Shown: in pieces, positions 1 to 64,000 of the stretch
Layout: the number at the start of each line of letters is the position of its first letter
How positions within the stretch are numbered: position 1 is the first letter of the stretch
IMG/VR virus record: IMGVR_UViG_3300047476_002124
Coordinates: 1 to 64,000 of that record
DNA: 64,000 nucleotides
Strand: one strand, 5' to 3'
From: a virus
Program-made: the position numbers and the translations under genes
The notes under the pieces: model-generated
What the model saw: the letters and a program-made list of their open reading frames with translations, nothing else
Databases searched by the model: none
What the model was told of the DNA's origin: nothing

Positions 1-2
1 CT

Positions 3-29
3 ATAAATACACGCTCAAAGTGTATTTAT
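3..29. terminator. Hairpin at left edge with embedded promoter motif
   Basis: A perfect 10-bp inverted repeat (positions 3-12 and 20-29) with a 7-nt loop lies directly before the first gene. The right arm contains TATTTAT (23-29), the motif found before many virion genes here. There is no T-tract, so this may be a terminator of the gene to the left, an operator, or both. Confidence 0.5.
23..29 (+). promoter_or_regulatory. TATTTAT late-promoter-like motif
   Basis: TATTTAT ends 11 nt before the ATG of the first fibre gene. The same heptamer recurs at similar places before many structural genes in the window, which is the basis for reading it as a late promoter core. Confidence 0.5.
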
Positions 30-40
30 TCTAATAGATT

Positions 41-2677
41 ATGTCATATCAAAATATAAATCAATATGTATTCAGAAGGTTATACCTTAAACCATTAAGG
101 GAAATAACTGATATATCGTTAGCATCCGACGAAAAAGACTATGACCAAGAGGTGGTTTTTTCTCCTTTATTAATAGGTGAAGATGATGGTAATAGAATGC
201 CTTTAAAGTTTGATTTCAATAGCTCAGGTACAACAGATTGTATAAATTGTGGTGATTTTGATAAAGATACGATAGTTTCTGAAAATTATTGGAACCCGCT
301 CGATTCTGATTTGACAACTTGTGGAACAATAACTGAGATATGTGATGTCGGTTTAACTGGTATAGACAATGGGTTAGTTAGAGAATTTTCGGGTGAAACG
401 ATAGAACTGAATAGCGGACTTTATACCTCACGTGCTGATAGATTTTCAAGATACAAGTATGATAGAAGATTCAAAATGCACCCAATTACAGGGTTTACAA
501 CATCATCAGATAGAATACTTGACGACAATTCATATTCGTATGAAGTTAGTTTCGATAACGATATAAATGTTATAGGAAACTATATCAAATTCAATGGAGG
601 GTTCTATCAAGGATTTTATAAGTCATTTGGTTACGACTACCAAGTTTTACCTGAAAGATACAATTTAGGTTGGACCTCGGAATTTATTCTAAGATATAGA
701 TGGACAGGTGACACTGATACTGGTTTAAATGCTAGATACCCAAATAACAAAGGAACTTTCTTTTACTACGGTGCAAGAGCTGAAAACAAATTTTATCATT
801 ATGCGGATGGTTCACCACTATCAGATAGTGGGTATACAAGAGTTACTGAGGGTTTGAATTGTTTGGAAACTTGTGGATGTTCTTCCTCGGCAAATACTGC
901 ATCAACTTGCAACTACGTATATCAACAATCAGGAGTAACTTCTCAAAATTGTAATTGCGGTCAGTGTCCTTGTAACTGTACAACTTATGCAAGTATTCCA
1001 GAGAAAGACCCTAAATGGGACGAGGTCTCCAACGCTATGTCTTTGAGGTTAAGTGGAGATACGGGTAGCCCAAGACTTTGTGTGAAGACATATAGAATAA
1101 CAGGTGATTGCGAAACAACGGGAACTTGTACCACAGGATTAACATATACAACAGGAACGAGTGTAACAGAATGGTGCTCAACGAGAGGTATATTTGATGA
1201 CTGTAGTGGGAGCACTTATGCTGACGTAGAAAGATGGGTACAAATAGATACGGTTTTTGAAAGAAATACCTATTTGGATGATTGTGATTTATTATACAAA
1301 GGTGGGTTAGGTGAGATAGTTAAAACTGTTTACACCGCAAGCTCTGCCAATAACAGTGTGAGTTTGATACAACCGCCGATAACTCAGGAAGTTGATTATG
1401 ACCCAGCAACTGTGGAAGTTGTTGAGATGAATCAGACTTGGCTGGATGAAAAAAATTATAGATTAGGAACACTCAAATTTTACGTTAACGGTAAATTATT
1501 TTTAGTCGTAAACGGATTCGAAGAAATCATACCGAGACCGTTGAACACTTTAAGAGAAACCCAATTTGGTGTTGCATATAACATTTCATTAGGCGGGGGA
1601 ACACAGGGGTTACATGATAACTTGACAGTGACTGGTTGTTCAACCACTTTGTCAGGAATGACATATCAGCAAGACCCAGAATGTTTACCTACCGACATAT
1701 TAGATGAGACAGTTTATTCTGGTTTGACAACTCATATAAAACTCGAGGAGTATTTTGGAGGAAGTTTTTATGGCGATATCAGTGCATTTAGAATGTATAC
1801 CGAACCTTTGAATGGAGCTCAAATAAGACATAACTTCAAATTATTAAAAGAGAAATACGCGTTGTTGGACCCTTTTTGTTTGAGGTGTAATAACTCCTTT
1901 GTACCTGTACCTGTAACTCCTACGCCATCTAATACTCCAACTTTAACACCAACACCTACATTAACCCCCACCCCAACTTTAACACCAACAGATATTACCG
2001 AAGGTTGTTCTTTGATATTTTTTGGATACGTGGGACCAAATCCTCCACTATTTGAGTTTACAGATTGTTCGGGTAATACAATTCAAATGAACGGAGTTGA
2101 TTCGTGGAATGCCGATTATTGTGGAAATTATGATAGTGTAATTATACTTTCTGGTGATGGTGTTTTTGACTATGTAGAAACTTGTACTGACCCATCAATG
2201 TATAATCCTATCACAGTACCTTTAGGTTATAGTTTCACCGACCCTAGTGAATCTTGTACAAACACACCGCAAGATTTTTATCAATCTCCAAGTGAATCTT
2301 TGGTGGTTGGAGGCCACATATATTCGGATTACTCTTTAGACCCTTATTATTATGTTACTGATGGATATTTTTCTGATGGAACGAATGTTTATATAGTCAC
2401 AGGAGGTACAGGGTATATTGATTCAATAATACCATGTACAGCAACTCCGACACCTACACCAACTCCAACTGAAACTCCGACTAATACACCTTCTGAAACA
2501 CCAACCAATACTCCAACACCTACACCAACATTAACAGAAACACCAACTAATACACCAACTAATACTCCCACTGAAACCGAAACTCCTACTCCAACACCAA
2601 CTAATACACCTACCAATACTCCAACATTAACAGAGACTCCTACTGAAACACCAACACCTACCCCGACAATACCTTAA
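41..2677 (+). CDS. Tail fibre/adhesin with LamG-like region and Pro-Thr mucin-like stalks
   Basis: Probable virion surface protein of 878 residues. The middle reads like a concanavalin A/LamG-type beta-sandwich: a [18 protein letters not shown] segment near residues 190-210 and a [13 protein letters not shown] strand near 585. Residues about 272-315 are a dense cysteine cluster with about ten Cys. Two low-complexity Pro-Thr stretches follow, near residues 625-650 and from about 801 to the C-terminus, separated by a small domain. Such Thr/Pro stalks are typical of exposed, often O-glycosylated linkers. The start ATG at 41 follows a hairpin and a TATTTAT motif. A strong terminator follows the gene, and glycan enzyme genes come next, so glycosylation of the stalks is plausible. 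The exact structural role is inferred. Confidence 0.7.
1910..1991 (+). repeat. Internal Pro-Thr coding repeat
   Basis: Short degenerate repeats based on ACACCAACN/ACTCCNACN encode alternating Thr-Pro with Leu, Ser and Asn. The tract links the LamG-like part to the next domain of the same protein. Confidence 0.8.
2441..2674 (+). repeat. C-terminal Pro-Thr coding repeat (mucin-like)
   Basis: About 230 bp of degenerate 6-12 bp units encode TPTPTP, ETPTNTP and related words up to the stop codon. The units resemble those of the partial gene at the right end of the window, so the two tracts could recombine. Confidence 0.85.
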
Positions 2678-2703
2678 AATTAATTTAAATAAAAACAATA
2701 TTA

Positions 2704-2729
2704 CCCTCTACTTTTGTAGGGGGTTTTTT
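2704..2729 (+). terminator. Rho-independent terminator
   Basis: The stem CCCTCTAC/GTAGGGGG (2704-2711 and 2716-2723, one G-U pair) with loop TTTT is followed by a run of six T. It ends the first fibre transcript and separates it from the glycan gene cluster. Confidence 0.85.
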
Positions 2730-2753
2730 ATTTTTCCTATAAAATATTATTAC

Positions 2754-4019
2754 ATGAAAATTTTTGTTCAAATTGCGTCATACAGAGACCCTCAGTTAGT
2801 ACCGACAATAAAAGATATGTTAGCAAACGCCAAAAAACCAAAAAATCTTGTTTTTGGTATTGCTAGACAATATTCAGAATCCGATGGGTTCGACAATTTA
2901 GATGAGTGGAGAGATGACGAAAGATTCAGAATCTTGGACATCCCTTACCAGGAAGCTCAAGGTGTTTGTTGGGCAAGACACTTAGTTCAACAACTTTATC
3001 AGGGAGAAAAATACACATTACAGATTGATTCCCACATGAGATTTGTTAAAGATTGGGATGACATTTTAATAAAAATGATTAAGGGTCTTCAAAAGGATGG
3101 GTATAAGAAGCCTCTACTTACGGGCTACGTACCTTCCTTTGACCCTGACAACGACCCAGCGGGAAGAGCAACGGATGCATGGAGAATGGTTTTTGATAGA
3201 TTTATTCCTGAAGGTGCCATCTTCTTTTTACCTGAAACAATTCCAGGATGGAGGGAGATGAAGAAACCAGTGACATCTAGATTTTATTCTGCACACTTCT
3301 GTTTTACTTTAGGAGAATTTGCTAAAGAGGTTCAACATAACCCTGAGTATTATTTCCATGGTGAAGAAATTTCTATTGCGGCAAGAGCCTATACATGGGG
3401 GTATGATTTGTTCCATCCTCACATACCAGTTGTTTATCATGAATATACTAGAAAAGGTAGAACTAAACAATGGGATGATGATAAAGAATGGGTAAAGAAA
3501 AACCAATATTGTCATTTATTAAATAGGAAATTGTTTGGAATGGATGGTGAAAAACAAGAAGGACACGATGGTGAATTTGGATTTGGTCCTGTTAGGACTT
3601 TAAGAGACTATGAGAAATATTCAGGTATATTGTTTGAGCAACGTTCAATACAACAATATACAAGAGATAAAAATTATCCCCCCAATCCGTACAATTACAG
3701 TAGTGAGGAGGAATGGAAAGAAGATTTCACTAAGATATTCAAGCATTGTATCGATATTGGATATTCTCAAGTACCTGAAAAAGATTATGACTTTTGGGTA
3801 GTTGCATTCCATGATAAGAGTGATGAAACTATATACAGAAGAGACGCGGATAAAAATGAGATTGCAGGATTTATGAGAGACCCTGATGGGTACTGCAAAG
3901 TATGGAGAGAATTTCCAACAAAAGAGTTGCCAAGTCATTGGGTTGTTTGGCCACATTCAGAGTCTAAAGGATGGTGTGATAGAATCACAGGTCAATTAAA
4001 CCATAATAATGTAAGTTAA
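2754..4019 (+). CDS. Skp1-GlcNAc-transferase-like glycosyltransferase
   Basis: Predicted sugar-nucleotide transferase of 421 residues, resembling the GlcNAc glycosyltransferase family (PF11397). The eukaryotic prototype of that family adds GlcNAc to hydroxyproline of Skp1. Visible hallmarks are the N-terminal QIASYRDPQL (about 6-15), GVCWARH (about 70-76), a metal-site variant DSH (92-94, in QIDSHMRF) in place of DxD, and the acidic FHGEEI motif near residue 200. The gene opens a run of four glycan genes and lies just behind a fibre whose C-terminus is nearly all Thr and Pro, a natural acceptor candidate. The acceptor and sugar donor are not known from the sequence. The length fits a single GT-A domain plus an extension. 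Confidence 0.75.
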   Translation: MKIFVQIASYRDPQLVPTIKDMLANAKKPKNLVFGIARQYSESDGFDNLDEWRDDERFRILDIPYQEAQGVCWARHLVQQLYQGEKYTLQIDSHMRFVKDWDDILIKMIKGLQKDGYKKPLLTGYVPSFDPDNDPAGRATDAWRMVFDRFIPEGAIFFLPETIPGWREMKKPVTSRFYSAHFCFTLGEFAKEVQHNPEYYFHGEEISIAARAYTWGYDLFHPHIPVVYHEYTRKGRTKQWDDDKEWVKKNQYCHLLNRKLFGMDGEKQEGHDGEFGFGPVRTLRDYEKYSGILFEQRSIQQYTRDKNYPPNPYNYSSEEEWKEDFTKIFKHCIDIGYSQVPEKDYDFWVVAFHDKSDETIYRRDADKNEIAGFMRDPDGYCKVWREFPTKELPSHWVVWPHSESKGWCDRITGQLNHNNVS

Positions 4020-4022
4020 TTT

Positions 4023-5279
4023 ATGAAAATAGTAGTTGCACAGTTTTATTCAGAAAATGTTGTTTATGGTAGTTTTGCAAAAGAAATAAATGAAAGATAT
4101 TGTAACTTACAAGGATATACGTATTTCGCGGAGACTAACACAGAAAAAATTAAAGATAAATTACAGGGTCGCTCTTGGACTTGGTATAAACCTCATCTAA
4201 TAAAAGATGTTTTTACCCAACATCCTGATTGTAGTCATGTTTTGTTTTTGGATATTGATGCGGTTTTCAGTACTGAAAATAGAAGAATTGAGGGGTTCAT
4301 TGATGATACTGCCGATATCGTTATGACTAACGATTACGGACCTTCTTTGGTCAATGCTGGGGTTATGTTAGTCAAGAATACCGATTGGTCAAAAAATTTC
4401 ATGGATGATTGGTGGAATATTTGTGAAGAATTTCCGCAGTACAAAACAGGATTGTGGCATGACCAAACTTGCATTGGTTTTTTATACCAAAGAATTGACA
4501 GGTCTAAATTTAAAATTATTGATTATTCTGATTTAAATTCAAAAGATTATGATGAGAGTAAATTTGTTTTCCATGCCTTTGCTTATGGAATGCTACCCTA
4601 TAGGACAATAGATGCAATCTATAATCGTAAGTTTAACATCACCACAAACATCGACATGGGTTTAAATGAATTGGCAAAACATCATGGTACAGACAAATTT
4701 TATCACCACAATTATTACACAAGAGTTTACGAAAATCTTTTTAGACCTTATAAAAAGTCTTGCGACATCCTGGAGATTGGGGTCTACTTTGGTTCTAGCA
4801 TAAAAGTGTGGGATGATTTTTTCGATTCAGGTCTTGTTCATGGTATTGATATAGAACCAAAAAATTTAGGTTATGGGAGAGTAGAGTGTTTCGTTGCCGA
4901 CCAATCCAACCAAGAAAGTCTTAGGCAATTCTCAGACTTAGGTCATCAATACGACATAATTGTGGATGACGGTTCACATAAAATGAAAGACCAACAGATA
5001 ACTGTTCAATTACTTTTTAAAAATTTAAAAAGTGGGGGGACCTTCGTTATTGAAGATTTACAAACCTCAATAGAATGTAGAATGCCTTCCAAAGTTATTT
5101 TTGGTTGGGGAGACCCAAATAAGACGACTTTTTTGGATATGATAGACAGTATCATTGCCGGCTCACCAAAAAGTGATTATATTACATCAGAATGGGATTA
5201 TTTTATTTCAAATATTTCTGAAGTTTGGATAAGTAAAGATAGAGATGACTCTATAATCGCAACAATAAAAAAGAAATAA
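4023..5279 (+). CDS. Glycosyltransferase-methyltransferase fusion
   Basis: Two-domain enzyme of 418 residues. The N-terminal half (about 1-205) looks like a GT34/GMA12-type galactosyltransferase-like fold: LFLDIDAVF contains a DxD metal site (D77, D79), followed by NAGVMLVKNT and HDQTC. The C-terminal half (about 210-418) is a class I SAM-dependent methyltransferase with motif I in CDILEIGVYFGSS (about 247-259), HGIDIEP, DIIVDDGSHKM and FVIEDLQTS. This pattern matches the MycE/macrocin-type sugar O-methyltransferases. A fused sugar transferase and methyltransferase suggests that an added sugar is capped by O-methylation. The gene starts 3 nt after the previous gene's stop, so the two are co-transcribed. 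The substrate is unknown. Confidence 0.7.
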   Translation: MKIVVAQFYSENVVYGSFAKEINERYCNLQGYTYFAETNTEKIKDKLQGRSWTWYKPHLIKDVFTQHPDCSHVLFLDIDAVFSTENRRIEGFIDDTADIVMTNDYGPSLVNAGVMLVKNTDWSKNFMDDWWNICEEFPQYKTGLWHDQTCIGFLYQRIDRSKFKIIDYSDLNSKDYDESKFVFHAFAYGMLPYRTIDAIYNRKFNITTNIDMGLNELAKHHGTDKFYHHNYYTRVYENLFRPYKKSCDILEIGVYFGSSIKVWDDFFDSGLVHGIDIEPKNLGYGRVECFVADQSNQESLRQFSDLGHQYDIIVDDGSHKMKDQQITVQLLFKNLKSGGTFVIEDLQTSIECRMPSKVIFGWGDPNKTTFLDMIDSIIAGSPKSDYITSEWDYFISNISEVWISKDRDDSIIATIKKK

Positions 5280-5280
5280 A

Positions 5281-6240
5281 ATGATTAGTATTGTATACCA
5301 TTGTTTTTTGGTAGGAAATTGGAAAGAGGTTGTTACATCACAACTATTTAGACTAAAAAAATCAGGATTGTATGACAGAGCCGATTCTATCTACGTGACC
5401 ATAAATTTATCGGAAGGAACTGAAGAAGAATTCAATGAAATCACAAAAGAATATGATAAACTAGAAAAAGAATTTTTCCCTAACAATGGTGCAGAATATC
5501 CATCTATAAAAAAAGTCAGGGAGATTGGTCTATCCAAAGAGACAAAAATTCTCTATTTTCACACCAAAGGTGTTAGTAATAGGTACCGAAAATATCAATC
5601 GAATGAAATATCTGTTGATAAAATTAAAAATATTGAGGCATGGAAAGAATGTTTGGAATATTTCCTTATTGACAGATGGGAAGAATGTATAAATAAAATG
5701 GACGAATATGATAACGTAGGAGTTACATGTATTTTAGGATGGTTTTGGGGTAATTTTTGGTGGACACAGTCAAGACACGTAAAAAAAACTAAGGAAGTAC
5801 AACATAGTACAAGATGGGCTTATGAAGCTTGGTTAAACGAAGGGGTTACTGATGTTAAAAACTATGAATGGTACAGATTTACATACAACCCGTATGTCAC
5901 TAATATTGAAGAATCTTGGTATAAAGAACCTCCAAAATATGAAGGACAAAAAATTATTTTACACAAAGCAACGTATGGTTCCCCCAATTTTGACATAGAT
6001 GAAGGATATTATGATTCCATATTAGGAGTTACGAAAGAAGTAACTGAAGTTATCCAAAGATTTTTGGAAAAAGAAAATTTTCTTAGGTTTAATTTCAATG
6101 TGAACAATAATAGTATGGAAATTGACCCAATACACATGTCAAAAAAATTTTTAATGTTAGAGTTTTCTCCAGAAAGTGACCCATCAAAAGTTTTCAAAAT
6201 CGGTGCTCACGAAGGAATGACTTTAGACTTTAGATTTTAA
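5281..6240 (+). CDS. HTKG-motif glycosyltransferase-like protein
   Basis: Protein of 319 residues, one base after the preceding stop codon. It carries the ILYFHTKGVSN segment (HTKG about 94-97) and a downstream WGNFWW motif (about 156-161). I associate this pair with a family of putative glycosyltransferases in phages, large viruses and polysaccharide loci. No clear DxD is seen. The C-terminal 60 residues may form a separate small beta-rich part. Its place in a run of sugar enzymes supports a role in glycan assembly or modification. The enzymatic activity is inferred from family resemblance and context only. Confidence 0.5.
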   Translation: MISIVYHCFLVGNWKEVVTSQLFRLKKSGLYDRADSIYVTINLSEGTEEEFNEITKEYDKLEKEFFPNNGAEYPSIKKVREIGLSKETKILYFHTKGVSNRYRKYQSNEISVDKIKNIEAWKECLEYFLIDRWEECINKMDEYDNVGVTCILGWFWGNFWWTQSRHVKKTKEVQHSTRWAYEAWLNEGVTDVKNYEWYRFTYNPYVTNIEESWYKEPPKYEGQKIILHKATYGSPNFDIDEGYYDSILGVTKEVTEVIQRFLEKENFLRFNFNVNNNSMEIDPIHMSKKFLMLEFSPESDPSKVFKIGAHEGMTLDFRF

Positions 6241-6271
6241 AAAATAAAAAAACATATAATTTTCAATTTGT

Positions 6272-8659
6272 ATGACCGATTATAAGAACGAGATAAAAAT
6301 TTGGGACGAACATTCCAAGATGCACATACTCAACGCAACATCTATTTTAATAAAAGAGCTCAAAAACAGACAGGACATAGTCATTGTGGATGTGGGGGCG
6401 AACAGTGGAACTTATTTTGATGAGTTGAGTAAGTCTTTGAAAGTGTCTCGAGCAATTTTATTTGAAGTTCAACCACAACTTTATTCTTACTTATGTGAAA
6501 AGTATAAAGATAAACCATACATAACTGTTGAAAATATTGCAATGTCCGATAGGGTTCAAGGGTTCGTATTGAACGACAGTGCATTCAAGTATGAAGTGGA
6601 AAATAGTGTAGGAACTCCCAATTACAATTTGGGGTTATCTAAAATTAACTACAATGAAAATTCCGAAATAAAGACAAATTATTTCGATAATATTAGGGAT
6701 AGGTATAATTTAGATAGAATCGACCTTCTCAAAATTGATACTGAGACTGAAGATTTATTAGTATTGAAAGGGTTCACAGAAACAATCAAATCACTCAAAC
6801 TAAAACCAATTATAGAATTTGAAAATAATTGGTGGGAAAAATACACATTAGAAGAATCACAAAAAATAGTTGATGATTTTTGTGCTCAATGTGGGTATAT
6901 TAACGATATTGATTTAGAAAGAAGAGGAGACCATTTTCTTTTTCCAATTACTGAAACTGTTGATGTTAATTCCGTAGATAGAAAAAATATTACAATTGTA
7001 ACTGGTTTGTGGGATTTGAAGAGAGGTGATTTAGAAGGGTGGGCTAAAAGGGATTTTCAACATTATAAGAATAAATTTTTCGAATTATTGGAAACAGACA
7101 TACCTATGTGTATCTGGATTCCTGAGGATTTGAAAGAAGAGGTTTTAAATATCAGGGGAAATAAACCAACAAAAATTTTCATAAAGAATGTTGAAGATTT
7201 CAAATCTTGGAACCCTTTTTTCGAGAAGATTCAAAGTATAAGAAACAACCCAAGTTGGAAAAATTTTGCCGGTTGGTTACCCGAATCTCCTCAAGCGGCT
7301 TTAGAATATTATAACCCAATGATGTTCACAAAGATGTTTATGTTAAACGATTCTGCTATAACTAATCCGTTCAAGACTGACTACTTTTTTTGGGTCGATG
7401 GTGGACTAACAAACACTGTGAGTAAGGGATATTTTACAAAACATAAAGTTTTGAACAATCTTGAAAATTATGTTCTGAAGAACAATAGTAAGTTCCTTCA
7501 TATTTCCTATCCATATGATGCAAATGAAGAAATACATGGGTTCGAAAGGAAAGCTATGGCAAGATATTGTCAAACAGACTTTGTAAATTATGTATGTCGT
7601 GGTGGGTTCTTCGGAGGGCACACTGAAAAAATAAATCAAATCAACGGATTGTATTATGGTGTAATGGAATCAACTCTAAAAGAGGGTTTGATGGGTGCTG
7701 ATGAATGTCTTTTTACTATTTTAGCTCACAGACATACAGATTTAATACACAGATTTGAAATTGAAGGTAACGGGTTAGTTTGGCCATTCTTCGAAGAATT
7801 GTTAAAGTATACCGAAATCGAACTAAAACAAGACCAAACATTTCTAAATCCTTCTAACTCGGCGTTATATGTGATTGGATTCAATAGCCCAAAACAATTC
7901 GAAACTTTGATAAAATCAATGTATGATTATGATGATGATTTTATAACAAAACCAAAAAAGTTTTTACTTGATAATTCATCTGATGAATCAACATTTGAAA
8001 TGTATTCTGACTTGTGTAATAAACATGGTTTCGAACATGTAAAAAAAGATAATTTAGGAATATGTGGGGGTAGACAATGGGTTGCTGAACATGCCGATAA
8101 TAACGGATTTGACTTTTATTTCTTTTTTGAAGACGATATGTTTTTTTACAATGGAGAAAGCACAACTTGTAGAAACGGGTTCAACAGATACGTTAAAAAC
8201 CTTTACAAAAACTCAATTGAGATTGCTCTAAAAAATAATTTTGATTTTGTGAAATTAAATTATACTGAGTTTTTCGGTGACAATGGAGTCCAATGGTCTT
8301 GGTATAATGTGCCTCAGCATATAAGAGAAAAATATTTTCCAAACAAAACCAAGTTACCTGTTAAAGGATTAGACCCCGATGCTCCAAGAACAAAATACAA
8401 TTCTATACGAACTTACAATGGTATACCATTTGTTGATGGAGAAATATATTATTGTAATTGGCCACAAGTAGTGACTCGTCATGGAAATAAAAAAATGTTT
8501 TTGGAAGAAAAATGGGCTCACCCATTCGAACAAACTTGGATGAGTTATATGTTCCAACTAACAACAAGGGGAGAGCTGAATCCAGGATTACTATTATTGA
8601 CTCCAACCGAGCACAATAGGTTCGAACATTACGAAGGAACTCTGCGTAAAGAATCATAA
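6272..8659 (+). CDS. FkbM methyltransferase - HtrL/YibB - glycosyltransferase triple fusion
   Basis: Protein of 795 residues with three recognisable parts. Residues about 1-230 form an FkbM-type SAM methyltransferase (VDVGANSG at 39-46, then LFEVQPQ and DLLKIDTETEDLLVLKGF). Residues about 238-510 resemble the HtrL/YibB (WlaTC) family of surface-polysaccharide proteins (TIVTGLWDLKRGD at the start, YFFWVDGGLTNTV near 371). Residues about 525-795 look like a GT-A glycosyltransferase with an FFFEDDMFF metal-binding motif. The three-way fusion implies that one polypeptide performs or scaffolds several steps on one glycan. It ends the four-gene glycan cluster and is followed by an AT-rich palindrome containing TATTTAT. 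Confidence 0.7.
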   Translation: MTDYKNEIKIWDEHSKMHILNATSILIKELKNRQDIVIVDVGANSGTYFDELSKSLKVSRAILFEVQPQLYSYLCEKYKDKPYITVENIAMSDRVQGFVLNDSAFKYEVENSVGTPNYNLGLSKINYNENSEIKTNYFDNIRDRYNLDRIDLLKIDTETEDLLVLKGFTETIKSLKLKPIIEFENNWWEKYTLEESQKIVDDFCAQCGYINDIDLERRGDHFLFPITETVDVNSVDRKNITIVTGLWDLKRGDLEGWAKRDFQHYKNKFFELLETDIPMCIWIPEDLKEEVLNIRGNKPTKIFIKNVEDFKSWNPFFEKIQSIRNNPSWKNFAGWLPESPQAALEYYNPMMFTKMFMLNDSAITNPFKTDYFFWVDGGLTNTVSKGYFTKHKVLNNLENYVLKNNSKFLHISYPYDANEEIHGFERKAMARYCQTDFVNYVCRGGFFGGHTEKINQINGLYYGVMESTLKEGLMGADECLFTILAHRHTDLIHRFEIEGNGLVWPFFEELLKYTEIELKQDQTFLNPSNSALYVIGFNSPKQFETLIKSMYDYDDDFITKPKKFLLDNSSDESTFEMYSDLCNKHGFEHVKKDNLGICGGRQWVAEHADNNGFDFYFFFEDDMFFYNGESTTCRNGFNRYVKNLYKNSIEIALKNNFDFVKLNYTEFFGDNGVQWSWYNVPQHIREKYFPNKTKLPVKGLDPDAPRTKYNSIRTYNGIPFVDGEIYYCNWPQVVTRHGNKKMFLEEKWAHPFEQTWMSYMFQLTTRGELNPGLLLLTPTEHNRFEHYEGTLRKES

Positions 8660-8675
8660 CAATATATTTATTGTT
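8658..8675. promoter_or_regulatory. Palindrome with TATTTAT motif directly before ATG
   Basis: AACAATA/TATTGTT (8658-8664 and 8669-8675) flanks TATT and overlaps the motif TATTTAT (8665-8671). The ATG follows at once, at 8676. If the motif is a -10 element, the transcript would be leaderless or nearly so. Confidence 0.5.
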
Positions 8676-9053
8676 ATGGAATTTTTTATTAAAAAGAATG
8701 CATCCCTTCCAATTTTGAAAATGCAAGTTGTTAAAGACGGAAGGTCAGGATATCAACAATTGATGGAAGATTTAGAAGTATCTTCTATATACTTCTCTAT
8801 GGTAGACACAACCAATGGGATACCTAAAATAATTGATGCTCCTTGTGGTATTGTACCAATATACCTGCCTGCCGGCTCACCCCCTGAATATTATATTTAT
8901 TTCCAATTTAATTCAAGAGATACTAATACAGTTGGTAGATATAAAGGTGAGTTTTTAATTAAGAATGACGAAGGAAACTTAATTTTACCTTTAAGAGAAG
9001 AGATTTATATAAACGTCCAAGACAGTTTTTCTGCTATCGACCCTTGTTGTTAA
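8676..9053 (+). CDS. Small beta-rich protein of unknown function, probably structural
   Basis: 125 residues with no family I can name. The sequence alternates hydrophobic and polar residues as in a beta-sandwich (PILKMQVVKDGRSGYQQLMEDL, then IYFSMVDT, YYIYFQFNS, RYKGEFLIKN, REEIYINV). It ends with two cysteines. It resembles N-terminal attachment or accessory domains of phage baseplate/fibre proteins. A TATTTAT motif ends 4 nt before the start codon, as for other late genes here, which supports a virion role. It lies between the glycan cluster and the DNA polymerase gene. Confidence 0.4.
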   Translation: MEFFIKKNASLPILKMQVVKDGRSGYQQLMEDLEVSSIYFSMVDTTNGIPKIIDAPCGIVPIYLPAGSPPEYYIYFQFNSRDTNTVGRYKGEFLIKNDEGNLILPLREEIYINVQDSFSAIDPCC

Positions 9054-9088
9054 TTTGATTCGTTAAAATAGTTTTTTATATTTAATTC

Positions 9089-9116
9089 GGAAGACAAACT
9101 TCACTATGAGTGGAAG
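9089..9116 (+). promoter_or_regulatory. Possible hairpin operator in DNA polymerase leader
   Basis: The 90-nt leader before the polymerase gene contains GAAG (90xx), CTTCAC (9099-9104) and GTGGAAG (9110-9116). CTTC can pair with either flanking GAAG copy, giving two alternative short hairpins. T4 gp43 represses its own translation through an mRNA hairpin at its start, so a similar control is conceivable. The evidence is only base pairing. Confidence 0.25.
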
Positions 9117-9143
9117 CAAATAAGTCACCCAAAAAAATATAAT

Positions 9144-11924
9144 ATGATATCTAACGAAGAAATTGAATCGTTTCTACATGGAAACGACCCCGAAGAATTT
9201 ATTGTTGCAATCGAATTCGATTACGCATCTAACTCCATCTACAAAATCAAAGAAATTCCTGGTAAAGGAAAAGAAATCAGAAAAGACACTTTCATTCCAT
9301 TCGCATGGGTTGGTGACTTAAAAGGTCTCAAATTTTACAACGATTCCAAAGCCGCTCAAAAAGAGGCTATGACCAAATATGGAATTATGATTGAGAAACT
9401 TGAAACTTCAGGAAATGAAAGATTAGAGAAAGGAATGACTTTCATGGTTAAATCCCTTAAAGGTTATAGAGAACTAATTCAGTTCTTCAGGGACGGAGGA
9501 TGTGACCCATGGGGTGATAAAACAAAAGATAAAATTACAATTCTACCACCCGTAGAGCAATACCTCATATCAAAAGAGAAAAGATTATTTAAGGGTTTTG
9601 AAGACTATAATCAAGTAACAAGACTTGTGTATGACTTGGAGACAACATCTTTGGAACCTAAAGATGGTCGTATATTCATGATTGGAATTAAGACAAACAA
9701 GGGATACCACAAAGTTATTGAGTGTATGGATGAGTCTCAAGAGAGGGGTGCAATTATAGAGTTTTTTAATATAATAGATGAGATAAAACCAAGTATTATT
9801 GGTGGATATAACTCGGCAAACTTCGACTGGCATTGGATTTTCGAAAGATGTTCTATACTAAAAATTGACCCAAGAAAAGTTTGTAAGTCCCTACACCCCC
9901 AACATTCTTTCACAAGAAAAGATAGTATGTTGAAATTGGCAAATGAAGTAGAGTCTTATGTTCAAACTTCAATATGGGGGTATAATGTTATTGATATAAT
10001 TCATGCGGTGAGAAGAGCTCAAGCAATCAATTCAAGTATCAAATCTGCGGGTTTGAAATATATTACCAAATATATTAACGCTGAAGCACCTGACCGTGTA
10101 TACATTGACCATCTGGATATTGGAAAAATGTATGTGAACAAAGAAGAATTTTGGTTAAACATTCAGAACGGTAACTATAGGAAGATTGGTGTCGACCCCA
10201 AGATTGATGCAATCTGTGAGAAAAGAAATGATGTTTATATCAAAACTACGGGAGATAATCTTGTAGAAAGATATCTTGACGATGACTTGGAGGAAACCTT
10301 AAAGGTTGACCAAGAGTTCAATCAAGGTTCGTTTCTACTAGCAGCTATGATTCCAACAACATATGAGAGGGTATCGACTATGGGTACCGCCACATTATGG
10401 AAGATGTTGATGTTGGCTTGGTCATATAAACATAAGTTGGCAATTCCTGCAAAACAAGACAAGACAGACTTCGTAGGAGGTCTTTCCCGACTACTTAAGG
10501 TCGGTTATAGTAAGAATGTGCTTAAGCTCGACTTCTCGTCTCTATACCCTTCCATTCAACTCGTACACGATGTTTTTCCTGATTGTGATGTAACAGGCGC
10601 AATGAAAGGAATGTTAAAGTGGTTCCGTGATACTCGTATCAAATACAAGCAACTATCAGAACAGTATTATGAAACTGACAAGAAAAAGTCAGAGTCATAT
10701 GGTAATAAACAGCTACCGATTAAAATTTTTATCAACTCGATGTTCGGTGCGTTATCTGCCCCTCAGGTTTTTGCTTGGGGTGACATGTATATGGGAGAAC
10801 AGATTACCTGTACAGGTAGACAATATCTTCGTCAGATGATTAAGTTCTTCATGTCCAAAGGATATACTCCTCTTGTGATGGATACGGATGGTGTGAACTT
10901 CTCAAGTCCTGATGGTGTTGAAAACAGAAAATACGTTGGTCGTGGATTGAATTGGAAAGTAAAGTTAGGAAAAGAATATACCGGTCCTGAAGCAGATGTT
11001 GCAGAATATAATGACATATTCATGAGAGGTGAAATGGCACTTGATACGGACGGAGTTTGGCCATCATGTATTAATTTGGCTCGTAAGAACTATGCTGTAA
11101 TGGACGCAAAGGGCAAGATTAAACTAACAGGTAACAGTATCAAATCAAAGAAACTTCCAATATACATCGAAGAGTTTTTGGATAAGGGTATAAAAATGTT
11201 ACTCGAGGGCGATGGTAAATCTTTTGTCGAATATTACTATGAGTATCTTCAAAAGATATATGATAAGAAAATTCCTCTGTCCAAGATTGCACAAAGAGCA
11301 AAAGTAAAATTAACTCTTGATGATTATAAAAAAAGATTAACCACTAAAACGAAGGCGGGTAATAGTATGTCTCGTATGGCTCATATGGAACTGGCGATAA
11401 AAGAAAATTTAAATGTGAACTTGGGTGATGTTATCATGTATGTTAATAATGGTACAAAGGCTTCGCAAGGAGATGTTCAGAAAATGACCGCGAAACAAAT
11501 TAAAGATACCAACGCAGTTTTGTTGAATGAAAATCCTAGAGCAAAACCAATTACCGAAGGTGTTATGGTTAATTGCTATATGTTAAACTCAAATATACTT
11601 GAGACCAATCCAGAATTGACTGGTGATTACAATGTACCAAGAGCAATAACAACTTTCAATAAACGTATTGAACCTCTACTTGTAGTATTCAAACAAGAAA
11701 TAAGAGATACTTTGTTAGTTGATAATCCGGAAGACAGGGGTATTTTTACAACTTCACAATGTGAATTGATTAATGGACAACCTTTCGAGGAAGGTGACCA
11801 AGATAGTTTGGAAGAGGTAATGTCTCTTTCCGACGGGGAGGTCAAATACTGGGAAAAGAGAGGATTGAATTCTGATTATATGTATGAGTTGGCAGAAGAA
11901 GGATGGGACCAAAAAGTAAAATAA
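9144..11924 (+). CDS. 43: DNA polymerase, family B (T4 gp43-like)
   Basis: Replicative DNA polymerase of 926 residues (T4 gp43 has 898). The 3'-5' exonuclease domain shows YDLETTSLE with the DxE pair at D164/E166, and IGGYNSANFDWHW further on. The polymerase domain has motif A LDFSSLYPS (about 463-471), motif B around KIFINSMFGAL (about 526-536) and motif C VMDTDGVNF (about 577-585, DTD). All catalytic carboxylates are in place, so both activities should be intact. There is no strong Shine-Dalgarno, only an A-rich leader, and the upstream motif is the degenerate TATTTAA. The gene stands alone on the plus strand, facing the minus-strand block across a bidirectional terminator. Confidence 0.95.
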   Translation: MISNEEIESFLHGNDPEEFIVAIEFDYASNSIYKIKEIPGKGKEIRKDTFIPFAWVGDLKGLKFYNDSKAAQKEAMTKYGIMIEKLETSGNERLEKGMTFMVKSLKGYRELIQFFRDGGCDPWGDKTKDKITILPPVEQYLISKEKRLFKGFEDYNQVTRLVYDLETTSLEPKDGRIFMIGIKTNKGYHKVIECMDESQERGAIIEFFNIIDEIKPSIIGGYNSANFDWHWIFERCSILKIDPRKVCKSLHPQHSFTRKDSMLKLANEVESYVQTSIWGYNVIDIIHAVRRAQAINSSIKSAGLKYITKYINAEAPDRVYIDHLDIGKMYVNKEEFWLNIQNGNYRKIGVDPKIDAICEKRNDVYIKTTGDNLVERYLDDDLEETLKVDQEFNQGSFLLAAMIPTTYERVSTMGTATLWKMLMLAWSYKHKLAIPAKQDKTDFVGGLSRLLKVGYSKNVLKLDFSSLYPSIQLVHDVFPDCDVTGAMKGMLKWFRDTRIKYKQLSEQYYETDKKKSESYGNKQLPIKIFINSMFGALSAPQVFAWGDMYMGEQITCTGRQYLRQMIKFFMSKGYTPLVMDTDGVNFSSPDGVENRKYVGRGLNWKVKLGKEYTGPEADVAEYNDIFMRGEMALDTDGVWPSCINLARKNYAVMDAKGKIKLTGNSIKSKKLPIYIEEFLDKGIKMLLEGDGKSFVEYYYEYLQKIYDKKIPLSKIAQRAKVKLTLDDYKKRLTTKTKAGNSMSRMAHMELAIKENLNVNLGDVIMYVNNGTKASQGDVQKMTAKQIKDTNAVLLNENPRAKPITEGVMVNCYMLNSNILETNPELTGDYNVPRAITTFNKRIEPLLVVFKQEIRDTLLVDNPEDRGIFTTSQCELINGQPFEEGDQDSLEEVMSLSDGEVKYWEKRGLNSDYMYELAEEGWDQKVK

Positions 11925-11927
11925 AAT

Positions 11928-11964
11928 AAAAAAGGAATATGTTTGTTACATATTCCTTTTTTTT
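11928..11964. terminator. Bidirectional terminator
   Basis: The perfect stem GGAATATGT/ACATATTCC (11934-11942 and 11948-11956) has a 5-nt loop, an A-run before it and eight T after it. It can end both the polymerase transcript and the convergent minus-strand transcript, whose last stop codon overlaps it. Confidence 0.85.
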
Positions 11965-12298
11965 ATGATTGTTTCAATCCGTCGGATGATAAAATATACC
12001 AATTCCCACCGCAGAATCTGAATTCAACGCAGGCTCCATGTCCCATTTCTATTTCATCAAATTCTTCATCTATTCTACCAGCATCTGGTTTTATTATTAT
12101 ATCTGTTAACGCTTTAACTACGGTGTGGTCTGTTGTTCTTGAATCCAAAATTATCACACATTTTGGTACTCCTTTAACGATAATACAGTCTTCTCCTTGA
12201 GAGGAGTACTCTGATTCTGAGACTATTGATACTTCTGAAGTGTTTAGTATTCTACCGTGAATTATTCTCTGAGATGGTATTGTTTTGATTATTGCCAT
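11963..12298 (-). CDS. Unknown protein downstream of gp13
   Basis: 111 residues with no recognised domain. The sequence is rich in short beta strands (SIVSESEYSSQGEDCIIV, VPKCVIILDSRTT) and has a glycine/aromatic-rich end (CVEFRFCGGNWYILSSDG). This recalls small phage decoration, neck or fibre-type beta folds. It starts 6 nt after the gp13-like stop and has no TATTTAT motif of its own, so it is probably co-transcribed with gp13 and may be a virion protein. The position is suggestive only. Confidence 0.35.
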   Translation of the reverse strand: MAIIKTIPSQRIIHGRILNTSEVSIVSESEYSSQGEDCIIVKGVPKCVIILDSRTTDHTVVKALTDIIIKPDAGRIDEEFDEIEMGHGACVEFRFCGGNWYILSSDGLKQS

Positions 12299-12304
12299 AA
12301 AGAA

Positions 12305-13426
12305 TTATATTACATAAATTTGTCTTGGGAAAGCATGAAACTTAAGTTGTTTATTTAAATTTTCTGCAATTGCCGCTTCTTTTTCCATTTGTTTTTCAGG
12401 TCTGAGTCTTTCCAACCTTAATTTGAGTTCTTCCTCAAGTTTCGATTTTTCATCTTTCGCTTCAGTTGATAAGCTTTGATAATCCATACTGATTTCAGAA
12501 TCTGGTGTTTTAAGGTTACCAGAATATTTTCCTCTGACTCTAGCTAAAGTTTCTTTAACGTATGCGGTAAACCATCTTCTCACCCACTGTTTTGCGGGGT
12601 CGTTCAAATCTGCCCACTCAAGTGTTCCAATAGGAACATCTGTAGGTAGCTTAATAATATCAGGATTTTGTTTTAGACAGTCGTTTCTGTCTTTTCCTGT
12701 TGTATCATAATACCAATACCAAACTTGTTTTCCTGCATACATACTGTAGTTCGACCAGTTAAATCTACCACCAGGCGTGTTCATCAAGTGAACCAACTTT
12801 TTTCCGTCAGGTAATCCTGTTATTCTATAGGTCAAACTACCACCCAATATTCTATTCAAAATGTTTGCTTCCTGAGCCCTCAGTAGATAATCAAAACCTG
12901 ACATCATAAAATACGAGCCTTGATATCCGAATTGTGCATATCCTGCTTGGTTAGCACCTAAACCTATACCGTCAAATCCAAAACCACCACCAACACCACC
13001 TAATCCGAACATTGTCCAAGGTTGGTTACTGAACCATAGTAATTCGTTAACCTCTCTTCCTGCGGGTATTTCATACAATTGTGTATTTGCACTAAGTGTG
13101 AAGTAGTCCTTTTTCAATACCCAAGGACCCACTGTCTGTAGACCAACAATTTTAGAATATGAATATTGAAACTGTTGCTCAAAATTCATTGTTCTTGTAA
13201 TCAATGCGTTTGCAACTGATTGGTTGTTCATGTCAAGGTTAACAAGGTTAACCCATTGAGATTCAATTAACCAATCCAAAATGTATTGTTGATAATCTCC
13301 GATGGCCAATTCCATCAAAGAATCCATCATTTCATCTTCGATTTCAACACTTCTAATGGGCGCACCCAATAAGTGTTTGATTCTAGTATATATCTGACTT
13401 CTTTCTGGTTCTGCTATAACTGACAT
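12305..13426 (-). CDS. 13: Neck protein, T4 gp13-like
   Basis: 373 residues (T4 gp13 has 309). The N-terminus IKHLLGAPIRSVEIEDEMM (about 17-35) matches the gp13 hallmark LGAPxxxVEL followed by an amphipathic helix. A glycine-rich FGLGGVGGGFGFDG segment sits near the middle. The C-terminal KQWVRRWFTAYVKETLARVRG helix is followed by a Glu/Arg-rich coiled region ending in LRPE, as in gp13. gp13 forms the neck between head and tail with gp14. Here the gene is on the minus strand, away from gp14, gp15 and gp18, which are plus-strand. A TATTTAT motif reads towards the gene 4 nt upstream of its ATG. The identification rests on motifs recalled by eye. Confidence 0.65.
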   Translation of the reverse strand: MSVIAEPERSQIYTRIKHLLGAPIRSVEIEDEMMDSLMELAIGDYQQYILDWLIESQWVNLVNLDMNNQSVANALITRTMNFEQQFQYSYSKIVGLQTVGPWVLKKDYFTLSANTQLYEIPAGREVNELLWFSNQPWTMFGLGGVGGGFGFDGIGLGANQAGYAQFGYQGSYFMMSGFDYLLRAQEANILNRILGGSLTYRITGLPDGKKLVHLMNTPGGRFNWSNYSMYAGKQVWYWYYDTTGKDRNDCLKQNPDIIKLPTDVPIGTLEWADLNDPAKQWVRRWFTAYVKETLARVRGKYSGNLKTPDSEISMDYQSLSTEAKDEKSKLEEELKLRLERLRPEKQMEKEAAIAENLNKQLKFHAFPRQIYVI

Positions 13427-13430
13427 ACCT

Positions 13431-13437
13431 ATAAATA
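13431..13437 (-). promoter_or_regulatory. TATTTAT late-promoter-like motif (minus strand)
   Basis: On the minus strand TATTTAT ends 4 nt before the gp13-like ATG. It reads in the gene's direction, which shows that the motif follows gene orientation rather than a fixed strand. Confidence 0.5.
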
Positions 13438-13443
13438 TGTTAG

Positions 13444-15192
13444 TTATCTCATTTCATTAATTTTATTCATTATCTCTTCTACGAAGTCTGAATCGTTCAG
13501 GTTATCCCCCATAACTGTTGCAATAACTTGTTTTTTCGCCATTAAAATATCATAAATTAAACCTTCAATTGTATTCTCAAATAAAGGATAATAAACCAAG
13601 ACATTATTTTTTTGGCCAATTCTATAGGCTCTGTCCTCTGCTTGTGAATGGTCTGAAGGAAGGAAAGATAAGTCATTCATAATGACCGCTTCCGCAGCTG
13701 TCAAAGTGATACCTACACCAGCAGCTTTGATGTTACCAACAAAAACTTTGACTTTATCATTTTCCTGAAATTGGTCTACACTATTTTGTCTTTCTATTTT
13801 TGACATTGACCCGTCTATTTTTACCGCTTGTTTTCCAAAATGATTAACAATCTGATTTAAAGAATCAGTAAAATTACAAAATATGATAACTTTTTTATCT
13901 TGTTCAATAATGTTCTCAGCTATTTCTATTGTCTGTTGAATCTTTTCATTTGCAATCACTTGTCTGACTTTAGTCAGTTTTGTAAACTGTACCGTTAATG
14001 ATTTTGACTCCTCAGGATTACTTCTATACCACTCGAAATATTCTCCCATTAATTCTTCGTACGCCTTCGATTTCAGTCTCAAATAGACAGGGGTAATAAT
14101 TTTATCAGGTAAATCCAAAACGTCCTCTTTCAATCTTCTTAATATCGTCCCTGATGTTCTGTCTCGCAGTTCTTCCAAATTGGAAGAACCCATAACATTC
14201 CAAACCTTTCTTGGTCCAACTTTAAATTGATATCCAGCACAATACCTTATGACATATGCCATCCAATTTTTAGCAACAGGAGAATCGACTAAACTAAGTA
14301 AGTTATAGTAGTCAATTGGTCTTGATGTCATAGGAGTACCTGTTAGTAACCATAACCTTTCAATATCTTTGACGATGTCATTTATTAATTTTGTTCTTTG
14401 TGCTTGAGCGTTTTTTATATAGTGTGCTTCATCTACAATAACCAAATCAAAATTTGATTTCAAAATCTGAGAATCCTTTTTCTTTTTTACATCATGAAAA
14501 TTTTTTATGATATCGTAATTTATAATGACAAAATCGTGTTCTGTACTAAAGTTTTTACTTTCAGCAATATACACAGGTCTATCAGTATAATTTTCTATTT
14601 CTCTTTTCCAGTTTATTTTGAGTGTTGCCGGACAGATAACTAAAATTTTCTTTGCTTTGGTTTCTAATGCCGCAATAATTGTACTTGTTGTTTTTCCGAG
14701 ACCCATGTCGTCTGCAAGAATGAATTTTTTGTTTTCGACTAACTTTTGAATAGACTCTTTTTGGTGTTCCATTGGGGGTCTGCTCTCATATTTTGAGTAG
14801 TCGATTATTACATCCTTTACTGTATTGTCTTTAATTAAAGACGCTTTCGGTACCCAAAACTCACTGAGTTCTCCATCCTGAAAAAACTTACCCCAAACAT
14901 GATACGCCTTTTCACTTTCGGCCAACAATTTTTCTATCCATATTTTTTCAGGTACTTTAGTAAGTAACTTATCGTTAGCAAACTTTTGTGCGAAATATGC
15001 ATCCAAAACAACCCACTTTTTTGCAACTTTTGGTATTTTATCGTGGTTGTTGATTATGTATTCTGATTGACTTCTTGTAGGATAAAACTTTCTATTTATT
15101 TCAGATTTTCTTTTTAGTTCTAAAATATAGTTATTTGAACCCTCATATATTTCAAGTATATCTAATGCTTTGGATTCTAAAGTTTGTTCCAT
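13444..15192 (-). CDS. SNF2-family DNA helicase/translocase
   Basis: Superfamily 2 ATPase of 582 residues. The Walker A motif is DDMGLGKTTS (161-170), motif Ia VICPATL, Walker B VDEAH (253-257) and motif III LTGTPMTSRP. The C-terminal lobe has VIIFCNF, VGNIKAAGVGITLT and motif VI EDRAYRIGQ. The RIGQ form and the two-lobe arrangement are typical of SNF2/SMARCAL1-type remodelling translocases, which can reanneal or remodel forked DNA. T4 UvsW plays a comparable role in fork regression but is a different SF2 subgroup. The gene follows the SET gene with a 2-nt gap on the minus strand. All core motifs are intact. Confidence 0.9.
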   Translation of the reverse strand: MEQTLESKALDILEIYEGSNNYILELKRKSEINRKFYPTRSQSEYIINNHDKIPKVAKKWVVLDAYFAQKFANDKLLTKVPEKIWIEKLLAESEKAYHVWGKFFQDGELSEFWVPKASLIKDNTVKDVIIDYSKYESRPPMEHQKESIQKLVENKKFILADDMGLGKTTSTIIAALETKAKKILVICPATLKINWKREIENYTDRPVYIAESKNFSTEHDFVIINYDIIKNFHDVKKKKDSQILKSNFDLVIVDEAHYIKNAQAQRTKLINDIVKDIERLWLLTGTPMTSRPIDYYNLLSLVDSPVAKNWMAYVIRYCAGYQFKVGPRKVWNVMGSSNLEELRDRTSGTILRRLKEDVLDLPDKIITPVYLRLKSKAYEELMGEYFEWYRSNPEESKSLTVQFTKLTKVRQVIANEKIQQTIEIAENIIEQDKKVIIFCNFTDSLNQIVNHFGKQAVKIDGSMSKIERQNSVDQFQENDKVKVFVGNIKAAGVGITLTAAEAVIMNDLSFLPSDHSQAEDRAYRIGQKNNVLVYYPLFENTIEGLIYDILMAKKQVIATVMGDNLNDSDFVEEIMNKINEMR

Positions 15193-15194
15193 AA

Positions 15195-15593
15195 TTACTT
15201 AACCTCTGTGTGTGTTCTTCCATCGAGCCAATACCCATCACCGCCATAATAAACGAAGATTTCCTCGTGTGGATTTATATTTCTTGTTGAAATAAATTCA
15301 AAAGTGTAGTTATTCATATTAGACCTCCATGAGGCATTTGGTGTGTTTGAATGATTATATAGAGAACCGTATCCCCATGTAATCACCTGTTTATCCCAAA
15401 AATCAGTACCTTGTGGCCAATTGAATCTGTAATCAATAAAGAGGGGGCTCGATTCACCTTTAGGTATTCCTAAATCAAAAATCGGACACTCTTCTATTAT
15501 TTCACCTTCCGCTATGAAGGTACTTGCAAAAACACCGTATCCATGAATATTACTTTTAGATACATAAATTTTGGTCGGTGGAAAGATTCTCAT
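15195..15593 (-). CDS. SET-domain protein (putative lysine methyltransferase)
   Basis: 132 residues making a nearly minimal SET domain. IHGYGVFASTFIAEGEII carries the GxG SAM-binding start, LYNHSNTPNASW carries the NHSxxPN pseudoknot motif, and INPHEEIFVYYGG carries the closing EExxxxYG motif. SET enzymes use SAM to methylate lysine side chains. The target is unknown here and could be a host DNA-binding protein, a ribosomal protein or a virion protein. It is the first gene of the minus-strand unit, with a TATTTAT motif 17 nt upstream, and stands back to back with the gp14-like gene. Small SET proteins occur sporadically in bacteria and viruses, so gene capture is likely. Confidence 0.85.
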   Translation of the reverse strand: MRIFPPTKIYVSKSNIHGYGVFASTFIAEGEIIEECPIFDLGIPKGESSPLFIDYRFNWPQGTDFWDKQVITWGYGSLYNHSNTPNASWRSNMNNYTFEFISTRNINPHEEIFVYYGGDGYWLDGRTHTEVK

Positions 15594-15610
15594 CTATTTT
15601 TGTGTTAAAT

Positions 15611-15632
15611 ATAAATAAAATTAAGTATTTAT
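15611..15632. promoter_or_regulatory. Divergent pair of TATTTAT motifs
   Basis: In the 49-bp gap between the divergent SET and gp14-like genes there is one motif on each strand: minus at 15611-15617, facing the SET gene, and plus at 15626-15632, 10 nt before the ATG at 15643. They form a compact divergent promoter region. Confidence 0.55.
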
Positions 15633-15642
15633 CAAATATACT

Positions 15643-16158
15643 ATGCAAGAAAAACTAGTTCCAATAACAAGATTAGGTAGATTCTTTGGTGGAGAAGATT
15701 ATGCCCTGGATATTGATATGGGTCAGGAATGGTTAGAAGGTGATATGAACTTTACTGTTATACTTTACCGTGTTGATAGATACAAGACTAAAACAGATGA
15801 TGTATATGGAGAAGCTCTTTCCGACGGAATACAATTTCTTCCTCCTGTCGAATTAAAGGGGTATGTCAAGATATTGGCACCAACTAATCAAACAATAAGT
15901 AAAAGTAGAGTTGAGTTGGATGAGCCAGGAAATATGATGTTTTCTGTGTATCAAAAATATCTTGATGATTTACAAGTTGATATTGCGTTCGGTGATTATT
16001 TGGGATATTATGAAACTGAATCGAGAGTCAGATATTATAGTGTTTCTAATGACGGTAGGGTTGTTTCAGACAATAAACATACTTATGGGGGATACAGACC
16101 ATTCTATAGAACTATCATTGCAACCCCTGTTAATCAAAATGAATTCAGAGGTTTATGA
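15643..16158 (+). CDS. 14: Putative neck protein, T4 gp14-like
   Basis: 171 residues. The segment VDRYKTKTDDVYGEA recalls the short DxxYGE stretch near the start of gp14-type head-completion proteins. The rest has the expected alternation: FLPPVELKGYVKIL, a hydrophobic strand region DLQVDIAFGDYLGYYE, and a late YRTIIATPVN strand. gp14 binds gp13 to complete the neck. T4 gp14 is longer (256), so this would be a compact form. The gene lies two genes before the tail terminator homologue, as expected for the neck-tail order. Similarity is weak, and context carries most of the weight. Confidence 0.45.
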   Translation: MQEKLVPITRLGRFFGGEDYALDIDMGQEWLEGDMNFTVILYRVDRYKTKTDDVYGEALSDGIQFLPPVELKGYVKILAPTNQTISKSRVELDEPGNMMFSVYQKYLDDLQVDIAFGDYLGYYETESRVRYYSVSNDGRVVSDNKHTYGGYRPFYRTIIATPVNQNEFRGL

Positions 16159-16574
16159 TTATTTTAATATCAGAGTCGCAAAAATATGTTTTAAAAGATA
16201 ACATAATTGGTCAGAAAGTTATGGTTTATTATAATCTTCATAAGCATACATTCTCTGTTCAGAAAAGTGGGATAGTTATTTTGCATGCTGATTTTATAAA
16301 GTTATCTAATGTAGAATTCAGGGTTCGCAAAGGTGGTTTGGAAAAAGTAAGAAAAGAAAAGACTAAGAATGTACACGCATTTGTAATCGGTACTTTGGAA
16401 GATTATTGTGAGTTTCCTTGTGATAACATACCTCAAGAACAGGAAGGAGAAGTAATTTCATACAACCCATATAAAAACGATAGTTTTGTAATAAAATCAA
16501 CACAAGAACCAATATTTCATGGGGATGAAGTAAATATGGTTAATGGTACCAATAAAATTTATTTACTAAAATAA
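16155..16574 (+). CDS. Unknown protein with N-terminal LISES leader
   Basis: 139 residues; its ATG overlaps the preceding stop codon (ATGA). No known domain is recognised. The N-terminus MIILISESQKYVL shares the pattern hydrophobic-ISE-S with the products starting at 21169, 21561 and 38241. The middle is basic (KVRKEKTKNVHAFVIGTLED), and the end is short beta strands. It lies between the gp14-like and gp15-like genes and is translationally coupled, so it is probably a head, neck or packaged protein. Confidence 0.4.
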   Translation: MIILISESQKYVLKDNIIGQKVMVYYNLHKHTFSVQKSGIVILHADFIKLSNVEFRVRKGGLEKVRKEKTKNVHAFVIGTLEDYCEFPCDNIPQEQEGEVISYNPYKNDSFVIKSTQEPIFHGDEVNMVNGTNKIYLLK

Positions 16575-16575
16575 A

Positions 16576-17619
16576 ATGGCATTCCCGATACAAATAAAAA
16601 AATCATTACCGTTAGTTCCTGATAAGACTTTGTTTGCCAGAAGGGAACAGCTTAAGGACTATATAAATAAGGACGGCACATATCTTCCAAAATCTGTGTT
16701 ACATGCTGATTTGGATAGGGGTATGTTAGATTTTGTCAAAACTGATTTACAGTTAGTTACCTCAGGAAAAATTGTACCAATGATTGATACAATCATCACA
16801 ACTCAAAATTGGGCTCAGTTTGCGGAAACATGGACTTTCGTGGACCAAGATTTCAATCCTCAAGTTCCGTTTATTTCTGTTGTTAGACAACCTGAAGTGA
16901 AGTATGGTACAAACCCATCTTTAAGGTGGAATATTCCAAACAGAAAAGAATTCTACTATGCGTCAGTTCCTACTTGGAACGGTAACCAAGAAGGTATGGA
17001 TATTTATAAAATCCCCCAACCTGTTCCTGTGGACATAACTTACAATGTTAGAATTGTTTGTAACAGGATGAGAGAATTGAATCAGTTCAATAAAATTATT
17101 CTACAAAAATTTTCTTCAAGGCAAGCATATACTTTTATCAAGGGACAGTACGTCCCGATTGTTATGCAAAGTTTAAGTGATGAAAGTATAACCGACTTGG
17201 AAAAGAGAAAATATTATGTTCAAAATTATGAATTTATCATGCTTGGTTACCTTATTGACGAAGATGAATTCGAAGTTAAGCCTGCAATATCGAGAATATT
17301 ACAGGTAATGGAAGTGGAGGGTTACACTCCTGTTGGAAAGAAAAATCAAACGTATCCTAAAAATCCTGATTTATTCACACAAGAATTTTTGTTTGTTACA
17401 GGAAACACTGTGTTGAGCGATATCATGGATTATATGGTGAACATGACAGTGGACTCTACAGAAAACGTAACAAGTTATGATGTTTATATCAACAACCAAT
17501 ATTACGGAACGGATGTGAACGAAATATTAATTAATACAAACGACGTACTGAGGGTTGAGGTTGTTAAGACAGATAATTCACTTGAGTCTAAAATACTTTT
17601 CACAAACAAGTTACTTTAG
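16576..17619 (+). CDS. 15: Tail terminator / sheath terminator, T4 gp15-like
   Basis: 347 residues (T4 gp15 has 272). The arrangement fits gp15: an N-terminal strand with ISVVRQPEVKYG, then PVPVDITYNVRIVCNRMREL followed by helix NQFNKIILQKFS, then IPIV-type strands and a LEKRKYYVQNYEFIMLGYLID closing strand set. gp15 caps the finished tail tube and sheath and joins them to the neck. The C-terminal 70 residues (from about 275) look like an extra beta domain. The position after the neck gene and before the sheath matches T4 order. The assignment is by fold pattern and position, not exact identity. Confidence 0.55.
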   Translation: MAFPIQIKKSLPLVPDKTLFARREQLKDYINKDGTYLPKSVLHADLDRGMLDFVKTDLQLVTSGKIVPMIDTIITTQNWAQFAETWTFVDQDFNPQVPFISVVRQPEVKYGTNPSLRWNIPNRKEFYYASVPTWNGNQEGMDIYKIPQPVPVDITYNVRIVCNRMRELNQFNKIILQKFSSRQAYTFIKGQYVPIVMQSLSDESITDLEKRKYYVQNYEFIMLGYLIDEDEFEVKPAISRILQVMEVEGYTPVGKKNQTYPKNPDLFTQEFLFVTGNTVLSDIMDYMVNMTVDSTENVTSYDVYINNQYYGTDVNEILINTNDVLRVEVVKTDNSLESKILFTNKLL

Positions 17620-17783
17620 TCTTCACCATAGATATCCTTCCTTTCTTTACATTTTTCTAAAATCAGTTGTTCTAAAAACTTGTAAATTTTTATACCCTTT
17701 TTGTCACAGTATTTTTTCAATACTTTGTGCGCATCTTCGGATATTTTAATGTTTTTTATTTTGCTCTCGTATAGTTTAGACAT
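17616..17783 (-). CDS. Small ribbon-helix-helix-like DNA-binding protein
   Basis: A 55-residue protein on the minus strand, filling an otherwise empty gap. It reads MSKLYESKIKNIKISEDAHK and continues with VLKKYCDKKGIKIYKFLEQL, then a Lys/Glu tail ending YGED. A short basic beta strand (KNIKIS), helix (DAHKVLKKYCDKKG) and second helix (YKFLEQLILEK) match the ribbon-helix-helix/Arc-MetJ pattern. Such proteins usually bind operators as dimers. Its stop codon overlaps the end of the convergent gp15-like gene. It is the only minus-strand gene inside the plus-strand tail cluster, suggesting separate, perhaps early, expression and a role as a regulator. Confidence 0.7.
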   Translation of the reverse strand: MSKLYESKIKNIKISEDAHKVLKKYCDKKGIKIYKFLEQLILEKCKERKDIYGED

Positions 17784-17863
17784 AAAAGATAAAAAAGGCA
17801 GAATTTATTCATACTAAATACAAATAGATTATGAAAAGTAAAGTTTTTTCATTTGTTCTCTAA

Positions 17864-17870
17864 TATTTAT
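17864..17870 (+). promoter_or_regulatory. TATTTAT motif before tail sheath
   Basis: The 122 bp between the ribbon-helix-helix gene and the sheath gene hold no further gene. The motif TATTTAT ends 35 nt before the sheath ATG and probably starts the sheath transcript. Confidence 0.5.
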
Positions 17871-17905
17871 GAATAAAAATAAATCTTTTTAGAAACCAAT
17901 AAATA

Positions 17906-20900
17906 ATGGCAACAGTACAAACTAATCAGAAAGTGTTTGTTTCTCCAGGTGTTTATACCTCAGAAACAGATTTGTCTTTTGTGGCTCAGAGTGTGGGTGT
18001 AACTACACTTGGTTTGGTTGGTGAGACTCTTAAGGGTCCAGCATTCGAACCTATTTTCATAACAAACTACGATGAGTTCCAGGCCTTCTTCGGAGGTTCA
18101 GAACCAACAAAATTTGTAAATACACAGATACCAAAATATGAAGCATCATATATTGCAAAATCATATTTACAACAGTCCAACCAGCTCTTTGTAACAAGAG
18201 TTTTAGGTTTGTCTGGTTATGATGCGGGTCCTTCTTGGACTTTGAAAGTGACCGCAAATGTTAACCCTGATACTGTAGGTTTAAATCCTGCAACCGCTAC
18301 CCCATGGACAATTAATTTTTCTGGTGTTGCTTCAGCTAATACTGTAACTTTGATAGGAACATTACCTGATGAAGTTAATAATCTTTTAAACACACAGTAT
18401 AGATTAGGCGACGGAAGTACTTCAACATTCAACGAAGACTTCACAAATATTCTCGATAGTTTTGCAACAACACCATCGTCAACGGGTACAACCGCAATTG
18501 TTTACGGTTCTATACCTTCGGCAGACTACACAAGTTTGTCAGGATTATATACAACTTTGAATAACGTGTTCGGAGTCAATTCTTTAGATTTTTCTGAAAA
18601 CGACTTATCAGATAGTGACAACTCGGCTTGGATGTATTCTAACTTTGCAAATTATAGTGGGAACGATTACTCAGGGTTCTCTTTCGACTATGTTGTTTCT
18701 AGTTTTTCAACAGGCGCTTCAGAGACATATTCAGGTACCTTATCTGGTAATGTTTATACTTATTCGGCAACGGCTTATTCAGAATACAACAATTTAGTTG
18801 TTGCTACTTTACGTTCTAGAGGTATATCTTTATATGATAGTACAAATCACGGTCCTCAGTATGAAGTTTCTGCAACAACAGACTTGAATATGGTTTGTAC
18901 AGGTTCTTATTCAGGAGTTTCGAGTAATCCATATTCAACGTTCTTATTGTCTGGTGTAACAGTTGACGGAGATAACTTTTCTTTCGAAACTTCATTGTCA
19001 AGTGTAAGTAGTAAGTACTTAACTAAAGTATTAGGTTTTGATAACTTTGGAAAATCAAGGAATGAAGTTCCTGTTTTTGTTGAAGAAGTTTACCCTGTGG
19101 CTTTAGATTATTTATATGATAAAGGATACATTCGTGGTTTGAGTTGTGATTTGATTGCTTTACCGGCAGCGAGTTCTTATAATGCTGATTCAATAGCATG
19201 GAATTTAGAAAAATATACAACACCACAATCTCCATTTATAGTTTCAGAATTGAGAGGTACAAAAGTATACAAACTTTTCAGATTTATATCTATTTCTGAC
19301 GGTACTTCAGCAAACACTGAAATTAAAGTTTCAATTGCAAACATTTCATTCGCTAATTTGTCTTTTGACGTATTAGTTAGAAGTTTCTTTGACACTGACC
19401 AAAACCCTGTTGTTATAGAAAAATACACAAACTGTACTATGGACCCAGCGTCTAACAGTTTCGTAGGTAAGAAAATAGGTTCGTTTGACGGTGAGTATCC
19501 ATTACTTTCAAAATACATTATGGTTGAATTATCTAAAGAAGCTCCAATTGACGCTCTACCTTGTGGATTTTATGGGTACGACCAAAGAATTTACAACACA
19601 ACTTCAAACCTATCACCTGTTCCTGTATATAAAACAAAATATGATTACCCAGGAGAACCTGTATTCAACCCTCCTTTTGGTATCACCGCTTACGGAGCTA
19701 GTGTTAATGATTCTACCGGTGATAATGTTAGAAGAACTTATTTAGGATTTTCCACAACAATTGGTGTTGATGAGTCATTCTTACAATATAAAGGTAAACA
19801 AAACCCTTCAGCGGCAACTTGGGGAGTTGCTTACGACTCAGTTCCTTGGAACTACTTAACACAAGGTTTCCATATGGACTCAGGTGCAACAGTTGTTACT
19901 ATAGGTTCAGAATACGTAACTAGCGGAACACCAGCATTCCAATGTGGTGACGCTGAATTCAGGGCAGAACCCGATACCCAAGAAAATCCATATTACTATA
20001 TCTACTCAAGAAAGTACACGGTATGTTTCGCAGGTGGGTTTGACGGATGGGATATCTATAGGGAGTATAGAACAAATGAGGATAGATTCAGACTTGGAGC
20101 TGCGGGATATTTAGCAGGAGCTGCACCATCAACAAGATACCCAACGGCAACAGGTCAAGGTATGTTTAAAAGAATTGTTGTGGCTAAAAACACACAAGAC
20201 TTTGCAAACACTGACTACTACGCTTACTTATTGGGTATTCTATCGTTCTCAAATCCTGAGTCGACAAATATCAATGTTTTCGCAACATCAAGTATTGATT
20301 ATGTAAATAACGGAAGTCTTGTTGAACAAGCAGTTAATATGGTCCAATTCTCAAGAGCGGACTCAGTTTATATCGCAACAACACCTGACTACCCAATGTA
20401 TCAACCAGACTCAACTGACCCTGAATTAATAATTCAACCACAAGAAGCAGTTGATAACTTGGATAATACAGGTATCGATTCAAACTATACAGCAACTTAT
20501 TATCCATGGATTTTGGTTAGAGATACTGTAAATAATACACAACTATATCTTCCACCAACAGGTGAGGTTTGTAGAAACTTGGCACTTACAGATAACATTG
20601 CATTCCCTTGGTTCGCATCAGCGGGTTACACAAGAGGTCTTGTAAACTCTGTAAAGGCAAGAGTTAAACTAACACAAGAAGGTAGAGATATTCTATACCA
20701 AGGAAGAATCAACCCAATCGCAACTTTCTCTGACGTAGGAACTGTAATTTGGGGTAATAAAACTCTTCAAGTTGCCGATTCAGCACTTAATAGATTGAAC
20801 GTTAGAAGATTACTACTTCAAGCTCGTAAGTTGATTTCAGCGGTAGCGGTTAGATTGTTGTTCGAACAAAACGACCAAATTGTTAGACAACAGTTCTTGG

Positions 20901-21100
20901 ATAGTGTTAACCCAATTCTTGATTCAATCAGAAGAGACAGAGGTCTTTACGACTTCAGAGTAACAGTTTCTTCTTCACCTGAAGATTTGGATAGAAATAC
21001 ACTAACAGGTAGAATTTACCTAAAACCAACAAAAGCACTTGAATTCATTGAGATTGAGTTCTTGATTACACCAACAGGTGCTTCGTTTGAAAATATCTAA
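17906..21100 (+). CDS. 18: Tail sheath protein, T4 gp18-like
   Basis: Contractile sheath subunit of 1064 residues (T4 gp18 has 659). The N-terminus KVFVSPGVYTSETDLSFVA, followed by TTLGLVGETLKGPAFEPIF and YDEFQAFFGG, is diagnostic of the sheath family. The C-terminal core has WGNKTLQVADSALNRLNVRR, FEQNDQIVRQQFLDSVNPIL and TGRIYLKPTKALEFIEIEF, as in other sheaths. The extra length is a variable, Ser/Tyr-rich insertion between about residues 110 and 640, presumably facing outwards on the tail surface. The gene has its own TATTTAT motif and ends at a strong terminator, which fits high late expression as a single-gene unit. Confidence 0.95.
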   Translation: MATVQTNQKVFVSPGVYTSETDLSFVAQSVGVTTLGLVGETLKGPAFEPIFITNYDEFQAFFGGSEPTKFVNTQIPKYEASYIAKSYLQQSNQLFVTRVLGLSGYDAGPSWTLKVTANVNPDTVGLNPATATPWTINFSGVASANTVTLIGTLPDEVNNLLNTQYRLGDGSTSTFNEDFTNILDSFATTPSSTGTTAIVYGSIPSADYTSLSGLYTTLNNVFGVNSLDFSENDLSDSDNSAWMYSNFANYSGNDYSGFSFDYVVSSFSTGASETYSGTLSGNVYTYSATAYSEYNNLVVATLRSRGISLYDSTNHGPQYEVSATTDLNMVCTGSYSGVSSNPYSTFLLSGVTVDGDNFSFETSLSSVSSKYLTKVLGFDNFGKSRNEVPVFVEEVYPVALDYLYDKGYIRGLSCDLIALPAASSYNADSIAWNLEKYTTPQSPFIVSELRGTKVYKLFRFISISDGTSANTEIKVSIANISFANLSFDVLVRSFFDTDQNPVVIEKYTNCTMDPASNSFVGKKIGSFDGEYPLLSKYIMVELSKEAPIDALPCGFYGYDQRIYNTTSNLSPVPVYKTKYDYPGEPVFNPPFGITAYGASVNDSTGDNVRRTYLGFSTTIGVDESFLQYKGKQNPSAATWGVAYDSVPWNYLTQGFHMDSGATVVTIGSEYVTSGTPAFQCGDAEFRAEPDTQENPYYYIYSRKYTVCFAGGFDGWDIYREYRTNEDRFRLGAAGYLAGAAPSTRYPTATGQGMFKRIVVAKNTQDFANTDYYAYLLGILSFSNPESTNINVFATSSIDYVNNGSLVEQAVNMVQFSRADSVYIATTPDYPMYQPDSTDPELIIQPQEAVDNLDNTGIDSNYTATYYPWILVRDTVNNTQLYLPPTGEVCRNLALTDNIAFPWFASAGYTRGLVNSVKARVKLTQEGRDILYQGRINPIATFSDVGTVIWGNKTLQVADSALNRLNVRRLLLQARKLISAVAVRLLFEQNDQIVRQQFLDSVNPILDSIRRDRGLYDFRVTVSSSPEDLDRNTLTGRIYLKPTKALEFIEIEFLITPTGASFENI

Positions 21101-21119
21101 TAACAATTTAGATTATAGT

Positions 21120-21150
21120 AAAACCCCTCCATAGTGAGGGGTTTTATTTT
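21120..21150 (+). terminator. Terminator after tail sheath
   Basis: The perfect stem AAAACCCCTC/GAGGGGTTTT (21120-21129 and 21136-21145) with a 6-nt loop is followed by a T-rich tail. Confidence 0.9.
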
Positions 21151-21156
21151 ATGTAA

Positions 21157-21163
21157 TATTTAT
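21157..21163 (+). promoter_or_regulatory. TATTTAT motif 5 nt before ATG
   Basis: The motif follows the sheath terminator and ends 5 nt before the ATG at 21169. This is one of several very short motif-to-start distances in the window. Confidence 0.5.
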
Positions 21164-21168
21164 AAGAC

Positions 21169-21537
21169 ATGAGATATATTATTTCAGAATCTAAATTAAA
21201 TGATGCGATGATTAAACTTTTCAATCAATATATAAATGTTGATGAGATAAAGTATTACCATCCAGTCGAAGAGACTGAAGATGGTGATGAGTATGAAGAT
21301 TTAAACAGAGCTATCTTTTATATTGGGGATGTAGAACTCGACGAATCTGAAATTTTTAGATATTATGAATGTGATTATTTTGAACCACGTACTCAAATCA
21401 AGGAAAAATGTCCTCTTATATCATTAGATTATGATATGGTAGACACATTCAACGATTTGTTTGGTGACTTATGGAAAGAACCATTTCGAGAATGGGTTAA
21501 TAATACATTTGACTTACATGCAAAGGAGGTAGAATAG
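21169..21537 (+). CDS. Unknown acidic protein with IISES leader
   Basis: 122 residues, strongly acidic (about a quarter Asp/Glu), with no known domain. It starts MRYIISESKLNDAMIKLFNQ, one of four products here with an IISE/IIKE N-terminus. The rest alternates acidic loops with aromatic strands (AIFYIGDVELDESEIFRYYE, CPLISLDYDMVDTF) and ends in a helix. It has its own TATTTAT motif. It may be a small packaged or accessory virion protein; no function can be assigned. Confidence 0.4.
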   Translation: MRYIISESKLNDAMIKLFNQYINVDEIKYYHPVEETEDGDEYEDLNRAIFYIGDVELDESEIFRYYECDYFEPRTQIKEKCPLISLDYDMVDTFNDLFGDLWKEPFREWVNNTFDLHAKEVE

Positions 21538-21548
21538 TTAATTACTAA

Positions 21549-21555
21549 TATTTAT
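21549..21555 (+). promoter_or_regulatory. TATTTAT motif 5 nt before ATG
   Basis: The motif in the 23-bp gap ends 5 nt before the HAD gene start at 21561. The spacing is identical to that of the upstream gene. Confidence 0.5.
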
Positions 21556-21560
21556 ATCAT

Positions 21561-22385
21561 ATGGTTTACATTATAAAAGAATCTTTCAGAGACGACACCA
21601 CCCCAAATATGAAGTATTATGCTTTTGATTGGGATGACAATATTGTACATATGCCAACAAAAATCATGTTAAAAAATGAAAATGGTGATGAGGTTGGTAT
21701 GAGTACAGATGATTTTGCAAAGTACAGACATGACATCGGAAAAAAACCGATAGAATATAACGGTGAAAAAATTGTTGGGTTTGCGGACAATGCATTTAGA
21801 AACTTCAGAACAGAAGGAGACAAGCAATTTATAATTGATTCAATGAAAGCCAAGGTGGGTCCGGCATTTGATGACTTCAGAGAAGCATTAAACAACGGGT
21901 CAATTTTTGCAATTATAACCGCTCGAGGACACAATCCGAACACAATAAAACAAGCAATATACAATTATATTGTAAGTGGTTTTAATGGAATAGACAAAGA
22001 ACAATTACTGAAAAATTTGAGGAAGTACAGAACTTTTGTGGACGAAGAAGATATGTCTGACAATGAAATAATTAAGAGTTATTTAGAATTGAACAAATAT
22101 CATCCTGTAACATTTGGACAAGGAGGCGCGGAAAGTCCTGAAGAATTAAAGGTTATGGCTATGGATGATTTTGTATCTTATATTAAAGGTATGGCCGCGG
22201 TACTTAATAAAAAGGCTTATCTTAAAAAGGATATTGCTAACAAATTTGTACCTAGTAAACCTATGATTGGGTTTTCAGATGATGACCCTAGAAATGTAGA
22301 AGTGATGAAGAAGCATTTTGAAGATAAACCAGAAAAACTAGTAAAGACATTTTCTACTGCAACTGGAACTAAGAAAGAAGTATAA
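21561..22385 (+). CDS. HAD-superfamily phosphatase-like protein
   Basis: 274 residues. HAD motif I is AFDWDDNIV with nucleophile D23 and acid D25, motif II is IITARG (T120), and motif IV is GFSDDDPRN near residue 240. A lysine for motif III is likely but not pinned down. HAD enzymes of this kind dephosphorylate nucleic acid ends or small metabolites; the phosphatase half of T4 polynucleotide kinase is an example. The substrate is not evident, and no kinase domain is present. The N-terminus MVYIIKESFRDD carries the same IIxE leader as nearby genes. It sits between sheath and tube genes, an unusual site for an enzyme, and has its own TATTTAT motif. Confidence 0.75.
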   Translation: MVYIIKESFRDDTTPNMKYYAFDWDDNIVHMPTKIMLKNENGDEVGMSTDDFAKYRHDIGKKPIEYNGEKIVGFADNAFRNFRTEGDKQFIIDSMKAKVGPAFDDFREALNNGSIFAIITARGHNPNTIKQAIYNYIVSGFNGIDKEQLLKNLRKYRTFVDEEDMSDNEIIKSYLELNKYHPVTFGQGGAESPEELKVMAMDDFVSYIKGMAAVLNKKAYLKKDIANKFVPSKPMIGFSDDDPRNVEVMKKHFEDKPEKLVKTFSTATGTKKEV

Positions 22386-22436
22386 TTAATATTAATTTTT
22401 TCAAAAACGAAAGTAAATAGAAAAATTTTTAAACTG

Positions 22437-22450
22437 GTTATATTTATAAC
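22437..22450 (+). promoter_or_regulatory. Palindromic TATTTAT element before tail tube
   Basis: GTTATA-TT-TATAAC forms a 14-bp near-perfect palindrome containing TATTTAT (22441-22447), 33 nt before the tube ATG. The remaining leader is A-rich. The 95-bp gap holds no gene. Confidence 0.5.
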
Positions 22451-22480
22451 ATATAAACAAAGAAATTAAAAAATTATTAT

Positions 22481-22969
22481 ATGGCTGATTTATTAATGAA
22501 AATGCCTCTACCTTACGAACCGAAAAGACAAAATCGTTTCATTGTAAGGTTTCCTAGTACATTAGGTATAAATGAGTGGTTTGTAGAGAGTTCTAAAAGA
22601 CCGAGCATTAAAATAAAAGAAGTTGAAATTCCATTCTTAAATACATCTACATTCGTAGCGGGAAGATTCAATTGGGACTCATTACCTGTTGTATTTAGAG
22701 ACCCAATTGGACCATCAGCGGCTCAGGCTCTTATGGAGTGGGTACGTTTACATGCAGAATCTGTTACAGGTCGTATGGGTTATGCTGCAGGATACAAAAA
22801 AGATATCGACGTTGAAATGTTGGACCCTACAGGAGTTGTTGTAGAAAAATGGATTTTGTACGGAACATTCCTAACAGGGGTTGATTTCGGAGTATTGAAT
22901 TATGGGCAAGACGGTTTATCTACAATCAGTGCTACAATGAGAATGGATAGATGTGTGTTGGTTTACTAA
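22481..22969 (+). CDS. 19: Tail tube protein, T4 gp19-like
   Basis: 162 residues, the same size as T4 gp19 (163). The family pattern is clear: QNRFIVRFPS near the start, then the IPFLNTSTFVAGRFNWDSLPVVF region, ALMEWVRLHAES, a DVEMLDPTGVVVEKWILYG strand pair and LSTISATMRMDRC at the end. It forms the inner tube of the contractile tail inside the gp18 sheath. It has its own palindromic promoter-like element and is followed by a terminator, so it is probably a highly expressed single-gene unit. Confidence 0.92.
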   Translation: MADLLMKMPLPYEPKRQNRFIVRFPSTLGINEWFVESSKRPSIKIKEVEIPFLNTSTFVAGRFNWDSLPVVFRDPIGPSAAQALMEWVRLHAESVTGRMGYAAGYKKDIDVEMLDPTGVVVEKWILYGTFLTGVDFGVLNYGQDGLSTISATMRMDRCVLVY

Positions 22970-23001
22970 TAATATTTATTTTAAATTATTTTCACTTATT
23001 T

Positions 23002-23039
23002 TTAACCCTAAAGCAATAAACTTTAGGGTTAATTTTTTT
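23002..23039 (+). terminator. Terminator after tail tube
   Basis: The perfect 12-bp stem TTAACCCTAAAG/CTTTAGGGTTAA (23002-23013 and 23021-23032) with a 7-nt loop is followed by seven T. It ends 2 nt before the next ATG. A TATTTAT motif at 22973-22979 lies upstream of it, so transcripts from that motif must pass the hairpin to reach gp26. Confidence 0.85.
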
Positions 23040-23041
23040 AT

Positions 23042-23785
23042 ATGGACGAACAAACAAGAATATATTCACAACAAAATCTGACATTACCTCACGATGTGGT
23101 TCCTTTACCTTCAGAAGGTGTTTTTTATAAAAACAAAAAGAAATCATTAAAAGTTGGTTATTTGACCGCTTCAGATGAAAACATACTTTTAGCGGGTGGA
23201 AATGATATAACTCTTACGTTGTTGAGAAATAAAATTTATGAACCAGACGTTAGGATTGAAGATTTGTTAGAAGGCGATGTGGAAGCTATTTTAGTTTTTT
23301 TAAGAAACACAGCTTTTGGACCCGACATGGAGATAACACTTACAGACCCTAAAACATCTAATCAATTCAAGTCCACAGTCAAACTAGATACTTTACCGAT
23401 TATTAAAGGTCAAGAACCATCAGAAGATGGAACTTTTATAACAGTGTTACCAAAGTCTCAATCAACCGTTAAATTAAAGTTGTTAACTTATGGGGATGTT
23501 GTGGATATTAATAGGTTAAGTCAATCATATCCTCAAGGTAGGGTTTTTCCTAAAGTTACCTTGAGATTACAAAAACAAATAGTTGAACTGGATGGAAACC
23601 CTGATAAGGCAGAAATTGCTAAATTTGTGGAACAAATGCCGATAATGGACTCAAAATACATACAAAAATTCTTAACGGAAAATGAACCAAAGTTAGATAT
23701 GACTAAATATGTTACTACCCCATCAGGAGAAAAACTACAAGTTAATGTTGGTTTTGGGGTGGACTTTTTTCGCCCTTTCTTCTGA
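23042..23785 (+). CDS. 26: Baseplate hub assembly / tail chaperone protein, T4 gp26-like
   Basis: 247 residues (T4 gp26 has 208). It shows the T4_baseplate family pattern: VPLPSEGVFYKNKKKSLKVGYLTASDENIL (read from about 21), then LEGDVEAILVFLRNTAFGPDMEITLTDPKT and DTLPIIKGQEP. Members act in baseplate hub or tail assembly rather than as major virion parts. The start ATG at 23042 is 2 nt after a terminator stem-loop tail. The 3' end overlaps a second frame encoding a short C-terminal module, and a T-run at the overlap could allow frameshifting (see separate entries). Confidence 0.7.
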   Translation: MDEQTRIYSQQNLTLPHDVVPLPSEGVFYKNKKKSLKVGYLTASDENILLAGGNDITLTLLRNKIYEPDVRIEDLLEGDVEAILVFLRNTAFGPDMEITLTDPKTSNQFKSTVKLDTLPIIKGQEPSEDGTFITVLPKSQSTVKLKLLTYGDVVDINRLSQSYPQGRVFPKVTLRLQKQIVELDGNPDKAEIAKFVEQMPIMDSKYIQKFLTENEPKLDMTKYVTTPSGEKLQVNVGFGVDFFRPFF

Positions 23786-23924
23786 TTATAGAAAAGGACA
23801 AATCGATGAATTTTATTATCTGACAACTTTAATGAAAGTTAGTTGGTCTGATTTTGAAAAAATGCCAATTTTTATTAGGAAATACCTTTTAGAAAAATGG
23901 TTTGAATTAAACAATAAGGGTTGA
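23709..23924 (+). CDS. gp26-overlapping short frame (gp51-like or frameshift extension)
   Basis: This frame overlaps the last 77 nt of the gp26-like gene and ends at a terminator. As a separate protein it could start at ATG 23709 or 23745. The part beyond the gp26 stop reads SSDYRKGQIDEFYYLTTLMK and then VSWSDFEKMPIFIRKYLLEK. This has the style of the short second modules (yyLmk-W-s-eiekMp-fer) that follow tail-chaperone genes, such as T4 gp51 or the T part of lambda G-GT. The upstream portion inside gp26 looks like non-native sequence. That favours expression by frameshift over independent initiation. It ends NNKG at a hairpin that includes the stop codon. Confidence 0.6.
   Translation: MLLPHQEKNYKLMLVLGWTFFALSSDYRKGQIDEFYYLTTLMKVSWSDFEKMPIFIRKYLLEKWFELNNKG
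23762..23785 (+). promoter_or_regulatory. Candidate programmed frameshift site
   Basis: The gp26 frame reads GAC TTT TTT CGC just four codons before its stop. Slippage of a Phe tRNA on TTT by +1 (to TTC) or by -2 (to TTT) keeps full pairing and enters the downstream frame. This gives a 293-residue product: 243 from gp26 plus 50. A -1 shift would not reach that frame. Confidence 0.45.
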
Positions 23925-23940
23925 AAATTCAACCCTTATT
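23913..23940 (+). terminator. Hairpin overlapping stop codon
   Basis: The perfect 13-bp stem AATAAGGGTTGAA/TTCAACCCTTATT (23913-23925 and 23928-23940) contains the stop codon of the short frame. A long T-tract is missing, but the stem is very stable, so it is probably a terminator. Confidence 0.65.
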
Positions 23941-23941
23941 C

Positions 23942-23948
23942 TATTTAT
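23942..23948 (+). promoter_or_regulatory. TATTTAT motif before tape measure gene
   Basis: The motif lies directly behind the hairpin and ends 19 nt before the ATG at 23968. Confidence 0.5.
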
Positions 23949-23967
23949 ATGAAATAAGTATTTTCCA

Positions 23968-25854
23968 ATGTATGATGAAGTAATGAAATTTTTGGCCCCT
24001 TTGGGACAAATTATACCAACAGGAGAAAGAGTCAAAGAGGTTATTAGAGATATAAGTGATGGTATAGAGGCAATGAACTATAGGTTCGTACAATCTAGAC
24101 AAAGGGTTACGGAATTTAGTCAGGCAATTGGAGATACAGTTCCTTTGGTTGCAAAGTTAGGTGGAAACGCAGCAGATGTATCAAGAACAATAGATAGTGT
24201 AGCAGCTGCAACAAGAAGGAATGTAGTTGCTAGCTCTGATGAAATAACAAAATTATTTGCAGCGCAAAAGTTAACGGGTACCGACGCTCAGACTTTAGTT
24301 GATAAGTTTCAAAACGTGGGTGTGGGATTCTCACAAATAGGTACACAATTAGAAGGGTCTATAAAATACATTCAAAGTGTGGGAGGAAACGCAAGAGACA
24401 TAATGTCTCAAGTTAATGGAATTTTAGAAAACGTAAACAAATATAACTTTCAGGACGGTGTATTAGGTTTGACAAGAATGGCAACCCAAGCACAACTTTT
24501 GAAGTTTGACATGAACCAAACATTGAGTCTTGCTGAAAAGGCTTTGACACCTGAAGGTGCAATAGAATTAGCATCGGCATTTCAAAGACTAGGAGTTTCC
24601 GTTGGAGACCTAACAGACCCATTCCAATTGATGTATAAATCACTAAATGACCCTGAAGGTTTACAGGACAGTATCATCGAGATGACTAAAAAGTTTACTT
24701 TCTTCGATGAAAAGTCAAAATCTTTCAAAATAAATCCTGAGGGAATGTTAATGTTGAGGGAAATTGGTGCACAAGCCGGATTGAGTAGCGCCGAACTATC
24801 TAAAATGGCGGTCAATGCTGCGGAACTAGATGATAGAATATCCAAAATTTCACCATCTTTTGAGTTCGAGTCAGAGGATGATAAGATGTATATTGCTAAT
24901 ATAGCAAAGATGGGTGCGGGAGGAGAATATGAAGTAACTATAAAGGACGAAAAAGGAAAACCACAACAAATACTTTTACAAGAGGCAACCAACGAACAAC
25001 TTCAAGAATTAATTGACGCTCAAAGACAACAACAAGATTTGACATTAGAAGAGTTACAAAAGGCTCAATTGGATTTATTACGTTTGATAGAGGGTGAGTT
25101 GATTTCTACAAGAGATAGTTATATTGCAGGTGCGGCAACATCAAATAAAATAGTAGAACTTCTACAAGGAAATCAACTCAGAGAAGGTGCTGTACAAGGT
25201 ATTAGGAGATTTACAGAAGATAAAGGATTGAACAAAACACCTGAAGATATAAGAAATAAAGTTGACGACGGGTTGGATGAAATTTTCAAACTGACTAAAA
25301 ATTTCGTGGACAACGAAGGAAAGATATTTTTGGAATCAGTCAAACCAGTATTTAAAAAGTTAGCAGATACAATGGAAGAGGCCTTTAAACCACTAACAGA
25401 AAAAATCGAAGAAATATTAAAAAGAAATGGTATGAATCTCCCAACAGGATTTTCTACTGGTGGGTATGTCAGTGGGCCAGGAAATGGGACATCTGATTCT
25501 ATACCAACGTTATTAAGTAATGGAGAATTCGTTGTCAACGCGGAATCCACATCGGCATTCGGCTCGTTACTAGAAAATATAAATTCTAACCCCAATTATA
25601 ATTTGACTGAGTTTACGAACGAGAAACTACAACTCAGAAACACAAACGATATTGCTAATTCGACTACAATAACAAGTGGTAAATTAGAGTTCGGAGAAAT
25701 ACCTCCTTTGAGAGTAGTATTTGAAAAAGGACCAGGGTTCACCGATAATGACATGGCGATGTTAGAATTCAATTTAGGAAAAGAATCAATAACACAACAA
25801 CTAACACAAAGTATATCAGAAAAACTCAAGGTCATACAACAGAAAGAGTCGTAA
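23968..25854 (+). CDS. 29: Tail tape measure protein (T4 gp29-like)
   Basis: 628 residues (T4 gp29 has 590). Residues about 30-270 are Ala/Gln/Asp-rich helices, as in tape measure proteins, and a Gln-rich coiled stretch lies near 340-375 (QLQELIDAQRQQQDLTLEEL). The C-terminal GGYVSGPGNGTSDSIPTLLS (about 497-516), then NGEFVVNAEST, is a hallmark of many phage tape measure proteins. The protein sets tail length by spanning the tube lumen. Its place right after the gp26-like chaperone matches tail gene order across phages. The similar length to gp29 suggests a tail of roughly T4 length. Confidence 0.8.
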   Translation: MYDEVMKFLAPLGQIIPTGERVKEVIRDISDGIEAMNYRFVQSRQRVTEFSQAIGDTVPLVAKLGGNAADVSRTIDSVAAATRRNVVASSDEITKLFAAQKLTGTDAQTLVDKFQNVGVGFSQIGTQLEGSIKYIQSVGGNARDIMSQVNGILENVNKYNFQDGVLGLTRMATQAQLLKFDMNQTLSLAEKALTPEGAIELASAFQRLGVSVGDLTDPFQLMYKSLNDPEGLQDSIIEMTKKFTFFDEKSKSFKINPEGMLMLREIGAQAGLSSAELSKMAVNAAELDDRISKISPSFEFESEDDKMYIANIAKMGAGGEYEVTIKDEKGKPQQILLQEATNEQLQELIDAQRQQQDLTLEELQKAQLDLLRLIEGELISTRDSYIAGAATSNKIVELLQGNQLREGAVQGIRRFTEDKGLNKTPEDIRNKVDDGLDEIFKLTKNFVDNEGKIFLESVKPVFKKLADTMEEAFKPLTEKIEEILKRNGMNLPTGFSTGGYVSGPGNGTSDSIPTLLSNGEFVVNAESTSAFGSLLENINSNPNYNLTEFTNEKLQLRNTNDIANSTTITSGKLEFGEIPPLRVVFEKGPGFTDNDMAMLEFNLGKESITQQLTQSISEKLKVIQQKES

Positions 25855-25872
25855 TAAAAAAATGTTAGTTAG

Positions 25873-25890
25873 CTATTTATTATAAAATAG
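25873..25890 (+). promoter_or_regulatory. TATTTAT motif within inverted repeat
   Basis: CTATTT/AAATAG arms (25873-25878 and 25885-25890) surround the motif TATTTAT (25874-25880), 14 nt before the ATG at 25895. Confidence 0.45.
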
Positions 25891-25894
25891 TTGA

Positions 25895-28800
25895 ATGGCA
25901 AGTCCATTATTAGTTACATCAGAGGGTTTTAGGAAAAAAATTCTTGTTAAGAATTTGACACCATATAACAAGTCACCTAGGAAAATTGTGCCACCTGTTG
26001 ACTATCCTGCAAATATATCTGATTTAGCAGTTAAAGATTCACCCGATGATTTAATAGATACACCTATATTTGCCAAAGACCTATACACTAAAAACCAATA
26101 TGGTGCTGAAGGTGGGTATAAGCAAGTACCCGACCCTGGTGCATTATTAAATACAAAGTCTAATCAAGGTGAGTACGGACCAGGACAGCAAGACGCACAC
26201 ATAGTAGACCAAAGCGCTGTTGCTGCCCAGACAGGTTTTGCAGGAGTTTCTCCTGCATGGAAACCTTTGAATGCATATAGTAATGGGACAACATTAATAG
26301 ATTCGGCAGAAGCCTTTTCAAGTTTGGATATTGTATATCCAAATGGAGGTAGAAGACCAAACGCTCAACCATACCCAACCACATTTAACCCTTCTTCTTA
26401 TAGTCCTATTTCAATACTTTTATCACCAGACCCACAGGGTAGTGATGGATTATTAAGTTCAGACTCCTACATTGCAAGATTAGGTGCAACAATTCTGAGA
26501 AAAGAATTCGAAGTAAGAATTGCAACTGAAATTAGGCAAAATACAATAGGAAGAGCTAACATTTTTAATACAAGAAGTGGTACTGATTTATTGAATATAG
26601 TTACAGGAAGGGTACCTTTGATAGAACCTAACTATAGAATTACAGTACCGGCAAATCCTGTTTTAGCTGCCACTGATTTTGCATTGAGATTGGCGGGAAG
26701 TATACTCCCTGTGTCACCTATAGTAGGTTCGTATTGGGACACTAGTATAAATTCTGGACAACCAACCACAATACAACAATTGAATAATGCATTCAAGAGA
26801 AGTGGAGTTGGAAAATTCTTTTCAAGGGTTTTAGGGTTTGATAAAACAGGTTCACAGTTATTTTTAAACAATACAGGTGGAGGACAAAAATCTAGGTTGT
26901 TTGATAACTTGGATTATAATAGATATAAACCTAATTACCCAAGAACTATACTAGATAGGCTCGGAGGTGCAATTGTAGGCACCTCAGTTTCTGTTAGTGA
27001 TTACTATGTAGGTTCCATTACATCCGACCCATCGAGAGTATTTTCTCCTGGTGGTGATTTACCCGTTGATAGTTTTGCTAGAGAGGTTGGAACTCCAGTG
27101 TACGGCCCGACTGAGTTGGCTCAACTATATGAAGGACCCTCCCAAAGTGTTAGGCTCGGAGCAAACGGTCCAACGTATGGTAACGGTGGAGGAATTGAGG
27201 GTGGATTTACATGGGTATCTCCAAAATATAGAGGTAATGCTGGTAAAAAAGTCGGACCCGGAGGAGAAATAATTCAACAAGACGAAGACTTTAAACCATC
27301 ATCATACAACTCAACCGAGTCAACAAATAATGAATTCAGGGACGGTTCCATATTGGACGACACACAAAGAATAATTGATAGCCAACCATCTGGAGGTAGA
27401 AGATTACAACACGTAGGAAATGCTATTGACCAAGTAAGTAAAGTTTTCCATGATGGGTATAAAGAAATTACTAAGGGTTCTAAAATCATAAAATACACCG
27501 GCTCAATAGGACAAGAAGTTGGATATGAATATTGTAGAATTTTCACGAAAGATGTACCATATCTTCAGTACAATGATTTACAAAAGGTTGACGGTATTAC
27601 AACATCTGGTAGAAAGATATCCTACTCTGTTTTGGATAATACATACAACCTTAATATATTCCCTAATAAAAAAGACAGTGCTGGAAACTCAACTAATTTA
27701 GTGGGTGATAACAACAACACCTTTTATGCTAAAAAATATATGTTCTCCATAGAAAATTTAGCATGGAGAACTTCGTCAACACCTGGTTATACTGTTTCTG
27801 ATTTACCTGTTTGCGAAAGAGGTTCTAATGGCGGTAGAGTAATGTGGTTTCCACCATACGATTTAAAATTCACAGAAAGTAATTCTGCTTCATGGAAAGA
27901 CACTTCGTTCATCGGGAGACCAGAACCTATTTACACCTACTCTAACACAAGAAGGACAGGTACTTTGTCATGGAAGATAGTTGTTGACCACCCTTCAGTT
28001 TTGAACCTGATTGTTAATAAAGTTTTGACGAACGAAACTAACAACTCAAGAATTGACAACATGATTAACTCTTTCTTTGCAGGATGTTTGAAATATGACT
28101 TATATGAGTTAGCTGAAAAATATCCGTTAGCAAATCCAAATGAGTTATATAATATTCAGAGAGAATTGGATTTGGGTCAACTAAGTAAAGAACAACTTGG
28201 TACGGTGAAAGACACCCTATCAAGTGGGAATGACTCACCAACAGGGGAAGATGTGAGTGTTAAAAGTAATACGGAACTTAAATCCAATAACATAAAAACC
28301 GCTCTTACGGGTATAGGGTTCTATTTTGAAAACGAACAACCAACAGGAAACTCATCATTTTCAACATTATATGAAACTTATATTACGAGGAAACCAGTTA
28401 TTGTAAGTCAATCGCCTACAGTAACCGACCCATACAATAGTAGTCCGCAACAAGTCGAGAGTTTTTTCGATAATGTGATTAAATGGAATTACGAACAATT
28501 CAATAAAAATCTTATTGAAATATATAACGGATTACTTAGTGGTAACATAGATAAGGTTACCTTTAATCTTGCGGGTACGACAAGTAGTTCGACTAACAGG
28601 TCTTACAACAGAAGAATCAATGAAAGTAGAATTGAATCAATAAAAACTTATATCAATGCATTTAAACCAGGAGGACAACAAAAAACTTTGGAACAAATTG
28701 CAAATTCAAAAATTACTTTTGTTACAGTTTCAGAGGAATCCAGTGCTGCGGTAAAATCTAATTCGGGATATGGTGCATCATATATGTGTGGTGAAAAAGA

Positions 28801-30901
28801 TACCAAAAAAACTGATGCAACTGTAGTTAATACAGTTAATGCTATGGCTTGTAGAAGAATAGTGATTTCATCTATAAATGTACAACAGAAAGTACCTGTG
28901 GCACAAAATCCTGCGAACTCAAAACAAGAAGTAGTTACGTCTCAAAATGGAACTACAAATGTAATACAGAATACAAATGTAAACAGAAGCCTCCCAACAA
29001 AAAATCTTTCCAAAAAGGTTTTGAGACTTTTACTTTCTGAGTGTGATTATTTTGAATCGATAAAAGAAGACACACCGATGGTTTATGACAATTTGAAAGA
29101 AAAGTTAAAATTCTTTAATCCTGCCTTTCACTCAACAACACCAGAGGGTTTAAACTCTAGGTTAACCTTTTTAAATCAGTGTTTAAGACCTGGTGAAACT
29201 ATTCCTGTGGTTAAAAGTGTAAACGGTAAAACAGAATTACAATATAATAACGCGGTCAATACTTCATTCGGTGCACCTCCTGTATTGGTTTTGAGGGTCG
29301 GTGATTTTTATAATACCAAAATAATACCTGACACCCTGAATATAACTTACGAAGGGTTAGACCTTAATCCTGAGGGAATTGGTGTCCAACCTATGATAGC
29401 AAATGTAAGTTTAAGTTTCAAATTTGTTGGTGGTAGTGGTATTAAAGACGCGGTTGATAGATTACAAAATGCACTTTCGTTCAACTATTACGCAAACACA
29501 GAAGTCTATGATGATAGAGCGGAAGCAACTGGATATGATAAAACAACTCAAGACCTTGACACTTTATTTGCATCGATATATGAACCAACTCCTGCTCCAC
29601 CTACAACAAACGAAGTACAAAATAACGATGGGCAAAAAAATGGTGGAACTATTGGTGAAATAATATCAAGTGAAACAACGGAAAATGGTGTTTCAGGTCA
29701 AATATCATACGAGAAATATTTCTCAACTTTATCGGACAAAACACAAGAATACTTCAGAAATGTTGTAAATAAAAACAAAGAAGTTCTATCGCAATATAAC
29801 GAAGCCGTCAGACAGGTTTTCACCCTTACTAGAAATTATGCTAATGGTGAAATATTGGGTGTTGGAGGTGATTACGGAATGATTTTTGGTAAACCGGCAA
29901 ACTATCAGTCAAACGTTGATACAGTTTTAAATGACCTAATTTCAGACATCCAAAGTGGAGATGATAAATTTATTGAATTCATTTCGTCTAAAGGGTTTTC
30001 AAATAAAGCAATAAGAGCGATAAAAAATAACTATAAGAATTTCATAATTCAAAAAAAATCAACATTTTCCAATGCGTTAAGTAAGATAGTTCAAGATTTC
30101 ACAGTATTACAGCAAAACTATGTTATTGAACTTGCAAAACTGAATATAATAACTTATGGACAATTGGATGGTATTACTGAAATTTCAGGTACCGACGGAT
30201 ATCAAGAAAAAAATAATAATATAATTGTTTATTATACATCAGGAACATCTTTGGCTAATTTAGTTACCGATGCAAAAACAGTTAGAGGTTCTCTAATAGA
30301 TTTTGCAAGAAAAACACAGGAATCTGTTTCATTCAATTTTAAAGGGAATACATTTTCAAACAGACTTGTAAGAAGTAATAACGATAAGTTTAAAAGCAAC
30401 GCAATTTTTTTACAAGTCAGAAACTTAGATTCGGGCAAAGCTTTTGATAACGTGAACTTTCAGAGACAATATTTTGTTTTGAACAGTGAAGTTGTTGATT
30501 TAAACAAATATCAAGCTTTCAAAAGTTTTTTAATTGATAATATAATCAATACAAAGTCTTTGATGGAAAACGGAAATACCAATTTGTCTGAAATGTTTGA
30601 TGAATATTGGTCAAATCAAACAAGGCCAATCTTTGTTGCGGAAAACGAAAGTGCTTTGGAGTTTATAAATTATGTGGAAAATAATACACTTAAAGAGTAT
30701 ATTAATTATACTGCTTTGAAAGGACAAAAAGACAAAACTTTATTTTTTAGTAATAATCCAAATACAAGTGAAGATAGTTTGAAAAACAACAGGAAAAATC
30801 TAATTAGTTCCATAGGAAAAACTACGAACAGTAACACCAAAAAAACAACATTTAACGACCGAGATGGAAGTATAAACATTACAAAAGTTAAATTAAACTA
30901 A
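25895..30901 (+). CDS. Large baseplate/hub structural protein
   Basis: 1668 residues, no single named family. The C-terminal third has a distinctive conserved-looking block near residues 1060-1215: FFNPAFHSTTPEGLNSRLTF, CLRPGETIPVV, then PPVLVLRVGDFYNTKIIPDT and LNPEGIGVQPMIANVSLSFK, followed by SFNYYANTEVYDDRA. I recognise this block as typical of giant baseplate proteins in T4-related phages of Bacteroidetes and marine origin. It is probably a tube-like hub domain that receives the LysM-like protein next door. The N-terminal half is Gly/Ser/Asn-rich and poorly conserved-looking. Length and position after the tape measure gene argue for the tail tip or hub. The next gene's start overlaps its stop codon. 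Confidence 0.55.
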   Translation: MASPLLVTSEGFRKKILVKNLTPYNKSPRKIVPPVDYPANISDLAVKDSPDDLIDTPIFAKDLYTKNQYGAEGGYKQVPDPGALLNTKSNQGEYGPGQQDAHIVDQSAVAAQTGFAGVSPAWKPLNAYSNGTTLIDSAEAFSSLDIVYPNGGRRPNAQPYPTTFNPSSYSPISILLSPDPQGSDGLLSSDSYIARLGATILRKEFEVRIATEIRQNTIGRANIFNTRSGTDLLNIVTGRVPLIEPNYRITVPANPVLAATDFALRLAGSILPVSPIVGSYWDTSINSGQPTTIQQLNNAFKRSGVGKFFSRVLGFDKTGSQLFLNNTGGGQKSRLFDNLDYNRYKPNYPRTILDRLGGAIVGTSVSVSDYYVGSITSDPSRVFSPGGDLPVDSFAREVGTPVYGPTELAQLYEGPSQSVRLGANGPTYGNGGGIEGGFTWVSPKYRGNAGKKVGPGGEIIQQDEDFKPSSYNSTESTNNEFRDGSILDDTQRIIDSQPSGGRRLQHVGNAIDQVSKVFHDGYKEITKGSKIIKYTGSIGQEVGYEYCRIFTKDVPYLQYNDLQKVDGITTSGRKISYSVLDNTYNLNIFPNKKDSAGNSTNLVGDNNNTFYAKKYMFSIENLAWRTSSTPGYTVSDLPVCERGSNGGRVMWFPPYDLKFTESNSASWKDTSFIGRPEPIYTYSNTRRTGTLSWKIVVDHPSVLNLIVNKVLTNETNNSRIDNMINSFFAGCLKYDLYELAEKYPLANPNELYNIQRELDLGQLSKEQLGTVKDTLSSGNDSPTGEDVSVKSNTELKSNNIKTALTGIGFYFENEQPTGNSSFSTLYETYITRKPVIVSQSPTVTDPYNSSPQQVESFFDNVIKWNYEQFNKNLIEIYNGLLSGNIDKVTFNLAGTTSSSTNRSYNRRINESRIESIKTYINAFKPGGQQKTLEQIANSKITFVTVSEESSAAVKSNSGYGASYMCGEKDTKKTDATVVNTVNAMACRRIVISSINVQQKVPVAQNPANSKQEVVTSQNGTTNVIQNTNVNRSLPTKNLSKKVLRLLLSECDYFESIKEDTPMVYDNLKEKLKFFNPAFHSTTPEGLNSRLTFLNQCLRPGETIPVVKSVNGKTELQYNNAVNTSFGAPPVLVLRVGDFYNTKIIPDTLNITYEGLDLNPEGIGVQPMIANVSLSFKFVGGSGIKDAVDRLQNALSFNYYANTEVYDDRAEATGYDKTTQDLDTLFASIYEPTPAPPTTNEVQNNDGQKNGGTIGEIISSETTENGVSGQISYEKYFSTLSDKTQEYFRNVVNKNKEVLSQYNEAVRQVFTLTRNYANGEILGVGGDYGMIFGKPANYQSNVDTVLNDLISDIQSGDDKFIEFISSKGFSNKAIRAIKNNYKNFIIQKKSTFSNALSKIVQDFTVLQQNYVIELAKLNIITYGQLDGITEISGTDGYQEKNNNIIVYYTSGTSLANLVTDAKTVRGSLIDFARKTQESVSFNFKGNTFSNRLVRSNNDKFKSNAIFLQVRNLDSGKAFDNVNFQRQYFVLNSEVVDLNKYQAFKSFLIDNIINTKSLMENGNTNLSEMFDEYWSNQTRPIFVAENESALEFINYVENNTLKEYINYTALKGQKDKTLFFSNNPNTSEDSLKNNRKNLISSIGKTTNSNTKKTTFNDRDGSINITKVKLN

Positions 30902-31224
30902 TGGGATTTCCTTATTACAATAGATACTCGACTTTCCTAATTAATGGTGAACAGACGGTGGTTCCTTATGTTACTGTTCCAAATAAAACTAGTGACAAAA
31001 CCTATATCTATAAAGTAGGTAGAAGTAGATTAGATAAAGTATCACAAGAATTTTATGGTACCCCATATTTCGGATGGTTGATATTACAAGCAAATCCGCA
31101 ATTTGGTGGTTTAGAAAATTATATTTATGACGGTGCGATATTGACAATTCCTTTTCCGCTTATACCATCTTTACAGGATTATAAAGGTGCTCTAGAAAAT
31201 CATTTCTATTATTATGGCAGATAA
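30901..31224 (+). CDS. 53: Baseplate wedge protein, gp53/LysM-like
   Basis: 107 residues. The core TYIYKVGRSRLDKVSQEFYG (about 34-53), followed by TPYFGWLILQANPQFGG and AILTIPFPLIP, is the LysM-like pattern seen in T4 gp53 and related tail X proteins. These clamp hub and wedge together in contractile baseplates. The gene starts on the last base of the preceding stop codon and overlaps the next gene by 11 nt, so the three baseplate genes form one coupled operon. It is shorter than T4 gp53 (196), with only the LysM-like core left. Confidence 0.7.
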   Translation: MGFPYYNRYSTFLINGEQTVVPYVTVPNKTSDKTYIYKVGRSRLDKVSQEFYGTPYFGWLILQANPQFGGLENYIYDGAILTIPFPLIPSLQDYKGALENHFYYYGR

Positions 31225-34200
31225 CTTTTTATCGGACACTAGTGGTAATATATTAGTTGAATTTGATTACAACAATATAATTGTGGTTGACCCCAACAAA
31301 ACTATTGACGGACAAGGTAACGTTAAAGAAAGATTGGTTGACCATGAGAACTTGGTTATGTTCGTGAATTTAGAAGCCGAAGTTTTACCAAGAACTAAGT
31401 TAGCTGTGGGGGGTAGTCCGACAGATGTTGCAACAACAGTATCAATTGCAAAAATTAATTTTTTAAAACCAAACAAAGATAACTTTTTCTCGACACAATA
31501 TTATGATGAGTTGACGGGAAATAATACAAATAAAGGGTTAGGACAAAACCAACCAACAGAAACTTTGGAATCTGGTCCTAATCAAAAACGAGCATACATT
31601 AAAACTGGAGTTATTTCCAACGGTATTGATGGTTCGGTAGATAACGGTCTTTTAGGTATAACAAGTATTAATATTAAGATGGGTACATCATTCATCCCTT
31701 CTGTAGACATAGAACTTGAAGATGTACAAGGAAGAGCATTATTCCAACTTGGAGACAAATCTCCATATGCAGCTTTTTTTAATTTACCATACCCACCATT
31801 TTATCTAACAATAAAAGGATATTATGGGCAGGCAGTAAGGTATCAATTAAATCTACAAAAATTTAATGCAAGATTTAATTCGTTCAGTGGAAATTACCAA
31901 GTCCAACTTAATTTGAAAGGATACAAGTTCAACATTTTGAACGAAATCGAAATGGGAAGTCTCTTTGCGGCACCACACATGTATTCTACAAGATATGATA
32001 TATCAAGTAGTTCAAATCCTACAGTAAACACCTCACTGAATTCTCAATCGACTGGAACTACACCCATATTGAACGCAAACGATACTCAAGTAAATGTAGA
32101 ATCTATTGTAACCGAGAAAGGGTATGAAAAAATACTTGAGGTTTATAGTGAGTATAAAGCTAAAGGACTATTGGTACCTGATTTTCCCGAACTTACATTG
32201 GCTCAATTCATGAACAAGATTGATTTGTTTGAAACAAATGTGTTGGAAACATATCCTAAAACAAATGTACAACCACTCACCGATTGTAGAAACTTCAAAA
32301 CAATTTTGAAATCTTATTACGGAAAAGTTTATCAAGATTCAAACTCGTGGTTTAACAAATGGATGAATCCGAAACCGTTAATAGGAAAACAAGGACAACT
32401 CTACTACGTATTCAAAAGTTTCACAGCAAATGAAAAACTAGCGGCGGAAAATGAATTGAAAAAAATCATCAAAGACTACAAAAACAAACTTGATGACACA
32501 GGTGTGTTGGGAAGTTTAGGAAGAACTCCTGTTGAAAACAATATTAAGGAATCTGATATTATTTTAGAAAACTTCAATATTCTTGCTAATATTGATGAAG
32601 AAAAGACAGTACAATCAATTACAGGAGTGGTAAGACCGAATGTTGATTCTGAATCATTTACCAAGGCAAGAGAGATTATTTCACAACTATATAAGATAAC
32701 AATAATCACAGACCCAAACTCCGATAGTCAAACATCAAAAACTGATTTGAAAAAAGAATCAGTTTTCCGATTTGATTTATTCACAAAAGAAATACAAATA
32801 ATGGAGGCTGAGGCAAACAGAAAGTTAGGTGAGTATGAAACTCTAATTACTGAGGACTTGGCTAGAAAGTTAGAGGATGATAGATTAGGAATTGGTTTTT
32901 TACCTACAGTAAGAAATGTTAGTGCGATTATAATGGCTTCCGCTGAAGGGTTCATAAGACTGATGGATGAGGTGCATACTAACGCTTGGAAAAAAGTTAA
33001 TGATGAAACGAGAAGACGAGTTATTACACAAAACACATCTTCAGCACCAAGTCCTGATACAAAAAATATTGTTAATAAACGTGCATCTGAACTTGCAACA
33101 GAATCTCAGATACCTGTATATCCATGGCCACAATTTTTTGTAGAAACACCGGATGATAAAAAAGGAAGATTCCAACTTAGATATTTGGCAGACCCGTCTG
33201 TCGTGGCGTTGACTCAAGGAAACAGATATGATATTTGGCCTGAAGTTGAATTTGTTGAGGAATATTTGAAAGGGCTGACCCAAAAGTTTGACCCCCCGAT
33301 GGCACAACCACCATCGAATAATTCGAATATTACTAATTTAATTAATATCAACGCTATTGAATTTCCGCAAAATAATTTGGCATACAGGAATAAAGAAGAA
33401 ATAAAATTTTTCTACGAGATATTCGAAAGACAATTTGTTACTTCACATTACACAGGTCTCAGTAGAATTAAAGACGACAATCCTTTTTTAACTACACTGT
33501 TGAATTCATTGAGAGACTATGAAACTCAAAACATTATTAGTAGTTTGGGTATCAGTAGTCCAAACCTAACATTCAAATTGAAAAATTATGTTTTCGATTC
33601 TGTTAACTATGAAGATAAACTTAGGGAGTTTTCGAACCAAGGAACAGGAAGAAGTTATCAAGATTTTATAAGAGATTTTCTTGTAACACCTTATCTCAGA
33701 ACTTTGACCGATAAGTCCTTTTCTATATTAAATTTGGACGACGAAGGGGCAATCCCACAAAATAGCTTAGCTAACGTCGCAGTTCAAATACAAGAAGTAT
33801 TAAATAACGCACCCAATAATACAACTATAATGGACATATATCCATTCACAGATGAAGAATGGACCGAAAAAAATATGGTGCAAATTAATCAGCATCAAAA
33901 CGGGTTAGTTTTCAATACCAACAAAACATTGACAGTATATAAGCCGAGAAACGTGATTTCAAATTTCACAAATATGACGGACTATACTGTTGCAAGACCG
34001 GTGACTAACTTCAATTATACACAACCAATATCATCATTTGTTAGTCCTGTAACATTTAATTATGGAAGGTCTGCGTCACAATTAATTCCTACCGAGGGCT
34101 ATGTGGTAACAAATGTTCCGTCACTTGATAATCTTAATACACCACAAATACCTCAACAAACAACGACATCTATCTTGAACACTCCTTTCTTTATAAACGC

Positions 34201-37200
34201 AATTTCGGAGGGTGTTGCTAACAATAAAAATGATAATAAGTATCCGTATAAATCTGCGGCTTATCTTTTTTTAAACTCCTTACCATTAATTTCTTTAAGA
34301 GAATTGCTTAAGACTAAGGGTGAAGGTTCTAACTATGTGGAACAAGATTACATGTTTGCAACACTTAAAAAGTTTGGGGCAATACACAAACTCCCGTATG
34401 CTTGGATTTTAAAAGTGGGTTCGATTTGGCATAGATATAAAACTTATAAACAAAGTAATATTGATATTTTAAGCGGGGTATGGACTAATTTTGATTATAT
34501 TAATAGTTATGACCCAATCACAAACAATCCATCTAAAATATATTCATATGTTGACTCTTCAGGTCAAAAACAAGAAATACAGTTGGCTAGTACGACTAAT
34601 AATGTAAGTTTAACAAACGTAGGATTCTATCCAAAACTTATTGATGATTTTAACTATTTCTATAATGGGTTCAGTTTTTTCACTGAATATACCGATGATG
34701 AATTACAATCGGCAGTCAACAGAGGATTGAAAATTTTCAATATAACTAACTCTAACATCAGTAACGTAAAGTCTGGAGAAAACACTTTCAATTTAAAAAC
34801 ATGGTCAGTTATGACACCTGTTACGGGTATAACTGTAAATGTTGAAGATTGTAAACCAACTACGAAGACTACGACAGCAAGTTTGTTTATAATGCCATCT
34901 TTCGGTTCGACAATCAACGAAAGTAGAACTACCTTAGTTTATAATTCACAAATGGCATCGGGAAAAGCGTTCAGCAACAATCCTTCAGTATTCAATGGTT
35001 CCTGTAGATTATTTTGGAAATCACCAAATTATGGATATTTCGATTCAACCACAGCAACGAAACCAGAACCTGACGAATACATGAATCAAATCAAACAAGA
35101 TATTGGTGAATTGTCACCATTCAGATTTTTGGCTGACGGGGAGTATACAAAAATAGATGATATATTTTCCGTCTTTGATAAGAAAATCTTAGATTCATTT
35201 GAAGAAGAATTTTTGAATTTCTGTAAACCTCTCACTGATATTGAAATAGGTCCTCAAACTGTTATAACATACAACGGTGTTAGGACAAGCCAAAATGATG
35301 TCTTCAGGAATTTCCAGTATCTTATGAGGAATATGATGAAAGTACCACCACAGGGAAATCAATCTTTGCAAGATGTTTTTTTAAACAATATAAATAATCA
35401 GGCGGACATCTTACAAAATCAAATAGCATCTTTCTTACAGTATGATGTGTTATTTAGATATGGAAACCCGTCAAATTATAATGAAAGAATTTTTAACTCT
35501 TTCCTTTCACATAATAGTACGTTGGAAGTTGTTGACCCAATAAATTTTGAACCCTACGTGACCAATAGTTTGCCGTCCTCGACAGGAGGTATTACACTTG
35601 CCCAATCCAAACAAAGATATCCTCAAGCTTGGGCTGAGTTAGAGTTACAAGTTGGGTTTTCAACAATAGAACAACTTAGGTATAAAGATACTGGTTCTTA
35701 TATTACAGATTTCTTTATAGATAATAATATTGAATTTACTGTAGATAACGTCACAATACTATCCCCTATCATTAAAATATATGCAACTCAAAAGTTGCAA
35801 AATCCAAACATAAGTAACTCACAATTCAGAACACTTTTAAATGAAAACGAAGCAGTTGCAAAGTCATTACAAGATAAAATATTAAATGGTGTAATGAATA
35901 AACTCAGAACTGACTTACCGAACCAAGACCAAGTAGTACAAACAACGAATCAATCTGTTGTAGATGGTGACCAAAGTAAAGTCGAGACATATGAAAAGTT
36001 CAAAGCTCTCAACGACAAGTGGATTGCGGGAGGAGATTTTACAAACAAGACATTCTTCGAAGATATTCTTTTTTTAGATAGAGCTTCGAGAAATATTGGA
36101 AATACGTTACTTGTAGACGTTTTTGAACTGAAGAAGGTTCTAAACAAAAGAACATCCGAATCTAGTTTGAAAATGAGCGTGTATACGTTTTTAGCGGGAT
36201 TATTAATTAATAACAATTTTGTAATTATGAATCTTCCAGCATACGTGAATTTTTATAATGTGCAAAATGTTGACGGGGTTCAAGTAAGAAACCCTGAAGG
36301 AACACTAGATTTTGCAAATAATCTTTGGGGAACCTTTTTAAGTGTTGATTATAGAAATTCTGGCCCTAAAATGGTTTGCTTCTTTGCGGGAAAACCTTCT
36401 CAATATTTGGACCTTCCCGACAACAATTATTATGGATACAGAAATGACGGATTCGATATGAGAAGGTTGTCCGAAGTACCACTGATTGAAAATGTAGATA
36501 AAAAAACAGATTATGCAATATCTAACAGATGCGTAGGTTTTAACGTGGATATTGGAATCAGGAATCAAAATATATTCAATTCGTTCACGGTTGGACAAGA
36601 TAACGGAAAGGCGACTTCAGAATCTGTGAACACTGTTTATAATATGGCATCTCAAGCTGCCGGTGTTAATACCGCAACACAAAATGTTGGTTTATACAAC
36701 TTATACAAACAAAGAAGTTATCCATGTTCGGTACAATCATTAGGAAACGCAATGATACAACCTACGATGTACTTCAACCTGAGACACGTGCCAATGTTCA
36801 ACGGACCATACTTGATACAAGATGTACAGCATACAATTTCACCAGGGAACTTCCAAACACAATTCACGGGTATCAGACAAGGTATGTTTGACCTACCACA
36901 AATTGACCAATATCTACAAAGTATTAATAGAAACCTACTTACAAAACTTGAAGCTATCGTCAAAAATAGGAAAGAGGAGGTAGATGCAATTGCGGTTACA
37001 GATGCACAAAAAGCCGCTAAAACACAAAGCACTAATGACAATAAAGGGTCAACTGAAAACTCGTGTGAAGCTAATACATCTTATTTGAATGAAGGTTTTG
37101 TCAGTGTCAAGTTTACCGCAACTACGGAAAACCCACAAACAGTTTACAATGAAATTATTAAAGTAATCAAACAAAATAGTCCGACCGCTGTAGTAGACAA

Positions 37201-37975
37201 TCAGATGGTAAAAATAATGTATTCTATATGTTATGTGACAAACTATAAAGACAACGTTTTCGAGGGATATTCTAACAATTACTCAACACCTATAAACTTG
37301 AAAGTAAATTTTTCACCGACTTATAAAACTGCAAACGGAATACAATATTTTAATAAAACATATAGTTGTGTAACAGGGAGTGACAAAAAAGTAATACCTG
37401 TTGCGAACTTTGATACTTTGAATGATTTTGTATCATTCTTATATGCCAGATTAAAACCAAATCAAAAATTGATAACTAAAGAAGGTTTATGGAAATATTA
37501 TAGTTGTGATTATCCAGTTGTTAGAACGGTTTCTAAATCATACTTTGAAAGCTCAAAAACAACTAATGTCACTTATCAGAATACCTTATCAAGGCTAACA
37601 GAAGGATTACAAAGTTTAAAAAACTTAGGGGTAGACGTTTCAGATATCAGTCAACTTATAAATGGTACTACAACAACCACAGCCACGACATCAACGACTC
37701 CAAAATGTGATAAACCCAAAATAATTGACTTTTATCCTAAATCAGCGTTCACGGGAGATACTGCACCACTAATCACAATAACGGGAACTTCACTTTATGG
37801 TAGTGCTCAAGTATTCTTAAGTGGTATTACTGGTACGGTCAAATCAAATACAAATACAGATACTGTTATTCAGTTTGTACCAAAACAAAAAGTGACAGGT
37901 AAAATCAAAATAAAAACAGAATATGGTGAAGATGAAAGTGACCAAGATTTTGTATTTCTTAAGAAGAAACCATAA
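31214..37975 (+). CDS. Giant baseplate hub-type protein with C-terminal IPT/TIG domain
   Basis: 2253 residues, the largest protein in the window. An early beta-domain reads NIKMGTSFIPSVDIELEDVQ (about 153-172), then PPFYLTIKGYYGQAVRYQLN. Near residues 1855-1890, HVPMFNGPYLIQDVQHTISP followed by GNFQTQFTGIRQGMF looks like the closing tube-domain strands of gp27 or late-control-D hub proteins. A Thr-rich linker (about 2146-2160) leads to a final IPT/TIG immunoglobulin-like domain (about 2166-2250; KPKIIDFYPKSAFTGD, then ITITGTSLYGSAQVFLSG). The long middle is unassigned. It probably combines hub and peripheral baseplate roles that T4 divides among several genes. This is inference from motifs and operon position. 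Confidence 0.55.
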   Translation: MADNFLSDTSGNILVEFDYNNIIVVDPNKTIDGQGNVKERLVDHENLVMFVNLEAEVLPRTKLAVGGSPTDVATTVSIAKINFLKPNKDNFFSTQYYDELTGNNTNKGLGQNQPTETLESGPNQKRAYIKTGVISNGIDGSVDNGLLGITSINIKMGTSFIPSVDIELEDVQGRALFQLGDKSPYAAFFNLPYPPFYLTIKGYYGQAVRYQLNLQKFNARFNSFSGNYQVQLNLKGYKFNILNEIEMGSLFAAPHMYSTRYDISSSSNPTVNTSLNSQSTGTTPILNANDTQVNVESIVTEKGYEKILEVYSEYKAKGLLVPDFPELTLAQFMNKIDLFETNVLETYPKTNVQPLTDCRNFKTILKSYYGKVYQDSNSWFNKWMNPKPLIGKQGQLYYVFKSFTANEKLAAENELKKIIKDYKNKLDDTGVLGSLGRTPVENNIKESDIILENFNILANIDEEKTVQSITGVVRPNVDSESFTKAREIISQLYKITIITDPNSDSQTSKTDLKKESVFRFDLFTKEIQIMEAEANRKLGEYETLITEDLARKLEDDRLGIGFLPTVRNVSAIIMASAEGFIRLMDEVHTNAWKKVNDETRRRVITQNTSSAPSPDTKNIVNKRASELATESQIPVYPWPQFFVETPDDKKGRFQLRYLADPSVVALTQGNRYDIWPEVEFVEEYLKGLTQKFDPPMAQPPSNNSNITNLININAIEFPQNNLAYRNKEEIKFFYEIFERQFVTSHYTGLSRIKDDNPFLTTLLNSLRDYETQNIISSLGISSPNLTFKLKNYVFDSVNYEDKLREFSNQGTGRSYQDFIRDFLVTPYLRTLTDKSFSILNLDDEGAIPQNSLANVAVQIQEVLNNAPNNTTIMDIYPFTDEEWTEKNMVQINQHQNGLVFNTNKTLTVYKPRNVISNFTNMTDYTVARPVTNFNYTQPISSFVSPVTFNYGRSASQLIPTEGYVVTNVPSLDNLNTPQIPQQTTTSILNTPFFINAISEGVANNKNDNKYPYKSAAYLFLNSLPLISLRELLKTKGEGSNYVEQDYMFATLKKFGAIHKLPYAWILKVGSIWHRYKTYKQSNIDILSGVWTNFDYINSYDPITNNPSKIYSYVDSSGQKQEIQLASTTNNVSLTNVGFYPKLIDDFNYFYNGFSFFTEYTDDELQSAVNRGLKIFNITNSNISNVKSGENTFNLKTWSVMTPVTGITVNVEDCKPTTKTTTASLFIMPSFGSTINESRTTLVYNSQMASGKAFSNNPSVFNGSCRLFWKSPNYGYFDSTTATKPEPDEYMNQIKQDIGELSPFRFLADGEYTKIDDIFSVFDKKILDSFEEEFLNFCKPLTDIEIGPQTVITYNGVRTSQNDVFRNFQYLMRNMMKVPPQGNQSLQDVFLNNINNQADILQNQIASFLQYDVLFRYGNPSNYNERIFNSFLSHNSTLEVVDPINFEPYVTNSLPSSTGGITLAQSKQRYPQAWAELELQVGFSTIEQLRYKDTGSYITDFFIDNNIEFTVDNVTILSPIIKIYATQKLQNPNISNSQFRTLLNENEAVAKSLQDKILNGVMNKLRTDLPNQDQVVQTTNQSVVDGDQSKVETYEKFKALNDKWIAGGDFTNKTFFEDILFLDRASRNIGNTLLVDVFELKKVLNKRTSESSLKMSVYTFLAGLLINNNFVIMNLPAYVNFYNVQNVDGVQVRNPEGTLDFANNLWGTFLSVDYRNSGPKMVCFFAGKPSQYLDLPDNNYYGYRNDGFDMRRLSEVPLIENVDKKTDYAISNRCVGFNVDIGIRNQNIFNSFTVGQDNGKATSESVNTVYNMASQAAGVNTATQNVGLYNLYKQRSYPCSVQSLGNAMIQPTMYFNLRHVPMFNGPYLIQDVQHTISPGNFQTQFTGIRQGMFDLPQIDQYLQSINRNLLTKLEAIVKNRKEEVDAIAVTDAQKAAKTQSTNDNKGSTENSCEANTSYLNEGFVSVKFTATTENPQTVYNEIIKVIKQNSPTAVVDNQMVKIMYSICYVTNYKDNVFEGYSNNYSTPINLKVNFSPTYKTANGIQYFNKTYSCVTGSDKKVIPVANFDTLNDFVSFLYARLKPNQKLITKEGLWKYYSCDYPVVRTVSKSYFESSKTTNVTYQNTLSRLTEGLQSLKNLGVDVSDISQLINGTTTTTATTSTTPKCDKPKIIDFYPKSAFTGDTAPLITITGTSLYGSAQVFLSGITGTVKSNTNTDTVIQFVPKQKVTGKIKIKTEYGEDESDQDFVFLKKKP

Positions 37976-37992
37976 TATATAAAGTTACGATA

Positions 37993-37999
37993 TATTTAT
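37993..37999 (+). promoter_or_regulatory. TATTTAT motif
   Basis: The motif ends 14 nt before the ATG at 38014, in the 38-bp gap after the giant hub gene. Confidence 0.5.
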
Positions 38000-38013
38000 A
38001 TAAAAACTATTTT

Positions 38014-38238
38014 ATGGATTTAACAAATACATTAAACGCTTACTTAGGAAAAAGAGTGAGATATAGTGAACAAGATAATGGTGATGGAACAAAAGAAGTT
38101 TGTGATTTAGATACAGGTGATTGTTATGTTGTTAGAGAAAAAGATGGACTTATCGAAAGAGCGGGGCACCAAGTATATGCAAACAGGAAAGTTAAAGTAG
38201 AAACCTCTAAAGGAATAAAAAACTTATTAAACGGATAA
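38014..38238 (+). CDS. Small protein of unknown function
   Basis: 74 residues, no recognised family. It has a YLGKRVRYSEQDNGDGTKEV strand region, a CDLDTGDCYVV turn with two Cys, and a basic end (NRKVKVETSKGIKNLLNG). It is preceded by a TATTTAT motif and followed after 2 nt by the next gene, so the two form a late unit. It is probably a minor virion or scaffold-associated protein. Confidence 0.4.
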   Translation: MDLTNTLNAYLGKRVRYSEQDNGDGTKEVCDLDTGDCYVVREKDGLIERAGHQVYANRKVKVETSKGIKNLLNG

Positions 38239-38240
38239 AA

Positions 38241-38885
38241 ATGGCAATTGATAAAAAAATTATAAGTGAGATACAAAGGTATCATTTTATAAATAACTAT
38301 TTAAATGAGCAAGAAGTACCACCTCCACCATCACCTTTGGGGTCATCTGAACCAGCGCCTGAGACACCTGCACCTGCGGCAGAACCAGCACCTGAAGCAG
38401 ACACTGCACCGCAAATAATCGATGTTGAAACAGACACAGAAGTTGAGAAAATAGACGATGCGGGAAAATCAGAAGAAACTGGAGACGAGGAAGGAACAGA
38501 GGAACTCGACATTACAGATTTGGTTAAATCCCAAGAAAATATTGAAACTAGACAAGAAGAATATTTCAACAATTTATTTTCACAAGTATCTAATCTAGAA
38601 TCTAAGTTAGGCGAAATGGATGCAATTATCAATAAATTAAATTCATTGGAATCTAAAATAGAAAAGTACAGAGAGAAAACACCACAAGAAAAGTTAGAAT
38701 TAAGGACATATGATTCTTATCCATTCAACCAAAAACTAACAGATTTTTTTGAAGATAAGAAAGAAGAAATGGAAAAGACAGGTAAACATGATTATGTTTT
38801 AACAACTGATGATGTGACCGACATTAATGATAGGGATATAAAAGATAGTTTTCTTTTAAATCCTGATGATGAAGAACAATATTAA
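38241..38885 (+). CDS. Acidic coiled-coil protein with IISE leader
   Basis: 214 residues. The N-terminal amphipathic helix KKIISEIQRYHFINNYLNEQ is followed by a Pro/Ala/Glu-rich low-complexity stretch (about 27-55). Next comes a very acidic region and a predicted coiled coil (about 92-135, LESKLGEMDAIINKLNSLES). The C-terminus is again acidic. The helix contains ISE and LNE, both fitting the (I/L)xE cleavage pattern of T4-type prohead protease, so this could be a processed internal or scaffold protein. No domain confirms that. A terminator follows. Confidence 0.4.
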   Translation: MAIDKKIISEIQRYHFINNYLNEQEVPPPPSPLGSSEPAPETPAPAAEPAPEADTAPQIIDVETDTEVEKIDDAGKSEETGDEEGTEELDITDLVKSQENIETRQEEYFNNLFSQVSNLESKLGEMDAIINKLNSLESKIEKYREKTPQEKLELRTYDSYPFNQKLTDFFEDKKEEMEKTGKHDYVLTTDDVTDINDRDIKDSFLLNPDDEEQY

Positions 38886-38888
38886 AAT

Positions 38889-38912
38889 AAAGGTCTCCCA
38901 CGAGACCTTTTT
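38889..38912 (+). terminator. Terminator before gp32 gene
   Basis: The stem AAAGGTCTC/GAGACCTTT (38889-38897 and 38902-38910) with loop CCAC and a T-run separates the structural cluster from the replication cluster. Confidence 0.85.
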
Positions 38913-38914
38913 AA

Positions 38915-38930
38915 TTTGACTGAAGTCAAA
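38915..38930 (+). promoter_or_regulatory. Small hairpin in gp32-like leader
   Basis: TTTGAC-TGAA-GTCAAA forms a 6-bp hairpin 35 nt before the gp32-like start. T4 gp32 controls its own translation by binding a structured leader, so this is a candidate control element. Only the pairing is seen. Confidence 0.3.
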
Positions 38931-38965
38931 CTTTCAATTATACTTAAAATATAAATTTTATAAAC

Positions 38966-39814
38966 ATGAACACTTTAGACGCCGTATTGGCACAGTACGA
39001 AAAGAATCAAGTATCGGGCGGGGCCCAAAACAGAATGTCGCAAGACGAAAGAATGAAAAAGTATTTCGCCCTTATTTTGGGTGATAAAGAAAAAACGGGA
39101 CAAAGGAGAATTAGGATTCTACCAACTCAAGATGGTTCTTCACCATTTAAAGAAGCTTGGTACCACGAAATCCAAGTCGGAGGTCAATGGCAAAAATTCT
39201 ATGACCCAGGAAAAAATGACAACGAACGCTCGCCTTTGAACGAAGTTTATGAAGAACTTATGTCTACAGGTAAAGAGTCAGACAAGGAACTTGCAAAACA
39301 ATACAAATCACGTAAGTTTTATATTGTGAAAGTTATCGACCGAGACAACGAACAAGACGGACCAAAGTTTTGGAGATTCAAACACAATTATAAGAACGAT
39401 GGTATTCTGGATAAAATCATTCCAATTTGGAGAAACAAAGGTGATATTACCGACCCTGAAAAAGGTAGAGACCTTATTATCGAGTTGAGTAAATCTAAAA
39501 CACCAAAGGGTAAAGAGTATACAACAGTATCAACCATCATGTATGATGACCCATCTCCAGTACACGAAGAGAAAGACCAATCAAAGGCTTGGATTAACGA
39601 CGAACTAACTTGGCTTGACGTTTATTCTAAAAAGCCTGTCGAATATCTTGAAGCGATTGCGAGAGGTGAAACCCCGAAATGGGATTCTGAAAAAGGTGGT
39701 TATGTTTATGGTGATAGTACTGTATCTGAAACATCTATGGGTGGAAAATCAGCAAAGTCATCTTATGTTGACCCACAAGCAGGTGATGAACCAGACGGAG
39801 ACTTACCATTCTAA
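38966..39814 (+). CDS. 32: Single-stranded DNA-binding protein, T4 gp32-like
   Basis: 282 residues (T4 gp32 has 301). It begins with a basic N-terminal region (RMSQDERMKKYFALI), then an OB-type core with GQRRIRILPTQDGSSPFKEA, WYHEIQVGGQWQKFYDP, YKSRKFYIVKVIDR and FWRFKHNYKNDGILDKI. This matches the gp32 family of T4-like phages. The protein has no cysteine, so the zinc site of T4 gp32 is missing. The acidic tail ends DEPDGDLPF, closer to the DDDIPF tip of cellular SSB than to the T4 gp32 tail. It coats single-stranded DNA and organises UvsX, helicase and polymerase, whose genes follow. It has no TATTTAT motif upstream, unlike late genes, and a terminator follows. Confidence 0.85.
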   Translation: MNTLDAVLAQYEKNQVSGGAQNRMSQDERMKKYFALILGDKEKTGQRRIRILPTQDGSSPFKEAWYHEIQVGGQWQKFYDPGKNDNERSPLNEVYEELMSTGKESDKELAKQYKSRKFYIVKVIDRDNEQDGPKFWRFKHNYKNDGILDKIIPIWRNKGDITDPEKGRDLIIELSKSKTPKGKEYTTVSTIMYDDPSPVHEEKDQSKAWINDELTWLDVYSKKPVEYLEAIARGETPKWDSEKGGYVYGDSTVSETSMGGKSAKSSYVDPQAGDEPDGDLPF

Positions 39815-39820
39815 ATAATC

Positions 39821-39868
39821 AAGCATGGACATTTGCATAGACAAAGTGTCCATGCTTTAATTTTTTTA
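39821..39868 (+). terminator. Terminator after gp32 gene
   Basis: The perfect 11-bp stem AAGCATGGACA/TGTCCATGCTT (39821-39831 and 39847-39857) has a 15-nt loop and a seven-T tail (39860-39866). It ends just before the next ATG at 39870 and probably lets gp32 be made in excess of downstream genes. Confidence 0.85.
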
Positions 39869-39869
39869 T

Positions 39870-40166
39870 ATGACTTTTAAAGAAGAAATAGAGTTACAAT
39901 TAAGAGATAACAAAGTGTTATCTTACGAAATATTGAGTCAATTGAAAGACAAAAATTACTTTTCAGGTAGAAGTAAAGAGATAGGTGATACCGTTTTGTT
40001 TGGAATGCTCGATGAGGGATATGTAAGTGAGAAAGAAGTTAGTATCAAGTTAATTACTTTTCATGAAGAAGAACTCAATGTTTTATATGAACAAAACCCT
40101 ACACACTATACTAAAACAAAGTCAAATAAATTACCCATACTAAAAAGAGTGGAAAATGGCAATTAA
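39870..40166 (+). CDS. Unknown small protein upstream of uvsX
   Basis: 98 residues, no recognised domain. It is mostly helical and charged (KEEIELQLRDNKVLSYEILS, EKEVSIKLITFHEEELNVLYEQ) with a basic end. It overlaps the uvsX-like start by 11 nt, so the two are translationally coupled. The position between SSB and recombinase suggests a replication or recombination accessory role, for example a mediator, but nothing in the sequence proves it. Confidence 0.4.
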   Translation: MTFKEEIELQLRDNKVLSYEILSQLKDKNYFSGRSKEIGDTVLFGMLDEGYVSEKEVSIKLITFHEEELNVLYEQNPTHYTKTKSNKLPILKRVENGN

Positions 40167-41157
40167 GAAAAACGAATTTAGTGATATTAAAAAGAAGTTC
40201 TCAACTTCTGCAAAATATAAACCACAAAGATTCTTCGACTTAGGTGAAGACTTTTTGGATGCCGTAGGTTTACCTGGTCCTGCAATTGGACACTTGAATA
40301 TGTTCTTGGGTCATTCTGACACAGGTAAAACAACTGCAGCAATCAAAACTGCGGTAGATGCACAGAAGAAAGGTATTCTTCCTGTATTCATTATTACAGA
40401 ACAAAAGTGGTCTTTCGAACATGCAAGACTTATGGGTTTTGAATGTGAAGAAACTGTTGACGAAGAAACAGGAGAATTAGATTGGGATGGTTTTTTTATT
40501 TTTAACAACAACTTCAGTTATATTGAACAAATAACAGATTATATTAACTCACTTCTTGATGCTCAAGAAAAAGGTGAACTTGAATATAGTTTGTGTTTCA
40601 TTTGGGATTCCGTAGGTTCTGTACCATGTAAGATGACTTATGAAGGTAAAGGAGGTAAACAACACAACGCATCCGCTTTGTCTGATAAGATTGGAATGGG
40701 AATCAACCAAAGGATTTCAGGTTCAAGAAAGTCAGATTCAAAGTTTGAAAATACTTTGATTATTATTAACCAACCTTGGGTTGAACTTCCTGATAATCCA
40801 TTCGGACAACCAAAGATTATGGCCAAAGGTGGAAATGCTGTGTGGTTGAATTCATCATTGGTATTTTTGTTTGGTAATCAAAAAGGTGCGGGTACAACTA
40901 AAATAACTGCAACAAAAGACAAAAGAAGTGTTAAATTTGCAGTGAGAAGTAAAGTATCTGTGTTGAAAAACCATATTAATGGTTTGGGATTTGATGATGG
41001 AAAGATTATTGTAACACCTCACGGTTTCTTGGCTGGTAAGGAGTCTTCAGAAGAGAAAGCATCTATCGAAAAATACAAAAAAGAATATGCTGACTATTGG
41101 AAAGACATTATTGGTACAGACGGTGATTTCGATTTGAAAGAAGAAAAAGAAGATTAG
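40156..41157 (+). CDS. uvsX: UvsX-type RecA-like recombinase
   Basis: 333 residues (T4 UvsX has 391). The Walker A motif is GHSDTGKTT (52-60), the Walker B strand LCFIWDSVGSVP is near residue 146, and the strand LIIINQPWVELP precedes the DNA-binding loop region. GGKQHNASALSDKIGMGINQ resembles the RecA/UvsX L1 neighbourhood. It forms filaments on single-stranded DNA and promotes strand exchange, which drives recombination-dependent replication in T4-like phages. The gene lies in the replication operon after gp32. The C-terminus is short and acidic. Confidence 0.9.
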   Translation: MAIKKNEFSDIKKKFSTSAKYKPQRFFDLGEDFLDAVGLPGPAIGHLNMFLGHSDTGKTTAAIKTAVDAQKKGILPVFIITEQKWSFEHARLMGFECEETVDEETGELDWDGFFIFNNNFSYIEQITDYINSLLDAQEKGELEYSLCFIWDSVGSVPCKMTYEGKGGKQHNASALSDKIGMGINQRISGSRKSDSKFENTLIIINQPWVELPDNPFGQPKIMAKGGNAVWLNSSLVFLFGNQKGAGTTKITATKDKRSVKFAVRSKVSVLKNHINGLGFDDGKIIVTPHGFLAGKESSEEKASIEKYKKEYADYWKDIIGTDGDFDLKEEKED

Positions 41158-41177
41158 TAACCCTATAAAAACTAAAT

Positions 41178-42170
41178 GTGGGAAAAACTTTATTGGTAGA
41201 CGGTGACAACTTATTCAAAATAGGTTTTCACGGAGCTAAGGACCTCTATAACGACGGTTCTCATGTTGGTGGAGTATATCACTTCATTAACACTTTGAGA
41301 CGATTCTTGGAGGAGCATAATCACGATAAGGTGGTTGTTTTTTGGGACGGAGATTCCAACTCCTCTACGAGGAAAAAATTATATCCCCAGTATAAAGAGA
41401 ACAGAAGGTTGGGTATGAACGAGTTTAAATACGAATCATACCTGACCCAAAAGTCTCGTGTAAAAGAATACATCGAAGAAGTATTTGTTAGACAAGTTGA
41501 AATGCATGATAATGAGGCAGATGACCTCATAGCTTATTACTGTAAAATTGCCGTGGACGAGAATATAATAATTTTTTCGGCAGACAAAGACCTCACACAA
41601 TTAATCAATGAAAGAGTAACAATCTACTCACCTGTATCAAAAACATATTTCAAACAAGGAGACAAAATAACCATCAATAAGGTTGAAATACCTCATCAGA
41701 ATGTTTTGATTTGTAAAGTTTTTACAGGAGACAAATCAGATAATATCGATGGAATTGAAGGTTTAGGTGAAAAAACTTTAGTCAAATATTTCCCTGAATT
41801 GCAGGAAAAATCATGCACTATCGAAGAAATACTTGATAATGCACGAAATATCCCGCAAACAAAACCAATTAAAAGTCTATCCAATATTTTGACAGGTAAG
41901 TCAAAAAGTGGTATACTTGGTGAGGAGTTCTATAATATTAATAGGAAAATTGTTGATTTATCAAATCCCCTCATTACCGATGAGGGAAAAGAATTGGTAG
42001 AACAAATTTATCAAGATACAATAGACCCCACAGATAGGGGGTATAAGAATTTGATGAGGATGATGGTTCAAGACGGGATGTTCAAGTTTCTACCTAAAAA
42101 TGATGAAGCGTGGGTTAACTTTTTGAAACCATTTATGAAACTAATAAGAAAAGAAAAAAGAAAAATATGA
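41178..42170 (+). CDS. rnh: RNase H / 5'-3' flap nuclease (T4 rnh-like)
   Basis: 330 residues (T4 RNase H has 305). It starts with GTG at 41178; the nearby ATG at 41176 is out of frame and meets a stop soon. Metal-binding acids are in LLVDGDNLF (D8, D10), VVFWDGDSNSSTRKK, DNEADDLIAYYC and FSADKDLTQLI. The helix-three-turn-helix region is TGDKSDNIDGIEGLGEKT (about 180-197). This is the FEN/5' nuclease fold, which removes RNA primers on the lagging strand. It sits 20 nt after uvsX. Its TGA stop overlaps the ATG of a small membrane-protein frame. Confidence 0.9.
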   Translation: MGKTLLVDGDNLFKIGFHGAKDLYNDGSHVGGVYHFINTLRRFLEEHNHDKVVVFWDGDSNSSTRKKLYPQYKENRRLGMNEFKYESYLTQKSRVKEYIEEVFVRQVEMHDNEADDLIAYYCKIAVDENIIIFSADKDLTQLINERVTIYSPVSKTYFKQGDKITINKVEIPHQNVLICKVFTGDKSDNIDGIEGLGEKTLVKYFPELQEKSCTIEEILDNARNIPQTKPIKSLSNILTGKSKSGILGEEFYNINRKIVDLSNPLITDEGKELVEQIYQDTIDPTDRGYKNLMRMMVQDGMFKFLPKNDEAWVNFLKPFMKLIRKEKRKI

Positions 42171-42325
42171 TTATTGTAAAGAGCATGATTTCAAGTTGTC
42201 TATCCGCACTTGGAGGTGCATTTGTGGTATATGGTTAAATAGACGATTCACCTGGTTTAGGTGGAATAGGTTTAATTTTGATAGGAGTATCTTTTTATTT
42301 AAATTTAAAAAACAACAAAAAATAA
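42167..42325 (+). pseudogene. Small two-helix membrane protein frame split by in-frame TAA
   Basis: From ATG 42167, which overlaps the rnh stop as ATGA, the frame reads MIIVKSMISSCLSALGGAFV, VYG, then TAA (42236-42238). It continues in the same frame with IDDSPGLGGIGLILIGVSFY and LNLKNNKK to a second TAA at 42323. The two parts together look like one 52-residue, two-helix, Gly-rich membrane protein. The internal stop leaves a 23-residue single-helix peptide. It may be a broken gene, a sequencing error or a real short peptide. No start codon is available for the second half. Confidence 0.55.
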
Positions 42326-42330
42326 AAAAA

Positions 42331-42783
42331 ATGAAAGAGCAAGACATTACGAAACTAGAGTTTCTTTTGACACTTAATGACAACATCGTGGTTCAAAGAT
42401 TCTTTAACGTGAAAGGGTTCAACCCGAGGGCAAGAAATTCTGTAGACCTTTATGAGTTTATGAAAGATGTTGCAGATACTTTGAAGTATGATATGAAAAT
42501 GAAAACTGTTGTCTACATGATGGATAACAAAGAATCAATTATGCACGACCCGAGTGTTATGGAGACTTCCTTCACAGATGGAGCAGAGAATTTCAACATG
42601 TATATCAAACTTGGAGAACAGACAATTTGTCATAGAATTTTTGACGGAAAAATGTTTCCACCAAAAGTTCGTTATACTGTGGACGTAAGACCATATTTGA
42701 AAGATTTGTTAAAAGGTTTGACTGACATTTTTTCCACTCAGAAATTAAATTTCCAATATCTAGGTTACGACTTGAGTAAGTAA
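42331..42783 (+). CDS. Unknown replication-cluster protein with internal duplication
   Basis: 150 residues from ATG 42331. An open frame reaches back to 42196, but that stretch overlaps the membrane-protein frame and reads as Trp/Arg/Phe-rich non-native sequence, so the later start is chosen. No known family. The protein appears duplicated: NIVVQRFFNVKGFNPRARNS followed by VDLYEFMKD resembles QTICHRIFDGKMFPPKVRYT followed by VDVRPYLKD. The position between RNase H and helicase suggests a replisome accessory role, comparable in place only to a helicase loader. Confidence 0.5.
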   Translation: MKEQDITKLEFLLTLNDNIVVQRFFNVKGFNPRARNSVDLYEFMKDVADTLKYDMKMKTVVYMMDNKESIMHDPSVMETSFTDGAENFNMYIKLGEQTICHRIFDGKMFPPKVRYTVDVRPYLKDLLKGLTDIFSTQKLNFQYLGYDLSK

Positions 42784-42812
42784 GTATTTAATTAATAGAG
42801 AGGTCTAAAATT

Positions 42813-44198
42813 ATGATGAAAAATTTTGAGTATTTAGGTAATACCTTTCAGCTTCAGCTGATAAATCAAATAGTCCTCGACAAGACCTTTTCTGCTGCAA
42901 TCATAGATGTTTTAGAAAGTTCCTATTTTGATAACAAGTACTTCAAGATTATCACACAGATGATTAAAGAGTATCATAAAAAATATGAATCATCACCATC
43001 TTTTGATACTTTAGAACAAATAGTAAAATCCGAAATCTCTCAAGAACTAGTTGCCAAGATTGTCATGGACACCTTGAAACAAATCAAAAACGCACCTCTT
43101 GAGGGCTCAGTTTTTGTACAGGAAAGGGGTCTGAAGTTTTGTAAACAACAAGAGCTTCAGAAAGCGATGGAGAAAGCGCAGAAAATTATCAACGAAGGAG
43201 ACTTTGAATCATATGATAAAGTTGAAGGGTTGATTAGAGATGCCTTACAAGTTGGCCAAATTGAAACTGGTACCGAAGATGTGTTCCAAAATCTTGATAC
43301 GGTTTTGGACGAAGACTACAGACACCCAATACCGATGGGTATTCATGGAATCGACAACCTACTTAAAGGTGGGTTGGCTAAAGGTGAGATTGGTGTAATA
43401 TTGGCACCAACAGGTGTGGGTAAAACTACCATCCTAACTAAGATTGCAAATACCGCATTTAACATGGGTTACAATGTTCTTCAAATCTTTTTTGAAGACA
43501 ATCCAAAAATTGTACAAAGAAAACATTTTACGATATGGACAGGAATTGAGCCTGATAATTTGGCTAACCACAAAGAAGAAGTTATCAATAAGATAACCGA
43601 GATTCAAGAGACAATGAGTAATAAGTTAATTCTTAAAAAATTGGCTTCCGACACAATGACCATGAATCAGATTAAGAATCAGGTTAGAAAGATGATTGCT
43701 GATGGTATAAAGATAGATATGATTCTATTAGATTATATCGATTGTGTTCTACCAGAACAATCATCAAAAGATGAGTGGAAGGCTGAAGGTTCAGTAATGA
43801 GAGGTTTTGAAGCTATGTGTCACGAACTCAGTATTGCGGGATGGACGGCAACTCAAGGAAATAGAAGTTCTATTTCATCGGAAGTTGTAACTACAGACCA
43901 AATGGGTGGGTCCATCAAAAAGGCACAAGTAGGACATGTGATTATTACGGTCGCAAAAACATTACAACAAAAAGAAATGAATTTAGCAACAATCGCAATT
44001 ACAAAATCAAGGCTAGGTAAAGACGGAGTTGTATTCGAAAATTGCAAGTTCAACAATGAACTTTTAGAGATAGATACAGAAAGTTCTGTAACTTTCTTAG
44101 GGTTCGAAGAACAGAAAGAAGAAAAGAATAGAGATAGGGTAAGAGAACTCTTGGAAAAGAGAAAACAAAAAGAAGGGGTAAAAAAACAAACAAACTAA
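42813..44198 (+). CDS. 41: Replicative DNA helicase, DnaB/T4 gp41-like
   Basis: 461 residues (T4 gp41 has 475). A helical N-terminal domain (about 1-150) is followed by the RecA-type motor: IHGIDNLLKGGLAKGEIGVI, Walker A APTGVGKTT (198-206), a Walker B strand MILLDYIDCV near residue 300 and a GNRSSISSEVVTTDQMGGS loop. It ends with TIAITKSRLGKDG and a basic tail. It is the hexameric 5'-3' helicase of the replication fork. Tandem Met codons make the start ambiguous by one residue. The weaker TATTTAA lies upstream, and a hairpin follows. Confidence 0.9.
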   Translation: MMKNFEYLGNTFQLQLINQIVLDKTFSAAIIDVLESSYFDNKYFKIITQMIKEYHKKYESSPSFDTLEQIVKSEISQELVAKIVMDTLKQIKNAPLEGSVFVQERGLKFCKQQELQKAMEKAQKIINEGDFESYDKVEGLIRDALQVGQIETGTEDVFQNLDTVLDEDYRHPIPMGIHGIDNLLKGGLAKGEIGVILAPTGVGKTTILTKIANTAFNMGYNVLQIFFEDNPKIVQRKHFTIWTGIEPDNLANHKEEVINKITEIQETMSNKLILKKLASDTMTMNQIKNQVRKMIADGIKIDMILLDYIDCVLPEQSSKDEWKAEGSVMRGFEAMCHELSIAGWTATQGNRSSISSEVVTTDQMGGSIKKAQVGHVIITVAKTLQQKEMNLATIAITKSRLGKDGVVFENCKFNNELLEIDTESSVTFLGFEEQKEEKNRDRVRELLEKRKQKEGVKKQTN

Positions 44199-44245
44199 AT
44201 ATCTACTTTTTGTCAAAAAAACTTATTATTTTTAATGAAAAATAT

Positions 44246-44268
44246 GGGTCGCATATCCTGCGACCTTA
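44246..44268 (+). terminator. Hairpin after helicase gene
   Basis: The perfect 7-bp GC-rich stem GGTCGCA/TGCGACC (44247-44253 and 44259-44265) has a 5-nt loop. The tail is TTATATTT and holds the next TATTTAT motif. It is probably a terminator directly joined to a promoter. Confidence 0.6.
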
Positions 44269-44275
44269 TATTTAT
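44269..44275 (+). promoter_or_regulatory. TATTTAT motif before ribonucleotide reductase
   Basis: The motif is 53 nt before the ATG at 44329. Between them lies a small palindrome AAAATCG-A-CGATTTT (44280-44294) and an A-rich leader. No cobalamin riboswitch is recognised. Confidence 0.45.
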
Positions 44276-44328
44276 ATCTAAAATCGACGATTTTTTATAA
44301 AAACAAATTACAAAAAAAAAAGAAAAAA

Positions 44329-46185
44329 ATGGACATTTCGAACAGAATCCTCAGTGATATTACAGTATACATGAAGTATGCGAAGTTTATTCCTGAGTTG
44401 AACAGAAGAGAGACGTGGCAAGAATTAGTCACAAGAAACATGGAGATGCATATTAAGCAATTCCCTAACTTAGAAAAAGAAATCAGAGAGAACTACATGT
44501 ATGTTTTTAAAAAACAGGTTCTCCCATCAATGAGGTCAATGCAATTTGCAGGTAAACCAATCGAGATTTCTCCAAACAGAATATACAATTGTGCTTTTGC
44601 GCCAATTGATGATTGGAGAGTTTTTTCTGAAGTGATGTTCTTGTTACTTGGTGGAACAGGAGTTGGGTATTCTGTTCAAAAACATCATGTTGAAGCGTTA
44701 CCTGAAATATTGAAACCAAACAAAGAAAGAAGTAGAAGATGGTTGGTTGCAGATTCTATCGAAGGATGGGCAGACGCAGTCAAGATTTTGGTTAAGTCAT
44801 ATTTTTATGGTGGTTCACATATCGAATTTGATTTCAGTGATATCAGACCTAAAGGTGCAAGACTTGTAACTTCAGGTGGGAAGGCTCCTGGACCGCAACC
44901 ACTTAAAGAATGTCTTATCAAACTTGAAGGAATCTTGGATTCAAAAGAAAATGGAGAAAAATTGAGACCAATCGAAGTCCATGATATGGTTTGTCATATT
45001 GCAGATGCGGTATTGGCTGGTGGTATTAGAAGGGCGGCGTTGATTTCACTTTTCTCGGCAACTGATGATGAAATGATTGGTTGTAAGTCAGGTGCTTGGT
45101 GGGAGACAAATCCACAAAGAGGTAGGGCTAATAACTCAGCTGTGTTGCTCCGACACAAAATAACTAAAGATTACTTCATGGACCTTTGGAAGAGAATTGA
45201 AGCGAGCGGAGCTGGTGAACCCGGTATTTACTTAACTAACGATAAAGATTGGGGAACCAACCCTTGTTGTGAAATTGCACTTAGACCATTCCAATTCTGT
45301 AATCTAACAGAAGTAAACGTATCTAATGTTGTGTCACAAGAAGATTTCGAAGATAGAGTGAGAGCCGCCGCTTTCTGTGGTACACTACAAGCGGGTTATA
45401 CTAACTTCCATTATCTGAGACCAATTTGGCAAAGAACGACAGAGAAAGATGCTCTTATTGGAGTATCAATGACAGGTATTGGTTCAGGTGCAGTGTTGAA
45501 GTTGGATATGAAATCGGCGTCCAAAATAGTTAAAGAAGAAAATAAAAGGGTTGCTGAACTACTCGGAATTAATCCTGCCGCAAGAACAACAACAGTAAAA
45601 CCAGCAGGAACTACTTCACTTACTTTGGGTACTTCGTCAGGAATTCATGCTTGGCATAATGATTACTACGTTAGGAGAGTGAGAGTTGGAAAGAATGAGG
45701 CGATATATACTTACTTGAAAGAAAATCACCCTGAATTGGTTGAAGACGAATATTTCAGACCACACGATACTGCGGTTATTGGTATTCCACAAAGAGCACC
45801 TGAAGGGTCAATATTGAGAAATGAATCACCGATTCAACTTCTTGAAAGAGTTAAAAAAGTACATGTTGACTGGATTAAACCTGGTCACAGGACTGGCAGT
45901 AATTCTCATAATGTTTCTGCAACCGTATCGATTCGTGAACACGAGTGGCCTGCGGTAGGTGAATGGATGTGGGAAAATAGAGACCATTATAACGGACTAT
46001 CAGTACTGCCTTATGATGGGGGTACCTATATTCAAGCACCGTTCGAAGACTGTACAAAAGAAAGGTATGAAGAACTAATGGAAACATTACATGAAGTGGA
46101 TTTATCTAAAATTGTAGAATTAGATGATGAAACAGATTTAAGCGGTGAATTAGCTTGTGCTGGTGGTGCGTGTGTTTTAGTCTAA
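44329..46185 (+). CDS. nrdJ: Class II (B12-dependent) ribonucleoside-triphosphate reductase
   Basis: 618 residues, matching the monomeric adenosylcobalamin RTPR type (Lactobacillus enzyme 739). The active-site loop is NPCCEIAL with the N-x-C-x-E triad N311, C313, E315. The partner cysteines of the active-site disulfide are C88 (in YNCAF) and C324, the latter 11 residues after the radical cysteine, as in RTPR. The C-terminal shuttle pair is C610/C615 in CAGGACVLV. FLLLGGTGVGYSVQ near 104 is also typical. It converts ribonucleotides to deoxyribonucleotides without oxygen or a second subunit but needs host cobalamin. The gene ends 9 nt before the DUF5522-like gene. Confidence 0.9.
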   Translation: MDISNRILSDITVYMKYAKFIPELNRRETWQELVTRNMEMHIKQFPNLEKEIRENYMYVFKKQVLPSMRSMQFAGKPIEISPNRIYNCAFAPIDDWRVFSEVMFLLLGGTGVGYSVQKHHVEALPEILKPNKERSRRWLVADSIEGWADAVKILVKSYFYGGSHIEFDFSDIRPKGARLVTSGGKAPGPQPLKECLIKLEGILDSKENGEKLRPIEVHDMVCHIADAVLAGGIRRAALISLFSATDDEMIGCKSGAWWETNPQRGRANNSAVLLRHKITKDYFMDLWKRIEASGAGEPGIYLTNDKDWGTNPCCEIALRPFQFCNLTEVNVSNVVSQEDFEDRVRAAAFCGTLQAGYTNFHYLRPIWQRTTEKDALIGVSMTGIGSGAVLKLDMKSASKIVKEENKRVAELLGINPAARTTTVKPAGTTSLTLGTSSGIHAWHNDYYVRRVRVGKNEAIYTYLKENHPELVEDEYFRPHDTAVIGIPQRAPEGSILRNESPIQLLERVKKVHVDWIKPGHRTGSNSHNVSATVSIREHEWPAVGEWMWENRDHYNGLSVLPYDGGTYIQAPFEDCTKERYEELMETLHEVDLSKIVELDDETDLSGELACAGGACVLV

Positions 46186-46194
46186 AACTAACCT

Positions 46195-46392
46195 ATGGAA
46201 AATACAAATAAAGAAAGGGAGAATCAAAATCAGATTCTCCCTTCTGATTATTACGTTGAAAATAATCGAGTGGTCTTTACTGAAGAGTACCATATAAGAA
46301 GAGGTTCTTGTTGTGGGTCACATGGAGGATGTAGGCATTGCCCCTACCAACCAAAAGGAGTCAAAGGAAATACCACTTTAGTTGAAAAATAG
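46195..46392 (+). CDS. DUF5522-like small cysteine protein
   Basis: 65 residues. The core DYYVENNRVVFTEEYHIRRG followed by CCGSHGGCRHCPY matches the DUF5522 pattern (D-Y-Y-n-G-vFTe-yH-RG-CC-g-CrHCPY), common in Bacteroidetes. Four Cys and two His could bind a metal. The function of the family is unknown. It lies 9 nt after the ribonucleotide reductase, so a redox or metal role connected to that enzyme is possible. A strong hairpin sits inside its 5' coding part, between the start codon and the conserved core, which may lower its expression. Confidence 0.75.
   Translation: MENTNKERENQNQILPSDYYVENNRVVFTEEYHIRRGSCCGSHGGCRHCPYQPKGVKGNTTLVEK
46215..46243 (+). terminator. Intragenic hairpin at the start of the DUF5522-like gene
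   Basis: The perfect 11-bp stem AAGGGAGAATC/GATTCTCCCTT (46215-46225 and 46233-46243) with a 7-nt loop lies 30 nt after the reductase stop codon but within codons 7-17 of the next gene. The downstream T-content is modest. It may act as an attenuator or partial terminator. Confidence 0.55.
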
Positions 46393-46400
46393 TCTGCGTA

Positions 46401-46407
46401 TATTTAT
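46401..46407 (+). promoter_or_regulatory. TATTTAT motif 5 nt before gp25 ATG
   Basis: The motif lies in the 20-bp gap and ends 5 nt before the start codon at 46413. It marks the return from replication genes to tail genes. Confidence 0.55.
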
Positions 46408-46412
46408 TTAAT

Positions 46413-46883
46413 ATGGCAGACGGCACAACATATGGTTTATTTTTTCCGTTCCAAGATTCGAGAAAGGGTGACTACTTAGCACTTACGGAATTTGAACAAC
46501 AAGAAATAAGGTCCGATTTAATACATTTATTATTAACAAGAAAGGGTACAAGATATTTTTTGCCAGACTTCGGTACAAAACTTTACGATTATATATTTGA
46601 ACCGTTCGATGGATTGACGTTCAATGCAATAGAATCGGACATAAGGGATTCTATAAATAGGTATATGCCCAATCTGATAGTAAATAATATATCAATTGAA
46701 CCAATAACACCCGAAGACGAATTCGACGGAACCACCACTGGAACTATAGGAAATGTTAGAACCTACGACATTTATAGAGTACCTGGTAAAAACACATACG
46801 AATACACTGCAAAAGTTAGAATCGATTATTCTATTAATAATCTAACTTTTTCACAAAGTGATTTTGTTATTATTAATATTTAA
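46413..46883 (+). CDS. 25: Baseplate wedge protein, T4 gp25-like
   Basis: 156 residues (T4 gp25 has 132). YLALTEFEQQEIRSDLIHLL followed by LTRKGTRYFLPDFGTKLYDY is the conserved gp25/W core, with the invariant-like R-x-PDFGT turn. IRDSINRYMPNLIVNNISIE follows. gp25 docks the sheath onto the baseplate wedge and is found in all contractile injection systems. The gene is followed after 6 nt by gp6, the same order as in T4-type baseplate clusters. Confidence 0.92.
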   Translation: MADGTTYGLFFPFQDSRKGDYLALTEFEQQEIRSDLIHLLLTRKGTRYFLPDFGTKLYDYIFEPFDGLTFNAIESDIRDSINRYMPNLIVNNISIEPITPEDEFDGTTTGTIGNVRTYDIYRVPGKNTYEYTAKVRIDYSINNLTFSQSDFVIINI

Positions 46884-46889
46884 TACAAT

Positions 46890-48728
46890 ATGGCTAACAA
46901 TAAAATATCATATACAGTCAGGGACTATCAAGGAATTAGAGCCGAACTACTCAATTATGTAAAGACTTATTATCCCGAACTAATTCAAGATTTTAATGAT
47001 GCATCAGTCTTTTCTGTATTTTTGGATTTGAACGCTGCAGTGGCAGATAATTTACATTATCATATTGATAGAAGTATACAAGAGACAGTATTACAATATG
47101 CACAACAAAGGTCTTCTATATATAATATAGCCAGAACATATGGTTTAAAAATTCCTGGACAAAGACCTTCAGTTTCTTTGGTTGATTTTTCAATCACAGT
47201 TCCAGCCTTTGGTGATAAAGAAGATGATAGATATCTTGGTACTTTGATAAGAGGTTCACAAGTTAGTGGCGCGGGAATAGTTTTCGAAAACATTTATGAT
47301 ATCGATTTTACTTCACCTTATAATTCACAAGGGTTTCCTAATAGACTTAAAATACCAAACTTTAATTCTAACGGTGTATTATTAAATTATACGATTACAA
47401 AAAGAGAATTGGTTGTCAATGGTATCACGAAAGTATTCAAAAGAGTAATTTCACCAAATGACGTAAGACCATTTTTTGAATTGTTCTTACCTGAAAAAAA
47501 TGTTTTAGGTATAACAAGTGTACTTTTAAAAAATGGTACTGATTATACAAATATACCTCCCGCATCAGAATTTGTTGGATTGGCCAACAGATGGTTCGAA
47601 GTAGATGCATTAGCTGAAGATAGAATTTTTATAGAAGACCCAACGAAAGTTGCCGACCAACCTGGTATAAAAGTTGGAAGGTATATTCAAACTAGTAACA
47701 GATTTATTTCCGAATATACACCGGAGGGATTCAAAAAAATGACCTTTGGTGGAGGAACAACTTCAGCACAAGAACAACTCAACTTATTCACAAACTTGGG
47801 AGGGCCTTTGAATATTCAGAATTATTTGAATAATTTTTCTTTGGGTTCAGCTTTGGTACCTAACTCCACTTTGTTCGTTCAATATAGAGTTGGAGGTGGA
47901 TTAGCAACAAATTTAGGTACAAACGTTATCAATCAAGTTGGAACCGTTTCGTTTTTCGTAAATGGTCCTTCGGAAGTAACAAATCAATCTGTGGTAAATT
48001 CTCTAAGGTGTAATAATGTTACTGCTGCTATAGGAGGTGCAAACCAACCTAACATCGAGGAAGTTAGAAACTTTGTTTCGTTCAACTTTTCCGCACAGAA
48101 AAGAGCTGTGACTATCAATGATTATGAGGCAATAATAAGAAACATGCCTTCGGAATTTGGTGCACCTGCAAAAGTAGCTATCACCGAGAATGATAATAAA
48201 GTCAAAGTACAAATATTATCATACGATACACAGGGTAAACTAACTAGCGTAGTGTCAAATACATTGAGACAAAATATTGCCACATACTTATCGAACTATA
48301 GAATGTTAAATGATTATATTTCAATATTGACTGCTGAAGTAATTGATTTGGGTGTTGAAGTTTCAGTTGTATTAACGTCAGCACAAAATTCAGGACAAAT
48401 AATTACAGACGTTATAAGTAGAATCTCGAATTATTTCAACCCACAATTCAGAGAACTTGGTCAAAACGTTAATATTTCTGAGTTAAAAAGTATTATTCAA
48501 AACCAAACAGGTGTTTTAAATGTAACATCAATCGACTTTTTCAATTTAGTCGGAGGACAATATTCATCATCACAAACATCCATGTTTTATGCTGATGAAG
48601 AGACAAGAAAAATCCAACCTGTAGACGACACACTTTTTGCAGAACCAAATCAAGTTTATCAGGTAAGATTCCCAACAAAAGATATCAAAGTTAGTGTGAA
48701 AAACTATCAAACAACTACATTATCTTAA
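46890..48728 (+). CDS. 6: Baseplate wedge protein, T4 gp6-like (baseplate J family)
   Basis: 612 residues (T4 gp6 has 660). The N-terminus reads ISYTVRDYQGIRAELLNYVK, then YYPELIQDFNDASVFSVFLD and helix LHYHIDRSIQETVLQYAQQR, as in gp6. The middle has RRxVTINDYEAIIRNMPSEF-type sequence (in KRAVTINDYEAI) typical of the baseplate J domain. The end reads FREL-GQNVNISELKSIIQNQ and GVLNVTSIDF. gp6 forms the dimers of the inner baseplate ring together with gp7 and gp53. Spacing to gp25 is 6 nt. Confidence 0.9.
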   Translation: MANNKISYTVRDYQGIRAELLNYVKTYYPELIQDFNDASVFSVFLDLNAAVADNLHYHIDRSIQETVLQYAQQRSSIYNIARTYGLKIPGQRPSVSLVDFSITVPAFGDKEDDRYLGTLIRGSQVSGAGIVFENIYDIDFTSPYNSQGFPNRLKIPNFNSNGVLLNYTITKRELVVNGITKVFKRVISPNDVRPFFELFLPEKNVLGITSVLLKNGTDYTNIPPASEFVGLANRWFEVDALAEDRIFIEDPTKVADQPGIKVGRYIQTSNRFISEYTPEGFKKMTFGGGTTSAQEQLNLFTNLGGPLNIQNYLNNFSLGSALVPNSTLFVQYRVGGGLATNLGTNVINQVGTVSFFVNGPSEVTNQSVVNSLRCNNVTAAIGGANQPNIEEVRNFVSFNFSAQKRAVTINDYEAIIRNMPSEFGAPAKVAITENDNKVKVQILSYDTQGKLTSVVSNTLRQNIATYLSNYRMLNDYISILTAEVIDLGVEVSVVLTSAQNSGQIITDVISRISNYFNPQFRELGQNVNISELKSIIQNQTGVLNVTSIDFFNLVGGQYSSSQTSMFYADEETRKIQPVDDTLFAEPNQVYQVRFPTKDIKVSVKNYQTTTLS

Positions 48729-48788
48729 TCCGTTTATTTATTTCAATAAAGTCCTAATTTTTGATGTGGGTAAAAATTTGCCCTAAAC

Positions 48789-48795
48789 TATTTAT
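48789..48795 (+). promoter_or_regulatory. TATTTAT motif
   Basis: The motif (in CTATTTATAG) ends 14 nt before the ATG at 48810. The 81-bp gap also contains a weak GGGTAAA/TTTGCCC hairpin (48765-48784 region) and no gene. Confidence 0.5.
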
Positions 48796-48809
48796 AGATT
48801 AAAGACTAC

Positions 48810-51800
48810 ATGGGTCAAAGCCTGAGAATTAGAAGTAAGCTTGGAATAAATCAAACAATAAATGTACCCCTCGACCAAGAATATGAATTTTTAGAGATTT
48901 TATCTTTGAAAATTTTACAGGCAGATATCTATACACGTTCGTGTGCTGATTATGGTGTGGTAGTTGGTAGAGTCACCGCTAATAACGGTTTTGGAATCCC
49001 GAATGCAAAAATATCGGTTTTTATTCCGATACAGGACGAAGACTTGAATAATCCTCTCATTACAAGTGTTTACCCGTACACAGTACCAACAGATAAAAAC
49101 GATGATGGGTATAGGTATAATTTACTACCTTACGAAAAATCATATAGCAAGCACGCGGCAACAGGAACATTTCCAACAAGATTAGATGCTCTAACTGATT
49201 CTACGGTTATAGAGTTGGTTGACAAATATTATAAGTTTACTGTTAGAACAAATGACAGTGGTGACTACATGATAATGGGAATACCATTAGGGTTTCAAAC
49301 CCTTGTCATGGATGTAGACCTTTCAGACATTGGTGAGTTTTCTTTAACTCCTCAAGATTTGATAAGAATGGGATTGGCAACAGAATCACAAGTTGCCGGT
49401 AATCAGTTTAAGAGTTCAGAAGATTTAGAATCACTACCACAAATTATTAATATTACAAAGACGGTTGAAATATCTCCTTTATGGGGTGAACCTGAAATAT
49501 GCCAAATAGCAGTTAATAGAGTAGATTTTGATTTGAGAGACGAAGCTAACGTTGACATACAACCCACGGCGGTTTTCATGGGGTCTATCTTTTCGAATAG
49601 TGAAAAATATAGAGTTAGAAAAAATTGTAGACCAAGAGATAATACGGGGGAGCTTTGTAGTCTCCAATCTGGACCAGGACAAATATTGGCTGTAAGACAA
49701 ACAATAGACCAAGATGTTAATGGAAATCCGAGTTTGGAACAATACCAATTGGAACAATCGGGTAATATAATAGACGAAGATGGGACTTGGCTTACAGAAT
49801 TACCTATGAATTTAGAATACGTTGCAACCAATGAATTTGGTGAAAAAGTCATATCTTACGACCCTAACATAGGAATTCCAACAAAGGCGAAATATAGGTT
49901 CAAAGTTAAATGGCAACAATCTAATGACTTGACTCTTCAGACTAGAAGGGCTTACTTTATTGTTCCGAATGTAAGAGAATATGGTTGGACAGGAAATGCA
50001 GACCCATACTTAACTACACCAAAAACATCCGATGTCTATAAACAACTTAAAAGCTCATATTACTTTGGTTTGGATTGGTCAGGGTATACTAATGGATTTG
50101 GTATCCTATCTAATCTCAAATCAGATATAGTTACAAATTGCGAAGATAGTTTTTATCAAATGTCCTATAATAAAGTTTATACTGTGTCAAGTTTAATTGA
50201 CCAATATAAAAAAGGTAATAGAGCTAGATTCATAGGAATAAAGGAAATTGATGATGATGATTGTGCTGATTCAGTAAATAAGTTTCCTGCTAACGAAGGA
50301 TATAGAAATTATGACACAATATACTTTTTGGTTGCTTTATTCATAACTTTATTTCAGTACGTCGGCCAATATCTTCTGATTTTGGCTCACGTAGTAATTG
50401 GTACCATATATCAAATAATAAGATTACTTTCATTCAATTCCATAAGTGGGGGTATCCCATTAAGGTTACCTATGATAACTTATCCCGAATGTGAAAATTG
50501 TGAGTGTAAAGGGGAGAACGTTACAACAACATTGATAGATGCGTCTGGTAAGGGAACACTGACACCTGTATCTACACCATCGAAATACTACGAGAGGTTT
50601 ACAGAGTATCTTTACGATATGAATTATCAACCGTCTGAAGACATACCAATAATTGCAGATTTGTATTCGCAGGCTATGGGTGGTAACATAAGTTCGGGTG
50701 TTGACACAGTTTATAAAGTACCCAAATCTGATGTACTAAGAGAGGTTTCAGAAGGTAATGATAGAATGTTTGTTTGGGGTATGGATTTACCATTGGGAGA
50801 AAGAATTAATATTTTTAATCAAAGAACAAGTTATTTCACAGGACAGAACATCATGAAAGTGAGTTTCGACGCTTTCAATAACTTGAACTCTTTTCACTTC
50901 GATAATACGATTACTGTTTTATCTACTGTGGGATACACTGCAGGTCAACTTCTTACTACTGTTGACCCAACAAGTACGAGTGATGTCAATGTTAGATTCA
51001 CCGAAGTGGTGAGCGGGCAAACTCTTTTTGGTATTTCCGGAACCTCAGTGACTGGACCCCAGCAAATTACAGTGAGTTATTCAGACACAACAAATCAAAC
51101 AATTCAGAGAACTACTTCGTATAATTTAAGTACAGGAACGACAATAGATAGACAAATATTCCCTATGGATAGAGAATATTTCCAAGTAGTCACTGCAATG
51201 ACAGTATCAGATTATTTCGACATGATAAGTTCATCTTCGGGACAAAATTTTCCTGAAGTTTTGAATTCACAATCTGTACTTAGACTAATGGAACAAGGAG
51301 TATCAGATTACCGAGAAAGGAATCTAGGTATTAACAATTTTTTGATTGCAAATTTTTATAAAGAATTCGATTCACAATATGTTGTAATTTTACAAAGAGG
51401 GGTTGACCCATACTCCCCATTATTAAATAATAAATATAATTTAGGGGTTATATTCGGCTCAGACTATAATAACCCAAGGTACGAATTGACTATTCAGTCA
51501 AGAGTTAATATTCCAATTCAACCAAAACAAAACGGTCAAACAATTGATAATTTGACAACGCAGTCAGGTAACTTTTACCAATCTAATTTTTTTACGATAG
51601 GTAATGAATTCTCTGCATTTACGTCTTCTTCAGTCGGGTATTATGGCGCTATTGACGCGTCGTATACACCAACAGTAGACAATCTCGTAAGTAGATTTTT
51701 CAATGGGTTAAGGGGTATTGTTGGGAGAGGTGATTTTTTTAGTACTGATGCAAGTCCCAAAAAATATGACAACTCAGAGGATTTAACAGGTAATGCGTTT

Positions 51801-53603
51801 TTAGATGGACTTGTCAGAGATAACACATGGGTCACAGTTCTTTTGGGAACCGCAATTTCATATGTTGTGACTGTTGGTGTAATTGCATTGTCTTTTGCCT
51901 CTGCAGGTTTTGCTGCACCATTAAGTTTTTTCTTAGTCAGAGGACTAGTTGGGTTAGGGGTTGCACCTTTTATTGCAACCTCAATAGGTAGATTATCATA
52001 TAATGATTTGAGATATAAATATAATTCACCGAATTTATACGCGTCACTAAGAACCAATCCTATGTTGTTCTCAAACAAATCTTTGAACGTGATGAGAACA
52101 GATAGGTTACCTTCTTCAGATGGACTTGATGGACTTTCTTGGAGTGCTAACAATGTTGCGTTGTTACAACAAAATATCAACTTTAATTTTTATGAAGTTT
52201 CAAATCCTTTAGAAACATTTATCCCACAAGGATTTCAGACAGATGCCGATGAAATTGGCCAAGATATTGAGGGTCAAATATATTCTGGTACTGTTTTTAC
52301 AAGTTTCAGTTGTCCTGGTATGGTGTCATTGGATTGTTATACGGGGTTCAGCAACAACTTTGGTGTAAACACTCAATGTTCACAAACGGACCAAGTGGTG
52401 AACGGATGTTATGTTCTATTTACAAGACCACTTTTGGGTTTAATCAGTGATTTAAGATATTTTACAGAGTGGGGTACTAGATATAAATTCTTTTATGCGA
52501 TGTGTAGAGGAGTACTTTCTCAGTCGTTTACCAATAATTGGATTAATGGAACTTTGTTTGCATTTCCTATACAAGTAGACACAACGTTCAATTCACAGAA
52601 TAAACCGAATGAACCTGTTTTTTGTAAAGACTTAGTTTTTTTTGATGATGATACAAATAATTTCTACTACAGAAGTAGTCCTTACGATATTGAAGATAAT
52701 TTATTTCTTGGTAAGTTGTCAACAGAAGTAACTGCTGTGAATCAGAGAAACCTATTATTTCCAACTACCATCATAGATTTAGGGTACAAAGATAATTTCT
52801 ACTCTGAAATAACAATGAATCCGGAAACATCAGCATTTGTAATGAATAATTTGAATCCCACTAGTTATTCAGACCCATCTGACATTATAAATCTTTTTGT
52901 AATATCGAGAATATTAAATAGTTCATTTTTAAATGGTGATTCGTTAAATAAACTGTTCAGTAGAAACGATTTAGTCAGAAATAAAAGGGTTGATGCCGAT
53001 TTAGCACAAATGATTTCTATAAACTCAGAGGAAGGAGTTATCAAATTCAGTCCGGAGTATTATGATAGCTATACATCAAATAGTCCTGTAGGAGTCTACG
53101 GAACTGTTTCAAACCCAACGATTGGTATTTTCTACTCTTCAACAACAGAGAATCTACAATTTAAAGATTTTATAACACCAGGAAAAATTGACTTCAGGTC
53201 TTCACCAACAGCAAATTATAGTCCATATTATTTTGGTATAAAGAGTCAACTTGTTCCATTTTATCCTTGGAAATTACAATCATCGTCTCAGATATTTGGT
53301 ACTGAAAAAAATAACTGGGTTACTACCGATATTGTACAATATTATTATCAGTCATTAGATAGAACTGGTAGTCAATATTTCAAGGCGAGTGGAATTGTCA
53401 ATGACCAAAATATGAGAGGATATATTTTCAATGTTTATGATGATACGATAAACGTTGCGGGAGGTCAGTATAAATCTGTAGGACCCATACAAAATACAAC
53501 GGGGTCATTTGTTGTTGGGGCACCTTTCCATTTTTATTTTGGAACAGTAGTCGGGGCATCAGCTTTGGATAAATTCAAAACAAAGTATCTTTCAGATGAG
53601 TAA
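48810..53603 (+). CDS. Giant baseplate protein with hydrophobic segments (gp7 position)
   Basis: 1597 residues. The N-terminal region has a beta-sandwich of carboxypeptidase-regulatory type (VVVGRVTANNGFGIPNAKIS, about 50-69, and an NDSGDYMIMGIPLG repeat closing strand). Two strongly hydrophobic stretches, about residues 503-545 (IYFLVALFITLFQYVGQYLL, then ILAHVVIGTIYQIIRLL) and about 1006-1060 (VLLGTAISYVVTVGVIALSF and following), look like pairs of membrane helices. A CENCEC cysteine motif follows the first. The place after gp25 and gp6 is that of T4 gp7, but no direct similarity is seen. The hydrophobic parts could contact the cell membrane after contraction. The next gene overlaps by 8 nt. 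Confidence 0.5.
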   Translation: MGQSLRIRSKLGINQTINVPLDQEYEFLEILSLKILQADIYTRSCADYGVVVGRVTANNGFGIPNAKISVFIPIQDEDLNNPLITSVYPYTVPTDKNDDGYRYNLLPYEKSYSKHAATGTFPTRLDALTDSTVIELVDKYYKFTVRTNDSGDYMIMGIPLGFQTLVMDVDLSDIGEFSLTPQDLIRMGLATESQVAGNQFKSSEDLESLPQIINITKTVEISPLWGEPEICQIAVNRVDFDLRDEANVDIQPTAVFMGSIFSNSEKYRVRKNCRPRDNTGELCSLQSGPGQILAVRQTIDQDVNGNPSLEQYQLEQSGNIIDEDGTWLTELPMNLEYVATNEFGEKVISYDPNIGIPTKAKYRFKVKWQQSNDLTLQTRRAYFIVPNVREYGWTGNADPYLTTPKTSDVYKQLKSSYYFGLDWSGYTNGFGILSNLKSDIVTNCEDSFYQMSYNKVYTVSSLIDQYKKGNRARFIGIKEIDDDDCADSVNKFPANEGYRNYDTIYFLVALFITLFQYVGQYLLILAHVVIGTIYQIIRLLSFNSISGGIPLRLPMITYPECENCECKGENVTTTLIDASGKGTLTPVSTPSKYYERFTEYLYDMNYQPSEDIPIIADLYSQAMGGNISSGVDTVYKVPKSDVLREVSEGNDRMFVWGMDLPLGERINIFNQRTSYFTGQNIMKVSFDAFNNLNSFHFDNTITVLSTVGYTAGQLLTTVDPTSTSDVNVRFTEVVSGQTLFGISGTSVTGPQQITVSYSDTTNQTIQRTTSYNLSTGTTIDRQIFPMDREYFQVVTAMTVSDYFDMISSSSGQNFPEVLNSQSVLRLMEQGVSDYRERNLGINNFLIANFYKEFDSQYVVILQRGVDPYSPLLNNKYNLGVIFGSDYNNPRYELTIQSRVNIPIQPKQNGQTIDNLTTQSGNFYQSNFFTIGNEFSAFTSSSVGYYGAIDASYTPTVDNLVSRFFNGLRGIVGRGDFFSTDASPKKYDNSEDLTGNAFLDGLVRDNTWVTVLLGTAISYVVTVGVIALSFASAGFAAPLSFFLVRGLVGLGVAPFIATSIGRLSYNDLRYKYNSPNLYASLRTNPMLFSNKSLNVMRTDRLPSSDGLDGLSWSANNVALLQQNINFNFYEVSNPLETFIPQGFQTDADEIGQDIEGQIYSGTVFTSFSCPGMVSLDCYTGFSNNFGVNTQCSQTDQVVNGCYVLFTRPLLGLISDLRYFTEWGTRYKFFYAMCRGVLSQSFTNNWINGTLFAFPIQVDTTFNSQNKPNEPVFCKDLVFFDDDTNNFYYRSSPYDIEDNLFLGKLSTEVTAVNQRNLLFPTTIIDLGYKDNFYSEITMNPETSAFVMNNLNPTSYSDPSDIINLFVISRILNSSFLNGDSLNKLFSRNDLVRNKRVDADLAQMISINSEEGVIKFSPEYYDSYTSNSPVGVYGTVSNPTIGIFYSSTTENLQFKDFITPGKIDFRSSPTANYSPYYFGIKSQLVPFYPWKLQSSSQIFGTEKNNWVTTDIVQYYYQSLDRTGSQYFKASGIVNDQNMRGYIFNVYDDTINVAGGQYKSVGPIQNTTGSFVVGAPFHFYFGTVVGASALDKFKTKYLSDE

Positions 53604-55314
53604 CCTTTATAGTATCATACCAAGTGTACAACAATATAAGTCTGCACCCGCAGATGACCAGCAATTGCCAATTGTCTTGGAAGAACAAAGTCAAAACCTT
53701 GTTGAGTATGATAGAAGTACGAACGTAAGCTTAGCACAAGTTTTTGACGACGAAAGGCAAGAATCTACCGTATTCAGACCTACGTTCAAAGTGAGTTACT
53801 TATATTCTAATGTTTTTACTGGAACAACAAATTATTTGCCGTTTCAGTACAACTTATTTTATGTTGACCCTGAGGGTTCATTATTTAATAATGTATGGAA
53901 AGGATATCCGCAATATTACGAGTTTGATTTTTTTAGAAATGATTTTGCGGATAGACACATCGATTATTTTGCAAAAAGTGCTTATACGTACAATTGGACA
54001 TATAACATTTCTTACGCTTTCGAGAATGACTACAAAAAAGAAATGTTTGCAGTATTAAATAACAATTCATTCAAATGGACTGCAGAGCAAGGTATTCCTT
54101 TTATAATTAAGAGAAGTACCCAAAACGGAAATGGAATTATTTCTTTCGAATGTATTTGTCCTCATGGACTTACAGTTGGGGAGTCAGTAGAATTGATTAT
54201 TAGTGATTCTGTATACAATTATAGACAAGAAACCCTGTTTGAAGTCTATTCTTTAGGAAACGGACTTTTTGATAGTGATTTATACATATTTAATATCTAC
54301 GACATAGGATTCACTGGTACAACATTAAATAATAATGTCAAAGGGACATTCAAAAGAGTCATCAACTCTGAAAACTCTATAGAAACGAAATCCAAGTATT
54401 ATGTTAGAAAACACAAGATATTACAGGATGTTGATAATATTATAGTGACAAAGACTGGATTTGAGAAACTACCTTTTGGAGAAGAAAGAAAGTTAGAGTT
54501 GAGTTCTATAACACCAAATCAGGTGACTAGAATTTCTCAGAAAACAAGTTCTAATGTTTATACTTTTACGCCGAAAAGAGATATTGATTTAGGAAAATTA
54601 ATCGATAATCAAAAAAGACCTGTGACTGAATTATTTTTAACAATTATAAATCGAGGATACTCAGGATATTTCAATAAACCTACTAATGGAGTTGGGTTGA
54701 AACAAGGTTGGTTATTCAACATTACAAAATTTAATAATTCGTGGTGGAGCGATAACAACACACTTTCGAATTCTAATATAGGTGTGAGTTCTTATACACA
54801 AACAAACGGTGCAACAAAAACATTTTATTACAACCAAACTTTGAAAATTGATGATGTTATAGATGGTGATTTTTGCGAATGGAATGACTACGAACAAATA
54901 GAAAGAGTTGTCTCACCATATTATCATAAGATAAGATATAACCAAGATGTTTTTCAAACCGTTTCTTCTCCAAGTCCAAATACGGCTGGTTATTATTATA
55001 ACCCCCACACGCAGATTACATTACGAGTTTTTTCTGATTACATTGAAACTGCCGATGTTGACGAAGTAGATAATGTTCCCACATATGCTTTTTATTCGAA
55101 TACTGACCAAGAATTCAGATGGAGAGACATATACACTTATGGGTTTTTTGACCAAGAAGGAAGAGGTGTTGATTATCCTTTTTTTAACAAATCACACTAC
55201 CCTTTTAAAAATACGATATTTAGATTAACCCCCGATGATAAAGGGTTTAACATAAACGACATAATACAAGGAACCGATGTTCCGGTGAAACCATTTATAG
55301 ATGGGTGCGAATAA
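53596..55314 (+). CDS. Baseplate/wedge structural protein, unrecognised
   Basis: 572 residues, rich in Tyr, Phe and Asn and almost entirely beta in character. No family is recognised. Noteworthy is a FECICPHGLTVGESVELIIS segment near residue 183, resembling short beta-tool domains in large phage tail proteins, and CEWNDYEQIERVVSPYYHKI near 430. It overlaps the preceding gene by 8 nt and the next by 14 nt, so it belongs to one translationally coupled baseplate operon. It could occupy the gp8 or gp9-12 role in T4 terms, but that is only position. Confidence 0.45.
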   Translation: MSNLYSIIPSVQQYKSAPADDQQLPIVLEEQSQNLVEYDRSTNVSLAQVFDDERQESTVFRPTFKVSYLYSNVFTGTTNYLPFQYNLFYVDPEGSLFNNVWKGYPQYYEFDFFRNDFADRHIDYFAKSAYTYNWTYNISYAFENDYKKEMFAVLNNNSFKWTAEQGIPFIIKRSTQNGNGIISFECICPHGLTVGESVELIISDSVYNYRQETLFEVYSLGNGLFDSDLYIFNIYDIGFTGTTLNNNVKGTFKRVINSENSIETKSKYYVRKHKILQDVDNIIVTKTGFEKLPFGEERKLELSSITPNQVTRISQKTSSNVYTFTPKRDIDLGKLIDNQKRPVTELFLTIINRGYSGYFNKPTNGVGLKQGWLFNITKFNNSWWSDNNTLSNSNIGVSSYTQTNGATKTFYYNQTLKIDDVIDGDFCEWNDYEQIERVVSPYYHKIRYNQDVFQTVSSPSPNTAGYYYNPHTQITLRVFSDYIETADVDEVDNVPTYAFYSNTDQEFRWRDIYTYGFFDQEGRGVDYPFFNKSHYPFKNTIFRLTPDDKGFNINDIIQGTDVPVKPFIDGCE

Positions 55315-56098
55315 GTTTATATTAAGACAAGGATTCTTTACTGACAAAGAACTAACGATACCTATCGAAGGTAAGTGGGATTTTGAAGGTATTGATGATG
55401 CAATTGACCAATATGAGCAAAATGCAATCAAAGAGGTTTTAGGTGGTGGATATGATTTTGAGGTTGATAGATTCCCACATGCACAACATAGTGGAAGTAG
55501 TAGAACAGATATAAATTATGAATTTTTCTTTTTCTCAGGGGGTAATTTGAGTTCACCTTCTGAATGGAGAAATACATACATCAGCGAATCTTTTACAGTA
55601 CAAGATGTTTTTTATTATTCCGACAGCTTCGCTAAATCTTTTTTTAAACTAGACTTTTACGATACGGTAGATGAAAAAAATCAAAAAAATTATTTCACGA
55701 TAATAATACCTACACAACAGGGTGAGTTTATGGATATAAACATGGCTAGAACCCCAGTCAGAATAAGAAAACCAAAATTCAAATTAGATTATATTGGAGA
55801 TAAAGAAGGGTTTTTTATTTATTGGTTGAAAAGTTTGGAATTCATTCCTTTGAATACTTTCTACATGACGGCTAAGTTCTATAATGCAAAGACAGGAACT
55901 TTCACCAAAATGTTAAACAAACCACAATCGACAATAAACAACAGTAACAAATTTATATTCGATAACATAGATTATTTCTATTACAGAGTAGTTTTAGATT
56001 ACATTAATATACAATATATTGTTTATGACTTACAAGGTAATAGAGTGGGTACAACAAGTACCATAAAATGGTATGAATACGTTAACCCTCCACAATAA
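55301..56098 (+). CDS. Structural protein of the baseplate operon, unrecognised
   Basis: 265 residues, overlapping the previous gene by 14 nt. It reads as a beta-rich protein with an N-terminal FILRQGFFTDKELTIPIEGK segment, a DINYEFFFFSGGNLSSPSEW strand, and a C-terminal domain of hydrophobic strands (NIQYIVYDLQGNRVGTTSTI). No catalytic motif is visible. Its last base is the first base of the next start codon. It is probably a wedge or fibre-attachment component. Confidence 0.4.
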   Translation: MGANKFILRQGFFTDKELTIPIEGKWDFEGIDDAIDQYEQNAIKEVLGGGYDFEVDRFPHAQHSGSSRTDINYEFFFFSGGNLSSPSEWRNTYISESFTVQDVFYYSDSFAKSFFKLDFYDTVDEKNQKNYFTIIIPTQQGEFMDINMARTPVRIRKPKFKLDYIGDKEGFFIYWLKSLEFIPLNTFYMTAKFYNAKTGTFTKMLNKPQSTINNSNKFIFDNIDYFYYRVVLDYINIQYIVYDLQGNRVGTTSTIKWYEYVNPPQ

Positions 56099-57177
56099 TG
56101 AGTGATTTATATAAAATAAGAATTTCGCCAGAAACTATAGTTGGTGATTTGTCTGAGGTTACTTATAGCGGACAAACATTTGGAGTATATTCAGCAATGA
56201 CACAAGTTGTTAGTTCTGGACCTAATGGAAGTTCTTCACTAACAGGATTGACGATACCTATACTATTGAAACAAACATCACTCGATGCGGGTTATTATAG
56301 TCCATTTGATGGTGCAATATACCAAAAAGATGTGGTGACAAATTTTTTAGTTTCCGCGAATACAGTCAACCCATATACAATAAATTTATATAACACTTCG
56401 GAACAATATCAAAAGTTTATCGAGCTATCATCATATAGTGTTGATTGGGGTGACGGAACTAAAGAGTCGATAACGGCATTCACACCAAACTATATTTCAC
56501 ATACATACCCAACATCAAATCAAGAATATACTATCACATTATCACAGATTAATCCTTGGGGTAAAATTATTGTTGAAAAACCAATACGAACTCCTTACAA
56601 GACACCTGTAATATATAACCCTAAGGGGAGGGTATTTTTTCAACCTAATGTAGGAAGTTGGTCTGCAACACCTGTAAGTTATGACTATATATTCACAGGG
56701 GACCAGTACAATGAAGTTTCATATCAAGTGTCTTCTACATTTGGTAATGTTCCTTTCACAGTATCAGGAGAAACAAAATCAAGAATTACAGAACTCAGTC
56801 AGTATGGACCCACACCCTACAAAGTAGGTGTACCTGTAATAAAAAACAGACAAGTTTTCGGTGTTGTAAATTCAATCACTCCAATATTCACAGCCTATAC
56901 AATACAGGACGTGGATTATTATGATTATAAAGGTGGATTGACAATATATTTTGTTCAATCTTCAGGGTTCACGGAAGAAAATATTACGGAAGTTCCAATT
57001 ACAAAAGACGAACTTCTTTTGAAAATAACTGACCAAGGACAGATACAGACAGATGTTTTTGTGGAAAGAGGAAAAAATAGTGCTTTCGAAAGAATACAAA
57101 GATTAGGGGAGATAGATAATTTAGGAGATTTAATTAACTATGGATATGGATTTTTTAACGTTGAAAAAAAGACATAA
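56098..57177 (+). CDS. Baseplate-associated protein with PKD-like domain
   Basis: 359 residues. Residues about 105-155 carry a PKD-type immunoglobulin-like motif: SSYSVDWGDGTKESITAFTP, then YISHTYPTSNQEYTITLSQ, with the WGDGT and HTY signature. PKD domains are common in surface adhesins and mediate protein or sugar contacts. The rest is beta-rich without a recognised family. It starts on the last base of the preceding stop codon, in the same coupled operon, and ends just before a TATTTAT motif. Confidence 0.55.
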   Translation: MSDLYKIRISPETIVGDLSEVTYSGQTFGVYSAMTQVVSSGPNGSSSLTGLTIPILLKQTSLDAGYYSPFDGAIYQKDVVTNFLVSANTVNPYTINLYNTSEQYQKFIELSSYSVDWGDGTKESITAFTPNYISHTYPTSNQEYTITLSQINPWGKIIVEKPIRTPYKTPVIYNPKGRVFFQPNVGSWSATPVSYDYIFTGDQYNEVSYQVSSTFGNVPFTVSGETKSRITELSQYGPTPYKVGVPVIKNRQVFGVVNSITPIFTAYTIQDVDYYDYKGGLTIYFVQSSGFTEENITEVPITKDELLLKITDQGQIQTDVFVERGKNSAFERIQRLGEIDNLGDLINYGYGFFNVEKKT

Positions 57178-57179
57178 AC

Positions 57180-57186
57180 TATTTAT
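57180..57186 (+). promoter_or_regulatory. TATTTAT motif
   Basis: The motif (in CTATTTATAG) ends 16 nt before the ATG at 57203 and starts a new unit of fibre-proximal genes. Confidence 0.5.
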
Positions 57187-57202
57187 AGAAATAATATAAA
57201 TT

Positions 57203-58111
57203 ATGGCAATTGGAACATATGGTACGGTAAGACCAAGTGATGTATCTCCCGAAGACGTGGAGATAATTATGAACTATACCCCATCGAGAGATGTGACCAC
57301 AGAGTTTGTGTTAAAACAACTTAGCTCTACAACTTTATTACGTCCATATTTTAACAACCCCTCAACAGGAGGAAACGACGGTGTTGAGGTTTTGGGTGGA
57401 CTATATAATTTAACATTACCTGCGGAAGAGTTTAATGCCTTAGGTTTCTACACATTATATCTGAGACCAAAACAGATAAGAACAAGTATCACGGATTGTG
57501 GAGTTTTGAGTGCATTACCAAACGTTAAGGGTATTGTTATCGATTTATCGAACGTTCCTACTAATTCGATTAATAAATTTGTTCCCCAAGGTTTAGTCGG
57601 ATATAGGATAGAGTATCTAAATAATGACGGTTCTAAAATACCAAATTTTTTCAGAATAGTTACATCTTGTTTCTATTGTGAGCCTGTTTTAACAAATCAA
57701 ACAAATACAAATCAAAAATCAATTAGATATAGATATGTTGATGGGCAGTCAAACTTATTGTTCTTAACAGTATCACCATCATCTTCACCTACAAACAAAC
57801 CAAACGCAACTCCATTTATAGGGCAACCTGGCCAAGATATTATCATAACAAATACCTTTTTTAATCCAGTTACTGTTGATATCGAAATGGTTGAATACGA
57901 CATATCATCTCTTGCAATCGCATTGTACGGTAACCAAACTAAATCGATTGATGACGGTATCTATACTATTTACGATTCTGATAATAACATTTACAGACAA
58001 TACAACTTGTATGAGATAAGAAATCAATTCAATGAATTATTATATGAAGTTAGACAGAATAGGGGGAATGATATAGACTTCAGTAAAAATTTTAACACTA
58101 TAATAACCTAA
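57203..58111 (+). CDS. Structural protein, unrecognised
   Basis: 302 residues. The first part has ordered segments (VSPEDVEIIMNYTPSRDVTT, EEFNALGFYTLYLRPKQI) with a central Cys pair (SCFYCEP), then a Ser/Thr/Pro/Asn linker (SPSSSPTNKPNATP, about 192-205). The end is helical (YNLYEIRNQFNELLYEVRQN). A C-terminal helix of this kind could trimerise or dock on the next protein, whose start codon overlaps the stop. Role in baseplate or fibre connection is inferred from context. Confidence 0.4.
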   Translation: MAIGTYGTVRPSDVSPEDVEIIMNYTPSRDVTTEFVLKQLSSTTLLRPYFNNPSTGGNDGVEVLGGLYNLTLPAEEFNALGFYTLYLRPKQIRTSITDCGVLSALPNVKGIVIDLSNVPTNSINKFVPQGLVGYRIEYLNNDGSKIPNFFRIVTSCFYCEPVLTNQTNTNQKSIRYRYVDGQSNLLFLTVSPSSSPTNKPNATPFIGQPGQDIIITNTFFNPVTVDIEMVEYDISSLAIALYGNQTKSIDDGIYTIYDSDNNIYRQYNLYEIRNQFNELLYEVRQNRGNDIDFSKNFNTIIT

Positions 58112-61086
58112 TGGCCACACCCAGAAGTAAATATTTTTATCCACCTAGACCAGGTAATGGTGCGGGTACATTCTCCGATGAAATTGTTGGATTACAAACA
58201 GTTACGGGTGGAGGACTTACGCAAGGTAATTTCGAATTTACAACAAACGTTGTTGAGAAGGTTAACAGAACATTCAACGTAGGGGCTTTTTCAGCACCTA
58301 TAAGTTTGGAAGACCTTAACGTCGATAGTTTATTACAAGGAAATACAATACTTGAAACTCAATTCAGAGTTTATCCAAAGTATGATATATCACAAGTACT
58401 CAACTTTTCGATGTATGGTTCATTGGTCAAGAGATTCAGCGTCTCCGTGACTAAAATTATCAATTATTTTCCAGCGTCTTTAGACATTTTAAATACGCAG
58501 TTAAATCTCACAACAGGTGCCACTGCAGTTAATATTTCATTTGACCCTGTTGAAAACGAAACTTATTTTGAAATCAATGTTGATAGGATTCATAATCCTT
58601 TTGATATTGACTATACAGTCAATGCAATCACCAATCTAAGTGTTAGAGAAATAGAGGTTTCAAAATATAGAAATTTGTATAACACATATTTGGATTATGC
58701 GGTTAATGTAAACGGAGTTGAATACAAAGTAGAATCTTTTTCACCTTCAATATCGTTTACTGCAGGAACGATAGCATTTTATGTTTCTGGTTCACCATTC
58801 GGAATGACCGCAACTACTTGGTATGAAGATTTTTATGTCAAACCAAACTACTTTATAACAGACAAAGTATTTGAAGAAGATTTCGATGAAGTTGAAAAGT
58901 TCATTCTTAATAGATTAATCAATCCGATTTATACCGCAATATTCCAAGTTCCACAACAAAATGACGATGGACAATTCTACATAGACAATAGACAAGTAAC
59001 ATGGCCTAAAGACGGAGAGTGGAACTTAGATATCAGGTCAATTGAGTTCGATTCCTATCTAACACAACTACAATCTATTGCCGGAAATTTAGATGAATTC
59101 AAAACCAATTTAATTTCTAGATTTTTAATCTCGGGTTCTCTGAAAGACTTCGATACCATGGGACAAAAAGCGGAGAAAATATTTCAAATTTACGGACGAA
59201 GTTTCGATGAAATAAAAAAATTTATTGATGGTTTGGCCTATATTAATTCAGTAAACTATAATCCGGGTAATGATATACCGTCACAATTATTATTCAATCT
59301 AAGTCAAACATTAGGTTGGAGTAGTAATTTTTCACCAATTACCAACGAGAATTTTTTGGAAAGTGTTTTTGGAAATCAAGCGGTGAATGAATATCCAGGA
59401 TACTCTAGGTCGCTCACACCAACTGAACTTAACTATGCTTTTTATAGAAATTTAATTATAAATTCATCATATCTTTTTAAGTCCAAAGGGACAAGAAGGT
59501 CTATTGAATTTCTTTTAAGATTAATTGGTGCACCTGAGTCATTGGTTGAATTTAATGAGCACGTTTATTTGGCAGACCAAAAAATCAATATGGAGAGTTT
59601 TAACTCCCAGTATGCACAGATATCAGGAGGTACATATAATCAAGAATTACCTGCATTATCCGAAGGAGATACCTACAAAATCAAAGGACAAGTATTTACC
59701 GCTTTTACAACAACGGACATATTCCAACCGGTAATAGTAACAAGGGGAGAATATCCTGTTGATGATGAGGGATACCCTAAAGCGCCTGATGAAACAGAAG
59801 AAATGTTTTTTCAAAAGGGGGCTGGTTGGTACGAATGTACTCCACAACATAGAAGTCCTGACCAAGTTGAAGTAACAGGATTGGTTTACACAGGACAAAA
59901 CTATAACATACAGACACAACTACAACCCTTTACTTATGGTCAAAAATATTTGGATGTCTATAGAGATTTTCCATATATGAGGGAAGGGTTTAAGATGAGA
60001 AAAATTGTTGACAACAACAAATCATGGTTGGCAACAGACGATAAAGTAAGAATTTCAAATCAAGCTGATTACAACGCATACTACTTTGTTGATAACGAAA
60101 AATTAATAATCAACGTTAAAAATATTGAACTCAATTTGAATCCTGGGCAAGGACTCGCATACGACGTATGGGACCAATCTGTAAAATATGATTATCCAAT
60201 ACCCGAGTCGGGGTTCACAATTGATTTTCCTGTACCTGGCGGAGTTGATTCTACATTCGTAAACCCAGAACCAAAAAAGAAAACATTTTTTGAATTTCTT
60301 CAAACGTTTTGGCTCAACATGGTCAACACTAGAAATAGACAATTTATTACAGATGGTAAGACAGGAGGATATCCAAATCTACAATCTATTTTCTGGAAAT
60401 ACATCGAATCAGAACAAGCGGTCGGTATTCCAAATAACAAGTACACATACCAAAAATTGATTGATTATGTACAGGGAATGGGACCATACTGGATGAAGCT
60501 CATAGACCAAATGGTGCCGGCAACCTCAATATGGACAACAGGTGTTAAATTTGAGAACTCGATTCTACATAAACAAAAATTTGTATATAGAAGACAAAGA
60601 GGTTGTGAGTTAGTACCCGTACCGGTTGCACCATGTTCAATAATAACAAACATATTTGACTATACATGTAGTACTGATTATGTGGATTTCTTTATATATC
60701 CATGGTTAAATGGAGATGTTGATGTTTCTAATTTCAGTTCGATATTAAATAACAGAGTCAACAATTATTTATTACAAGAAGGGTTAACACTTTCTGATTG
60801 TAATTTGAATTCTTTAAAAACAACATGGTTTGTTGATTTAAGATTGGAAAACCAAATTTTGATTCAGTATCAGTTTTATATTGGATATGGACAAAGTGAC
60901 GTACCAACAAATACACAATGGAAAGATGCCTTAATAACTAGCTTACCCCAATTAAGTCAATATAGTTTGGGATATTTTTTAAATGGAACTATGCTTACAA
61001 TATCCAATTTGACAATGACACCTTTGAATTTGGGAGAATTACTTTCTCTGAATGTTGGTATAAACATCGAAATTAATTGCGTTTAA
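58111..61086 (+). CDS. Tail protein I-like baseplate-fibre connector
   Basis: 991 residues. Near residues 450-490, SYLFKSKGTRRSIEFLLRLI followed by GAPESLVEFNEHVY matches the FKSKGTRxSIExLLRxxG pattern of phage tail protein I-like connectors, which join fibres to the baseplate wedge. A helical lead-in (DEFKTNLISRFLISGSLKDF and KIFQIYGRSFDEIKKFIDGL) precedes it. The N- and C-terminal parts are beta-rich, and the C-terminus has a Cys-rich segment (CELVPVPVAPCSIITNIFDYTC). The gene precedes the SprB-repeat fibre gene, whose ATG overlaps its TAA stop, consistent with a connector role. Confidence 0.6.
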   Translation: MATPRSKYFYPPRPGNGAGTFSDEIVGLQTVTGGGLTQGNFEFTTNVVEKVNRTFNVGAFSAPISLEDLNVDSLLQGNTILETQFRVYPKYDISQVLNFSMYGSLVKRFSVSVTKIINYFPASLDILNTQLNLTTGATAVNISFDPVENETYFEINVDRIHNPFDIDYTVNAITNLSVREIEVSKYRNLYNTYLDYAVNVNGVEYKVESFSPSISFTAGTIAFYVSGSPFGMTATTWYEDFYVKPNYFITDKVFEEDFDEVEKFILNRLINPIYTAIFQVPQQNDDGQFYIDNRQVTWPKDGEWNLDIRSIEFDSYLTQLQSIAGNLDEFKTNLISRFLISGSLKDFDTMGQKAEKIFQIYGRSFDEIKKFIDGLAYINSVNYNPGNDIPSQLLFNLSQTLGWSSNFSPITNENFLESVFGNQAVNEYPGYSRSLTPTELNYAFYRNLIINSSYLFKSKGTRRSIEFLLRLIGAPESLVEFNEHVYLADQKINMESFNSQYAQISGGTYNQELPALSEGDTYKIKGQVFTAFTTTDIFQPVIVTRGEYPVDDEGYPKAPDETEEMFFQKGAGWYECTPQHRSPDQVEVTGLVYTGQNYNIQTQLQPFTYGQKYLDVYRDFPYMREGFKMRKIVDNNKSWLATDDKVRISNQADYNAYYFVDNEKLIINVKNIELNLNPGQGLAYDVWDQSVKYDYPIPESGFTIDFPVPGGVDSTFVNPEPKKKTFFEFLQTFWLNMVNTRNRQFITDGKTGGYPNLQSIFWKYIESEQAVGIPNNKYTYQKLIDYVQGMGPYWMKLIDQMVPATSIWTTGVKFENSILHKQKFVYRRQRGCELVPVPVAPCSIITNIFDYTCSTDYVDFFIYPWLNGDVDVSNFSSILNNRVNNYLLQEGLTLSDCNLNSLKTTWFVDLRLENQILIQYQFYIGYGQSDVPTNTQWKDALITSLPQLSQYSLGYFLNGTMLTISNLTMTPLNLGELLSLNVGINIEINCV

Positions 61087-63218
61087 TGGCACAATTCGAT
61101 TATACAATATTAGTCACGGGAGATTGTCAAAGTAACCTTGGAGGGTCTATAAGTATATTACCTTTTGGAGGTACACCTCCTTATACCGTTGAGTGGACAA
61201 CACCTAATTTAGGGTCAGATATTTTAACTATTTTACCTTCCATAAGAAGTGGACTAGCTAGTGGTACTTATGCCGTTAGATTGAACGACTCCACTCTACC
61301 AATAAACAACGAGTTTTTTGTGAATATACCAGTGTCGGATGGAGTTTGTGTGACAATAGATGATTCTAATGGAACGACATGTGGATTAAATAATGGTTCG
61401 ATAACAGGAAGTTCATCAACAGAATATTCTTCAGCATCTTTTTATCTTTATAGTGGTACGGGAGAATTAGTAACGTCAGCGGTCACTAATACAGATACTA
61501 TAGTATTTTCCAATCTGACAGCAGGTACTTATAATGTTGCGGTATTGGATTTAGGGGGATGTACTGGATTCAGTGAAACTATAGTAATTGAAGATTCATC
61601 TCAATTTGATTACGGTCTTTATATAGTACCCAACTCAAGTTGTGGGGATAGTTTTTTAGGTAAGATTTACGTCACGGGAGAAACAGGTCCGTCCCCATAC
61701 ACATATTTGTGGAGTAACGGACAAACAACAAGTTACATAACTGGTCTAACCGAAGGTAGTTATTCGGTCACAGTTACAAATGCGGATGGGTGTGTTGTGA
61801 GTAAAGGTGCTGAAGTAACGAGAGTACAACCCGTAGGGTTCGGAAATTTTGTGGTCACACAACCAACATGTTTTTCTAATGATGGGGTTCTTACAATGAC
61901 AATTACTGGAGGAACTGCACCATTTTATTATTCAGCAAGTACAGGTGATTTTGCAATATCATATTCAACAACTTACAGTATATCAGGACTTACACCAGGT
62001 CAAATAAGTATAAAAGTGACTGATTCAGGGTTCTGTACATTCACAGAAACAACACAACTTGTAACTCCTAATGGTATGAGTTCTGTATCGATTACGGGTA
62101 GTAATTCTACATGTTCGAATACAGATGGTTCGATTTTGGTTTCGGTTCAAGGAGGCTCAACACCTTATACGTATACTTTGATTAATCCTACCGGAGACAC
62201 AGACGTGGTGTCAAATAATAATACAACACAGGAGTTTACAAATCTGACCGCAGGAACTTATTCTGTCTTTGTGGAAGACAGTTCAGGGTGTTCGTATAAT
62301 GATGAAATAACTTTAATCACAGAAAATAAATTTACAATATCAACACAAATTACTGGCTCAACCTGTGGTCTAAACAACGCTACGGTCGAGGTTTTGAAAT
62401 CTACAGGTGGTACAGAACCTTTTGATTATATTTTGGACGGGACAAGCCAGATAATTGATACTACTCAATCGGCTGTCACGTTTACAGACGTAAGTCAAGG
62501 AAATCACACCGTTTCAGTAGTTGATGCCGACGGATGTACACAAACTACAAATTTCTTCATAAGTTATTCTGAGCCAATTTCATATAGTTTATATTCTAAC
62601 TCATGTGGAACAGGTAACGAAGGTAGCATAACTGCATTCATTTCATCGGGAGTTCCTCCATTTACTTTTTATTGGTCTGAAAACGTGCCCAACAATCCAC
62701 AAGAAATAGCTGTAACAGGATTGACTGCAGGTACATACAGTGTAACTATTGTAGATAGCACAGGATGTTCATTGAGTAGAACAACTGATTTAGTCTGTAG
62801 TCAGAGTTTCATTTCATACCAACTTTATACAATGGGACAGGAAGAATTCCAACTTCAGTCAGGTACCAAATGTGGCCTGTTACAAATGTTGAATGAAGGA
62901 TTTGTGGATTTGACATCGGTGAACGAAGGATGTGTTCTGAATTCTGCGGTATTCATTGCAAAAGTAAGTGTTGACCCTACAGGTCTTACATACACAAATT
63001 CATTCTATACTGCAACTACATTGAATCAGGCACCTTCGGATAATTTATGGTATAATACATTGACAAGTTTACTTACATCAGTACCAGGAATTCAATCTGT
63101 TACAATAGATGCTTTGAGTAATAAAATTACAATACAAACTACTGTGGGAGGACCACTAAACAATCAAATTATAACGGTTGATGTCTTAATAGAATATGAC
63201 ATCACATGTAGACAATGA
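61086..63218 (+). CDS. SprB-repeat tail fibre / receptor-binding protein
   Basis: 710 residues from ATG 61086, which overlaps the preceding TAA as TAATG. A TTG nine bases earlier lies in frame but is not needed. Seven tandem repeats of about 75-90 residues follow one another: strand, Cys, GGxxPY/xPF, strand, LTAGTYxVxVxDxxGC. The clearest is about residues 195-250 (SPYTYLWSNGQTTSYITGLT, EGSYSVTVTNADGC). This is the SprB repeat, known from the mobile gliding adhesin of Flavobacterium. Each repeat has a Cys near its start and another in the closing GC. A separate C-terminal domain (about 580-710) follows. It is probably an extended fibre that binds the host. The next gene's ATG overlaps its stop. 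Confidence 0.8.
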   Translation: MAQFDYTILVTGDCQSNLGGSISILPFGGTPPYTVEWTTPNLGSDILTILPSIRSGLASGTYAVRLNDSTLPINNEFFVNIPVSDGVCVTIDDSNGTTCGLNNGSITGSSSTEYSSASFYLYSGTGELVTSAVTNTDTIVFSNLTAGTYNVAVLDLGGCTGFSETIVIEDSSQFDYGLYIVPNSSCGDSFLGKIYVTGETGPSPYTYLWSNGQTTSYITGLTEGSYSVTVTNADGCVVSKGAEVTRVQPVGFGNFVVTQPTCFSNDGVLTMTITGGTAPFYYSASTGDFAISYSTTYSISGLTPGQISIKVTDSGFCTFTETTQLVTPNGMSSVSITGSNSTCSNTDGSILVSVQGGSTPYTYTLINPTGDTDVVSNNNTTQEFTNLTAGTYSVFVEDSSGCSYNDEITLITENKFTISTQITGSTCGLNNATVEVLKSTGGTEPFDYILDGTSQIIDTTQSAVTFTDVSQGNHTVSVVDADGCTQTTNFFISYSEPISYSLYSNSCGTGNEGSITAFISSGVPPFTFYWSENVPNNPQEIAVTGLTAGTYSVTIVDSTGCSLSRTTDLVCSQSFISYQLYTMGQEEFQLQSGTKCGLLQMLNEGFVDLTSVNEGCVLNSAVFIAKVSVDPTGLTYTNSFYTATTLNQAPSDNLWYNTLTSLLTSVPGIQSVTIDALSNKITIQTTVGGPLNNQIITVDVLIEYDITCRQ

Positions 63219-64000
63219 CACAAGTAAGAATTGATACCATAACTGGGGTTAGTTATCCTATAGACATATACGTTGCTGACGTATACGGTAATAATAGGAC
63301 ATATTTAGCGACCGTTGTTAGTGGACCCGTTCCTCCAGAATTGGCTTATACAACACTACCGCCTCTTTTTGATAATGCTCCTGCGGTAATGATAATTGTA
63401 CTCGATGCTAACAATTGTGAAAAATTTGAAATAGTTCCATGTACCGTACCATCAACACCAACCCTAACACCAACCCCAACAGTTACATCAACACCAACCC
63501 TAACACCAACTCTAACATTAACTCCAACACTTACATCTACACCAACTTTAACCCAAACGCCTACACTTACTCTTACACCAGGATTGAGCCCAACTGTGAC
63601 ACCTACACTAACAAGTACCCCAACCGTTACACCAACACAATCCGTAACACAAACAAATACACCAACACCATCTGCAACTCAAACAAGTACACCAACAACA
63701 ACACCAACCCTAACACCAACTCAAACACTAACATCAACACCAGCAAATACACCAACGCAAACACCAACTCAAACAGAATCTGCAACCCCAACCCCAACAT
63801 CAACACAAACACCAACTCTAACAGAGTCTGCGACCCCAACTCCAACACCAACTTCTTCACCAACACTAACACCTACATTGACCACAACTCCAACGGTAAC
63901 ACCAACACCATCCGCAACACCGGCAGTAATTACGTTTGCTTATTTAATAATGGATGTAAATACCGTAGCGCAAAGAAACGAATTGGCAACATACATGTTA
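63215..64000 (+). CDS. Pro-Thr mucin-like surface protein (3' end outside window)
   Basis: The open frame starts at ATG 63215, overlapping the fibre stop (ATGA), and runs past the right edge; 262 codons are visible. The N-terminal 78 residues form a small beta domain (TQVRIDTITGVSYPIDIYVA, then APAVMIIVLDANNCEKFEIV). Residues about 80-236 are almost only Thr, Pro, Ser, Leu, Gln and Val in TPTLTPTP-like words. A new ordered domain then begins (VITFAYLIMDVNTVAQRNEL). The stalk resembles that of the fibre gene at 41-2677. It is probably another tail fibre or host-contact protein with an O-glycosylation-prone stalk. Confidence 0.75.
   Translation, partial: MTQVRIDTITGVSYPIDIYVADVYGNNRTYLATVVSGPVPPELAYTTLPPLFDNAPAVMIIVLDANNCEKFEIVPCTVPSTPTLTPTPTVTSTPTLTPTLTLTPTLTSTPTLTQTPTLTLTPGLSPTVTPTLTSTPTVTPTQSVTQTNTPTPSATQTSTPTTTPTLTPTQTLTSTPANTPTQTPTQTESATPTPTSTQTPTLTESATPTPTPTSSPTLTPTLTTTPTVTPTPSATPAVITFAYLIMDVNTVAQRNELATYML
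63447..63930 (+). repeat. Long Pro-Thr coding repeat
   Basis: About 480 bp of degenerate 6- and 12-bp units related to ACACCAAC(C/T/A)CTAACA encode the mucin-like stalk. The purine/pyrimidine bias also creates a spurious Val/Leu/Gly-rich open frame on the other strand. Confidence 0.85.

Follow-up and report, generated by a model that had tools for sequence, protein, structure and literature searches.

A GT60-family glycosyltransferase gene linked to a Thr/Pro-rich stalk suggests a virion-glycosylation module in a large phage

Our analysis of a 64,000-base stretch of viral DNA (the window; bases 1–64000 of a 68,132-base viral record) suggests that an island of genes at its start is a dedicated virion-glycosylation module acting on the stalk of the phage's own fibre, a reading to which we assign a probability of roughly 0.7; the chemistry is predicted. 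Glycosylation of virion proteins by phages is already known, in few cases, and how the target protein gets marked is mostly open; what is new here is a mucin-type initiating enzyme linked to its repetitive putative acceptor and to hypervariable extension genes. Because the putative acceptor and the proposed initiating enzyme are linked genes, and because the acceptor peptide is repeating and easily synthesised, the proposal is directly testable in vitro. A preliminary description of this DNA had proposed a dedicated pathway with which the phage O-glycosylates its own Thr/Pro stalks; that proposal is now well supported by the fold and catalytic residues of the first enzyme, by its linkage to Thr/Pro-repeat (TP) genes in separate lineages, and by the glycoproteins in the virion of a relative.

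The window contains genes for a tail sheath, a tail tube, a DnaB-like helicase, DNA polymerase B, and ribonucleotide reductase, and the largest relative of the record is 321 kb; the record is therefore probably a fragment of the genome of a large contractile-tailed phage. The genes of the island (Table 1) are, in order, a fibre-like gene, a gene for an enzyme of family GT60, a GT34-like gene fused to a methyltransferase, the gene for a 319-aa protein, an FkbM + YibB + GT-like fusion, a gene for a 125-aa protein, and DNA polymerase B. Beyond the second TP-stalk protein, past the end of the window, record positions 65168–67753 encode an 861-aa protein with a long SGTSGTSG collagen-like array (PF01391, 6e-40) and TPTP runs, and the ORF that follows has SGTSG repeats again. 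Elsewhere in the window, the minus strand encodes a 132-aa SET-domain protein (15195–15593; PF00856, 1e-13), which is unusual for a phage and is adjoined by an SNF2-type helicase (13444–15192).

Table 1. Features of the glycan island and of the second TP-stalk gene, in window coordinates.
Feature	Position	Strand	Basis
Putative fibre/adhesin, 878 aa	41..2677	+	ORF and conservation
Internal shorter Thr/Pro run, aa 618–658	1892..2014	+	composition
Mucin-like C-terminal Thr/Pro stalk, aa ~802–878, Thr at every second residue	2444..2674	+	composition
Intrinsic-terminator-like hairpin and T run, between fibre and GT60	2703..2724	+	kept in 46/49 distinct relatives
GT60/PF11397 polypeptide O-glycosyltransferase-like enzyme, 421 aa, proposed initiator	2754..4019	+	profile and fold
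DxH motif of GT60 (D92-S93-H94)	3027..3035	+	invariant in 38 phage homologues
GT34-like (GMA12/MNN10) domain fused to class I methyltransferase	4023..5279	+	Pfam/PHROGs; variable cargo
319-aa protein without family match	5281..6240	+	no relative in 80 related loci
FkbM methyltransferase (aa 40–209), HtrL_YibB (aa 239–494), GT-like C-terminus	6272..8659	+	profile matches
Conserved 125-aa protein between glycan genes and DNA polymerase B	8676..9053	+	ORF and relatives
Second TP-stalk protein, start; 640 aa, runs on to record 65137	63215..64000	+	ORF and composition

The first gene was described as ending in about 75 residues of Thr-Pro repeats, and the count agrees (~77 residues). We infer that its product is a fibre, that is, a component of the virion. 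Its N-terminal ~616 aa are 48–93% identical among relatives; a Pfam scan of the protein found no match, a sequence search of the PDB returned a low-complexity match to the stalk and nothing else, and the fold model of the N-terminus (from 13 sequences) is meaningless, with a pLDDT of 29. In distant lineages the module around GT60 is an adhesin module, holding SprB, YadA-head, collagen, lectin, and laminin-G families. As a measure of chance occurrence, the criterion that we use for TP repeats selects none of 115 random viral loci and one in a set of 119 Ala-Pro-repeat loci.

We expected the fibre and GT60 genes to form an operon. This was not supported: a terminator-like hairpin followed by a T run separates the two genes in 46 of the 49 distinct intergenic regions, as against 0 of 245 shuffled controls, and this conserved terminator splits the genes into separate transcription units, so the linkage of stalk and GT60 is not one of co-transcription in a simple operon. 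Between this hairpin and GT60 comes an AT-rich, CAAAATA-like stretch, a possible promoter of the GT60 transcript.

The resemblance of the next gene product to PF11397, noted in the preliminary description, is strong (3.3e-67; 227.9 bits, cut-off 21), with profile positions 2–43 and 96–350 aligned. A PDB sequence search with this protein found nothing; however, an AlphaFold (AF2) model built from 38 phage homologues has a pLDDT of 92.5, and the best 29 PDB entries by VIA are all polypeptide GalNAc-transferases (Z 18.8–21.9; next entry, Z 16.7), over ~280 residues at ~13% identity. Foldseek agrees; neither list contains a structure named as a GT60 enzyme, an absence that carries no weight. D92, H94, E205, and H229 are invariant in the 38 homologues, down to 34% identity, and the window enzyme has DxH in place of DxD, as in GT27. 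Families GT27 and GT60 have been grouped by a common mode of Ser/Thr polypeptide glycosylation in which DxH replaces DxD (PMC7185993). The Pfam scan found no ricin-type lectin domain in the GT60 protein; this domain is typically absent from GT60s (PMC8724618). A common fold alone does not prove a common acceptor.

The co-occurrence of PF11397 and TP-repeat genes was followed through related phages, a neighbourhood search that the preliminary description had suggested. The window lineage comprises 80 loci with GT60s 83–89% identical, of which 71 extend at least 1 kb upstream; in all 71 a TP gene lies upstream on the same strand, ending within 100 nt of GT60 in 65, although, with gene order fixed in this lineage, the 71 loci are not independent. 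More distantly, a TP gene occurs within ~10 kb of GT60 in 47 of 60 loci of a lineage at 37% identity and in 5 of 10 at 35%, as compared with 0 of 115 random loci; in these two lineages it is commonly directly downstream of GT60 or one gene off. On a tree of 44 dereplicated GT60s, the 34 that are TP-linked are spread over all three deep clades; TP presence and absence both occur in every clade, and the clustering of presence is no different from that of shuffled labels.

The association was also approached from the stalk: PF11397 is present in 10 of 50 unselected viral contigs with TP repeats and in 0 of 41 with AP repeats, and the GT60s in the ten contigs range from 79% to 27% identity. In these ten, GT60 and TP motifs are only moderately close to each other (Fisher p 0.003), because the genomes hold several TP genes. 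No GT60 was detected in the other 40 TP-repeat contigs. We tested and rejected a general tendency of TP genes to adjoin a glycosyltransferase, since in Pfam scans the neighbours of TP genes lacking GT60 are not enriched relative to the neighbours of AP genes; TP stalks thus either do not need a GT60 or are served by other enzymes elsewhere. Conversely, about 12 GT60 phage contigs of up to 178 kb, all fragments, have no TP motif, so the more distant GT60s may act on different acceptors. The preliminary description had held that related phages with the enzymes but no Thr/Pro stalks would count against it; these distant contigs go part of the way.

We also collected 80 bacterial loci with GT60 relatives, some of them MAG contigs of possible phage origin; the phyla in the titles of the records include Bacteroidota, Gemmatimonadota, Acidobacteriota, Verrucomicrobiota, and Proteobacteria. 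A TP gene was found in 19 of the 80 in a first count that has no random bacterial baseline, and in 18 in the count of distances, where 12 of the 18 TP genes are immediate neighbours of GT60, at 500 bp or less (combined p 2e-6). Among the neighbouring TP proteins, one has a GH64 beta-1,3-glucanase domain and another has fn3. Several begin with a twin-arginine-like signal and are possible Tat-exported glycoproteins; in the bacterial loci such a signal is present in 6 of 126 neighbours, as compared with 4 of 630 among the remaining genes (p 0.002). These signals on TP proteins would fit glycosylation in the cytoplasm ahead of export.

The preliminary description counted four glycan genes after the fibre; family matches bear this out for three, but the product of 5281–6240 has no match in Pfam, PHROGs, or NCBIfam and no relative in the 80 related loci. 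The gene at 4023–5279 combines Glyco_transf_34 with a Methyltransf_24-type domain (phrog_21658, 1.8e-22), and relatives at 39% and 36% were found in 2 of the 80 loci. The YibB/GT enzyme is constant, the relatives being ~55% identical to aa 239–795 of the window protein, which form its conserved core; the methyltransferase fusion is local. A PDB sequence search with the YibB region gave sub-threshold ABO-transferase matches only. Constant, too, is the order that follows, that is, the 125-aa gene and then polB. Between GT60 and the YibB/GT enzyme the genes are hypervariable, differing from relative to relative: among 74 protein clusters from this slot, the families that Pfam detects are overwhelmingly glycan enzymes (GT25, 11 clusters; FkbM, 7; GT10, 6; CmcI, 5; also GT7, GT11, a nucleotidyltransferase, and others). 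Because the slot genes differ in this way, the GT34-methyltransferase, the 319-aa gene, and the FkbM fusion of the window are local cargo. The capping of the glycan with methyl groups, as proposed in the preliminary description, is thus plausible in the window phage but is not general, the methyltransferases belonging to a cassette whose content changes between phages.

Families of this kind allow an alternative in which the enzymes remodel the surface polysaccharide of the host (LPS, capsule) to prevent superinfection or the loss of lysate, the TP stalk being a flexible spacer that is a neighbour only by virtue of a common variable region for host interaction. GT25, GT10, GT11, CmcI, and HtrL_YibB are known from bacterial surface-polysaccharide loci, so the cassette would fit, as would the many TP stalks without a neighbouring glycosyltransferase. 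However, the GT60 fold is of the polypeptide glycosyltransferase type, the enzymes of the island have no membrane segment (maximum Kyte-Doolittle <1.1), GT60 adjoins a TP protein and not a lipid-carrier enzyme or a flippase, and its link with the stalk recurs in different arrangements and in bacteria. We consider this alternative unlikely, although it is the best surviving competitor of a module that glycosylates the fibre stalk.

Somewhat less probable still is that the synteny is simply inherited, GT60 and TP stalks being core genes of one jumbo-phage lineage with no functional tie. The fixed gene order and the non-independence of the 71 loci are what such inheritance would give; in contrast, across lineages at 27–45% GT60 identity the TP gene may be upstream, downstream, or divergent, and the adjacency recurs in the bacterial loci. 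A comparison of large contigs, which controls for phage size, points the same way: a TP motif is present in 27 of 30 contigs with GT60 and in 4 of 26 without (175 and 5 hits per Mb, respectively; PF11397 was not found in the controls), the fraction of 27/30 being indicative because the GT60 contigs were hand-picked for length, known exceptions included.

The preliminary description took as its precedent the glycosylation of hydroxyproline in Skp1. In a Skp1-like scheme the prolines of the stalk would be hydroxylated and GT60 would then transfer GlcNAc to hydroxyproline; the enzyme that initiates Skp1 glycosylation in Dictyostelium is related to the mucin-type pp-alphaGlcNAcT (PMC8724618), and PF13640 2OG-Fe(II) oxygenases occur in 5 of 17 related records, with three in the 321-kb record. 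These hydroxylases are, however, unlinked to GT60, and none was found in most fragments or in the complete genomes of Xanthomonas phage XacN1 and Stenotrophomonas phage RAS14. The stalk itself also argues against a hydroxyproline acceptor: Thr occupies 76% of the positions in one alternate phase, whereas Pro accounts for only 41% of those in the other and often gives way to N, E, Q, or V, and the codons are a synonymous mix that uses all four Thr codons, which suggests selection for Thr rather than for a polyproline rod. TP stalks without GT60 have a like pattern, although weaker (64% Thr), so the pattern alone is no proof of glycosylation. By analogy, the acceptor is likely threonine; mucin-type Thr glycosylation, by the GT60 of Trypanosoma cruzi or the GT27 of animals, is a better precedent than Skp1, and we regard the Skp1-like scheme as very improbable.

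Equally improbable is that the glycosyltransferases hypermodify the phage DNA against restriction, by glycosylation of 5-hydroxymethyl-pyrimidines: polB lies downstream at the end of the island and the C-terminus of 6272–8659 weakly matches phrog_842 (beta-glucosyl-HMC-alpha-glucosyltransferase, 1e-4) and TAGT (0.01), but the GT60 fold is polypeptide-directed, the two PF00303 enzymes examined carry PFNIASY, with the Asn of thymidylate synthase and not the Asp of dCMP hydroxymethylase, and Tet/JBP was found in 0 of 19 related records, a weak test because its control matched nowhere.

For a module that glycosylates the fibre stalk, we infer the acceptor, the sugar, the order of the steps, and the biological benefit to be as follows. 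The soluble GT60 would place the first sugar, most likely an alpha-linked GlcNAc or GalNAc, on the threonines that occupy alternate positions along the stalk, acting in the cytoplasm of the host before or during assembly. Later enzymes would lengthen the glycan, the last of them being the conserved YibB/GT-like enzyme, and the hypervariable glycosyltransferases and methyltransferases encoded in between would set the outer sugars; in the window phage these may be O-methylated by the GT34-methyltransferase and FkbM domains. The predicted product is a sugar-coated stalk that is stiff and resists proteases, with an outer glycan that varies from phage to phage. That the stalk and GT60 recur together across many phages and some bacteria suggests that such phages build and vary sugar-coated fibres of their own.

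More tentatively, with the odds a little under even, GT60 and a Thr/Pro-rich protein may constitute a portable prokaryotic pair for mucin-type O-glycosylation that several bacterial phyla possess and that large phages have acquired; in the phages, GT60 and the YibB/GT enzyme at the end would stay constant while the genes between are swapped, giving a serotype-like variation of the fibre glycan. If so, phages and bacteria would both have mucin-type Thr glycosylation in the form of a dedicated acceptor-enzyme pair, and the fibre stalks of large aquatic phages would be glycoproteins with exchangeable sugars; this would bear on the protease resistance, adhesion, and immune recognition of phages and on the reading of Thr/Pro repeats in metagenomes.

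Among characterized enzymes, the GT60 pp-alpha-GlcNAc-transferases (T. cruzi TcOGNT-2, Dictyostelium Gnt2/Gnt1) have the PF11397 family and the DxH motif in common with the window enzyme, and the T. cruzi GT60 attaches alpha-GlcNAc to Thr/Pro-rich mucins, on Thr, as well as to the peptide KPPTTTTTTTTKPP (PMC3769586; PMC8724618). They are eukaryotic, secretory or cytosolic, and not encoded beside their acceptors, whereas the phage GT60 adjoins its putative acceptor and its substrate and sugar are predicted. The GT27 polypeptide GalNAc-transferases, whose acceptors are mucin-type, provide the closest solved folds and also have DxH; they are a separate CAZy family with a C-terminal ricin-type lectin domain, whereas the phage GT60 has no ricin match. 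Judged by its model, the window enzyme may work like a GT27 enzyme, but it is not filed as one. The PT-box linkers of secreted bacterial glycosidases are O-glycosylated Pro-Thr repeats, and the bacterial TP linker with a GH64 beta-1,3-glucanase next to GT60 resembles them; a PT-box, however, is a linker between enzyme domains, whereas the stalk in the window belongs to a putative fibre.

The cultivated relative XacN1 and the Stenotrophomonas phages RAS14 and CM1 have, as in the window, a GT60 (44–45% identity; in XacN1, ORF334 at 45%) and TP repeats, but their TP genes do not directly adjoin GT60, and they carry other glycan genes (carbamoyltransferase, GT9). The distance from GT60 to the nearest TP motif in XacN1 and RAS14 is ~9 kb, a spacing no tighter than expected by chance. 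XacN1, a phage described as being without tail fibres, encodes a dozen TP/SP-rich ORFs, of which five (ORF232–236) lie in tandem. Its virion proteome includes at least two glycoproteins, which the main text does not name, and its authors propose phage glycosyltransferases as the cause; the available text of that paper does not note the link between TP repeats and GT60 (PMC5852040). Finally, mycobacteriophages glycosylate their own capsid and tail-tube proteins with phage-encoded glycosyltransferases (Freeman et al., 2023, as cited in PMC12619734); those targets are capsid and tail-tube C-termini whereas the target in the window is a putative fibre stalk, but in the mycobacteriophage system, as we propose for the window, phage enzymes modify the phage's own virion proteins.
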